Assembly (NCBI GenBank): GCA_031271165.1
Contig: JAISWF010000275.1
Location: 1 to 47,949 of the forward strand
Direction: 5' to 3'
Origin: Deltaproteobacteria bacterium
Lineage (GTDB): Bacteria > Desulfobacterota > Desulfarculia > Adiutricales > Adiutricaceae
DNA: 47,949 bases
Made by a program: the position numbers and the translations under genes
Part shown: one piece after another, positions 1 to 47,949 of the stretch
Numbering within the stretch: the first letter of the stretch is position 1
How the letters are laid out: every line of letters begins with the position of its first letter
The notes under the pieces: model-generated
Databases searched by the model: none
What the model saw: only the letters and a program-made list of their open reading frames with translations
Told to the model about the DNA's origin: nothing

Positions 1-285
1 AGAGTTGATGTAAGGGGGGTTAGGATTTCAAATCGCCCATTTTGGACGATGAGGGTGGCTTCTTTCCTAGGGTTTAGCCTACCCAACCCCCAGTCTGGTG
101 ATTTTCTTGGACGGCTGTGCTACATTATTTTATTGTCAGACAATTGCCTGGGCCGACCTTGGAAACGTAAGGGCCGCCAGGGGACCGTAAGCGATTACCC
201 AACATTTACAAAGCCCGAGCTGGCCACACTTGCGAACTTTGGTCAGCCAGTGGAAACACCTGTTGAGCTTTGGCCGCAACCAGTC

Positions 286-867
286 TCAGTCTAGACTTTT
301 GGAGGTAAAAGACGGAGCGGTAAAAACCAAAAGATTGGCCTTGGGATCTTCCCAGGCCCCGGGATTCAGACCCGCTTTGACTGAGGTCTGCCTGGCAAAT
401 TCCAAAGGGGTCCAGCCATATTCTTCAGCCACCACCGGCAATAAGACGCCCCGCCCGTGAGGGTGAAGGAGGTACAGTCCGTCCCGGCCAATGACTAAAT
501 CGTCGAGACTGGTCAGTGGTTTTGGTTCAGTCAGGACAGAAATAGTTATTTCCAATAAGTCCAGTTCAGAACTTACGACCGGGTTAAACCGGGGATCGTC
601 GAAGGCCGCCGCTTTGACCATTGACTCAATAGCGTCAGCTAAAAGGCCGGTAAAATCGAACCGTCCAATGCAGCCTCTTAATTTCCCCAATTTTTTGAGG
701 GTCACAAACACCCCGCCCCGCAGATCGGCCAGTTCCTCCGGGGCTGGCGGCAGGCTCTGGCCAGCGGTCGCTGCGGCCAGGATTTGACGGGACCAGGAAA
801 GAATTTTTATTTTGAGATCCTCGGTCAGACCCGGAACCTCGGCCAATGTGGTTTGGCACTCGGTCAT
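286..867 (-). CDS. AMMECR1-domain protein (AmmeMemoRadiSam system protein A-like)
   Basis: 193 aa ORF with the family-typical 'GVFVTLKKLGKLRGCIGRF' and 'AAAFDDPRFNPVVSSELDLLEITISVLTEP' and 'GVLLPVVAEEYGWTPLEFARQTSVKAGL'. Confidence 0.93.
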   Translation of the reverse strand: MTECQTTLAEVPGLTEDLKIKILSWSRQILAAATAGQSLPPAPEELADLRGGVFVTLKKLGKLRGCIGRFDFTGLLADAIESMVKAAAFDDPRFNPVVSSELDLLEITISVLTEPKPLTSLDDLVIGRDGLYLLHPHGRGVLLPVVAEEYGWTPLEFARQTSVKAGLNPGAWEDPKANLLVFTAPSFTSKSLD

Positions 868-1514
868 AGAACACCTTGCAATTCCCGGGGAGGGGAAGCT
901 ATTGACAATTTACTAGGCCAGTTATCTCAAAACCAAAGACCAAACGGTAGTCATCCGAATCAGCTTTGACTGGGCCGGCGGCCCCCAAGGCGACTAAAAT
1001 AAAAATCATCAGGCTCAATCCATCAAAAATTCGCCTTAAGCTCAAAAGTCACAACCGCTCCAACTCAGCCGCAACTTGCTAGAGAAAGAAGTCAAACCGG
1101 GGTTGGAGGCTTTCTTCAGTTAATTATTGAATTTTCTTAAGCCTCTTAAAACCGTTTATTATTTTACTCTCCCCGGAGACCTTTGTCCACGGCTATATTT
1201 TGACATTAAGACAGCCAAACAACACTTCTGCCCCCAACAAAGACATTATTATTTGTTTTCTATAAATCTAACTTTTAAATTAGTTATTATTATCTCGCCT
1301 TTTCATCTTTGCTTTGGCACCATTGCCTCATCAGTCCGTCTTCGACTAACCCAAAACCAAAAAAAGCCGTCCCACCCAAACCACAGTTGGTTCGAGCAGG
1401 GCGGCTTGACCGTAGGTTAAAAGCCGTTACACAGCTGTTTTCCTGCGGGCTGGGGGATAAGATCAAGCCGAGGCCATATGAAACGGGCCGACGGCCTTTT
1501 GAGAAACCGGGTCT

Positions 1515-1913
1515 TTATAGGTACAAACCCGTTTTCTTTTGCGCATAATCCAGCTTCAGCTCGTTGAGCCCTTGAGCCAGGCTGTGATAATCCGACCACA
1601 AGGTCGGGTCATTGGCCAAAACATCCAGGGTTCGGTCCTTGAGCTGGAGAAACAATCTCTCCGTTTCCATAAAACGGGCTGGGCGGGGCACTCGCCCCTG
1701 CCAGTCATCGTTTAAGTCGCTCAAGGCCTGCGAGACGGCAGCCAAATAGGATGGACTACGACAATCCGGTTGAATGGGCTCCGGATTGTCCTGGGCATCC
1801 TGCGGGTAACAAACCAGCAAGCGCCGAATTGTCTTCAGCAGGCGCTCACGGGTGCCACCCAAGCCGCCGGCTAGTAAGCTGGCCGTCAGCTCGTAGTCTT
1901 TAAGTATGCCCAT
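1515..1913 (-). CDS. hypothetical protein (132 aa)
   Basis: ORF with protein-like composition; GGAGG ribosome binding site just upstream of the ATG at 1913; structured leader upstream. Confidence 0.6.
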   Translation of the reverse strand: MGILKDYELTASLLAGGLGGTRERLLKTIRRLLVCYPQDAQDNPEPIQPDCRSPSYLAAVSQALSDLNDDWQGRVPRPARFMETERLFLQLKDRTLDVLANDPTLWSDYHSLAQGLNELKLDYAQKKTGLYL

Positions 1914-1933
1914 GTTTTCCTCCGTGAAACATG

Positions 1934-2045
1934 TCCCTAAAAGGGATGATTTCTCGGCATCCTTGCCGATACTTGAGGCGCTGAAATTATTCTATTTTTT
2001 GTTTCTTTCAGCGCTTTGTATACTCCTTTCTGGCGCTCCGTATCG
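1934..2045 (-). promoter_or_regulatory. candidate structured 5' leader (several stem-loops) upstream of the 132 aa ORF
   Basis: TCCCT/AGGGA (1934-1946), CGGCA/TGCCG (1955-1968), GCGCTGAAA/TTTCAGCGC (1978-1986 / 2006-2014) and CGATAC/GTATCG (1967-1972 / 2040-2045). Confidence 0.4.
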
Positions 2046-2770
2046 CCAAATAAACTAACGGATTGCGGTTGGGTCTAAATTACTCACATAAAATCGTGGG
2101 CACACCACCGCTCTCATATGCCTTCCCGTATTTCTTATCGGCCGGTCCATGAAAAAAGATTAGAACTTTTTTTATATAATTATTTTAAATTATAGATTAA
2201 GGAACTTTCACGGTCCCTCTAAAATAGTTAGAGTATTACGATATAGTAACCCCTCACCATGGCTATGGGCTGACCAAGAGCCAAGTGTAAAGTGTCACTT
2301 TCAAGTTAGACTAAACAGGATTTATGGCCACGTTTGTTGCCGTGCATCACTCCCTGTGCCGTCCCGGCCATTGATTCGGCATCCGGAGGCACTAGCTAGC
2401 CCTTGGGCTTTAGCCTTTAGGTTTCTGCCGCCTAATGGCGGCTGCGGTCTTACTTGGGGACCGACTCCCAGCCACGTTTTAGTTTGCCTGTCCGAGCTTT
2501 GGCTAACTCCTGCACCGGTCTTGGCTCTGTTAACCGCATCATAATCAACCATCAAGGCTTCAACTTTCAGCCTTGAATTAATTAAAAAATCTTTGACTTT
2601 TTGACCCTCAAGATTGTTTTAAAATCATAGCCTTACCAAAACTGGTTAGGCTAAAAACAGTTTGTCTGCCACTTAAAACCTCACTTAGACGAATATTTAC
2701 ACCAGGAACGCTTTTTTGCCGCCTCCGGTTGTGTTAACCTGTAAGAAGAAATTCGAGGAGGCTAATTCAT

Positions 2771-3721
2771 TTGGCGCCAATTTTAAAGCAAGCTTTCGAA
2801 AGTATCCTGACCCTCTTTATGATGGGCTTGGTCGGGGTCTACGTGGTTCATCGCGGCTGGGTCACCCGGGAAGTCAAAGATTTTCTGGCTCGGTTGGTGG
2901 TGGGCTGTACCCTGCCGCTCTATCTTTTTTATACCGCCGTCCAGGAGCTGACCAAAAAAGACATCCCTGGACTTATGGCCGGCACTACCCATGCCATGTT
3001 GACCATGACGCTGACTTTTTTGCTGTCGCTAGTTTTCGTCAAGATAGCCAAGGTCCGTCAAGGACGCCGAGGTCTTTTTTCGGTCGGTTTTACTTTCTCC
3101 AACACCATGTTCCTTGGGCTGCCCATCAATGTGGCCTTGTTTGGAGAATCGGCCCTGCCGTATGTGATGTCCTATTTTTTTTCCAATTCGCTTATGTTTT
3201 GGACCCTCGGCAATTACATGATGAGCCTGGATGGGCCGGGAAAAAAATCGGAGATCCTGAGTCTGGATACCGTCAAAAGGTTCTTCAACCCGCCTCTGAT
3301 CGGGTTTTTTATCGGTCTATTAGTGGTCATCCTTGAGGTGCCTATCCCAAAATTTTTAACCGGTTCGGCCAAACTGCTAGGCTCGACTACCACCCCGTTA
3401 GCGATCATGTATATCGGAATGGGCCTTGGTGATTTAAATCTCAAAACCATTCACATGGAAAAAGATATCATTTATATTCTGTTAGGCCGTTTTCTGATCT
3501 GTCCGCTGCTAACCGTAACCATATGTCTGGCCTTTAATCTTTTCCCGGCCATGAGCCGGGTCTTTGTCATTCAGTCCTCGCTCCCGGTCTTGGCCAATTG
3601 CTCCATTATGGCCGGCTATTACCGCTCAGACACCTCCTTTGCCTTGATCCTGGTCTCTCTGACTACCTTTTTAAGCCTTCTGACTGTGCCCATTTTCCGG
3701 ATGGCGGTGTCATTATTTTGA
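2771..3721 (+). CDS. AEC (auxin efflux carrier) family transporter
   Basis: 316 aa multi-TM protein, TTG start preceded by GAGGAGG; AEC-like 'FSNTMFLGLPINVALFGESALPYVMSYFFSNSLMFWTLG' and 'SSLPVLANCSIMAGYYRSDTSFA'. Confidence 0.85.
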   Translation: MAPILKQAFESILTLFMMGLVGVYVVHRGWVTREVKDFLARLVVGCTLPLYLFYTAVQELTKKDIPGLMAGTTHAMLTMTLTFLLSLVFVKIAKVRQGRRGLFSVGFTFSNTMFLGLPINVALFGESALPYVMSYFFSNSLMFWTLGNYMMSLDGPGKKSEILSLDTVKRFFNPPLIGFFIGLLVVILEVPIPKFLTGSAKLLGSTTTPLAIMYIGMGLGDLNLKTIHMEKDIIYILLGRFLICPLLTVTICLAFNLFPAMSRVFVIQSSLPVLANCSIMAGYYRSDTSFALILVSLTTFLSLLTVPIFRMAVSLF

Positions 3722-3776
3722 GCTCAGCCAGCTTTTTGGCCTGGACCAAACCCTTTAATTCGATGGCCTAACTGAT

Positions 3777-3800
3777 AAAAACCTTATGGCCAAGGTTTTT
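3777..3800. terminator. Rho-independent terminator-like hairpin between convergent genes
   Basis: AAAAACCTT-ATGGCC-AAGGTTTTT, perfect arms with A/T runs on both sides, between the AEC transporter and the response regulator. Confidence 0.7.
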
Positions 3801-3858
3801 CCAGGCTGCCCGTTCCAGGATACTTTTAAATGTCCTAAGACCCAAACCACTGACTCAA

Positions 3859-5721
3859 TTAAACTAAAGAGTTCCCCTCATCGACGATCGTCGATAAGGC
3901 CGGGTATTTTTTCAATTTGTAGGGCATAACGTTTCTTTTCAGGCCCAACAGATCAGCGGCCTTAGTCTGAACACCTCTAGACAAAACCAAAGCTCTTCTG
4001 AGCATTTCTTCCTCCATGGCGGCCATGACCGACAACAGATCCGAGCCGTCAGGGAGAATCTCGGCCAGCTGTTCGGATAGAGGAGTAGGCGCCGATTGAG
4101 CCCACTTGTCCCATTTGTATTTGAAAACGTTTCGTTTGAGACCCAAAGCATCAGCAGCTCGGCTCTGGACCCCGTCGCCAGCTTTTAAGGCTTTCCTTAG
4201 AATACCCTCTTCAAGGGCCGACAGCGCCTCGGTTAAACCCACCCCTTTGGGTAAAAGTCTCAGGGCCGGTTCCGGCCAGTCCGAACCAAAATCTGAGAAA
4301 AGAGGACCAGTCCAGGGCCCGCTTTCGAAATCACTGCCGGCCCCCAAACTGCCGGCCGGAAACGCCGAAAATAAAGAGCCATAATTGCTTGGGCTTTGCG
4401 GCCCCGTGAAAGGGGTAGAGGCTCCCTCGGGCTCATTTTTCGGCAAGGCTCCCTGACGAAGAGGCTCCTCTAAAAACGTTCTCTCCTGCCCCGACCGATG
4501 GCCTGAAACAACTGTTGGCCCGGACGACGGGCGCCTGAGCTCTTCAGGCAGATCGGAGGGCATAATGACATCACCAGAAGCTAAAATCAAAGCTCTTTCA
4601 ATAATATTTTCCAGTTCCCTCACGTTTCCCGGCCAACGGTAGGCATAAAGAAGCCTTTTGGTTTCCGCATCCAGAGTCGGCCGCACCCTGCGGTCCCCTG
4701 AAAATTTTTCCAGGAAATGCTCAGTCAGCATCGGTAAATCGTCTAATCTTTCTCTAAGCGGCGGCAGCCTCAAATGGACTACGTTTAAACGGTAAAAAAG
4801 GTCTTCTCTAAACCTTCCCGCCGCTGCCTCGGACTTGAGATCGCGGTTAGTGGCCGAAACAAGCCTAACGTCGACCTCAATCAGTTTTCCTCCGCCGCCG
4901 ACTCGTTCAATGGTTCGTTCCTGGAGAACTCTAAGCAAAGTCACCTGAATGGATGGCTCCATCTCAGCGACCTCATCTAAAAACAGCGTCCCGCCATGAG
5001 CGAGCTCAAATCGCCCCATCCGGCCGGAAACGGCACCGGTAAAGGCGCCTTTTTCGTAGCCAAAAAGCTCGCTGGTTAAAAGACTTTCGGGCAGCGCCGA
5101 GCAGTTGACGGCCACAAAGGAGCGCTCGGAGCGGGGGCTGTTGTAGTGGATAGCCCGGGCTACCAATTCTTTGCCCGTCCCGCTTTCCCCGGTAATCAAG
5201 ACGTTGGCTCGGGTGGGAGCGACCTTTTCTAAAAGCTGATAAAGTTCCACCATGGACTTGGATTTACCGATCAGGCTTCCAAAACTGTGGCGTTTAGACA
5301 AAGCTTCTCGAAGCTCTTTATTCTGGCGGCTGAGACCGAAAACCTCCAAAGCTTTGCGGACGCACCTGATCAGCTCATCGTTATGATAGGGCTTGGTCAG
5401 ATAGTCAAAGGCTCCTTTTTGCATGGCCTCCACAGCTAACTTGACGTCAATATGGGCGGTGAGCATGACCACCGGGACTTCTGGTCGCTCCTTTTTGACC
5501 TTGGTCAAAAGCTCCATCCCGTCGCCCCCGGGCATGGTTATATCAGTTAACACCAACCCCACCTGGGGTCTTTCCAGAAAAAGATCGATCGCCTCCCCGC
5601 CGCTTTGGGCTTCGACCACATCAAAGCCTTCGTTGGCCAACACCTGGCCGAGAACCAGCCGATAGTTGGGCTCATCATCAACTACTAATATTGTCTCGGG
5701 CATATTCTGGGACATGGTCAA
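3859..5721 (-). CDS. sigma54-dependent response regulator (NtrC/AtoC family) with two C-terminal Fis-type HTH modules
   Basis: Receiver domain (VVDDE, TDITMPGGDGMELL, TKPY), AAA+ domain (GESGTGKE, GAFTGA, GGTLFLDEVAEM, RWPGNVRELEN) and two Fis-like HTH segments. Confidence 0.95.
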   Translation of the reverse strand: MTMSQNMPETILVVDDEPNYRLVLGQVLANEGFDVVEAQSGGEAIDLFLERPQVGLVLTDITMPGGDGMELLTKVKKERPEVPVVMLTAHIDVKLAVEAMQKGAFDYLTKPYHNDELIRCVRKALEVFGLSRQNKELREALSKRHSFGSLIGKSKSMVELYQLLEKVAPTRANVLITGESGTGKELVARAIHYNSPRSERSFVAVNCSALPESLLTSELFGYEKGAFTGAVSGRMGRFELAHGGTLFLDEVAEMEPSIQVTLLRVLQERTIERVGGGGKLIEVDVRLVSATNRDLKSEAAAGRFREDLFYRLNVVHLRLPPLRERLDDLPMLTEHFLEKFSGDRRVRPTLDAETKRLLYAYRWPGNVRELENIIERALILASGDVIMPSDLPEELRRPSSGPTVVSGHRSGQERTFLEEPLRQGALPKNEPEGASTPFTGPQSPSNYGSLFSAFPAGSLGAGSDFESGPWTGPLFSDFGSDWPEPALRLLPKGVGLTEALSALEEGILRKALKAGDGVQSRAADALGLKRNVFKYKWDKWAQSAPTPLSEQLAEILPDGSDLLSVMAAMEEEMLRRALVLSRGVQTKAADLLGLKRNVMPYKLKKYPALSTIVDEGNSLV

Positions 5722-6224
5722 AAGGCTCCTGCCTCAAACTTAATTAATTGTTTAAATTTTTTTGGCTAAGCCAATCAATGACCGCCGAAGAGTGCTCAAT
5801 CTTCAGCTTTGGTCGAGACTAGGAGCTCTAAATTGAGAGCTCAATTGAGAGGAACTGATTTTCAGGCTCAACATTTCAATTTTTCAATTTGTTTTGTTCT
5901 CTAAACCCAACACCGGGCAGAAAATTATAGGGCAGGATCATTTCGGGGCTCGACCAAATCCCTGGCCTCAGTTCCTAAAGGATTGAAAATGTTACCCGAC
6001 AAGAAAATCTCAGAAGCAATAAATCTCAGGAGCCGCTGCTGATATCTATCCAACTAACGATATTATTACACGCTATTTTAGCCTGATGGCTTACTTTATA
6101 TAACATTTTAACAATACTATGGCAATATATAGTTAATATTTTTGTCGCTCTAATATCTAAATTTGCTTTCAATAGACTCTACCGCCGGGATGTCCTCGCC
6201 CCCAAAGCAAGCTTCCCTTAAGCC

Positions 6225-8030
6225 CTATCCTCTGAAATGGGGCTCCTGGAAGGCTTCGTCCCTAGAACTCTGGTCGCTTGCCTCAAGTTCGCCCGCTCCA
6301 AGTTCCCCTTCTTCAGATTCTTCTTCTTGGGATTCTCCTTCTGGTAATTTTCTTCCTTGGGAGGTCACGATCTGGGGAGGTACTACTGTTTCGCCAGCCT
6401 CGGAAGTACCACCCTCAGTCAGGGAGGCGGTCGTCCTCAGGGGAAGCTTGACCGTAACTTTTAGTCCGTGGAACTCCGGTCCTCCCTCGACGTTGACCAA
6501 TTTAAGGCTTCCGCCGTGACTCTCAACCACGTTTCTGACCAAAACCAAACCCAAGCCGGTCCCTTTGACTTTGGTCGTCCTAAAGGGCTGGAAAAGAGCT
6601 CTGGCCGCCTCCTCCGACAAACCAGGGCCGGTATCGGTTATGGTAATGACAAGATTTCCGGTCGGCTCCCCAGCTCGCTCAAGTTTAGTGGAAACGGTCA
6701 GGAGCCCCCCGTCGGGCATGGCCTGAATGGCATTGACCAAAAGATTCATTAGAGCCCGGTGGATTTGTCCGGCGTCAACCAAAACCGGCCCCGGTTCTTC
6801 GCGGAGCTCAGTCAAAAGCTCGACCCCCGAACGGCTCAGGTCAACCTCCAGCAAAACCAACATCTCCTCAATTATGTCTTCAACCACCACCGGTGCAAAA
6901 ATGGGTTCCTGGGGCCTGGCAAAATCAAGAAAATCGGTCAAAATGGACCAAAGCCTTTCCGATTCGTCCACAATGGCCGCTGCCAACCGGCTTTGAGCCG
7001 GAGTGCCTTTCAGGCCTGAGGCCAAAAAATCAGCCGAGGATCTGATTATACCGAGCGGATTTCTGATCTCATGACTGACGGTGGCCACCATCTGGCCGAG
7101 GTTGGCCAAACGCTCGGTCCGGTTGAGGCGCTCGACCAAAGCCACCTGCTCGGTATTTTTTTGATTGATAATGCTCTCGCCCCTGGCCACCACCATCCAC
7201 AATACCAGGCTCAAAAAGAGACTGCTGACAGCGGCCACCGCCAAGGCCATGTACTGCATGGTGGCGATGCGTGAATATTCCACCGTCAGATCCCGCGTCA
7301 GTTCCAATACTCCAGAAGGCTTTCCAGTGTCGTAATCCTCCATGGCCTGGAAACAGCGGATGGCGAAACGGCCTTGAGGAAAAAAGCTCCCCAAACGATA
7401 GCCGCCCTCCTCCAATACAATAACCGTCCTCTGACGAAGGCGCCCGGGAGTGGCCAGCAATCGAGGATCGCCTGAGGTGGTCAGGCTTCTGGCCAGCGCC
7501 TCCTTATAAGAACTCATTGGTTCAGCCAGCCGCCCTTTAGGGGTGGGCTCTCCGGTTTGGGGGGAGATTTCGTAGGAAACAACCGGGACCTGAGAATCAG
7601 AGGAATAGACCATCATCCCAAATTTTTCGTCATAAATGGCCACCCGGCTGATGTCAAAGCCGTGAATGGTGGTTTGAATGACGGCGTGAAGATACTTGTA
7701 AGTATCGGGCTCGCTGAGTCTGGCCTGACCCTTGAGCACATACATGGGTTTAAGGAAATTGTTGTACATCTGGTAATTAAGATTCTCCATGATGATGATG
7801 GTATCATCGACCACCCGATCATAGATCACCTTTTCAGTGCGGCCGCTCATAAGGCCGGCCAAAACCAGGCAAGTTATAAAAATCAGTATAACGCCGAAAG
7901 ATGAAAAATATTTGGCCAGCCGGAAAGGCTTGCCTCTAGCGGAAACCTTCTGGAGCGAACTGACATTTTCTCCTGAGTGGCCCGGTCCAGCCTCTGCCCG
8001 GACCGGGCTTGGGGTTAAATCCTGACTCAC
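6225..8030 (-). CDS. membrane sensor histidine kinase
   Basis: N-terminal TM, extracytoplasmic sensor segment, second TM, H-box 'VATVSHEIRNPLGIIRSSADFL', N box 'MNLLVNAIQAMPDGG', G boxes 'DTGPGLS' and 'GTGLGLVLVRNVVESHGG'; GTG start overlaps the pgi stop (GTGA). Confidence 0.94.
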   Translation of the reverse strand: MSQDLTPSPVRAEAGPGHSGENVSSLQKVSARGKPFRLAKYFSSFGVILIFITCLVLAGLMSGRTEKVIYDRVVDDTIIIMENLNYQMYNNFLKPMYVLKGQARLSEPDTYKYLHAVIQTTIHGFDISRVAIYDEKFGMMVYSSDSQVPVVSYEISPQTGEPTPKGRLAEPMSSYKEALARSLTTSGDPRLLATPGRLRQRTVIVLEEGGYRLGSFFPQGRFAIRCFQAMEDYDTGKPSGVLELTRDLTVEYSRIATMQYMALAVAAVSSLFLSLVLWMVVARGESIINQKNTEQVALVERLNRTERLANLGQMVATVSHEIRNPLGIIRSSADFLASGLKGTPAQSRLAAAIVDESERLWSILTDFLDFARPQEPIFAPVVVEDIIEEMLVLLEVDLSRSGVELLTELREEPGPVLVDAGQIHRALMNLLVNAIQAMPDGGLLTVSTKLERAGEPTGNLVITITDTGPGLSEEAARALFQPFRTTKVKGTGLGLVLVRNVVESHGGSLKLVNVEGGPEFHGLKVTVKLPLRTTASLTEGGTSEAGETVVPPQIVTSQGRKLPEGESQEEESEEGELGAGELEASDQSSRDEAFQEPHFRG

Positions 8031-9484
8031 TTGACGACGTATTTATTTTTTTTAGACAAGCCCTTATGGTAGCGGTCGGCCATGTCACTAAATCCATTGC
8101 GGCCCATTAGCCCGTAGGTAAATTTTTTGCTGAGCTCCACCCCGGGCTGATCCAGGGGATTGACCCCATAAAGAGTCCCGGAGATAACGGTAGCCAGCAT
8201 CAAAGTCTGAAGAATGTAGCCCACGGCCCCGGCACTGACCTTGGGGATGGTTAACGTAAAGTTAGGGCGCTGATTTTCGGCCAGGGCCCGAGCCGTTCCC
8301 AGACGCTCAAAAGTCAAAAGCTCGCCCAAAGTCTTTCCGCCAAGATACGAAAGCTCATCGTGCTCAGTAAAGACCTTGGGGATGCTTACATCGCTTCGAA
8401 ACTTTTCAACCCCCAAAAAACAAACCGTCTTGTTGAGGGGGCCTTCCATATACATCTGAAGCTGCGAATGCTGATCGGTCACCCCCACCGCCTTGATGGC
8501 GGTCTGGCCGGTCCCGGCCGGGGAACCGTCGAGGTGGAGGGCTTTACCCAGGGATTCATTCCAGAGCTGTAAAAACCACTCGGCCACCTTGGATAGGGCT
8601 TCGGCGTAGGGCATTAGAACCAAAGTCTCCAAACCTTTGACGGTGGTCTGCAGCCAGTTCAAACCGGCAAACAGAAGTGCTTTGTTACTAAGAACTGGGC
8701 TGGCAAAGTCCTGTTGAGCCTTTTTGGCTCCAGCCAAAAGCTCGTAAACGCTGACCCCAACCATGGCCAAGGGAGCCAGACCAACTGCGGAAAAGATGGT
8801 AAAACGCCCACCCACCCCAGGCGGAACTTCCATTGACTGGTAATCGTTGGCCTCCACCAGTTTCCTTAAGACCCCGCCTTGGGGATCAGTGGTGATCAAA
8901 AGGTGATCCTTAATGGCCGTCCGGCCCAGGGATCTTTGGAGCATATCGTGAATGACCATGAACTGGCTCATGGTCTCCGCCGTGGCCCCGCTTTTGGATA
9001 TAACGTTAAAAAAGGTTTTCGAAGGATCAAGGCTGTCCAAAATTACCCCAAACCCCTCGGGATCGATGTTATCGGCGATAAAAAGCCTGGGCCATTGGCG
9101 CTTGGCCGGCGGCAGGGCATTATGATTAATGGGCCGCAGGGCGTTAAAGACGGCATTGGCCCCCAAAGCGCTGCCGCCAATCCCCAGTACCACCACGGTC
9201 TCAATATTTTTTCGGAGAAGATCGGCCAGTTTCCGGCATTTTTTGGGGATCTCCGAATTTGAGGGCAGTTCGGTAAAAGGCAATAGTCCTTGGCGCCTTT
9301 TAGCCTCGAAATCCTTGTAAGCAGCGGCCAGAGCTTTTTTCATTTCTGCCAGATCCCCTGACGAAAGTCCTTGTCCCCCCAAAGCCTCGGCGGTCAAGTT
9401 GTTGTAGTCCATGGTCATATAATCTGAAATCTGAGAGCGGGTCGAAATCCCGGTCGAGCCTTTTTCAGCCATAACTATCCTCAC
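8027..9484 (-). CDS. pgi: glucose-6-phosphate isomerase
   Basis: 485 aa; 'VVLGIGGSALGANAVFNAL', 'NVISKSGATAETMSQF', 'GVGGRFTIFSAVGLAPLA', 'NPLDQPGVELSKKFTYGLMGR'. Confidence 0.95.
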   Translation of the reverse strand: MRIVMAEKGSTGISTRSQISDYMTMDYNNLTAEALGGQGLSSGDLAEMKKALAAAYKDFEAKRRQGLLPFTELPSNSEIPKKCRKLADLLRKNIETVVVLGIGGSALGANAVFNALRPINHNALPPAKRQWPRLFIADNIDPEGFGVILDSLDPSKTFFNVISKSGATAETMSQFMVIHDMLQRSLGRTAIKDHLLITTDPQGGVLRKLVEANDYQSMEVPPGVGGRFTIFSAVGLAPLAMVGVSVYELLAGAKKAQQDFASPVLSNKALLFAGLNWLQTTVKGLETLVLMPYAEALSKVAEWFLQLWNESLGKALHLDGSPAGTGQTAIKAVGVTDQHSQLQMYMEGPLNKTVCFLGVEKFRSDVSIPKVFTEHDELSYLGGKTLGELLTFERLGTARALAENQRPNFTLTIPKVSAGAVGYILQTLMLATVISGTLYGVNPLDQPGVELSKKFTYGLMGRNGFSDMADRYHKGLSKKNKYVVK

Positions 9485-9699
9485 CTTTATTTAAAATTAT
9501 TGACATCTTAATCTCATCAACAAACAAAAAAACGTTGGAAGTTAACCCAAATCTGAGGTCACCCGGCCCCCCCAAAAACTATTAAAAACATTTCTTAAAA
9601 ACGTGACCTGACTAAATCAGAACTCGGAAGCTTTGCTACTTTTAAAGCACGTACTTTAGGCCCTAGGAGAGCAGCTCCGCCGCCAGATTTTTGCGACGG

Positions 9700-9728
9700 T
9701 TGACAACCTACCCACCCTCCTGTAAGAT
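9700..9728 (+). promoter_or_regulatory. candidate sigma70-type promoter
   Basis: TTGACA - 17 bp - TAAGAT. Confidence 0.45.
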
Positions 9729-10042
9729 TAAAGACAGAATCAATATAGAGGTTGGACTAGGAAATCGCTTGGCATAGGCCTTTATTTAAACAAAAACAAT
9801 ACATTTATCTCAAACAAGTTTAATAAACTGACATTATTTATTTTTTTATCAAAAAGACCACCGTCAGACAGTTGGATTTAAGTGGTTCCTGTTTTTAATT
9901 TTACGCTTATATAGTCTAAAGATCAAGGATTTGACTTTTTTTTAATTTATTCCCTACAACTCTGGACGACCTGCCTTCCTCAAAAGCGCCGGCCAAACCC
10001 AAAAGTTCCTCCCTCAACCCCCTTACTTGCAGCCGGTCCGCC

Positions 10043-10321
10043 ATGTTTGAAGACACTCTCCAAGAATTAGCCAGGCGTATTTTGGCCCTCGACGAGGAGA
10101 CCCTCATCACCCTGATCCCCAAGTACCGCAAGCGGATGGATAATTTTGAACCGACCAAAGAGTGGGAGGAATCGGTCATTATTTACTTTCTAATCAACGG
10201 CTTACGGGTAAAAAATGCTCAATTTAACGAGCGCATCAAGCGCTATATGGACGATCTGAAGAAAAAAGATCCAGCCGAAGACTGGGTGGCCCCTCGCCCG
10301 GATTTGCGCCTCATAAAATAG
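10043..10321 (+). CDS. hypothetical protein (92 aa)
   Basis: Charged, protein-like ORF 'MFEDTLQELARRILALDEETLITLIPKYRKRMDNFEPTKEWEESVIIYFLINGLRVKNAQFNERIKRYMDDLKKK'; one of the few plus-strand genes. Confidence 0.75.
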   Translation: MFEDTLQELARRILALDEETLITLIPKYRKRMDNFEPTKEWEESVIIYFLINGLRVKNAQFNERIKRYMDDLKKKDPAEDWVAPRPDLRLIK

Positions 10322-10502
10322 CCTCTCCCAGTTCCCGCCCCGGCCTCCTTCGGCCCAACCCCTGTCTTGAGGGGACAGGACCTGAGGCAGCTTACACTTC
10401 CGTCATTTTCACTTTGCCGCTGACTCTTCTAAGTCCTCTTAATCCTCTAAGCCCTCTTATTTGGTCTACCCTCAGCCGGCGCAACCGGTTAAAGGCCCCA
10501 GT

Positions 10503-11030
10503 TCAGTTGAGCCGATCCTCACAGATAACCTCATCGGTCAAGCTCATAACCCGAAACACCCCATCGTGATACAGGCCGTAACTAGGTGGATAGTTCCATT
10601 CAGGCAACCCCAGACTCCCAGGATTCCAGCGGCGGCCTCGGGGACCGTTATCGGCCATGGGCACATGAGTGTGTCCAGAAATCAGGTTAAAAAATCCCTC
10701 AAAGCTCTGTTCTATTTGACGCATCTGGTGGCCGTGGCACAAAAGAAACAGCTGATCCAGAAACAGCCAGGCACTTTCGGGGGTAAACCAGGGAAATTCG
10801 GCCAAATCGGAGTCACTGTCGCAGTTGCCTCGGACCGAAACAACCGGAATAGTCAGACTCGACAAAATCTTGGCCGCCAGCAAACCGTCAAAAGTATCGC
10901 TTCTCAAACCACAATGAATCAAATCTCCTAAAAGGGCCACCAAATCGCAGCCCTCCTTTAAAGCCTTACTGACTATGAACCGGGCTCCGGGCAAGTTGCC
11001 ATGGAGATCGGAAGCAATCAAAATTTTCAA
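10503..11030 (-). CDS. yfcE: YfcE/MJ0936-like metallophosphoesterase (phosphodiesterase)
   Basis: 'IASDLHGNLPGARF', 'ALLGDLIHCG', 'SVRGNCDSDSD', 'LLCHGHQ', 'LISGHTHVPMADN', 'WNPGSLGLP'. Confidence 0.9.
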   Translation of the reverse strand: MKILIASDLHGNLPGARFIVSKALKEGCDLVALLGDLIHCGLRSDTFDGLLAAKILSSLTIPVVSVRGNCDSDSDLAEFPWFTPESAWLFLDQLFLLCHGHQMRQIEQSFEGFFNLISGHTHVPMADNGPRGRRWNPGSLGLPEWNYPPSYGLYHDGVFRVMSLTDEVICEDRLN

Positions 11031-11104
11031 TTGACTCTCTCTTTCCGATCATAATCGTACTGTATTAATTCTGTTACTTAAAAATTATAGTCACCGATAT
11101 CTTT

Positions 11105-12115
11105 TTAGGCTCCCTCCGCCATCCCCACTCCCTCAGGTCTGGCCTCACCCGCCCCCTCTTGGTCAGCCTCGGTCGAAAAGGCCAGCCTATGAAAACCGGC
11201 CAGGGCGACCAAGGGCCACAGCAGGCCCAGGTAAAAGATCACATTGAGGACCATTTTAATTACCAGCTCAGGCAAACCAACGGTCAAGAAAAGAACAGCC
11301 AAAAGCGACGTGATCATAGAGATAATACAAGCGGTCAAAAATAAAATCAGCACACATTGGTTGAGGTGTTTAGGAAAGCCAGCCAAGGCCGCATGAATTC
11401 TCCCAATTATCTTGATCCAAGCTCCTTTTTCTCCGTCACTGAGACTAAAGAAGGCTAAAAATTGTAATACCACCAAGCGTCGGATATGGGGCCAAAGAAT
11501 TCGAACGAAAAAAACCAGCCCGGCCACGATGCCCCCCATGGTCAACAGCCACCCGATCATGTTGGCCTGACCGCTTGAACCGGTCAGCTGCTTGACTAAC
11601 AGCATGGGGACAAAACAGACTATGGTGGCCAGGAACAGTCCCAGGATGAGGATCGAAATAAGGATCATGATCCGGACAGCTGGCCCGTAATATTTCAGGG
11701 CAAACCAAAGACTTTCCAGGCCCGGTCGGTAACCGTCCCAGATATTTACCGCCACTCGGCACAAAACCAGCCAGATCCAGGGAGCCAAGATCAAGGGCAG
11801 ACTCATCGAAACTAAGAGTCGCGAAAAACCAATTGTTTTGATGGCCTCAATAAAGGCCTGACTATGCTCGGGCGTAAGGTCCGGAGTCTGGGCCAACTCA
11901 AAAAAAGCGTTGATATCCTGCATGTAGGGGGCCATTAATAAGGCCGACAAGTGATCGAATACCTGACTGACTAAAGCCAGGGTCACCGCCAAGACCAAAA
12001 GAGGCTTGGGATTTTCCAATAATATAGGCCAGGAGTGCCGGAAAATTTCCCAGTAACTGGCGAGTTTGTTTTTGGACTCCGCTGAACCCATAATTTGTTC
12101 ATCAGCCATGTGCAA
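11105..12115 (-). CDS. multi-pass membrane protein of unknown function
   Basis: 336 aa with several hydrophobic segments; same strand and 21 bp downstream of the next ORF. Confidence 0.8.
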   Translation of the reverse strand: MHMADEQIMGSAESKNKLASYWEIFRHSWPILLENPKPLLVLAVTLALVSQVFDHLSALLMAPYMQDINAFFELAQTPDLTPEHSQAFIEAIKTIGFSRLLVSMSLPLILAPWIWLVLCRVAVNIWDGYRPGLESLWFALKYYGPAVRIMILISILILGLFLATIVCFVPMLLVKQLTGSSGQANMIGWLLTMGGIVAGLVFFVRILWPHIRRLVVLQFLAFFSLSDGEKGAWIKIIGRIHAALAGFPKHLNQCVLILFLTACIISMITSLLAVLFLTVGLPELVIKMVLNVIFYLGLLWPLVALAGFHRLAFSTEADQEGAGEARPEGVGMAEGA

Positions 12116-12136
12116 TCCTCGCCTTGAGCCGTGCGG

Positions 12137-12562
12137 TCATTGGCCTGACTCCACCAAAGCCAGGTAATCATCTATTTCCTTGAGGGTTTGACGATACCCG
12201 TTGTACAAATCAATCAACGGCTGGTGGCTGCGGTAATCATCAAGGGTCAGAATCAGGACCGGAAACCGGGCCGAAAAGTTTAAAATGCCCTTAATTTCTT
12301 GGAGGGCCCTAATTTCACCGGCGGCCAAGTTTTGGGGCGAAGTTTTACTTATCACCGCCCTCAGATCCGGAATATAGCCAGCCATAGCTTTGGCATCCCT
12401 GAAGCAAAGGTCGTGGACGGTTTCCGGTTTGGGGAATTCATCGGGCGGGTTGAGCTGGCCCAAAATCTCGGTCCAAAATTCACCGTCAAGGTTTTCCATT
12501 AAACCGGTCAAACGTCCATGTAACTGGGAAAAGGTAAGCATAAAGTCATCATCCTGTGGCAA
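12137..12562 (-). CDS. hypothetical protein (141 aa)
   Basis: ORF with protein-like composition, likely co-transcribed with 11105..12115. Confidence 0.75.
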   Translation of the reverse strand: MPQDDDFMLTFSQLHGRLTGLMENLDGEFWTEILGQLNPPDEFPKPETVHDLCFRDAKAMAGYIPDLRAVISKTSPQNLAAGEIRALQEIKGILNFSARFPVLILTLDDYRSHQPLIDLYNGYRQTLKEIDDYLALVESGQ

Positions 12563-12999
12563 AAGCGGTTAAAAACGAGGCCAAACGGTGCGGTAGCGGC
12601 CAAATCAATGGCCCCAAAAAAAACCTTGAATCCTGGCCATAATACCAAATAATTATTTTGGATTTCGTGGTGGAGGTTGGTTACCCCCTAGTGGTTTATT
12701 TTAGCCCAAATCATGGCAAACTCAAAATTTACCGGTTTTCAAAATTCTGGCCTAGCTTTTTTTTAGCCTTCCTTAGGGCTTAACCTTGATGAAACTTAAC
12801 CTTGGCTCGGACTCTTCTTGGCTTTAATCAATCTTGGCTTTAACCCTGGGCTTCTTTGACTTGGCCTTATTTTGACCAAAGCCTCAAATCCATTGGCCAT
12901 AAGACCAACCATCAGGCCGACTGAAGGTCGCACCGTTTGGTTTCAAAAAAGCCTGACCTTATAGGCCACCCTGTTAAGGAGGCCCAAGATCATCAAAGC

Positions 13000-14598
13000 T
13001 TACGACTCGTAGGTCAGAATGTTGGGATGAATCTGGTTGTCACGGCCCGATAGTTCCCCAAGTTCAGCCAGACTGTCAACTAACTTTTTGGTGAGCTCAT
13101 CTAAGGATTCCAAGCGGTAACCCCAATTGCCAGTCGAAGTGCCTGGAATATTGAGCCGACGATCGGCACCCTGGTTTAAAATGTCCTGTAGAGTTACGAC
13201 GCTTAAGGCCCCGCCGGAAAGGTACGCCAAACGAATCAGAGTCCAGGCGGCATTTTCAGCCGTAACCTGATAACCGGCCACCTCCGACAGTCTCTGGCGA
13301 TCGGCCGCCTCAATGTCATGTTCAAACCAACCTCTAGCGGTGTTGTTATCGTGGGTCGAGGAATAAACCAAGTTGTCCGCTTCAATCCTGAACGGGGCAT
13401 GAGCGGATAGAGGCTGATCTCTACCAAAGCCGAACTGAAGCACCCTCATCCCCGGAAACTCGAACCGGCGCCTGAGCTCAGTTACGTCGGGAGTTATCAC
13501 TCCCAAATCCTCGGCAATGATCTTAAGCTCCCGGCCAGCTGCCGCCTGAGTAAAAAGCTCAGCCCCTGGAGACTTTCGCCAAGCTCCGGTTTGAGCCGTC
13601 GGCGACTTGGGTAATACCTCCCAAAAGGCGAGGAATGCCCGGAAATGGTCCAGCCTGACCCAATCAAAAAGACCGAGGTTGTGATAAATCCGGCTTTTCC
13701 ACCAACTAAAGCCGTCGGGGCGGTGATTGTCCCATTTGAAAACAGGGTTCCCCCAGAGCTGACCGGTGGCGGCAAAATAGTCCGGGGGCACCCCGGCCAT
13801 AAAAGATGTTGAGCCGTCATCAAATAGCTCAAAGAGGTGACGATTGGCCCAGACGTCACTGGAATCGTGATTGACGTAAAAGGCTATGTCGCCGATCAGA
13901 CCCAGTCCTTTAGTCTGGGCCAGGTCCTTTACCAGACCCAAGTGACGGAAAAACAGGTATTGACCGAACTTTATTCGCAAGATGGCTTCGGCCAGCCTTT
14001 GGCCATGGTAAGACAATTCCCGCTCTTCTCTGAACTTTAGGCCATGAGGCCAATCGGTCCAGACCCGGCCGCCCATATCAGCCTTAACCGCCATAAAAAA
14101 GGCGTAATCATTGAGCCAGCTGGCATTTTCGTATATAAATTTGGCAAAATCCGACCGATCAAGCAGCCCCAGTCCCACCTTGGCAAAGGCGGTATCTATC
14201 AGGCTGGTTTTGACCTCCAGGGCCCGATTAAAATCAACCGACCGGCCGGCCGGAAGCTGGGCGGCCGCAGCCTCACCGGCGGTTAGCCAGCCGTCACTGA
14301 CCATGAGATCGGGGCTTATCAACAGTTCGTAACCAGCGAAGGCCGAATAGGCCGAGTAAGGCGAGTTACCCAAAGCCGGAGCAGTGGGATTGACCGGCAA
14401 GACCTGCCAGTAGTGAAAACCAGCCCGGTGCAATAAATCTAAAAATTGATGGGCCGAGGGCCCCAGATCGCCCACCCCGTACGGACTCGGCAGAGATGTA
14501 ATGTGGACGGAAAGGGCCGCAGCCCTCCAGCCCTGATCAAATCGGGACATGCTTTCTCCTTTGCTCAATGACTCAGCCATAAAATGGGCCATTAGCAA
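13000..14598 (-). CDS. malQ: 4-alpha-glucanotransferase
   Basis: GH77 signatures 'SLPSPYGVGDLGPSAHQFLDLL', 'WQVLPVNPTAPALGNSPYSAYSAFAG', 'GLIGDIAFYVNHDSSDVWANRHLF', 'GVPPDYFAATGQLWGNPVFKWD', 'VRLDHFRAFLAFWEV', 'IIAEDLGVITPDV', 'SSTHDNNTARGWF'. Confidence 0.96.
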   Translation of the reverse strand: MLMAHFMAESLSKGESMSRFDQGWRAAALSVHITSLPSPYGVGDLGPSAHQFLDLLHRAGFHYWQVLPVNPTAPALGNSPYSAYSAFAGYELLISPDLMVSDGWLTAGEAAAAQLPAGRSVDFNRALEVKTSLIDTAFAKVGLGLLDRSDFAKFIYENASWLNDYAFFMAVKADMGGRVWTDWPHGLKFREERELSYHGQRLAEAILRIKFGQYLFFRHLGLVKDLAQTKGLGLIGDIAFYVNHDSSDVWANRHLFELFDDGSTSFMAGVPPDYFAATGQLWGNPVFKWDNHRPDGFSWWKSRIYHNLGLFDWVRLDHFRAFLAFWEVLPKSPTAQTGAWRKSPGAELFTQAAAGRELKIIAEDLGVITPDVTELRRRFEFPGMRVLQFGFGRDQPLSAHAPFRIEADNLVYSSTHDNNTARGWFEHDIEAADRQRLSEVAGYQVTAENAAWTLIRLAYLSGGALSVVTLQDILNQGADRRLNIPGTSTGNWGYRLESLDELTKKLVDSLAELGELSGRDNQIHPNILTYES

Positions 14599-15230
14599 AA
14601 TTTTAACTTGTTTGGGGACCTTTTTCCAGAAATTCTTTGGTTAAATCTTTGGCCTTAACACTTCAGTCCCTGATTCTCAAGAAAAATAAAACTTTTTTGT
14701 CTATTATAAGCCAGGATGACCCAGTCTTGGCCAGGTGGAGTTCTATAACAAAATTGATTATATGGGTAATATCATTTAATTTTCCAATTAAAATAAAACT
14801 CAGTTAATTTACGATCTATGCCTGAAGATATAATTTCCGCAACCTGGGCTGAAACGTTTTAGGGATGCGGGGAGCGTATTTTAGGGCATAGCTGCCGCTA
14901 AATGGCTGACGGCACTTAAGTTTTTGGAGGGCAGACAGCTTAATAATGGCCCCAAACTACAGCCCCGCTGCCGCCAATTTTCTGGCCTCAAGATTTGGCT
15001 TTGGTCTTTGAGCTGCAGGACAGTTTACCAATCGACTCGGCAGCCGTCACCAGACTTTAAAATCTTTGGCCCATGGCCAAAAACTATCTCTAGGCGATCT
15101 AATTTACTTATTAAATCAAAACTTTAAATTTAGTAACAAACAAAGCCCAGCATTTCGGGCCTTAAATGGGCCATTTCAACAGCCGCCAGCTGAAAGCCCC
15201 CTGAACCAAACTGCTAAATCAAATTAGTTT

Positions 15231-15246
15231 TGTTCCACGTGGAACA
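15231..15246. promoter_or_regulatory. parS-like centromere site (ParB/Spo0J binding palindrome)
   Basis: TGTTCCACGTGGAACA, perfect 16-bp palindrome matching the widely conserved bacterial parS pattern (TGTTYCACGTGRAACA), located in a 1.1 kb intergenic region. Confidence 0.88.
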
Positions 15247-15689
15247 TTTTTTTAGGCCAGCCAAGAAAAACCAGCCCTAACCAATTGCCGCTAAACGGGT
15301 ACCTTCTCAGCTCTCCACCTCAGTTGCCACCTTGTTCAAGCAGCTCTTAGGTCAAATTTGAGGAGAAAAATGACAGGGCTAGGCGAAAGCTCCAATGAGC
15401 CAGCGGTCAGAGAGGCTATCGGTTCTGATACTTAGCCGGCCAGCCTGGGCAGCTATTTGATTTTATGCTCAAAAAATCACTAAATTTTTTAAAATATTAG
15501 TTTTATGCTTTTAAAGAAGTCAAATAACATCAGCAATCAAGGGCGTGTTGATTATAGCGGCGGGCCAAATTGGAGCGACGTCAAAGAGGGGGACCAAAAG
15601 AGATAACAAATCAATAAAACAGTTAGGAAGCCTAAAAGCCGCCAAGGCGGCCAAATCAGAGGGCAACCGGATCAGCCAAGTGGACCGGA

Positions 15690-16190
15690 CTAACTTTCAA
15701 GCTGAGGGGCCGATTTTTCGGCCGGCTGATTTTTCGAAGAGCTTAGACCCAATAACCGAACCGTCTCCGGCGACAGTTCATAAAAATGCAGGTCGTTGAT
15801 TTCCAAAGATTCCAGGGCCAAGCGAAAGCATTCCAACTGTTCCTCAAATGTTTGAAACCGGTCCAAGACAACCCACTTTTGATTTCTCAGCGAGCAGCGC
15901 CCGCCTTTAAGCCTGAGCCCAGCAAAAATTAACCGCCCCGCCGAGACCTTAAGGCCCTGCTTTTTGGCTAATTTCTCCAGCTCCGACAAAACCGACAGCT
16001 GCCTTTTGGTCAAATTGCCCTCGCTGGGCTTGCCAGTCTTGGCCCCAAGTTTGGCCGCTTTTTTGGAGCCGATCTTGCGGCCCGGTTTAGCACTGGGTTT
16101 AACTTCTTTTGGGTGAACTTTTGGGCTGATCGTTTCCATACCTTGACGGACGGATTGCTCTTGAGGTTGACCGGAGGAAGCCAAAGTCAT
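15690..16190 (-). CDS. hypothetical protein with basic N-terminal region
   Basis: 166 aa; conserved-looking core 'LSELEKLAKKQGLKVSAGRLIFAGLRLKGGRCSLRNQKWVVLDRFQTFEEQLECFRLALESL'. Confidence 0.7.
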   Translation of the reverse strand: MTLASSGQPQEQSVRQGMETISPKVHPKEVKPSAKPGRKIGSKKAAKLGAKTGKPSEGNLTKRQLSVLSELEKLAKKQGLKVSAGRLIFAGLRLKGGRCSLRNQKWVVLDRFQTFEEQLECFRLALESLEINDLHFYELSPETVRLLGLSSSKNQPAEKSAPQLES

Positions 16191-16205
16191 AACTTTTTCT
16201 CACCT

Positions 16206-16784
16206 TTAACTGCGCCAGGCCGCCGGCCCGCTCTGATAGAGATCGCCGCCTGACAAATCGTTGATGACCACGGCCGGAAAGTCTTCCACCATGAGTTCCA
16301 TTAAGGCCTCTGGACCAAGCTCGGGCCAGGCCAAAATTCGGGCTTGGCGGATCCGTTGGGCGTAAAAGGCCCCAGCTCCTCCAAAAGCGGCCAGATAAAT
16401 CGCCCGGTGCTCCATAAGGGCTTTTTTAACCTCGCCAGAGCGCCGGCCTTTGCCCAAAAGACCTTTGAGACCCAACCGCAATAGAGGTACGGTTAACAAA
16501 TCCATCCGGCCCGAAGTAGTCGGACCAGCCGCCCCAATGACCCGGCCAGGCCGGGCCGGAGTCGGCCCCACGTAATATATAATTTGCCCGACCGGATCAA
16601 AAGGCAATTCCAGACCCTGCTCGACTAAGTCGACCAACCGCTTGTGGGCCTGATCTCTGGCCGCCAAAAGCCGGCCCGATATGATAACCTCATCTCCGGC
16701 CGTTAACCCTTCCAGTACGCCCTCTTCCAAGGGAGCCCTGAGAACCGCCCTGGGACGCCCAAGGCCCTCTCCAGCCAAAGACAC
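16206..16784 (-). CDS. class I (Fe-S) fumarate hydratase/tartrate dehydratase beta-subunit-type protein
   Basis: 'LTAGDEVIISGRLLAARDQAHKRL', 'IYYVGPTPARPGRVIGAAGPTTSGRMD', 'AIYLAAFGGAGAFYAQRI', 'WPELGPEALMELMVEDFPAVVINDLSGGDLY'. Confidence 0.92.
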   Translation of the reverse strand: MSLAGEGLGRPRAVLRAPLEEGVLEGLTAGDEVIISGRLLAARDQAHKRLVDLVEQGLELPFDPVGQIIYYVGPTPARPGRVIGAAGPTTSGRMDLLTVPLLRLGLKGLLGKGRRSGEVKKALMEHRAIYLAAFGGAGAFYAQRIRQARILAWPELGPEALMELMVEDFPAVVINDLSGGDLYQSGPAAWRS

Positions 16785-17182
16785 TACCGGCGCCCCTGGT
16801 TTTGGGAGATATAGTAATTGGCAAATTCCTTGTCATGGACCATAATGTGATCTTTGAGCCAGCCGATGACTGCGGAATTTATGGCCAGGACCACGGTCAA
16901 TTTATTGCCGGCCGCCTGATACTGGTCGTAAAGCTCCTTAAATGTCTTGGTAAAATCGACATGGAGTTTTTTGTGGGCCACAAACTTCGGGTAGTTACTG
17001 AGCTTTTGCAGTACTTCCTCGTCGGCAAAATGTTTGGCCACGTAGCCCTTGAGAAAGTTGAGAGTGCTGTCGACTCGATTGGCTTGATTGCGATCAACCA
17101 AAATGTCAACTTGCCGAAAAAGCTCCTTATGCTGTTCATCGATTTTGGCGACCCCGGTTTCCAAACTCTTGGACCATAGCAT
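16784..17182 (-). CDS. bacteriohemerythrin
   Basis: 'LETGVAKIDEQHKELFRQVDIL', 'YVAKHFADEE', 'HKKLHVDF', 'WLKDHIMVHDKEFANYY' metal-ligand motifs. Confidence 0.95.
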   Translation of the reverse strand: MLWSKSLETGVAKIDEQHKELFRQVDILVDRNQANRVDSTLNFLKGYVAKHFADEEVLQKLSNYPKFVAHKKLHVDFTKTFKELYDQYQAAGNKLTVVLAINSAVIGWLKDHIMVHDKEFANYYISQNQGRR

Positions 17183-17323
17183 AACTATAACCTCCTTAAA
17201 AAAACAGCCTTTGTCAAACTATTAACATTTTTACCAAGCGCAAACTGAATCATATCCTAAAAGAGCCATAAAAAAAAGTCGTCGTCTCGGAATATCGGAA
17301 GTTTAATACTAGACCAAAATTAC

Positions 17324-18127
17324 TTACCTAATCCTGAGCAAAAAAGTACTGGCCATCAAATCAGCCGGTGAAACGGCTGGCTCGCTTAGATCAAAGTCAC
17401 CGGAAAATCTGACTCCGATCAATTTTTGGACCTCGGGATCGTTTAATGGGTAGTCACCAATTTTTTTTAGAGGGGTCAGACTTAAACCCAAAGCCTTCTC
17501 AAACATCTTGTAAACCAGTTCGGAACAATAGAGTCGATCATCGGTCCATTGGAATTTCAGATCGTAAACCCGGCCTTGGTAGCTTTGATAAACCTGGTTT
17601 AAGGCCGCCAAGGCCTCGGGAGTCAGAATCTGGTCGGCCTGCTTCAAACGCATGATCACATAATCGCCGTTACCTCGGGCCAACCATTTCTCCAAAGGGG
17701 TTTGCGACAAAACTAGAAGCGTCTCCTGGACATAAAAACGTCCGTTATTTTCGGTAACAACGCCACAGTGGGTATAAATAGAACCGGTGACCGCTTGGAG
17801 GGCGGCAGTTTGGGGGGTAGTAATTGCTTGGAAGACGATGTCTCCGGCTCGGGGCCAAGCCTCTTGACCCCGAGCCGGGGTCTGTTGCGCCTCGGAGGAG
17901 GCGCTGGTGAAAGCCAGAATTAAAAAAGCTACCATTGCGGCCGCAGCCAAGTTATTCCAACAGGCCAAGGGCGGCTTTCTAAAGCCAGCCCACTGGAGGA
18001 CCAAACTCCTATAGTTGTTGCTGGCCAAACTTCCTGGGCCGACCTTTTCAAAGTCTTGGCCTTGAAGGACGTCCATAATTGGAGTCGATTTTCCCTGACG
18101 GTTTGGAGAAAAAAGATTTTGGCTCAT
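17324..18127 (-). CDS. YiiX/YebB-like NlpC/P60-superfamily cysteine hydrolase
   Basis: 'GDIVFQAITTPQTAALQAVTGSIYTHCGVV' and 'YDLKFQWTDDRLYCSELVYKMFEKALGLSLTPLKKI' (His and Cys motifs); N-terminal TM segment. Confidence 0.85.
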   Translation of the reverse strand: MSQNLFSPNRQGKSTPIMDVLQGQDFEKVGPGSLASNNYRSLVLQWAGFRKPPLACWNNLAAAAMVAFLILAFTSASSEAQQTPARGQEAWPRAGDIVFQAITTPQTAALQAVTGSIYTHCGVVTENNGRFYVQETLLVLSQTPLEKWLARGNGDYVIMRLKQADQILTPEALAALNQVYQSYQGRVYDLKFQWTDDRLYCSELVYKMFEKALGLSLTPLKKIGDYPLNDPEVQKLIGVRFSGDFDLSEPAVSPADLMASTFLLRIR

Positions 18128-18440
18128 AAATTTAGGCTCATTGGGCCCAGTCCCTTCAGTTGTCGAAGATAGCTCGTAAATTAACCCTGGCTAATCAGAA
18201 AGATAGTAGCAAGGACTATAGCTCAATAGCAAGGCCGGTTTCGCTTCCGTTCCAATGACCTGACTTATTCGTTTCTGTGGTCCCCGCCGAAGATAACTTT
18301 GACTCCCTTGGTAGCCGAAAACATTATTGCTGCTACGGCTGGTTACTGCTTAGACCAAACGGACTGGTCTCCACCAACCTCCGTTGGCCTCTCCTGGTAG
18401 TCTCTTTATCAATTTTGAAGTAGTTTCTGTAGTCTAATCA

Positions 18441-18545
18441 CTACGCCAGAAGTAAGCTGATTATTTCTTTGATTGTTTCGATATCCAAGCCGCGCTTTTC
18501 GCTTTTCTTGATCTTGTTGTGGTCGATAAAGACGGGCTTTAGCAT
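18441..18545 (-). pseudogene. truncated YafQ/RelE-type toxin remnant
   Basis: My translation: MLKPVFIDHNKIKKSEKRGLDIETIKEIISLLLA*, resembling the YafQ N-terminus (FKKDLKRxKKRGxDxxKLKEVIxLL) and ending at an early TAG. Confidence 0.55.
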
Positions 18546-18588
18546 TTATGCGCCTAACTTCCTGCACAATTCGTTGAGCGCCTTTGGC

Positions 18589-18843
18589 TTAGCCCTGGTC
18601 ATAACCAGGTTCTGCTTTTTCAATGGTTTGAGCGGAGAGCGAATTAGGAATTTTCAGTTCTAAAGGTCGGACTTTTTCTTTGGCCACCTTGGTCATTATA
18701 ATGCGGAAGGCGTCAGAAGCTGTCAAGTCCATATTTATATCGCCGCACGAGGGCTGCTCTCCAAAGCGGACAACGAAATCTTCGGCGTGGTCAATACTGC
18801 CAAATCCGACCTGACTTTGTATAAAGACCCAGTGGTCGTTCAA
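18589..18843 (-). pseudogene. RelB/DinJ-type antitoxin remnant
   Basis: C-terminal half 'GDINMDLTASDAFRIIMTKVAKEKVRPLELKIPNSLSAQTIEKAE' matches the DinJ core; the N-terminal half is not recognisable. Confidence 0.65.
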
Positions 18844-19761
18844 AACATTTTTCAGTGCGATTTGTGCCTCAACGATTTATTGAATCATGAGGTTTACGTG
18901 AGCCTCTAGCTGTTCACCGCGTCAGCGGACATTGACCACCTGCAGCCCCTCCGGAGCATTTTGTGGGCCAACTCCTGGGTCGCCTGCCCAAAAAAATAGG
19001 ACTCGCCAAAGGGACCAGCCAGTCGGGTAATAATTTCGGGTGTTTTTGATACTCGGTGAGTTCGCCAGTTTAGGAAAGCTCTCCATAATTAAAGCGGGCC
19101 ATTGCCGTCATGGCCGAATGCGGGTTCAAAACTATTTAATCGTCCAGAACCACCAAGTAGCTCAACCAAGCCTACGGGCCGCTCTCATAGCCAACGGCCA
19201 TATTGGGACAGCTTACGCCCTCAACCTCCCAGCGACGTCGGAATAATAATCCCAAAAATGGCCGGCCTGGTGGTTGACATAATAGTTTCCCCTCCGGCGG
19301 GAACAAAACGATACATCCTGTTTAACCAGCATTTCCGAAACAACTCAAGGTTTGCTTACGCCAGACGAAGTATCCGATCACGTGTGGGTGGCCAACCCCT
19401 ATAATAGGGGGTCAGATTGCGAGATTGCCCCACCCATCTTTCTTGGTTCAAAGCTCACTGACAACCTCGATCATAACACCACTTGAGCTCAATATATACG
19501 TCCTCTAGGCCAGCACTGAGCTTGATTATGAGTATCCACTCTTAACTCGGCCTGGAAATATTTCCAAGCATACCTGGCTCAATAATACGATGGCTATCCA
19601 GGGAAAACGTCACTGCCTCTGCGGCCATAGTCAGAGGCCATATGTAGAAGCTTGGAGAATGCAAGTGTCTTAGAAGAATGCACAATAACGCCAACAGTTA
19701 ATAGCACTTGTTTTTCACTAAAGTTCGCATTTGGGTAGGCCATTAATCTTATAAGTCATCG

Positions 19762-19798
19762 AAAAACCCGGCCTTCCGTGAGGAGGACCGGGTTTTTT
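19762..19798. terminator. strong terminator-like hairpin
   Basis: AAAAACCCGG ... CCGGGTTTTTT with an internally paired stem; bidirectional A/T runs. Confidence 0.75.
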
Positions 19799-20017
19799 CA
19801 TGGAGGCTGATATAACCGTGGTAATCAGGAGACTGTCGTATTGTTTTGTAGTATTTACAATATCATAGCCTGTTTATGTAAAGGCTTAAACAATTGGGTT
19901 ACTAGTCGTTGACCTGGGAGCCGACTGGAATATTTTTCGTTCAATGGGCGGGCCAAATTCAACCAAGCCCGGGGGTTTTAATTTAGTGTTTTGGGAGACG
20001 GTCACTTGAAAAATGGG

Positions 20018-20816
20018 CTAGTCACCAGTGATTTCCGACGGTCTTTGCTCCTCTTTCATAAATTCCACCAGAACTTCCGTTCGCCCGCCGACCACCAAAG
20101 CGACCTTGTATATGTCATGGCCTTCTCCCCAATAGGCTTTGGTATAATTTTTATCATCAATCTGTTTGATGGCCTCCTTGGCCTTGGCCAACATCTTCCG
20201 CCGCAGGTCTTTTTTTGGCTCTTGGACCTTTATCTGATCGTCCGAGAAACTGTCTGGGCAGTATTTGATCTCAATGACAAAAATGGTCCCATCTGGCGCC
20301 GTAAAGCTGGCGTCAAGCCTACCGTCTCCTACCGAAACTCCCGTTTCAATTTTGACTTCGGCTAACAGCATGGCCGCTTGAAAGACCGTGTGATAATAGG
20401 CTTCAGCGGGCCCGTGGATAAGATATGGGAACTCGGCCAAAAAACTCCCGAAGGCGTTTTCAAAGCCCTCGGCATCTAATTTGATTAGCGAGATAACCAG
20501 GTGACAGACTTTTTTCCGGGTCTCCAATAGTTGTTTGATAGGTTCCATTGACAACAAAAGAGTGATAATGCCAATTTTTTGCCTCTAAAATAGTGATTTT
20601 CAAATTAAATTTATAAATTTCTTCCTATTTATCGACTTTATCCAGTGTTAGATAACTAGTTTGGAAAAGTACCGGTATTAGTTTTATGGCTTGGCCAAAT
20701 TCTATCGTATTAAGGAATTCAGTGATGGTTTCTTCAGTCTTAAAGCCTTTAAAGTCGATTGGGCCTCCCCACTGACCTTGGATTAGCCTTTTAAGTCTCT
20801 GTGGTTGGATAAAACC
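20018..20816 (-). pseudogene. disrupted DUF1703-type AAA-ATPase-like / PD-(D/E)XK nuclease family protein
   Basis: ORF 20018..20557 holds the nuclease-like C-terminus ('AEAYYHTVFQAAML ... GVSVGDGRLDASFTAPDGTIFVIEIKYC ... AKEAIKQIDDKNYTKAYWGEGHDIYKVALVV'). Upstream on the same strand, 20816->20580 encodes 'GFIQPQRLKRLIQGQWGGPIDFKGFKTEETITEFLNTIEFGQAIKLIPVLFQTSYLTLDKVDK*EEIYKFNLKIT', the family 'LLFQTGYLTI' region interrupted by TAG. Confidence 0.75.
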
Positions 20817-21437
20817 TTTTTGAAATTTATTATGATATTTAAAATAATAATAAAAAATTTAAAATTAATTTTTTTTGGTTGTATTATTAATTTGGATCAA
20901 TTAAAGCAGTCTTTTTTTGCTTGTAAGGCCGCCTTCAACCGGACAATTTGAATAACCTAGTCTTCGCCTGCCTTTCTTATGGTCGTCAGTTACTCCTTGG
21001 CCAGCTGGGCCATACCAGGCCATATCAGCCAAAAAAGTCACAATTGTGGATTGACAAGTTATGGAAACCGCCGCTCCCAGGCAAAATTCCAAGGTGTTGG
21101 GTTTAGCCACTAAAACAAGGCCAGCCCTATGGGCGCAAGTGTCATTTGAGCGTCCGGGAAAAGTTGCCCTGACCTTTGGTGGGGAGGCGTTGGTTGCCCC
21201 TGTGACACCGGAGCTGGCTTAATGACCAAAGCCCCTTAAACCTTAAGTCTTTCGCTGAAATCTTCTGACTACAGTCAGAAATGGATGGTATAGGCTTGCA
21301 AATTTCTTACAAGTGTTTGCCCTGTGTATTAATTCAATTTGATATCATCACTTCCGGGAGGTGCTGTCAAGCATATTTGAAGAATTTTCTCCTCCGTGAT
21401 GTCAAAGGTGATAATTCGGATTGTGGGCGAAAATCTG

Positions 21438-21470
21438 AAGGGCGCTCAGCATTTGAAGCCGAACGCCCTT
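21438..21470. terminator. inverted repeat, possible terminator
   Basis: AAGGGCGcTC ... GAaCGCCCTT. Confidence 0.35.
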
Positions 21471-21514
21471 TCTGCGCTGGTTCGAACTTTGTAAACACAT
21501 CAAGCCATCACCAA

Positions 21515-21845
21515 TTAAAAAAACCTTAGCTCATAAAATCGCTCAAAAATGGTCTTACCATCAAGGAACGCAAGCGCCTTCATCTCATCGGGCGTTTTCG
21601 CTTCAAGATTCCCTGGACAGGCCAAATCGTACTTTTCTGGGAAGCCGCCATCTTCATAATACGGAGTTGGGCCTGCGATGATGAATTCTCAAGCTGTCAT
21701 CCCGTCTGCTGCCAAACCCTTCGATAAGGTAATCATGCCCATTATACTGGAAATAGAAGGTCTGCAAGCTCTCGATTATTTCAACAATAGCCTCGGGTTT
21801 CGTATCATCTGCCCAGTTTCTACGCATATCTACCGATTGTTCCAT
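21515..21845 (-). pseudogene. frameshifted small gene of unknown family
   Basis: 'MEQSVDMRRNWADDTKPEAIVEIIESLQTFYFQYNGHDYLIE' continues in another frame as 'GLAADGMTA*EFIIAGPTPYYEDGGFPEKYDLACPGNLEAKTPDEMKALAFLDGKTIFERFYELRFF*'. Confidence 0.7.
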
Positions 21846-21895
21846 ATTTTCCTCACCTTCTCAATATAAGCCATCCCGTAATTAGTGGAGCTTCT

Positions 21896-22747
21896 TCAAA
21901 CTCCCTTCACCGCAATATCATCACTTCTGGCAAAGGATGATTCCATGATACTCCGAGGATAAATGAAAGGTTTGTTATCAGCGGTGGTTTTGGCCACTTC
22001 TTTACCGTAAAGTTCCTCCAGGATCGGCTCGGTAACCACCTCTCTGGCGTCCCCGGTGGCCAAAACCCGGCCGTCCTTTACAATGGTGGCCTCATCGCAA
22101 AACCACAAGATGTGGTTAGGGTCGTGACAGCATATAACGGCCCCATAACCGGTATTGACTACCTTGCGGATGGTCTGCCATATTCTTATCTGGTTGCGGA
22201 AGTCCAGTGAGGAGGTAGGCTCATCAAGAAATATCAGAGAAGTTTCCTGAGCCAGAGCCCTGGCCACCAGTACCATTTGCCTTTGGCCGCCAGAGAGGTG
22301 GTTGTAGTTCTCTGAAGCCAAGTGCGAAATCCCCACGTCCTGGAGTGAGCTGGCGACAACCAAGCGATCACGGGCGCTCAAGATGGGTTGTCGTCCCATG
22401 TGGGGTGTGCGGCCCATTGACACCATCTCCCTGACGGTAAAGGGGAAGGCTGGGCGGTGCTCTTGGGGGACGTATGCCAACTCGGACGCCAAGCGTTTGG
22501 TTCCAAAGCTTTCAATGGGTTTTCCCCCAAAAAAGATTTTTCCGGCCTGGACGGGTAAAAATCCTAGGCAGCACCTGAAAAGTGTACTCTTGCCGCTCCC
22601 GTTGGGACCAAGGAGCCCTATCAGTCGTCCGGCCTTAATGTCCAAAGAAATTTTGTGTAGGACTTGTTTGGTACCGTAAGAGAAATCCAAACCCTGGATT
22701 TTCATGATGACCTGGCCGCCAGGTTGCAGGGTGTTGTTAGTGGCCAT
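21896..22747 (-). CDS. FecE/BtuD-like iron/cobalamin-type ABC transporter ATP-binding protein
   Basis: Walker A 'GLLGPNGSGKSTLFRCCLG', signature 'NHLSGGQRQMVLVARALAQ', Walker B 'LIFLDEPTSSLD'; start at MATNN gives an 11-bp ATGGCCACTAA overlap with the permease stop (ORF track start is 22813). Confidence 0.93.
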   Translation of the reverse strand: MATNNTLQPGGQVIMKIQGLDFSYGTKQVLHKISLDIKAGRLIGLLGPNGSGKSTLFRCCLGFLPVQAGKIFFGGKPIESFGTKRLASELAYVPQEHRPAFPFTVREMVSMGRTPHMGRQPILSARDRLVVASSLQDVGISHLASENYNHLSGGQRQMVLVARALAQETSLIFLDEPTSSLDFRNQIRIWQTIRKVVNTGYGAVICCHDPNHILWFCDEATIVKDGRVLATGDAREVVTEPILEELYGKEVAKTTADNKPFIYPRSIMESSFARSDDIAVKGV

Positions 22748-23756
22748 AGATGGCTCTCCCGCGTACTTTAAGGAGCCAGACCAGATATGGCGCCCCAATG
22801 ATGGAAGTGACAATACCCAAAGGTATCTCAGCTGAGGTCAATGTTCTGGCGATGGTGTCACAAACCAAAAGGTAGACCGCCCCCAACAAGGCTGAGCCCG
22901 GCACCAGCCAGCGGTGATCTGGTCCCAATATGAGCCTGGCTGCGTGGGGGATCATAAGGCCAACCCAGGCGATGATGCCACAGGTCGAAACGCAGAAGGC
23001 GGCGGCCAGCGTGGCCGCTATGACTATGACAAGGCGGCTGATTTGGGGGTTAAGGCCGAGACTTTTGGCCTCCTCGTCACCTAAGGTGAGGATGTTCAAC
23101 TTCCAGCCATTATAAATCAAAAAGGCCAGGACTGGGAGACCAACCGCCATGTTTAGCTGGACATCATCCCAGGTAGCGTAATATAGGCCCCCCATCATCC
23201 AAAAGGTTATCTCCCTTAACTGGCTGTCGGCGGCCAGGTACTTCATGATCCCCACCAGGGCCGAGAAAAGGGCCCCGATAACGATACCGGAGAGGACCAA
23301 GGCTATCGACGGGGTCTGACCCCGGACAGTGGCGAGAGAGTAGCTTATGAAGACAGCTGCCAGGGCCATCAGGAAGGCCGTTAACTGTCCCTGGGGGAAA
23401 ACCTGGGGGAAGACCATGGACAGAGCTGCACCAGCGGCGGCACCGGAGGAGACTCCCAGTATATACGGCTCCACCAGTGGGTTACGGAAGCAGCCCTGGT
23501 AGGCCGTCCCAGCCACGCCCAAAGACAGGCCGGCTGAAATGGCCAATAAGACTCTGGGGAGTCTTAGTCTCCAGATGATAATCTCGTGGATCTGACTGAA
23601 GTCGCCCATGTTGGTGCCGGTGAGTTTGAAATAAATAATCCCGAAAATCCCACGAAAGCTCACGTCATACTCCCCGGCTATCAAGCTTAGGACGGAGGCC
23701 CCCACCACAAGTATTAACAAAATGATTATGCCTGAAATCCGTCGCTTAAAACCCAT
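22737..23756 (-). CDS. FecCD-family ABC transporter permease
   Basis: 'LRLPRVLLAISAGLSLGVAGTAYQGCFRNPLVEPYILGVSSGAAAGAALSM', 'GLMIPHAARLILGPDHRWLVPGSALLGAVYLLVCDTIART'; start at MGFKRR gives an 11-bp overlap with the upstream gene (ORF track start is 23813). Confidence 0.95.
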   Translation of the reverse strand: MGFKRRISGIIILLILVVGASVLSLIAGEYDVSFRGIFGIIYFKLTGTNMGDFSQIHEIIIWRLRLPRVLLAISAGLSLGVAGTAYQGCFRNPLVEPYILGVSSGAAAGAALSMVFPQVFPQGQLTAFLMALAAVFISYSLATVRGQTPSIALVLSGIVIGALFSALVGIMKYLAADSQLREITFWMMGGLYYATWDDVQLNMAVGLPVLAFLIYNGWKLNILTLGDEEAKSLGLNPQISRLVIVIAATLAAAFCVSTCGIIAWVGLMIPHAARLILGPDHRWLVPGSALLGAVYLLVCDTIARTLTSAEIPLGIVTSIIGAPYLVWLLKVRGRAIYGH

Positions 23757-24972
23757 TGTCGGCCATCCAATCAAGGATTTGGGTGCTCCTGAGACCCTTG
23801 GCGGTGGTTTCATCTATCCCGTAAACTTTTTGGTAAAACTCCAAGGCGTATTGGTAGACGTTGATATCTTTAAAGCGCTCGGGATAGGCCGCCTTGGCCG
23901 TGATGAGGATATCCAAGGGGTACTCAAGGCGGCGGGCACAGTTCATGGGGGTCCAGGGGAGAGCATAGACCCTTTTTTCCGAAATTGCCCTAAGTTCTCT
24001 TAAATCTTTAAAATAGGCGGCCTCATAGAGTTCCCTGGGGGGATGATAGCCGTTGTAGGTCGGAAGGATTATAACGTCGGGGTCAAGGACGTATATTTTC
24101 TCCAAATTTAGAGGCACTCCGTGCCCTTTGGACTGGAAGGCGTTTGTAGCGTTGGCCAGTTTTTCAATCACAAACGATTCCGGTGTGTCTATCCCGAAGG
24201 CCGCCCCCATGGCCCCACTTTTCTTTAAGTCGGGGTTAAGGCCCAGGTACAATACCTTTGACTTGTCTTTATCGGCAATTGTGCTGGTGCGGTCCCGGAC
24301 AAGATCCTCGGCCGATTTTACCAATGAATAAAGCTCAGAGGCCTTATTTTTCATGCCAAAAACATCTCCGACCACCTCGATCTCGTCTTTGAGCGTTTTT
24401 AACTGCGCCTCCCCAAAGTAACCGGGGGCGTAAATGACTACCAAGGGGATTCCAAGGCTGTTTATGGTATCAATGATTGATTGGGCTTTTTCGGTTTCAC
24501 TTTCTCCTACTGTACAATCGCCAATTCTTAAGATCACCAGTTCCGGGGCTGCGTTGGCCAACACCTCGAAGTTGATGACGTCGCCTTGGGGGGAGTTGAA
24601 GCAGGGTAGCTCGTTGAGGGTGGGGTGGAGGTATCTCATGGTGTTTAAGCCCTGATGACTGTATTGGACACCAGAATCAGTTTCAAAGTCGTAATTGTAG
24701 TCCCTTTTAAGGCTCCATGAGCCGATGGCCGAGACCTTGTCTATGACCCCCAGATAGGTCATGATGCCTTCAACCAGACCGTCATCAATGGTGGCGACTT
24801 TTTTGAGGTCAGCTGGGAATGTGACTTTCACACCCCTCATGTCGGAGATGGTCCTGGTAGGGCCGGTGTCGACCGCCAAGGCCGCAGGAGCAAAAAAAAG
24901 TGAACTTAAGCAAAATGAAGTAATAATAGTTATATAGAAGAAAGAATGTCTTATGGGTTTGGATTTTGGCAT
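23746..24972 (-). CDS. FecB/BtuF-type ABC transporter substrate-binding protein
   Basis: Signal peptide, 'RTISDMRGVKVTFPADLKKVATIDDGLVEGIMTYLGVIDKVSAIG', 'LVKSAEDLVRDRTSTIADKDKSKVLYLGL', 'IYVLDPDVIILPTYN'. Confidence 0.92.
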   Translation of the reverse strand: MPKSKPIRHSFFYITIITSFCLSSLFFAPAALAVDTGPTRTISDMRGVKVTFPADLKKVATIDDGLVEGIMTYLGVIDKVSAIGSWSLKRDYNYDFETDSGVQYSHQGLNTMRYLHPTLNELPCFNSPQGDVINFEVLANAAPELVILRIGDCTVGESETEKAQSIIDTINSLGIPLVVIYAPGYFGEAQLKTLKDEIEVVGDVFGMKNKASELYSLVKSAEDLVRDRTSTIADKDKSKVLYLGLNPDLKKSGAMGAAFGIDTPESFVIEKLANATNAFQSKGHGVPLNLEKIYVLDPDVIILPTYNGYHPPRELYEAAYFKDLRELRAISEKRVYALPWTPMNCARRLEYPLDILITAKAAYPERFKDINVYQYALEFYQKVYGIDETTAKGLRSTQILDWMADNGF

Positions 24973-24987
24973 TTTAAACCCTTATTG

Positions 24988-25020
24988 AGCCTTCCCCCCG
25001 GCTTGGGCGGGGGGAAGGCT
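24988..25020. other. intercistronic perfect hairpin (13-bp arms)
   Basis: AGCCTTCCCCCCG-GCTTGGG-CGGGGGGAAGGCT between the TonB receptor and substrate-binding protein genes. Confidence 0.8.
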
Positions 25021-25092
25021 TTTGGCAAAAAAAGGAAAAGAATCTTTCGCCCGTTGAAACCGGGCGGAAAAAGAAAGCCATTGACGGTAAAA

Positions 25093-27258
25093 TCAATCAA
25101 AGTGGTAGGTGAAACTCAACAGCCCCTCAAAGTAGCGGCCTGGGGCCAGGAATATGTACTGGCCTTCGTATTGAAGATTGGTAAGGTTGGTGCCGACCAG
25201 GGAGGTTGTCATGGTGACCTTGTCGGAAAGCACCCAGTCGCGCCAGATTTTGGCGTTCCACAAATCGACGTTTCGCATGTGATAGTGTAATGTCTCGGCG
25301 TTGGCGTCGTTGTACCACCGCTCATCGGTGTGCTTGTACATGACGGAGGCGTTAATAAGATCTGGTTTGGTAAAAATCAGGCTGTAGGAGCCGACATATT
25401 TCGGTGCATGGGAGAGCTGATTGCCTATATTGCCGCGTGTATTACTTTCTTTGATGACTGAGTTGTTGAAAGTGGCTGAGGCCTTAAATGTCAAGAGGTT
25501 TTTAATCAATTCCTGGCGTAGACTCAGCTCTACCCCCTTGACCTGGACTTTACCCATGTTTCGGCTTTGGGCGAACATGGCACCTGGGCGTCCGGTCAAG
25601 GCTCCGGAGGTGTCACGTACAGAGAAGGTGTACTGGGAATCCTCAATGTTACCGTGGTATAAGGTTACGGAGGCCTCGGTCCCCCAATCGGGCTTATTGA
25701 AGTCTAAACCGAATTCCATCATTGCAGTTTGTTCCGGTTTAAGATCTTGGGAGGTGGCACGGTAGGTGTTGGTGGTATTGTTCCAGCCGGAATAAAACAT
25801 CATCTGTGGATTTTGATAGTAGGCTGTACCATAAGCCGCCCTAATCCCGAAGTAGTCAGTGATATTAAATTTGGCACCTAAACGGTAAGTTATGGTGTCG
25901 AAACGTGCTTCATCAACAAGATTGGCTGGCGTATTTAGCATATTAATATTAGAGTATTTCCATTCATCATATCTTAATCCGCCAATAATTGTAAGTTTAT
26001 CGTTAAACAAACTCAAAGCGTTTTGGAGATAAAAACTAAGCTGGGTCTCCTCCCAGTTGACAAGAGCGGTGATGGCGCCCCGGTTGGCGGGAAGCAGGCT
26101 GACGGTGTAGCTCGGCTCAACGTTTCCCTTGATGTAAGAAACGCCAGCGGTGATGATGTCGTTTTCAATAGGGTGGATGTCTATTTGTAAATCAATGGGA
26201 AACTGGGAGCGGTTACCGGTACCGTAGGCCACCGACCTTTGGACAAGGGTGGGATCGACGACATATTGGTAACTCCAGGCCGGGGAGCCGGGGGCCGGAG
26301 ATACTCCTCTTGGCACGATGGAAAAAGCCTCAATACTCTGATAGCCCATGGCCAGTTTGATTTTTCCCCAATCTCCCAGCAGAGTTGAAGCTCTAAAGGA
26401 AGTCAGCCACTGATCGGCGTTATCCAAACGAATATAGCCTGGTAACCCGCCGTTGAGGTAACGTTGGGCGTAATTTACAGAAAGCGATAAGGAGGTGTGA
26501 TTGTCGTTTTCCCAATCCAGGCGGGTGGCCAGGTAATTGTAACGGAAGTTGTTGTTTTCTATCCCGGCATCAGTAAATCTGTTGCCAGTAAGGTAATAAG
26601 AGCGGAGCATTTCACGGACCGGCAGCATGATGTAACCGTCGGAATAATCCCCTGTGTAGGAAAAATAAAATTTAAAGGTCCCGCTTTGGAGGTTTACGGC
26701 GTTACCGAAGTGGAAATGAGGCCTAACCGTGGACCTCGAACCGTAAGCCAACTCCAGGTTAATGCCCATGCCGCTGTATCCGCTTCTAGTGATCATATTG
26801 ACAACGCCCCCGGCGGCGCTGGCGCCGTAGAGAGCTGAGGAGGGCCCCAAAAGGACATCGACCTGAGCGATGTCATGGGCGTTTATGGTTGAGTTTTGGT
26901 AGGCGTAGATTGGAAGCCCGTCAACCATCTGGATTGAGCGGTTAAGACCGTGGCCCGTGCCGCGCAACTGAATCCAGGACAAACCCCAAGGGTAGAATTC
27001 AGCCACATACACCCCCGGGACCCCTGAGACCATTTCCCCGACAGTGTTGTAGTACCCATGCGGGGACTCCTTTTGCTGCTCTTCGGTGTCGACTGTAAAG
27101 ACGCTGAACGGCACCTTGTCGCGGCTGATATCGGTCTTGGTGGCCGTAACGTCTATCGCCTCCAACCGCCCGCTGTACTCATTGGGGTACTCCTGGGCCA
27201 GGAGCGCAGTGGCAGTCAGAACCACAGTGACAAGGATGGTCAAAGATAATTTGCGCAT
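25093..27258 (-). CDS. TonB-dependent outer membrane receptor
   Basis: Signal peptide, plug ('IDVTATKTDISRDKVPFSVFTVD ... VSGVPGVYVAEFYPWGLSWIQLRGTGHGLNRSIQMVDGLPIYAYQNSTINAHDIAQVDVLLGPSSALYGASAAGGVVNMITRSG'), barrel and C-terminal 'YFEGLLSFTYHFD'. Confidence 0.96.
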   Translation of the reverse strand: MRKLSLTILVTVVLTATALLAQEYPNEYSGRLEAIDVTATKTDISRDKVPFSVFTVDTEEQQKESPHGYYNTVGEMVSGVPGVYVAEFYPWGLSWIQLRGTGHGLNRSIQMVDGLPIYAYQNSTINAHDIAQVDVLLGPSSALYGASAAGGVVNMITRSGYSGMGINLELAYGSRSTVRPHFHFGNAVNLQSGTFKFYFSYTGDYSDGYIMLPVREMLRSYYLTGNRFTDAGIENNNFRYNYLATRLDWENDNHTSLSLSVNYAQRYLNGGLPGYIRLDNADQWLTSFRASTLLGDWGKIKLAMGYQSIEAFSIVPRGVSPAPGSPAWSYQYVVDPTLVQRSVAYGTGNRSQFPIDLQIDIHPIENDIITAGVSYIKGNVEPSYTVSLLPANRGAITALVNWEETQLSFYLQNALSLFNDKLTIIGGLRYDEWKYSNINMLNTPANLVDEARFDTITYRLGAKFNITDYFGIRAAYGTAYYQNPQMMFYSGWNNTTNTYRATSQDLKPEQTAMMEFGLDFNKPDWGTEASVTLYHGNIEDSQYTFSVRDTSGALTGRPGAMFAQSRNMGKVQVKGVELSLRQELIKNLLTFKASATFNNSVIKESNTRGNIGNQLSHAPKYVGSYSLIFTKPDLINASVMYKHTDERWYNDANAETLHYHMRNVDLWNAKIWRDWVLSDKVTMTTSLVGTNLTNLQYEGQYIFLAPGRYFEGLLSFTYHFD

Positions 27259-27276
27259 ACTACCTCCTAATATAGA

Positions 27277-27300
27277 GGTTATCGTAATTGTACGATAACC
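27277..27300. promoter_or_regulatory. perfect palindrome, candidate operator or leader hairpin
   Basis: GGTTATCGTA-ATTG-TACGATAACC, 19 bp upstream of the TonB receptor ATG (27258), next to the GGAGG RBS. Confidence 0.6.
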
Positions 27301-27305
27301 ATGTT

Positions 27306-27371
27306 TTACAAAAAATACACAAATAAAAAGGCCATTTTACAGATTTTATGGATCTGTAAAATGGCCTTCAT
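27306..27371 (-). CDS. candidate leader peptide (uORF) overlapping an attenuator hairpin
   Basis: My translation MKAILQIHKICKMAFLFVYFL*, with AAGG 5 nt upstream of the ATG; spans the terminator-like hairpin. Confidence 0.25.
   Translation of the reverse strand: MKAILQIHKICKMAFLFVYFL
27321..27368 (-). terminator. terminator/attenuator-like hairpin in the TonB receptor leader
   Basis: AAGGCCATTTTACAGA-9 nt-TCTGTAAAATGGCCTT perfect 16-bp arms, followed on the minus strand by TTTTATTT. Confidence 0.65.
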
Positions 27372-27631
27372 GACCTTATGATTGATTTAAAGGCTAATTT
27401 ATTTTTACTATATTATATAGGTACCTGACTAGATAATCCAAATAATAAATGGGTTATTTTAACCCAAAACAGGAGCCTCCCGAGGAAACCCTCCAAAACC
27501 AGACCTGGCTGTTGTGGTGACCAGTTGAGAAATGATAACAGACCTCTGGTCCAGGGGGCTGAATGATTTAGTGGTCTTGGACAGCCGCTTCTCTGGCGGC
27601 TGAGTTAAAAAATATAACAGAGCACGGGTTT

Positions 27632-27660
27632 ATGATACATTAAAATTATTCAAGGTGCAA
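27632..27660 (-). promoter_or_regulatory. candidate sigma70-type promoter for the TonB receptor operon
   Basis: TTGCAC - 17 bp - TATCAT on the minus strand; an alternative TTGGAT-18 bp-TATAAT lies nearer the gene. Confidence 0.35.
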
Positions 27661-28687
27661 GTTTTATTACGTTTGGTCTTTAAAAAAATAAACTAGCCAT
27701 GGCGGTGGGTTAACAGCCAGCTAGAACGAGAATAATCTTGATAAAACCTGACTTTTTTTTCCAGATTTATTTTTTAGATTTGACAGTTTATTTTGGACTA
27801 TTATTACAAGAATATATTACTTAGCTGACCTTGTAAGGCTTGTCTGGGAACGTTTAATTGCTAATATTTATTAAAAGTTTAGAGCAAGGCCTGCCAAGAG
27901 CTGGGCCAGTCCTCTCTCTGCTGTGGTTTTAACCACTTCTTTGCCTGCCAGAATCAATTATCATGGCTGAGGGAACATAGTCCATTTATAAACGTAGGGA
28001 TTTGGATTCTTTTAGGTTTGTGTTTCCAGACTTAACATAAGCCTATGCTGGGCCGAAAAAATCCGCCTCAGCCCCAACACGCTTTTTCGGCGGAAGGATT
28101 TTTAATGTAGCCGTTCACAGGTGATCGAAAAGCCATAATCTGGCCAAGGCTGGAAAAAAGCACCATAATTACCAGCAGATTACCGGAAAAACCCAGATTT
28201 TCAGGCTTTCCATTACCTAACCCGCTATTAAGGCTTCTAGCCTGTAATCCATTCGGGGGGCGAAGCCAGTGACTTCTGAATGGTCGGCCAGAGATAGTTC
28301 AAGAAGGCCACAGGTAAGCCCATAGTCACCGTCACCGCATCTGGGTTGCTCAGCGATGGACAAAGCCCGATATTGGTGCCATTAGTTTAGGTCTTGGTCC
28401 TTAAGCCCAGAGCAAAAAATTATTAACTTCGACCCATCCTGCCTAAAACCAGTTCGTCATCCGGCGGACTGCCCTGCTGCCTCGGGTTGTTCCCCACCCA
28501 GCCTTGCTGCGAAGGGGCTTTGACCTCACTAAACAACCTTGACCGTCGCCCTGACCAAAACAAAATTTTGGGAAAAATTACTTACGCCAGCTCTGCAATC
28601 AGTTGACCATAGATTGGCTTTAAGTTGCGTTAAGTGACAAATTGATGTCAGTTAATCGGCCTCAGGAATTGACAATGGGGTTAAGTC

Positions 28688-31267
28688 TTAGTTTAAGTTA
28701 TTGGAGTCGAACATGTCATTGATGAGGAAGTCTTCTTCCGGAACCGAGGCCGCGACAGTTTCCGAAATCCCCGTCCCGACGGTTCCCGCTTTGTAGCAGA
28801 TCCCAAAAGCCCCGCCCGGTGTCATCTGGGCGTCATCGGGAACGGTAAAGTCAATGATTGGAACATCCTTAAGTACATCACTCATATAATACAAAAATAT
28901 CGGTCCGGCCGCCCGGCCTCCTACTTCGCCGACAGCTCGGGGCTTGAGCTGGTCGGTCCCCATCCAGACGGCGGTGACGTATTCGGGGGTAAAACCCACA
29001 AACCAGGCGTCGGATGCGTCGTTGGTGGTTCCGGTCTTCCCTCCAGCCGGCCGGTTTAAAGGCTTAACTGAGGTACCGGTCCCATGGGCGATCACTCCCC
29101 TGAGCATGGATGTCAGAACGCAGGCCGTGCCGGGGCTGATGGCCTGGTGGAAGACCGGCTCAAAGGAGCCTACTACTTGTCCGTGGCGATCTTCAATCCT
29201 GGTGATATAGCGCGGTTCCACCCGGCGTCCGAGGTTGGGGAAGGCTGAATAGGCGGCGATCATTTCCGGCATGGTCACCCCGTGGGCCCCTAGGGCCACG
29301 GATGGACTATGGGGTAGCTTAGTGGTGATTCCCAGATCGGCGGCCGTTTTATCAAGGGCTTCAAAGCCCATCCGTTGCAAAACTTTAATCGAAATCAGGT
29401 TACGGGAGGCTGTCAGCGCACTGTAGAGGTCCATGGGGCCCAAAAATTTCTGATCGCTGTTGAGCGGCTTCCAGCGGAGCCCGGTTGAGGGATCGTCCAT
29501 TACCACGGGCCCATCGATCATAACTGAGCCGGGGGTGAAACCGTTGTCCATGGCCGCAGTGTAGACGATGGGCTTAAATGAGGAGCCCGGTTGCCGTTGA
29601 CTTTGGGTGGCCCGGTTAAACTGACTTTCTCCAAAGTCTCGGCCTCCGACCATGGCCCTGACGCCGCCGTCAGTCAAATCCATGCTGAGTAAAGCCGCCT
29701 GGACATCGGTGCGCTGCTCAAGGATAAAGGAATAAGTGTTAACATTGGTTCCAGAAGCGATATCCTCAATGGTCGCCTGATGATCGGCCGTCGGGTTGGC
29801 GGAAGAAGCTGGTTCTGGGTCCAGTCTGACCCAGACGACGTCTCCCCGGCTGAGTTGTTTGGCCAGGGCACCTTTGGGCAGAATCCATTCCAAATTCTTT
29901 TTGACGATGTCCCCTTCAAAGCTGCCAACGGCCACGTGCAGAGTTTGGTTATCTTTAACTTTCAGGATAACTGCTTGGTAGAGGCGATCTGGTAAAACAA
30001 TTCCCAAAGACAGCTGGCTGTCAGTCAGCTCAAGGAAGTTCTGGATTTGCTGGTCGCTTTCCAGGTGCAGGATAGGCCCTTTAAAACCTCGGCGTCGAGA
30101 GTATTCCCAGAGGCCTCGGGCGACGGCTGCATCAGCCGCTTTTTGGGCATCAAGATTCAAAGTCGTGTAAACCCGCCAGCCGTCGTTGTAGAGACTATCT
30201 TCGCCTATTCTTTCAGCCAGAATACGTCTGACGTGCTCGGTAAAGTAGGGAGCGGCAATGATGTTGGGATTGGGGTGCTCTCCGACTACGTTTAAAACCT
30301 CAGTGGAGGCCATCTGGGCCTCCTCCATGGTAATAAAACCAACGTTGACCATGCGTTCAAGGACGTGGAGCTGGCGCTTTCTGGCCTCCTCGGGATGTCT
30401 GATTGGATTTTTACCTTCTGGAGATTGAGTAAAGCCTGCTAACATGGCTGCTTCCGCCACTGTGAGCTGTTCTATGTGCTTGTCAAAATATGTCTGGGCC
30501 GCCGCCTCGACTCCATAGGCTCCCAGGCCAAGGTAAATTTGGTTGAGATAAATTTCTAAAATTTGGTCTTTGGATAAAATGGCCTCCAGCCGAATGGCCA
30601 GGATTATTTCCCGGATTTTTCTCTCAATCTTTCTTTCGCTGGTTAGAAGCAAACCCCTGACCACCTGCTGGGTTATAGTTGAGGCCCCTTGAAGTTGATT
30701 GTCGAACAGAGATTTGTAAGCCGCTCGGATGATGGCCGGTGGATCAATGCCTCCGTGCCGGTAGAATTTGGCGTCCTCGGTGGCTAGAAAGGCCTCCCTG
30801 ACTATTAAGGGGATTTCGGAAAGAGGTTTGACTATCCGGCGTTCGTGGCTGTATTCCCCGATAACTTGGCCATCAAGGCTATAAAAATAAGTGACGGTTT
30901 TCGGTTGGTAAAATTTTAAGCTTTCGACACTGGGAAGATTTTGGGAGAAATAAGCATAGGCAATGAATATGACCGTCAGACCGGCGATGATTAGACCTAG
31001 CCCGCCCCAAAAGACTGCCAACCAAAATCGAATCCAAAGACTGCCTGATTTTTTTGGCCGGTTTTTGATTTTGGGGAGTTTGGCCTCAGGTACCATCTGG
31101 CCAGGGGTGGTTTTTTTTAGCCGTCCGTTAGGGCGGGGGGCACTAGGCTCCTCGGACAGCTCATCTAAGCTGATGTCCTGGGCCAACTGTTTGAGTTGTT
31201 CAGTGTCAGAATCATCAAGGTCGGATTGAAAGGGAGGATTTTGATTATTGCTATTCGAATCGGTCAA
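28688..31267 (-). CDS. mrcA: penicillin-binding protein 1A (bifunctional transglycosylase/transpeptidase)
   Basis: GT51 'ATEDAKFYRHGGIDPPAIIRA ... GASTITQQVVRGLLLTSERKIERKIREIILAIRLE', transpeptidase 'RQPGSSFKPIVYTAAMD', 'SRN', 'GGKTGTTNDASDAWFVGFTPEYVTAVWMGTD'. Confidence 0.96.
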   Translation of the reverse strand: MTDSNSNNQNPPFQSDLDDSDTEQLKQLAQDISLDELSEEPSAPRPNGRLKKTTPGQMVPEAKLPKIKNRPKKSGSLWIRFWLAVFWGGLGLIIAGLTVIFIAYAYFSQNLPSVESLKFYQPKTVTYFYSLDGQVIGEYSHERRIVKPLSEIPLIVREAFLATEDAKFYRHGGIDPPAIIRAAYKSLFDNQLQGASTITQQVVRGLLLTSERKIERKIREIILAIRLEAILSKDQILEIYLNQIYLGLGAYGVEAAAQTYFDKHIEQLTVAEAAMLAGFTQSPEGKNPIRHPEEARKRQLHVLERMVNVGFITMEEAQMASTEVLNVVGEHPNPNIIAAPYFTEHVRRILAERIGEDSLYNDGWRVYTTLNLDAQKAADAAVARGLWEYSRRRGFKGPILHLESDQQIQNFLELTDSQLSLGIVLPDRLYQAVILKVKDNQTLHVAVGSFEGDIVKKNLEWILPKGALAKQLSRGDVVWVRLDPEPASSANPTADHQATIEDIASGTNVNTYSFILEQRTDVQAALLSMDLTDGGVRAMVGGRDFGESQFNRATQSQRQPGSSFKPIVYTAAMDNGFTPGSVMIDGPVVMDDPSTGLRWKPLNSDQKFLGPMDLYSALTASRNLISIKVLQRMGFEALDKTAADLGITTKLPHSPSVALGAHGVTMPEMIAAYSAFPNLGRRVEPRYITRIEDRHGQVVGSFEPVFHQAISPGTACVLTSMLRGVIAHGTGTSVKPLNRPAGGKTGTTNDASDAWFVGFTPEYVTAVWMGTDQLKPRAVGEVGGRAAGPIFLYYMSDVLKDVPIIDFTVPDDAQMTPGGAFGICYKAGTVGTGISETVAASVPEEDFLINDMFDSNNLN

Positions 31268-31460
31268 GAAAAAAACCCCAGGTAAATGATATGTTGTTTG
31301 GCTGGCCGGCGGTGGCGAAACACAGCGGGCGTATCAGGAGCCGGACTTGCCCTATTATATAGTTTTATGAGGTCAAATGCGGAAAAAAAAGTGAAGTTTT
31401 TGTGGAGATTTTATGGCGGCTGAGGCTGAAAAAAAAGGCGGGCCTAAAGCGCCGGAAATA

Positions 31461-31699
31461 TCAAATTAAAATTAAAAACACCCAAAGGGTGGCCACCAAA
31501 AAAGCCAGTCGCATCTCGTAGGTTAGCCCAAGTCTGGAGCTCTCAGGACCAACAATTTTTGGTTGAGCATTGATTAGGATAAGCTTGGGCTGCACTGGAC
31601 TGGGCCGGCCTGAGCTGAACTTCCGGCGGCAGCGGTTTGGTCCTGGCCAGCTGGGCCGATTTTCGGCAGCTTCCGTTGGGCCTTGGAGAAGATGTCCAT
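31461..31699 (-). pseudogene. possible frameshifted small membrane-anchored protein downstream of polA
   Basis: MDIFSKAQRKLPKIGPAGQDQTAAAGSSAQAGP... in one frame, and '...PVQPKLILINAQPKIVGPESSRLGLTYEMRLAFLVATLWVFLILI*' with a terminal TM segment in the -1 frame. Confidence 0.35.
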
Positions 31700-31724
31700 A
31701 ATTCTGGGGGCTGAAAAGCTGGCT

Positions 31725-34676
31725 TTAGGCGTGGACCCAGGCGTTTGCAGAGGCCACATCGACTTTCAAAGGCACTTTCAGGGGGCCGGTTTTTTCATCC
31801 AAAAAGTCGTTAGCCGCCTCAGTCATTTGTTTGGCAACTAAACTTTTGACCTCAGTCAGTTCCTCATCGGGAACCTCCAAAATCAATTCGTCATGGACCT
31901 GCAGGATAATTTTTGATTTAAGCTTTAGGCGGGTCAGCTCGCGATCTACAGCCAGCATGGCCATCTTGATGATATCAGCGGCCGTACCCTGAATGGGAGT
32001 GTTAATGGCCATGCGTTCGGCTTCCCGTTTGGCTGGTCCCAGGGAGTTGATGCTCGGCAAATACCTTCTCCGCCCAAAAAGGGTAGAGACCTGGCCGGTT
32101 TTTTCGGCCGCCGCCTTGGTGTTCTCAATGAAGGCTCTTACCCCTGGGAAACGCTTGAAATAACTGCTGATAAAATTTTTGGCCTGGGTCTGAGAAATGT
32201 CCAGTCTTTTGGCCAGACCGAAAGCCCCCTGGCCGTAAATGATCCCGAAGTTGATAGTCTTGGCCTCCCGCCTTTTGTCACTGGTGATCTGATCGAGGGG
32301 CAGCGAAAACATCAAAGAAGCCGTCTGGGAGTGGATGTCCTCATCGTTTAAAAAGGCATTGATTAAAGCCTGGTCTCCAGAGAAATGGGCCATGACCCTG
32401 AGTTCAATCTGAGAGTAGTCGGCCGAGACCAGCTTAGAGCCGGCAGGAGCAATAAAAGCGGCCCGGATGCGGCGCCCTTCTTCGGTTCTGGCCGGTATGT
32501 TCTGAAGGTTGGGGTCTGAAGATGACAGACGGCCAGTAGCGGTCAGAGCCTGGTTGTAGGAAGTGTGGATTCGGCCGGTGGCCGGATTAACCGCCAGTGG
32601 GAGCTTGTCGGCGTAGGTGGTTTTGAGTTTAAACATCTCCCGCCAGTCTAAAATCTCCTGGGCAATGGGATAGAGAGTGGCCAGCTCGGTTAAAACTTCG
32701 TTGTCGGTGGAGAAACTGGTTTTCTTGGCGGTCTTTTTCTTGCTCTCCAGGCCGAGCTCGACAAAAAGAATCTCGGCCAACTGCTTGGGGGAGGCGGGGT
32801 TAAAGACCCGACCGGCCAGGGAGTGGATTTTGGCGACCTTCTTTTCCAAGGCCGAGCTGAGTTCTTCGCTCAAGGCGTTTAAGACGCTGCAGTCAATTAA
32901 GACCCCGGTCTCCTCCATGCGGCCTAACAGTTCTTCAAGGGGGAGCTCAACCCGGTCATAGAGCCGCTCAAGGGCCGGGACCTTGTTGAGCTGACTTCTC
33001 AGAAGCGGGCCCAGGCGCCGCGTCAAATCGGCGTCTTCAGCTGAGTAGCGGCAGGCCAGATCCGGCTGGACAAAGGAGAAATCTTTTTTGGGATCCGGGA
33101 CTACCTCCCGAAAGGCAATGGCCTTGTGGGTTAAAAAGCGCATCGACAGGGCATCAAGGCCATGACGATCATCAGGGTTTAAAAGGTAAGAGGCCAGCAT
33201 GGGATCGTCGGCTGGAACGGGAAGTTTCAAGCCATGGCGGGACAGGATATGCCAGTCGAATTTAGCATGCTGGCCGACCTTTGGGGGTAAAGGGCCGGTC
33301 AGATACGGGCCGATACTGGTGACGATTTTTTCCCACGGCTGGTTGACTTCGCTGCTGGTCTGATGGGTCACCGGGATATAAAAGGCTTCATTTTCACCGG
33401 TAGCCAGGCTCATCCCGACGATGGCCGCTTGGCTTGGGTGGATAGAGTTGGTTTCCAAATCAACGGCCAGTGGGCCGGAGCCGAGTTTGTCCAGGGCGTT
33501 TAAAAGGCGCTGCCAGCCTTCTTGCCCGTCCACCAAAACGTAGCGGTCGTAGTTAACGGTTTCGCTGACTGCGTCAAGGCCTGCGTCAGAAGAGGTAATA
33601 AGTTGGTCTAAAGAACTCTCCACTGCCTCGGTGCCGATTGGGGGTTTGGCCGGAAAGAGCCGGCCGGGAGTGAAATCAGTTGACAGGGTCTGGGGGCGAG
33701 AGGCCGTCCCCTGAGCCCGATTGGGCGAATCTTGATGTTCCTCACCGGTAGCCGCTTTGGGGGGGGCGGTTTTAGCGGCGGCTGGCTCGGAAAAGCCTGG
33801 AAAAAGGTTGGGTCCCAGATCCTTTAAAAAACGCCCGAACTGGAGATCTTTAAAAAGGCGGTTGAGGGCCGCAAAGTCTGGCGCTGAACGGACCAAGTCG
33901 CCGATTGTGGCTGGGGGCACCAGAGCTTCCCCCAGCAGGGCCAGGCGCCGCGATAAGCGGGCTGATTGTTCATACTCGGCCAGCCGATCTTTAAGTTTGA
34001 CGTTGGTGAGGGTCGAGAGATTTTGGTAAAGATTATCAATGGTCCCAAATTCGCTGATCAGCTTTTGAGCAGTCTTTTCTCCGACTTTGGGGACTCCTAT
34101 GATGTTGTCGGTGGGATCACCCATTAAGGCTTGCATATCAATAAAAGCAGCCGGCTCAATCCCGAAGCGGGTCCGGAAAACGGCTTCGGTCATGGCCGAG
34201 GATTTTTTGGGATCGGGATCGTACATCGATACATCGGCCGACAACAACTGGTAGAAATCCTTGTCCCCTGAGACGATGACCACCTGATGGCCTTGGGAGG
34301 TGGCCAGCCCGCACAGCGAAGCGATCAGGTCGTCGGCTTCAAATTCTGGCTTTTCTATCGTAAATAGTCCCATGGCCCTAACAATATCGCGGATACTGGT
34401 TTGCTGGGCTATCAGGTCCGGCTCCATGGGTTTGCGCTTGGCCTTGTATTCGGGATAGAGCTTGTGGCGGTGAGTGGGACCTCGGCTGTCATAAACCACG
34501 GCCAAGTAGGTGGGTTTTTTGTCCTTCAGCAGTTTAATCAGAGTCGCAGTAAAACCGTAGGCCGCACCAGTGGGGCGGCCGTCAAAAGTGGTCAAATTTT
34601 TGATGGCGTGATAAGCCCGGTGGATAAAAGCGCTGGCATCCATTAAGTAAACAATGTTGTCCGATTGTTGAGCCAT
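31725..34676 (-). CDS. polA: DNA polymerase I
   Basis: 5'-3' exonuclease N-terminus, proofreading motifs 'VDLETNSIHPSQ', 'KVGQHAKFDWHIL', 'YSAEDADLTRRL', polymerase motifs 'DYSQIELRVMAHFSGD', 'RREAKTINFGIIYGQGAFGL', 'QVHDELILEVP'. Confidence 0.98.
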   Translation of the reverse strand: MAQQSDNIVYLMDASAFIHRAYHAIKNLTTFDGRPTGAAYGFTATLIKLLKDKKPTYLAVVYDSRGPTHRHKLYPEYKAKRKPMEPDLIAQQTSIRDIVRAMGLFTIEKPEFEADDLIASLCGLATSQGHQVVIVSGDKDFYQLLSADVSMYDPDPKKSSAMTEAVFRTRFGIEPAAFIDMQALMGDPTDNIIGVPKVGEKTAQKLISEFGTIDNLYQNLSTLTNVKLKDRLAEYEQSARLSRRLALLGEALVPPATIGDLVRSAPDFAALNRLFKDLQFGRFLKDLGPNLFPGFSEPAAAKTAPPKAATGEEHQDSPNRAQGTASRPQTLSTDFTPGRLFPAKPPIGTEAVESSLDQLITSSDAGLDAVSETVNYDRYVLVDGQEGWQRLLNALDKLGSGPLAVDLETNSIHPSQAAIVGMSLATGENEAFYIPVTHQTSSEVNQPWEKIVTSIGPYLTGPLPPKVGQHAKFDWHILSRHGLKLPVPADDPMLASYLLNPDDRHGLDALSMRFLTHKAIAFREVVPDPKKDFSFVQPDLACRYSAEDADLTRRLGPLLRSQLNKVPALERLYDRVELPLEELLGRMEETGVLIDCSVLNALSEELSSALEKKVAKIHSLAGRVFNPASPKQLAEILFVELGLESKKKTAKKTSFSTDNEVLTELATLYPIAQEILDWREMFKLKTTYADKLPLAVNPATGRIHTSYNQALTATGRLSSSDPNLQNIPARTEEGRRIRAAFIAPAGSKLVSADYSQIELRVMAHFSGDQALINAFLNDEDIHSQTASLMFSLPLDQITSDKRREAKTINFGIIYGQGAFGLAKRLDISQTQAKNFISSYFKRFPGVRAFIENTKAAAEKTGQVSTLFGRRRYLPSINSLGPAKREAERMAINTPIQGTAADIIKMAMLAVDRELTRLKLKSKIILQVHDELILEVPDEELTEVKSLVAKQMTEAANDFLDEKTGPLKVPLKVDVASANAWVHA

Positions 34677-34748
34677 GGGCGTTCCTTTTTGAGGAATTTA
34701 TTTTGATTGGAAAATTAAAAGCAATACTTCAGGATTGACGGCACAAAT

Positions 34749-35846
34749 TCAGGGCACTGGTATTGGCCGCACCTTAAGGCTTGGGGCCCGGGAGCGGACC
34801 GGTTCGGCTAAATAATCGATCGGATTTTCATCAAAGTCATAATACCAGCCATCCCAGCCAGGATCCAGAGTCCAGATGCGCTCGGCCAAGGGTGGGTGGG
34901 AGCTGAAAAAGGTATGTTTCTCCGGTTGAGCCAAAAAGAAGTGGTTAAGACCGGGGACAGAGCCGGATTTTATGAGGCTGCCCTGGCTGAGGCCGCCGAT
35001 TTTTTTCAGCACCCCGGCTAAAGAGGCTGAGTTTCGGGTAAACTGAACAGCAGAGGCATCGGCCAGCATCTCCCGGCGCCGACTAAAGGCGGCCTGAAGG
35101 AGGCGGCCCATAAAGGTGCCGAGGAACCCAAGGGCTACCATGGCCAAGACGACAAGAATGATTCGGCCGTTTCTAACTCTTAGCAGCAAATTTCGGCCGG
35201 TCGTTTGGAGCCAGAAAAGCCCGTGGAGCCAGCCGGCCATGATAGTAAAATGTCTCATGTCGCCGTTAAGGATGTGACTGAATTCGTGGGCGATCAGGGC
35301 CGACAATTCGTCGCGGTCCAGATACCTTAACGCTCCATAGCTTACCAAAACCGCCGCATCATCGGAGGTCAGGCCAGCCGCCATGGCGTTGATGCCGTTT
35401 TCGGCTGGCAGAATATAAAGATCAGGTTCGGAAATGGAGGCCGCCAAACTCATTTCAGCAATGATGTTGCGAAGTCTTTTTTCGCATTCCAGGCCCGCTC
35501 TGGTGCCCAGGATGCCGTCGGGGGACAAGGGGGTGCCTCCGAGTTTGGTGGCGATAAATGTTGACCCCCCCTGATGAATTTGACGGATCTGCAACAGTGA
35601 CAAGATGATGATGGCCAACAGAAAAAAACCGGTAATTATCAGGGCCCGCTTGTCGAATGACCAAATGGTTGCCTTGGGGTCAAGTGGGGTGCGAGAATCG
35701 TACAAGTAAATTTGCCAAAACCTGATAACCAAGTAGAACAAACAAGACCAAAGTATCATCACCATGATGAACGACAACCCGAAGAGAGTGCTAAAGCGCC
35801 GGCTCTCTTCTTGGGACTGAAAAAAATTAAAGGTATTTTGAGTCAT
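34749..35846 (-). CDS. M48-family (HtpX-like) membrane metallopeptidase
   Basis: 'SALIAHEFSHILNGDMRH' HExxH motif, N-terminal TMs, 'SRRREMLADASAVQFTRN'. Confidence 0.92.
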   Translation of the reverse strand: MTQNTFNFFQSQEESRRFSTLFGLSFIMVMILWSCLFYLVIRFWQIYLYDSRTPLDPKATIWSFDKRALIITGFFLLAIIILSLLQIRQIHQGGSTFIATKLGGTPLSPDGILGTRAGLECEKRLRNIIAEMSLAASISEPDLYILPAENGINAMAAGLTSDDAAVLVSYGALRYLDRDELSALIAHEFSHILNGDMRHFTIMAGWLHGLFWLQTTGRNLLLRVRNGRIILVVLAMVALGFLGTFMGRLLQAAFSRRREMLADASAVQFTRNSASLAGVLKKIGGLSQGSLIKSGSVPGLNHFFLAQPEKHTFFSSHPPLAERIWTLDPGWDGWYYDFDENPIDYLAEPVRSRAPSLKVRPIPVP

Positions 35847-35941
35847 GCTTTTCGTCCCGACTCGGCTGGACGCCTTAATTTTTAAGGTGTTCGGCTTTTG
35901 GTTTCACACCTGAAGCGTCGGTTAATATTCAATCCAAGGTT

Positions 35942-36559
35942 TCATGGATTAGCCGGAGGGGTTAGGGTAAAGCGAACCGGTTCGGCTTGGGTTGGGTCGG
36001 TCAGAACCCACAGGTTGGCCGGCAGAAAGCCAAAGAGGCCAGCAAAGAGCACTGACGGGAAAACCTCCCGAGCCTGGTTGTACTCCATGACCAGGTAGTT
36101 GTAAGAAGAGCGGGCCAAGCTGATTTGATCCTCGGTTTTGGTCAGTTCGTTCATTAGCTCACTTATGGTAGAGTCGGCTTTGAGATTGGGATAACTTTCC
36201 ACCACCACCATCAGTTGAGATAAAATTCCCGAAAGGCTACTGTCGGCCTCAGACAGTCTTTTGAGAGCGCCGGCCTGGGAGGGGTCACCAGAGGCACTCT
36301 GGCGGGCCTGAGCGGCGACGTTGCGGGCTTTGATGACCGCATCTAAGGTCTGGCTTTCATGGGCTAGATAAGCCCGGGAACTTTCAACTAAATTTGGGAT
36401 CAGATCGTAGCGGCGCTTGAGTTGGACATCGATCTGGGCAAAGGAGGCTTGAAAGGCATTTTTAGCTTTGACCAAGCGGTTATAGATGAGCGCCAGAAGC
36501 CCACCTATTATGCCCAAAATTACCACTAAAACCAGGAGAAAAAGTAAGACAGAGGTCAT
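35942..36559 (-). CDS. LemA family protein
   Basis: N-terminal TM then 'YNRLVKAKNAFQASFAQIDVQLKRRYDLIPNLVESSRAYLAHESQTLDAVIKARN'. Confidence 0.93.
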   Translation of the reverse strand: MTSVLLFLLVLVVILGIIGGLLALIYNRLVKAKNAFQASFAQIDVQLKRRYDLIPNLVESSRAYLAHESQTLDAVIKARNVAAQARQSASGDPSQAGALKRLSEADSSLSGILSQLMVVVESYPNLKADSTISELMNELTKTEDQISLARSSYNYLVMEYNQAREVFPSVLFAGLFGFLPANLWVLTDPTQAEPVRFTLTPPANP

Positions 36560-36707
36560 AATAATTCCTTATTCTGGCATTTATTGGCGCACAAAAGGTT
36601 AAGAAAATAACCTTTAAGCAAAAGGTCAAATAAGCCAAGCGGCTTTCTGGCCAAAAGAGCCGACGACGCTGGGACTAAGGCCCTAATTAAAACCTTCCGA
36701 CGACAGC

Positions 36708-37340
36708 TCACCGGTCATCAAGTTCCAGCCTTTTGAGAGGGGTGGTGCTGGGGGTTATGGTTTCGGACGGGTTGATTTTCCACAGTCCCGCCGGCCCGAA
36801 CCCGAAAACAGAGGAAAATAGGACGGCCGGAAACATCTCTCTGGCTTGATTGTAGGACATGACTGCATCGTTATATGCCTGCCGGGCGAAGCTGATGCGG
36901 TTTTCGGTGCTCCGGAGATCTTCGGTCAAATTGGCGACCGTTCGGTCGGCTTTAAGATCGGGGTAACTTTCTATGACCGCCCTCAGTTGGGTCAAGGCCG
37001 AGGACAGGGCCGTATCAGCTTGACCCAAGAGCATTAGGGCTGGGACTTGGGTGGGATCCCCATTGGTGCTCAGGCGAGCTCCAGAAGCGGCATTACGGGC
37101 GTTGATTACCGTCTCCAAAGTAATTCGTTCATGGCCCAGGTAAGCTCTAGTACTTTCGACCAGACTTGGGATCAAATCATAACGCCGTTTAAGCTGGACA
37201 TCGATCTGGGAAAAAGCGTTGGTGTAACGATTTTTTAGGACCACTAAACGGTTATAAACAACCAGCAGAACAATAGCCAGAATAAACAGTATTAAAGCTA
37301 AAGTCAATAAAAAAAGTATTAAAGAGCCCATGGAGATCAC
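36708..37340 (-). CDS. LemA family protein (second paralog)
   Basis: 'YNRLVVLKNRYTNAFSQIDVQLKRRYDLIPSLVESTRAYLGHERITLETVINARNAA'. Confidence 0.93.
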   Translation of the reverse strand: MISMGSLILFLLTLALILFILAIVLLVVYNRLVVLKNRYTNAFSQIDVQLKRRYDLIPSLVESTRAYLGHERITLETVINARNAASGARLSTNGDPTQVPALMLLGQADTALSSALTQLRAVIESYPDLKADRTVANLTEDLRSTENRISFARQAYNDAVMSYNQAREMFPAVLFSSVFGFGPAGLWKINPSETITPSTTPLKRLELDDR

Positions 37341-37746
37341 CTAAAAATTTATGATATTTTTTTGGAAATTACCAATTGATATATGTCAACATACAGAATT
37401 AAAAATTTACTTTTAGAATACAGTTATAATTAAGAAAATATTTGTTAGCTTGATGTTTAAGGTGATTAAAAGGCCAACGGCTGGCCGGCTGAACCGCCGT
37501 CAATTAAAAGGTCCTGGGTTTTCGGTTTAGACTAACGGATCCAGCTTAGCAACTGAGCGGAAAGCTAGTTAGAAAGCCAGTTAAAACCGGTCTCACCAGA
37601 AAGTCTGTTCGAAATGTTCTCTTGGCCAAGGTAATTTTGGCCATTAGCCACTAGGCTGATGGCTAATAGCTGCGGTCAACAAATTTGCTGCGGGAGACAT
37701 CAGCCCGGCCGGAACAGTGCGGGCCGATTAATTTCAAACACTACGG

Positions 37747-38643
37747 TCAGGGGATATTGAGGTTGGCCCCGACCGGAGCGACTGTGGTCAAAAGGTGTGG
37801 GTTCATGGCCCGGAAGGTCTTGTAATCCACCTTGTATTGAGCGGCCAGACTTTTGATGTCGGCCGAAGCCTCTAGACGGATCCGTTTAGTCGACAGAATC
37901 GACCAGCCTTTGGTCAAGGTGTAGCCATACACATGAGGATTTGAGTAAAGAACTTTTCCGGCCAAGACTTGGTTGAAAAACTTTTCCGCTGATTCTTCGA
38001 CATAGAGGCGATAATAGTCTTTTTCCCCATCCGCTTGGGTCAGGGCGGTGAGCAGGGCTCTTTGGTCGATGAAGGCCGCCAAGGCCAAGGTCCAGGACCC
38101 CAATGCATTTTTTAGAGCGGCAATTTTGGCTGCTGCCGCCTGGGATGAGGCCACCGGGTCAAGGCGTTCGTCGATTCTATTATTGACGATTAGGCCGGCT
38201 TCAGTGGCCTCGTGAGCAGTCATCCGCCACATGCCCCGCCGGCCTGCGGCCAGGAAGAGAGGGTCGAGATTGGTCAGGGTCATGGGCAGGAACTTGAAAT
38301 CAGCCGGCACATTCTGAGATTCCAAGGCCGCCGTGATAACCGGCAGATATCGTTCTGACCGTCTTAATGTGAGCCAGACTCTGGATTTGGCTTCCGAGAT
38401 AAGTAAAAGCTCCTGATCGAGTCCCTCGTGGACCTCCAGCCGGGACATGGCCACAGGTTCGCCGGCAAAGTTTAGGGCCATGGCTGAAGCAAAGGCCGGA
38501 GAATACAACAGAGCGGGGATCAAAGAAAGGAGAAGAAACCGGAATATAGACGGTGAGCCGGTCCGACCGGCTGAACGGCGCCGGGCGGGCAAGTCCGCCC
38601 GGGAGCTAAAGCCGGGGATTTTTATGGTACGGCAAGCGATCAT
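37747..38643 (-). CDS. MltD-like lytic-transglycosylase-fold protein with C-terminal LysM; probably catalytically altered
   Basis: 'RYLPVITAALESQNVPADFKFLPMTLTNLDPLFLAAGRRGMWRMTAHEATEAGL ... VASSQAAAAKIAALKNALGSWTLALAAF' tracks MltD; LysM-like 'ADIKSLAAQYKVDYKTFRAMNPHL'. Confidence 0.7.
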   Translation of the reverse strand: MIACRTIKIPGFSSRADLPARRRSAGRTGSPSIFRFLLLSLIPALLYSPAFASAMALNFAGEPVAMSRLEVHEGLDQELLLISEAKSRVWLTLRRSERYLPVITAALESQNVPADFKFLPMTLTNLDPLFLAAGRRGMWRMTAHEATEAGLIVNNRIDERLDPVASSQAAAAKIAALKNALGSWTLALAAFIDQRALLTALTQADGEKDYYRLYVEESAEKFFNQVLAGKVLYSNPHVYGYTLTKGWSILSTKRIRLEASADIKSLAAQYKVDYKTFRAMNPHLLTTVAPVGANLNIP

Positions 38644-38674
38644 TGATACCTCTCAGGGTCATGATAAGCTGAAC

Positions 38675-40009
38675 TTATTGGCCTGGTTCAGGTTTAGGCT
38701 TCCTCGGTTCTACTCCGGTGAGTTTTGTCAAGGTTTCACTGACAGCTGGGTTACGGTTGTTGTTGACCAAGTCAAAGACATCACGGCCTTCTTTATCCTT
38801 AAGAAAAGGATCGGCCCCGCCGCCGAGGAGAGTTTTGATGATTAAGGGGTCATGGCTGGAAGCCGCCGCCATCATCAAAGCAGTTAAGCCTTTATCGGTT
38901 TGGGCATTGGGATCGGCCCCTTGGAGTAAAAGATATCGGGCGATGTTGGGCTGAGGATTGAGGGCGGCCGCCATAATTGGGGTTAGCAACATCGTATTGG
39001 TCTGGTTGACGTCGAATCCGAGGACCAAAATCCGCCGGATGTTTTCGACGTTGGGGGCGCTTAGAGACGCCGAAAACAAGATACTGGACTCAATTTCATC
39101 GACGGCCTTGGTATTGGCCCCAGCCCCAATAAATGCGGTGAGCACTTCAGGATTAGAATTGGAGGCGGCCCCAAAAATAGGCGTTTCCTGCCGATTGTTT
39201 CTGGCCTCCAGGTTAGCTCCGGCCCGGATCAGAGTCAAAGCCACCTCCGGATTGGTAGAAAAACGGGCGGCGGCAAAAAGGGCCGTTTCCCCGTCAGAGT
39301 TGGCGGCATCAATGTTGGCCCCCAGTTCGATCAGGGCCTTGAGGTTGGGAATGTTTCCGGTCTGAGCGGCATTGAGTAGCGGCCGGAAGCCCTGACCATC
39401 CACCGACTCAATGTCAGCTCCCAATTTGATCAGCGCTTCCAAGACTTTGGGATTGGTATTGTTGGTAGCCGCCTGGTGGATGGCGGTTACCCCGTGAAAA
39501 GTCTGATAGTTAAGGGGTATCTTGGGAGCTAGAACATTTACTACGGCCGGTTCGGGATTAAAGGAGGCGGCAAACATCAGAGCGTTCAGACCATAGTGAT
39601 TTTCAACTGCTTCAGGATCGGCCCCGGCTTTAAGGAGAGCCTCAATGACTTTGGGATCCGGGTTAGAGCCGCTGGCCCGCATCAGAGGCGTCAGGCCGTC
39701 GGGAGTGCGCAGGTTGAGATCGGCCCCTTCTTGGATAGCTTTTTCAACATCCTGGGCCGACCCTTTAGCGCAGGTTTCCAGCCAGGCTTGTTCTTGGGGG
39801 CTGAGGCCAGCAGCGTCTGTTTCTTTGGCCGCCGGGCCAAGTTCCGAAGCCGCCGCTTCCCCGGCATCATTAGGGCTGGTTGGGGCTGGCTCAGCTGCCG
39901 CTGGGGGGTTGGCGGCTTCGGCCGGTGTCTGAGCCAAGCTAGGGTAACAAAAGGCTAATGTCAAACAAAAGAAGCTAATGGTCAGACCGACGGAGATATA
40001 TTTCATCAA
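38675..40009 (-). CDS. secreted/periplasmic ankyrin-repeat protein
   Basis: Signal peptide and Ala/Pro-rich linker, then about 9-10 ankyrin repeats ('DGLTPLMRASGSNPDPKVIEALLKAGADPEAV ...'). Confidence 0.93.
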   Translation of the reverse strand: MMKYISVGLTISFFCLTLAFCYPSLAQTPAEAANPPAAAEPAPTSPNDAGEAAASELGPAAKETDAAGLSPQEQAWLETCAKGSAQDVEKAIQEGADLNLRTPDGLTPLMRASGSNPDPKVIEALLKAGADPEAVENHYGLNALMFAASFNPEPAVVNVLAPKIPLNYQTFHGVTAIHQAATNNTNPKVLEALIKLGADIESVDGQGFRPLLNAAQTGNIPNLKALIELGANIDAANSDGETALFAAARFSTNPEVALTLIRAGANLEARNNRQETPIFGAASNSNPEVLTAFIGAGANTKAVDEIESSILFSASLSAPNVENIRRILVLGFDVNQTNTMLLTPIMAAALNPQPNIARYLLLQGADPNAQTDKGLTALMMAAASSHDPLIIKTLLGGGADPFLKDKEGRDVFDLVNNNRNPAVSETLTKLTGVEPRKPKPEPGQ

Positions 40010-40096
40010 TTAAAAACCTCATGAGAAAAAATGCAATAAAATAACTTCTAATTAGATAAGGTTAAAAAATTAAGGGTGCAATATAGACAAATGATT

Positions 40097-41368
40097 TTAG
40101 TTAAAATCTTCCTTGGTGACCACCACTATGCCCCTGCGGGTAACCGAAAAACGAGCCCGGTCCTCCTTGGGGTTGTAACCGATGACAGTGCGGGCCGGGA
40201 GTTTGGCTCCGTCGGAAATAATGGCTTTTTTGATTTTACTAAAACGCCCGATATCGACGTTTTCCATGATTACCGATTCGTCGACCTCAGCTCCACGGTG
40301 GACCGAAACATTGTAGGACAAAACGCTGTTTCTGACCGTACCGCCGCCGATAACGCAACCGTGGGACACCAGTGAATCGCGGGCCAGGCCGTGGAGGGGG
40401 GTACCGTCAGACTCGGTGACTGACAAGGTTTTGACTGGTGGGAACTGGTGCTGGGCGGTTCGCATGGGCCAGCGGACGCCGTAAAGATTAAAAAAGGGAG
40501 CCAGACCGCACAGGTCCATGTTGGCATTCCAGTAGGCATCAAGGTTACCAACGTCGCGCCAGTAACCAGAGTCAGGGGCGACCTCGACCGGTTTTTCGGC
40601 CCGGCTGCCTTCCTCGTCAGTAAAAAAGACCACTTCCTCAATTTTGTTTTCCCGGCGGTAGGGATAAGCGATGACCTTATGGGTCTTGAGGATGCTTGGG
40701 AGTATGTCTTTTCCAAAATCCGGCCGGTCGTCGTTTTTTAACAAATCAATGAGCACCGGGGCCGAAAACAGGTAAATGCCCATCGAGGCCAGACACACGT
40801 CAGGGTTGCCAGGGATGGAGGCCGGATTTTTTGGTTTTTCCTGAAAGCCAGTGACTTCGAAAGATTCGTTGACCTGAAGAACGCCGTACTCTTTGGCTTC
40901 GCTCTTGGGAGTTTCGATGACGGCTATAGTAACGTCAGCATTATTGGCACAGTGATAACGCTTGAAGATTTCGTAGTTCATCTTGTAAACGTGGTCGGCT
41001 GAGAGAATCAAAAGGTGTGATGGTTTCTCGGCTTCGATCATTTCTAAGTTCTGGCGGATGGAGTCGGCCGTCCCTTGGTACCATTTGTCGCCGGTCATCA
41101 TTTGTGGCGGAACGATCCTCAGAAAGTGGCCCAGGGACTGGCTGAAAATGTTCCAGCCCGATTCCAGATGTTGAATCAGGGTCTGGGCCTTGTACTGGGG
41201 AAGTACCAAGATTCGATAGACCTCTGAATTGATGCAGTTGGAGAGGGACAGATCAGCCAGCATGTAAATGCCACCAAAGGGGATGGCCGGCTTGGAGCGG
41301 GATCTGGTCAAAGGCATGAGCCGTTCGCCTTTTCCGCCGGCCATAATCAAAGCAATAACATTTTTCAT
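40097..41368 (-). CDS. glgC: glucose-1-phosphate adenylyltransferase
   Basis: 'ALIMAGGKGERLMPLTRSRSKPAIPFGG', 'WYQGTADSIRQNL', 'LILSADHVYKMNY', 'GYWRDVGNLDAYWNANMDL'. Confidence 0.95.
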   Translation of the reverse strand: MKNVIALIMAGGKGERLMPLTRSRSKPAIPFGGIYMLADLSLSNCINSEVYRILVLPQYKAQTLIQHLESGWNIFSQSLGHFLRIVPPQMMTGDKWYQGTADSIRQNLEMIEAEKPSHLLILSADHVYKMNYEIFKRYHCANNADVTIAVIETPKSEAKEYGVLQVNESFEVTGFQEKPKNPASIPGNPDVCLASMGIYLFSAPVLIDLLKNDDRPDFGKDILPSILKTHKVIAYPYRRENKIEEVVFFTDEEGSRAEKPVEVAPDSGYWRDVGNLDAYWNANMDLCGLAPFFNLYGVRWPMRTAQHQFPPVKTLSVTESDGTPLHGLARDSLVSHGCVIGGGTVRNSVLSYNVSVHRGAEVDESVIMENVDIGRFSKIKKAIISDGAKLPARTVIGYNPKEDRARFSVTRRGIVVVTKEDFN

Positions 41369-41895
41369 AGGACCACCTTGTTATTTACGGGCCAATTTAG
41401 CGGTTACCGGTTAAGATTGCCGCTTTCAGTCTGTATAACTATTGACTTTTCCAACGCAAAACAAAGTATTGCTCTTAAACTTATTTGATAAAAATAGTCA
41501 ATTATCATATTTCAATAAGTATTGCTGATCTCGGATGAAAAATTGAGGCGAATAATCAAACCAAAGTTTTCCCTTTGGCCCTAATGAATGATAGCACGTG
41601 TTGTCAGATTTTTCTGTTGGTCAAAGTAAAATAGTTGTAAAACAACCTACGAATCAATGAATATATATTATAAAATATAAATATTAAGCATAAAATTGAG
41701 CATATAACCCCGTTAGCCATAATTGATCTGGAAGTTGATCACTTCGGCTTGGGGAGGATTTTTCAATAATTCAATTATAGCCTGTAAGGTCGGTCTTGAC
41801 TAGCAGAAAAATCCAAGCAGTTTAAGGAAGTAAACTGTCTTTGGGGTTAAGGCGTTAATTTTCAGAGTTTAAATAGATAGAAAAGTTTTGTTAAA

Positions 41896-41919
41896 ACGCT
41901 GCGGTCGCGGCCGCAGCGT
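41896..41919 (-). terminator. terminator hairpin downstream of ybeY
   Basis: ACGCTGCGG-TCGCGG-CCGCAGCGT perfect 9-bp arms, followed on the minus strand by TTTTAACAAAACTTTT. Confidence 0.65.
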
Positions 41920-41952
41920 CGGTCAATGATAATGCTGGTCGAAATTATTGGT

Positions 41953-42390
41953 TCAGAGATCGCATTTGATCAGAGCCAAAAGCCTTTCCGTCTCCTTTTG
42001 CTGGGCTTGGTCTTGGGCCTGGCCCAGTTCATGATCGTGGCCGGCAAGGTGGAGGACGGCGTGGATCAAATAGAAATAAAAAAGCTCACCGGGGTCGATT
42101 CCCTCTTGTTGGGACTGCCTTAAAATCGTCTGGCTGGATATGGCTATGTCGCCCAGGTACCCGGTGAGGCCCTTGGCTAAATTGGTATCGGAAAAGGATA
42201 AAACATTGGTGCTCTGGTCCAGGCCTCTGAAATCCCGGTTAAGGACCCTTATCTCTTGGTCGTCGGTGACTAAAACCGTCAGCCCCGCCCCTTTAAATTG
42301 TAGATTAGCCAGCACCAGGCCTAGTCTGCGCCTGATTTTATACGGGTTAATGGGTAAGACGTTTTGGTTGTTCACTATTGAAATGGCCAT
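41953..42390 (-). CDS. ybeY: endoribonuclease YbeY (rRNA maturation)
   Basis: 'VTDDQEIRVLNRDFRGLDQSTNVLSFSD', 'GDIAISSQTI', 'HAVLHLAGHDHE' Zn motif; start placed at MAISIVNNQ (ORF track start is 42432). Confidence 0.93.
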   Translation of the reverse strand: MAISIVNNQNVLPINPYKIRRRLGLVLANLQFKGAGLTVLVTDDQEIRVLNRDFRGLDQSTNVLSFSDTNLAKGLTGYLGDIAISSQTILRQSQQEGIDPGELFYFYLIHAVLHLAGHDHELGQAQDQAQQKETERLLALIKCDL

Positions 42391-44683
42391 AAATGACTTT
42401 GCTTCGTGCCGTTTGATTTTTTTGGGCCTCATTGCTGACGCCTGGATAGGCGATGCGGTGATGGTAAATGCCGATTAAGATATTGGTAAACACTCTAATC
42501 GTCTCGGTGACGTCTTTAAGGACAAGCTCAGAACAATCCAATTGCCCGTCGTCAAAGACTCGGTTGACCAAAGTGCGGACCAATTCCTGGATTTTGGTCG
42601 GGGTTGGTTCGGTCAGAGTTCTGGTGGCCGCTTCACAGATGTCGGCCAGCATGACCAAGCCCGCCTCTTTGGCGGCCGGCTTGGGGCCGGGGTAGCGGAA
42701 GTCGCCCTCATTGACTTCTGCCGAGTTGGGGCTACGGTTTTCCTTGGCTTTGAAGAAAAAGTAGCTCATGAGGCTGGTCCCGTGGTGCTGTTCGACAATG
42801 TCGATGACCTGTCTGGGAAGCTTATGCTCACGGGCCAGTTCAATCCCTTCCTTGACGTGCCCCACCAAAACCAGGGCCGACATGGTCGGGGTGAGATACT
42901 CATGCCTGTTTTCACCCATTTGATTTTCAATAAAATAAAGTGGCTTTTTGATCTTGCCGATATCGTGGTAATAGGCCCCGACCCGGGCCAGGTGGGGATT
43001 GGCGCCGATGGCCTCGGCCGCCGCTTCCACCATGCTGCCGACGATGACCGAGTGGTGGTAGGTACCGGGGGCGGAGAGCATCAGGTCCCTTAAAAGCTGG
43101 CGGTTGAGGTTGCCCAATTCCATTAACTTCAAATTGGTGGTCAGACCCATCAGGCTTTCGATTAATGGGATCAGGCCGCTGGCCAATATGCCCGACACCA
43201 GGCCGGAAAGAATCGCCGCATAGGTGTCGTGGAGAAATTGTTTACTTAAAAGCTCCCCATCCATCATGGTCAGACCGATTAAAGTCAGGCAGTTGACCAA
43301 GGCGGTCATGGCGGCGGCAGGGATAAGGCGGCTGCGCTCGCTGATACGCCTTAAGTGCCAATTGGAGACCAAACATCCGTTGCAGATGTAAATAAAGGCG
43401 GTTAAGGTGTCCATCGGGGCCACGATGGCTCCCAGAAACGAGCCCAGAAAACATAAAAAGATTGTCCGCTTAAGGCCAAGAAAGATGGCTCCCAGCATGG
43501 CCGCCGTCGGGACCGGCATGGCCATGAAGGTCGTGTGGGGCTCAAAATAGTCGAAGGAGCTTGATAAGCTCCGCCCCAATTGCCCTGACCACCAAGGCAG
43601 AAGGATAAAAAGTAAAAGGAGGGCCGACAGGATAATGAGTTGCTTGTGACCCATTGAGCCTTCCAGGTCGAGCCGGTTTAAGGTCTGGGTCACGGTCATG
43701 AAAATAAAAAGGAGGACCAAAAGACCAATTGAGCGCCTGGCCCAAAGCGAGCCGGACATTTCCGCGCTTAAGGCCGCCATGGTAAGTTCGGCCTCTCTTG
43801 AGACGGTATTGCCTTCCCGAACGATTATTTCGCCGGAGCGGACATGGTGAATGACTTCCGGGACAGCTGCGGCCGCACCTAGCTGTCGTTTTTTTAGGAT
43901 TCCAATGTCCAAAATCAGATTGGGCCGAATCAGACCAACGGTCAGCTGGCTCACCAGAGCCGCATTGGTCGGGTCAGGTCCGAAGGTCCTCAGGCGGGCT
44001 CTGGCCTCGGCCAGGAGCCGGGCCCGTGGCAAAGTCAGAAGCGATTCAAAAGCTCTCATTGAGCGGCCCAGGCCCAGACGGCCTATCTCCACATAGTTAT
44101 TGTCAAAGGCGGCGTAGGAGTCATCGTCGGGTAATATGCCCTGGGCCATGAGTTCGGATGTCAGCCAGCCTACTTGACGCTCAAGCTCGGGTCCAAAGCC
44201 GTCTTGCCAAGTCAAGTTCAGCAGCCGTTGGCAGTCGTTGGTAACAAAAACTTGGCAAAAGATTTGTGACAGTTCCCAAGGCGGGGAGTTATGGCCATTC
44301 TCCCAGAGCTGCTGGCCCTGAGCGAAGGCATGTCGCAGGTATTCCAGAGCCATGGTCCCGGGACGATCGTCAAAAACGAATAGGGGCACTGCCGAATTGT
44401 AGGCCGTCAATCGGGCCTGAGCCGTGGCCTCGGGGTCATTGACAAAAAAGTCCCGATCGCTTCTGACCGTGTGAGAGGCGACCTTGCCAGCCTGGTAAAC
44501 TTGGGGCTGGGGATTGGTTAAAATGACCGTAATAAGCGAGACAAAAAAAATGACTGTCAGACGGATGGTCAGTTCCCTTGAGGGCCGATAGCTGAAACGA
44601 GCGCCGGACCATAGTTTTCGGCCTTTGGGCCGCTGTCCGTGGGGGTGGCCGTTGGCTAATTTTGGATTTTTTTTGTCAATCAT
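42347..44683 (-). CDS. pgpH: 7TM-HD (PgpH-type) HDIG phosphohydrolase
   Basis: Multi-TM protein with 'LMLSAPGTYHHSVIVGSMVEAAAEAIGANPHLARVGAYYHDIGKIKKPLYFIENQ' HD domain; lies between phoH and ybeY. Confidence 0.93.
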   Translation of the reverse strand: MIDKKNPKLANGHPHGQRPKGRKLWSGARFSYRPSRELTIRLTVIFFVSLITVILTNPQPQVYQAGKVASHTVRSDRDFFVNDPEATAQARLTAYNSAVPLFVFDDRPGTMALEYLRHAFAQGQQLWENGHNSPPWELSQIFCQVFVTNDCQRLLNLTWQDGFGPELERQVGWLTSELMAQGILPDDDSYAAFDNNYVEIGRLGLGRSMRAFESLLTLPRARLLAEARARLRTFGPDPTNAALVSQLTVGLIRPNLILDIGILKKRQLGAAAAVPEVIHHVRSGEIIVREGNTVSREAELTMAALSAEMSGSLWARRSIGLLVLLFIFMTVTQTLNRLDLEGSMGHKQLIILSALLLLFILLPWWSGQLGRSLSSSFDYFEPHTTFMAMPVPTAAMLGAIFLGLKRTIFLCFLGSFLGAIVAPMDTLTAFIYICNGCLVSNWHLRRISERSRLIPAAAMTALVNCLTLIGLTMMDGELLSKQFLHDTYAAILSGLVSGILASGLIPLIESLMGLTTNLKLMELGNLNRQLLRDLMLSAPGTYHHSVIVGSMVEAAAEAIGANPHLARVGAYYHDIGKIKKPLYFIENQMGENRHEYLTPTMSALVLVGHVKEGIELAREHKLPRQVIDIVEQHHGTSLMSYFFFKAKENRSPNSAEVNEGDFRYPGPKPAAKEAGLVMLADICEAATRTLTEPTPTKIQELVRTLVNRVFDDGQLDCSELVLKDVTETIRVFTNILIGIYHHRIAYPGVSNEAQKNQTARSKVIYGHFNSEQPKRLTH

Positions 44684-45737
44684 TGTCTTGGTCCGCAGGG
44701 GAGGCTTTGGTTCCCTTTTCGTAAGCCGCCAGAATCTGGCGCACCAGGCGGTGGCGGACTACATCTCGGCCGCTGAAGCGGCAGAATGCTACGCTTTCCA
44801 GACCCGGCAGGAGTTCCATCGCCTCATTGAGGCCCTTAGGGCAGCCTCCTGGGAGATCGCTCTGTCCGGGATCGCCGGTGACAACGGCTTTGGAGCCCGG
44901 ACCCAGCCGGGTCAAAAACATTTTCATCTGCTCCCGAGTGGTGTTCTGGGCCTCATCCAAGATGACGAAGGCGCCTGACAACGTTCGGCCTCGCATGAAA
45001 GCCAGAGGGGCAACTTCGATCAGACGGTGCTGGTTGAGTCTGGCAAACTTGTCGGGGGCAAGCAGTTCCGAGAGGGCGTCGTAAAGCGGCCGCAGGTAGG
45101 GGTCAATTTTTTCGGCCAGATCGCCTGGCAAAAAACCAAGCCGTTCTCCGGCTTCGACTGCCGGCCTGGTCAGTACCAGTCGAGAGACTTGGCCGCTTAA
45201 AAGGGCTTCCACGGCCATGGCCACGGCTAAAAAGGTTTTGCCGGTACCGGCCGGCCCGATTCCAAAAACCAGATCGTTTTGTCTGATGGCCTCAAGGTAG
45301 AGCCGCTGGGTTGGAGTTCTGGCTACTACCAGCCGCTCTGGTCCAAGTTGGGGCCGGTAGCTCCGGAAAAAACCTTCCAAATCAATGTCGGGATCGGCTT
45401 TTAAAAGGCCGGCCAGGCATTCCACTTCCCAGGGTTTAGGCGTGTCACCCTGGGTGGGCATAAGCTCAAGGGCCTGGATCGCTTTTTTGGCCAGTTCGAC
45501 CGCTTCTGGATTATCATCCAAAAAAAACAGTTCATCGCCTCGTTGGCCGATGTGGACCCCGAGGTGATCGGATAATATTTTAAGGTTGACTGAGGCTGAG
45601 CCTAAACGGGCCCGGCGGGAGGCCGAGACGAACGCTCCTCGGCCTGCACCCGGGGTTGTCCGAGTGTCGGAGTTAACTGTCTGACCTTTCACCGACAAAG
45701 GCCACCCATGAACACTTCCGGTTCGGGCAGAGCGCAA
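44676..45737 (-). CDS. phoH: PhoH family ATPase
   Basis: 'LVFGIGPAGTGKTFLAVAMAVEALLSGQVSRLVLTRPAVEAGERLGFLPGDLAEKIDPYLRPLYDAL', 'FVILDEAQNTTREQMKMFLTRLGPGSKAVVTGDPGQSDLP'. Confidence 0.96.
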   Translation of the reverse strand: MRSARTGSVHGWPLSVKGQTVNSDTRTTPGAGRGAFVSASRRARLGSASVNLKILSDHLGVHIGQRGDELFFLDDNPEAVELAKKAIQALELMPTQGDTPKPWEVECLAGLLKADPDIDLEGFFRSYRPQLGPERLVVARTPTQRLYLEAIRQNDLVFGIGPAGTGKTFLAVAMAVEALLSGQVSRLVLTRPAVEAGERLGFLPGDLAEKIDPYLRPLYDALSELLAPDKFARLNQHRLIEVAPLAFMRGRTLSGAFVILDEAQNTTREQMKMFLTRLGPGSKAVVTGDPGQSDLPGGCPKGLNEAMELLPGLESVAFCRFSGRDVVRHRLVRQILAAYEKGTKASPADQDND

Positions 45738-45891
45738 AGGCGAAGACTGAAAAGCTCGGTCATAAAACTTCCTGAAAGCGAGGCTCCGGGTTATTGGGTC
45801 CGAAGTCTTTGGTTAAGCTGGGTTGGGCCCTGATTTTGGATTTGGGTCCGGTTATCCGGCCGCCGTAAGACGACTGGGAAAAAGTTGGACT

Positions 45892-47235
45892 TCAGGCCAC
45901 CGCCGTGCCAATGATAGTATAAATCAGTAAACTGACTACGTCGTTGGCCGAGGTCACTACCGGCCCGGAGGCCAGGGCCGGGTCGATCTGGACGGACCGA
46001 AAGAAAATCGGAGTTACGGCACCCAAAAAGGCCGAGACCACGATGGCCACCGAGATGGAAAGGCCCACGGCCAAGCCCAGCCTTAAGGTGCCGTGGATGG
46101 TCCCGCTGATAAGGGCAATAGTCAGGCCAAAGGCTAGAGCCATAAAGGCGGTGACCTTTTGTTCTTTTAGGAGCGATTTGAGGAGCTGCCCGGTTCCGAT
46201 GCGGCCCATAGCCAGACCACGGACGGTGATAGTGGCTGATTGTGAACCCACGGCCCCGGAAAGACTCATAACCATGGGGACGAAAGTGACCAAGGCCACG
46301 GTTTTAAGGAGCGAGGCCTCAAACTTGGTCAGAATAAAGGAGGTCACAAAACCCCCAACTAGATTAAATAAAAGCCACGGCAGCCTCAGGGCGGCAGTTT
46401 TGACCGCTCCGCTGGTATAGATCTCTTCTTCGGAAGAGCCGGCCAGCCGATAAAAATCCTGGTCAGTTTCCTCATGCAAGACGTCGATGATGTCGTCAAC
46501 GGTAATGCGGCCTAAGAGGCGGTTTTGGCTGTCGACGACTGGTGCGGCCCGGACGTCGTATTTTTGAAATTTTTGGGCTACCGCCTCCTGATCCTCATCA
46601 ACCCTGACTACCAGGCCAGGGCTTTCCAAAAGGGCGGCAATTTGAGTATCGGGCCTGGCCAGGAGCATGCTTTTAAGGCTGACCATCCCTCTGAGTGTCC
46701 CGTTGGAGTCGACGACAAAGACGTGACCGATGTCGCCGACATCTTCGCCGGCTTCCCGGATGCGGTCGATCACCCTGGAGATGGTGTCGGTGTCGGGTGC
46801 GGAAACCAATTCCAGCTGCATAAGGCCGCCGGCGGTCTCCTCATCGTACATCAAAAGGCGCCTGACGTCTTCGGAGTCCTCAGAGTCGATGGCTGACAGA
46901 ACTTCTTCAGCCGCTTGGTTGTCGAGCTCTCCGACGATGTCGGCGGCATCGTCGGAGTCCATCTCGGCGACCAGTTTAGTCAGTTGGGCTCTCGGCAGCC
47001 CCAAGGCCACCTGATCGCGGGCCGATTCGCTCAGTTCGACCAGAACGTCGGCGGCCTGCTGGATGTCCAGGCAAGACATGACCTTGATGGTCGCCTCCAT
47101 ACCCAGAGGTCCTAAGGCTTCAGCTACGTCGGCCGGATGGAGTGACGATAAAAGGCCGGCCAGCTCGCTTTCCCGGCCGTCCTCCAACAAGGGGGTGATA
47201 TTTAAGCGAGACGGGGCGGGCATGGACAGTCGCAT
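45892..47235 (-). CDS. mgtE: magnesium transporter MgtE
   Basis: N-domain, CBS pair ('DIGHVFVVDSNGTLRGMVSL', 'VVDSQNRLLGRITVDDIIDVLHEETDQDFYRLAG') and C-terminal TM domain. Confidence 0.95.
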   Translation of the reverse strand: MRLSMPAPSRLNITPLLEDGRESELAGLLSSLHPADVAEALGPLGMEATIKVMSCLDIQQAADVLVELSESARDQVALGLPRAQLTKLVAEMDSDDAADIVGELDNQAAEEVLSAIDSEDSEDVRRLLMYDEETAGGLMQLELVSAPDTDTISRVIDRIREAGEDVGDIGHVFVVDSNGTLRGMVSLKSMLLARPDTQIAALLESPGLVVRVDEDQEAVAQKFQKYDVRAAPVVDSQNRLLGRITVDDIIDVLHEETDQDFYRLAGSSEEEIYTSGAVKTAALRLPWLLFNLVGGFVTSFILTKFEASLLKTVALVTFVPMVMSLSGAVGSQSATITVRGLAMGRIGTGQLLKSLLKEQKVTAFMALAFGLTIALISGTIHGTLRLGLAVGLSISVAIVVSAFLGAVTPIFFRSVQIDPALASGPVVTSANDVVSLLIYTIIGTAVA

Positions 47236-47248
47236 TGACGGGCGCAGA

Positions 47249-47278
47249 GAGCCAAAAAAGCCGGGACCTTTGGCTCTC
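47249..47278. promoter_or_regulatory. stem-loop immediately upstream of mgtE
   Basis: AGAGCCAAA-12 nt-TTTGGCTCT, about 14 nt from the mgtE start codon. Confidence 0.4.
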
Positions 47279-47949
47279 GTGGCTCTCGACCAAAGAAGAG
47301 GAGCAGGCCGGAGAGGTAAGTTATGACAGGCGGACAGACAACCATTATTTTATCCTGGTGAAAATTGGCGTTCTTCGGTCTGGGTCAGGGTCGCAGCGGC
47401 CTTTAGGAAAAATTTTATAAAAACGAATAAACTTTTGTCTAGCAGGTGAATATGGGCGCCTTTAGATGGCCATAATATAACTGACAGCTATTTTAAGTGG
47501 AAATGTTTGGTCCAAATTGGGCCGTTTTGACTGCTTAAGATATTTTAATATGTGACAACAGCTGGAAGAGGCCAGGCCTCATAAACATTCCCAATCTGGT
47601 TGGGTACTAAAATTTGGTCAGGCCAAAAACGAGTCTTTATTGAAAGTAATATCCTTTAGCCGCCGCAGTTCGCTGGCAATCGTCTTTGACATACTCTTGG
47701 ACAGTTGGGTGAGGACCGGTCAAGCCAAAAATGGTCTTATGGGTAACCTGCTTTTGATTTTACCTGAGTATTTTCAAGAAAGTCAACTAATACTTAAGGC
47801 CTAAGCAGGGCGAAATCATCAAACCTCTCAAAAAAAAAGCAGTCAAAGGGGCAAGATTGGCCCCAGACTTGCAATGTCAAGTCGTCCGATCGAATCCCGC
47901 CACCAAATTGGCGGGGGAACTTCATCAGGTTTCTTGGTCAAAACATTAT

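Follow-up and report, generated by a model that had tools for sequence, protein, structure and literature searches.

A conserved tandem-hairpin leader, probably an attenuator of nickel genes, in Desulfobacterota without NikR

Nickel regulation in delta-proteobacteria has been assigned to NikR, a DNA binder that recognizes GTGTTAC-N13/14-GTAACAC and whose regulon includes NikMQO/CbiM, NikK-like, and NikL genes (Rodionov et al., PMC545781). The leader described here has the same targets; it is, however, an RNA element, and the NikR gene is absent from the genomes that carry it. A similar layout is known from the targets of ANTAR antiterminators (EutV, NasR, and AmiR), which likewise consist of two small stem-loops with like loops and a variable linker, the second hairpin overlapping a terminator, so that a factor binding both would antiterminate (PMC3369931). 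The ANTAR targets carry hexaloops with A at position 1 and G at position 4 and belong to nitrogen or ethanolamine genes, whereas the new leader has A-N-G-A-A loops, mostly of five bases, and belongs to nickel genes. The NiCo (czcD) riboswitch (RF02683) is likewise an RNA leader tied to nickel/cobalt homeostasis, but it precedes export rather than uptake genes, and the new leader has neither its four-way junction nor an Rfam match. Guanidine-II (mini-ykkC; RF01068) likewise has two hairpins with like loops; these are closely spaced ACGR tetraloops in front of different genes, and again the new leader has no match in Rfam.

Here, we describe a leader found upstream of a TonB receptor operon in the window, by which we mean the whole 47,949-nt stretch of DNA that was analysed. 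It belongs to a regulatory RNA family that is real and conserved, has a clear gene context, and is apparently unlisted; we found no description of it in Rfam or in the literature searched. We computed its two hairpins, their conserved loops, the overlap with a terminator, the recurrence before nickel genes, and the absence of NikR from its carriers. We put at about two in three (0.68) the probability that this is a transcription-attenuation leader, of a family unlisted in Rfam, that controls the nickel (nickel/cobalt) regulon in NikR-less Desulfobacterota. NikR is missing from about half of the Desulfobacterota sampled, and for at least 26 such genomes the leader offers an RNA-level system. 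It also supplies a list of targets, which comprises uptake systems, outer-membrane receptors, TonB energisers, and CO dehydrogenase, together with candidate factors led by DUF3842.

The leader of the receptor operon in the window

The leader (27258-27660, minus strand) precedes a TonB-dependent receptor of 721 amino acids (25093-27258, minus strand; PF00593 2e-30, PF07715 2.8e-17). The remaining operon genes span 21896-24972 on the same strand and were assigned by Pfam to a Peripla_BP_2 binding protein (23746-24972), a FecCD permease (22737-23813), and an ABC ATPase (21896-22813). A preliminary description of the leader had listed several hairpins, a palindrome, a short open reading frame (ORF), a ribosome-binding site (RBS), and a start codon, all of which are present in the sequence. 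At its upstream end, that description had placed a promoter (27632-27660, minus strand), read from the sequence as TTGCAC (27655-27660), 17 nt, and TATCAT (27632-27637). The hexamers are there and the -10 element is good; the -35 element is weak, with three of six matches, and the site failed a consensus promoter scan, so we refer to it as a candidate promoter.

Downstream of the candidate promoter lies the first hairpin, H1 (27582-27602, minus strand; CAGCCGC-CAGAGAA-GCGGCUG). Its loop ends with GAA and, at 7 nt (CAGAGAA), is longer than usual, and it is located ~200 nt from the second hairpin, H2 (27363-27375, minus strand; GGUC-AUGAA-GGCC). The GGCC 3' arm of H2 doubles as the 5' base of the stem of an intrinsic terminator (27318-27369, minus strand), which combines a 17-18 bp stem (27327-27369) with a U-rich tract. 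The arms of the terminator hairpin (27328-27344 and 27352-27368) are 100% complementary over 17 bp, one more than initially reported, and enclose a 7-nt loop; they are followed by UUUAUUUGUGUAUUUUUUG. The perfect arms and the U-tract noted previously were thus borne out. H2 and the terminator overlap at 27363-27366 and are mutually exclusive, and their isolated folding energies are -4.6 and -23.9 kcal/mol, respectively. The window therefore shows both features of the new family, namely an H2 whose 3' arm opens the terminator and an H1 with a GAA-ending loop. The RBS (TTAGGAGG) and the receptor ATG follow at 27258-27270 (minus strand). A further stem-loop that had been pointed out, GGGUUA/UAACCC (27450-27466, minus strand), is present but was not found conserved.

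As a whole, the leader folds with -116.2 kcal/mol as compared to -84.0 +/- 4.8 kcal/mol in dinucleotide shuffles (z -6.7; 0 of 100 shuffles), and it is enriched in terminator-like sites (8 versus 1.3 expected). The view that it matches no known riboswitch was upheld by an Rfam scan, in which no family reached its gathering score. Scans of the leader at permissive thresholds gave no meaningful matches, and the sole Cobalamin hit lies on the opposite strand and outside the leader. A DNA search of the own genome with the leader returned no repeat copy. The 1.4 kb upstream of the receptor operon (27258-28688) contain no plausible gene, and the leader accounts for only ~400 nt of this stretch.

Conservation of the two hairpins

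We fetched receptor orthologs with their upstream DNA and compared the leaders. A single-protein query of genome contigs found none, while an alignment query gave matches; the viral contigs searched had no matches. The orthologous receptors are 53-56% identical within the family and ~38% within the class, and most of their leaders contain a long intrinsic terminator between the promoter and the start codon. Just 5' of the 5' arm of the terminator there is a motif, GGUCAUGAAGGCC in the window and GGCCAUGAAGGCC, GGCCACGAAGGCC, GGUCAAGAAGGCC, or GGCUAAGAAGGCC elsewhere. In the orthologous leaders of the class and phylum, this motif forms H2, a hairpin of the form GGYC-ANGAA-GRCC. Because its 3' arm is the base of the terminator stem, H2 and the terminator cannot coexist. 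The preliminary description had seen the layout of attenuation in a terminator inside the leader together with an overlapping short ORF. Our comparison supports a leader in which a terminator separates promoter and receptor gene and competes with an upstream element, an arrangement conserved across the phylum.

The orthologous leaders also carry a promoter-proximal hairpin whose loop is of the same type, for example, AAAUCGC-AUGAA-GCGAUUU, UAUCGC-AAGAA-GCGAUA, and CCCUU-AUGAA-AAGGG, and several of them have a TTGACA-type promoter directly upstream of it. H1, the stem at 27582-27602 singled out from the window, thus recurs before orthologous receptors. Loops ending with GAA were found in 28 of 137 perfect hairpins and in 13 of 20 leaders, a count that includes some loops of the terminators themselves, as compared to a mean of 2.6 and a maximum of 7 in 200 shuffles; in the same shuffles, no loop triplet was counted more than 10 times.

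The comparative covariation called for previously was provided by an alignment of 30 leaders (A5), in which 97.5% of the H2 cells are paired and 7 are double-change cells. Compensatory changes lead from GGCC/GGCC to GGUC/GACC and CGCC/GGCG, while the A-N-GAA loop is conserved (ACGAA in 14, AUGAA in 12, and AAGAA in 4 leaders). The hairpin structure is therefore conserved with compensatory changes, and the short upstream ORF is not. Across the 30 H2 and 18 H1 sequences, the loop reads A-N-G-A-A with few hexaloop exceptions. The stems of H1 vary freely yet stay paired, with an invariant A-N-GAA loop; their covariation reached 0.952 versus 0.268 or less when slid, but since the H1 sequences were chosen as hairpins, only the loop and the location count as independent evidence.

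In two receptor leaders, L046 (4930-4994) and L062, the terminator is missing and A-N-GAA hairpins adjoin the RBS, which is possibly a translational version of the switch. At another locus (L015; G049:C1:3155158-3155718), the receptor ortholog is broken by a stop and truncated beside a transposase gene; the R2 model described below found no leader in this genome.

A first MAFFT alignment of 15 leaders was poor at long or odd terminators, and the covariance models were therefore built from a cleaner set and extended by cmsearch. Antisense matches of palindromic terminators were excluded from training. Model R1 comprised H2 and the terminator from eight leaders and was searched in 14 genomes, where many of its weak matches (E above ~0.01) fell within coding sequence and represent noise. 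R2, refined from 30 leaders, was searched in 395 genomes of the phylum with a cut-off of E<=1e-4. It revealed the leader in at least 26 of the 395 Desulfobacterota genomes, from 12 families; as 14 candidates were scored per genome, this count is a lower bound, and the absence of a leader from a genome is not a reliable call.

H1 was not part of R1 or R2. Nevertheless, the 160 nt preceding a match contain an H1-type hairpin with a GAA-ending loop in 13 of 28 untrained R1 matches (0.96 in shuffles, at most 4) and in 9 of 17 new R2 matches (0.77 in shuffles). Roughly one in two of the new copies has no H1 or none that is recognisable. A third model, R3, was built from 35 leaders, none from the family of the window, although these rows had been collected using R2, whose 30 rows included the window. 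Across the 47,949 bases, R3 scored the window site (27318-27377, minus strand) highest, with 31.7 bits and E 3.8e-6, the next site scoring 17.8 bits. It also recovered another ten leaders from the window's family and gave no matches on receptor loci without a leader.

Target genes, NikR, and DUF3842

Models of H2 plus terminator uncovered dozens of additional copies in Desulfobacterota, many of which precede nickel genes. In the 14 genomes, R1 recovered the receptor leaders and gave strong new matches that precede a CbiM-DUF4198 fusion, DUF4198, a NikL-family protein, and a CooC-like ATPase, as well as ExbB/ExbD, other TonB receptors, and a FecCD permease. Another target is a methyltransferase that, in other genomes, is part of the receptor's SBP_5/permease operon; for the SBP_5 protein of this operon, the top NCBIfam model is the nickel-binding NikA type, with a score under the curated cut-off. 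In the 395 genomes, R2 matches again precede DUF4198, CbiM, NikL, and TonB genes. The own genome of the window has a second leader copy (C166:3453-3503) upstream of cooS, which encodes a nickel CO dehydrogenase (TIGR01702, 515 bits), and this leader has an H1 of its own, GAUC-ACGAA-GAUC. Group II intron domains (RF02001 and RF01998; L154:3078-3373, minus strand, C166) lie between this leader and cooS, which indicates that an intron was inserted into that transcription unit.

The leader is also found before non-nickel genes, namely two AraC-type regulators, a DUF3450 protein, and flavin-reductase-like proteins. The AraC-type regulators stand under their own leader copy in two Desulfarculia genomes (L134 and L142). 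In genome G098, a Cobalamin riboswitch (L118:1748-1937, plus strand, 132.9 bits) is divergent to the leader-controlled DUF3450 gene.

NikR_C was detected in 182 of the 395 genomes of the phylum. None of the 26 leader genomes has NikR, as compared to 182 of the 369 others (Fisher 7e-8), DUF3842 is encoded in 25 of the 26 leader genomes (Fisher 1.8e-11), and DUF3842 and NikR occur together in only 8 genomes (1.5e-36); because relatedness is ignored, these tests are optimistic and their P values too small. The 12 leader families and the 57 NikR families are disjoint. In genome G408, a receptor ortholog without the leader is accompanied by NikR.

According to the mechanism that we propose for the attenuation leader, RNA polymerase would start just upstream of H1 and make H1 and later H2. 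As the GGCC 3' arm of H2 forms the bottom of the terminator, the two structures would exclude each other. The default would be termination before the receptor gene, since H2 is by far the weaker of the two structures in isolation. A trans-acting factor that grips H1 and H2 by their A-N-GAA loops would block the terminator and allow the metal-uptake operon to be read; clamping of H2 would give read-through, with H1 serving as a second grip. We infer that binding of the factor decides the outcome and that its signal is nickel status, and for uptake genes the factor would be expected to act when nickel is scarce. The sign of the response is uncertain, because the regulon also includes cooS and CooC-like genes, which fit poorly to a simple rule of "on when nickel is scarce".

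DUF3842, a small protein, was considered as the factor because, at two loci, its gene either neighbours the receptor or has a leader of its own. The gene and a leader are no more than 3 kb apart in 5 of 25 genomes (0.08 expected), although two of the five are identical stretches. Stretches with leader, DUF3842, and FecCD-like/CooC-like genes (L167 and L169/L190; G344 C8 and G433 C164) are identical in genomes placed in two different families, which points to contamination or recent transfer. In one genome with leaders (G014) DUF3842 was not found, and 114 genomes have DUF3842 with no leader among the 14 candidates scored per genome. In family f42, its gene, as judged by reading the locus, stands between parB and cobU-/cobS-like genes. 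AlphaFold predicts a confident Rossmann-like domain (pLDDT 91.6) that has no close structural relative and corresponds to no known RNA-binding fold; a HutP-like fold was not supported. DUF3842 is not named in the literature searched. The protein may bind the RNA as the factor itself, sense the signal and act on that factor, or simply be another member of the nickel toolkit. We only tentatively suggest that it is a nickel-responsive RNA-binding antiterminator that acts via the tandem A-N-GAA hairpins and replaces NikR in much of Desulfobacterota. If true, this would represent tandem-hairpin antitermination with loops unlike ANTAR targets and would give a function to an orphan protein family.

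Competing readings of the leader and the downstream palindrome

The leader might instead be a metal- or metabolite-sensing riboswitch, in which the ligand is bound by the two purine-rich loops themselves, without the need for a protein. Its small conserved RNA core with a strict A-N-GAA loop, common to nickel genes, would suit this reading, and two hairpins with identical loops have a precedent in guanidine-II. We nevertheless regard it as unlikely. H1 and H2 are separated by anything from ~40 to 220 nt, and beyond pairing their stems show no sequence conservation, which fits better with a protein bridging two hairpins. Furthermore, a riboswitch ligand would stabilise H2 and activate expression, the opposite of what is expected for uptake genes, and no Rfam riboswitch matches the leader.

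Control by an ANTAR protein of the EutV/NasR/AmiR type is improbable, despite the likeness in layout, that is, tandem hairpins of which the second overlaps the terminator (PMC3369931). This arrangement was found here, with H1 in about half of the untrained copies, but hexaloops with A1 and G4 are the exception: a few loops (ACAGAA, AGCGAA, AAUGAA, and AUUGAA) fit that pattern, whereas most are A-N-G-A-A pentaloops. Moreover, an ANTAR protein is absent in G000, G001, G002, G012, G098, and G165, all of which have receptor leaders or strong model matches (PF03861 was not found in the last five or in the own genome of the window, which is 81.6% complete), and such proteins are missing in both the window's family and family f42, where leaders are clear. 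PF03861 is present in G042-G044, G047, G048, G055, G069, G106, and G162. With the proteins missing in several carriers and the loops differing, we rejected ANTAR as the general factor, which must be something else. It could still operate in single lineages such as Dethiosulfatarculus. In Dethiosulfatarculus sandiegensis (L042:2978-4230), a sensor-less HisKA_2 kinase and an ANTAR regulator are encoded directly upstream of the receptor operon, possibly a lineage-specific takeover.

The hairpins could also be ordinary terminators that insulate the operons against upstream transcription, with loops that are similar because they favor stable hairpins. Loops such as GGAA, CGAA, and others ending with GAA are indeed common within terminator hairpins and add to the GAA-loop count. 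H1, though, is no terminator and emerged independently of the models, and the tie of the leader to nickel genes and to the absence of NikR is specific, which makes this reading quite improbable.

We give very little weight to recognition of the loops by a base-pairing small RNA or a CsrA-type protein. CsrA recognizes paired hairpins that carry ANGGA loops, and some H1 loops read AGGAA; GGA is, however, absent from the H2 loops AUGAA, ACGAA, and AAGAA.

Least probable of all is ribosome-mediated attenuation through the 21-codon ORF (27306-27371, minus strand), which overlaps the terminator in the window and had been put forward as a functional element: its ATG is present in only 12 of the 30 aligned leaders and absent in 18, the encoded short peptides differ, and, as this ATG is the AUG of the conserved H2 loop AUGAA, we consider the ORF a by-product and rejected it.

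Between the terminator and the RBS lies a perfect 10-bp palindrome (27277-27300, minus strand; arms 27277-27286 and 27291-27300), GGUUAUCGUA-CAAU-UACGAUAACC. The second mini-ORF described previously is merely this palindrome, and no equivalent of either was seen in the orthologous leaders read. The palindrome is a single copy in the own genome, as shown by a pattern search with up to 3 mismatches, and, judging from the leaders compared, it is outside the conserved leader family. Its half-site ATCGTA is similar to the Zur box of Geobacter, TAAATCGTAATnATTACGATTTA (PMC545781), but the spacing differs, the palindrome is absent from the orthologous leaders read, and the own genome has no second copy. 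The palindrome could serve as an operator or as a 5' stabilising hairpin.
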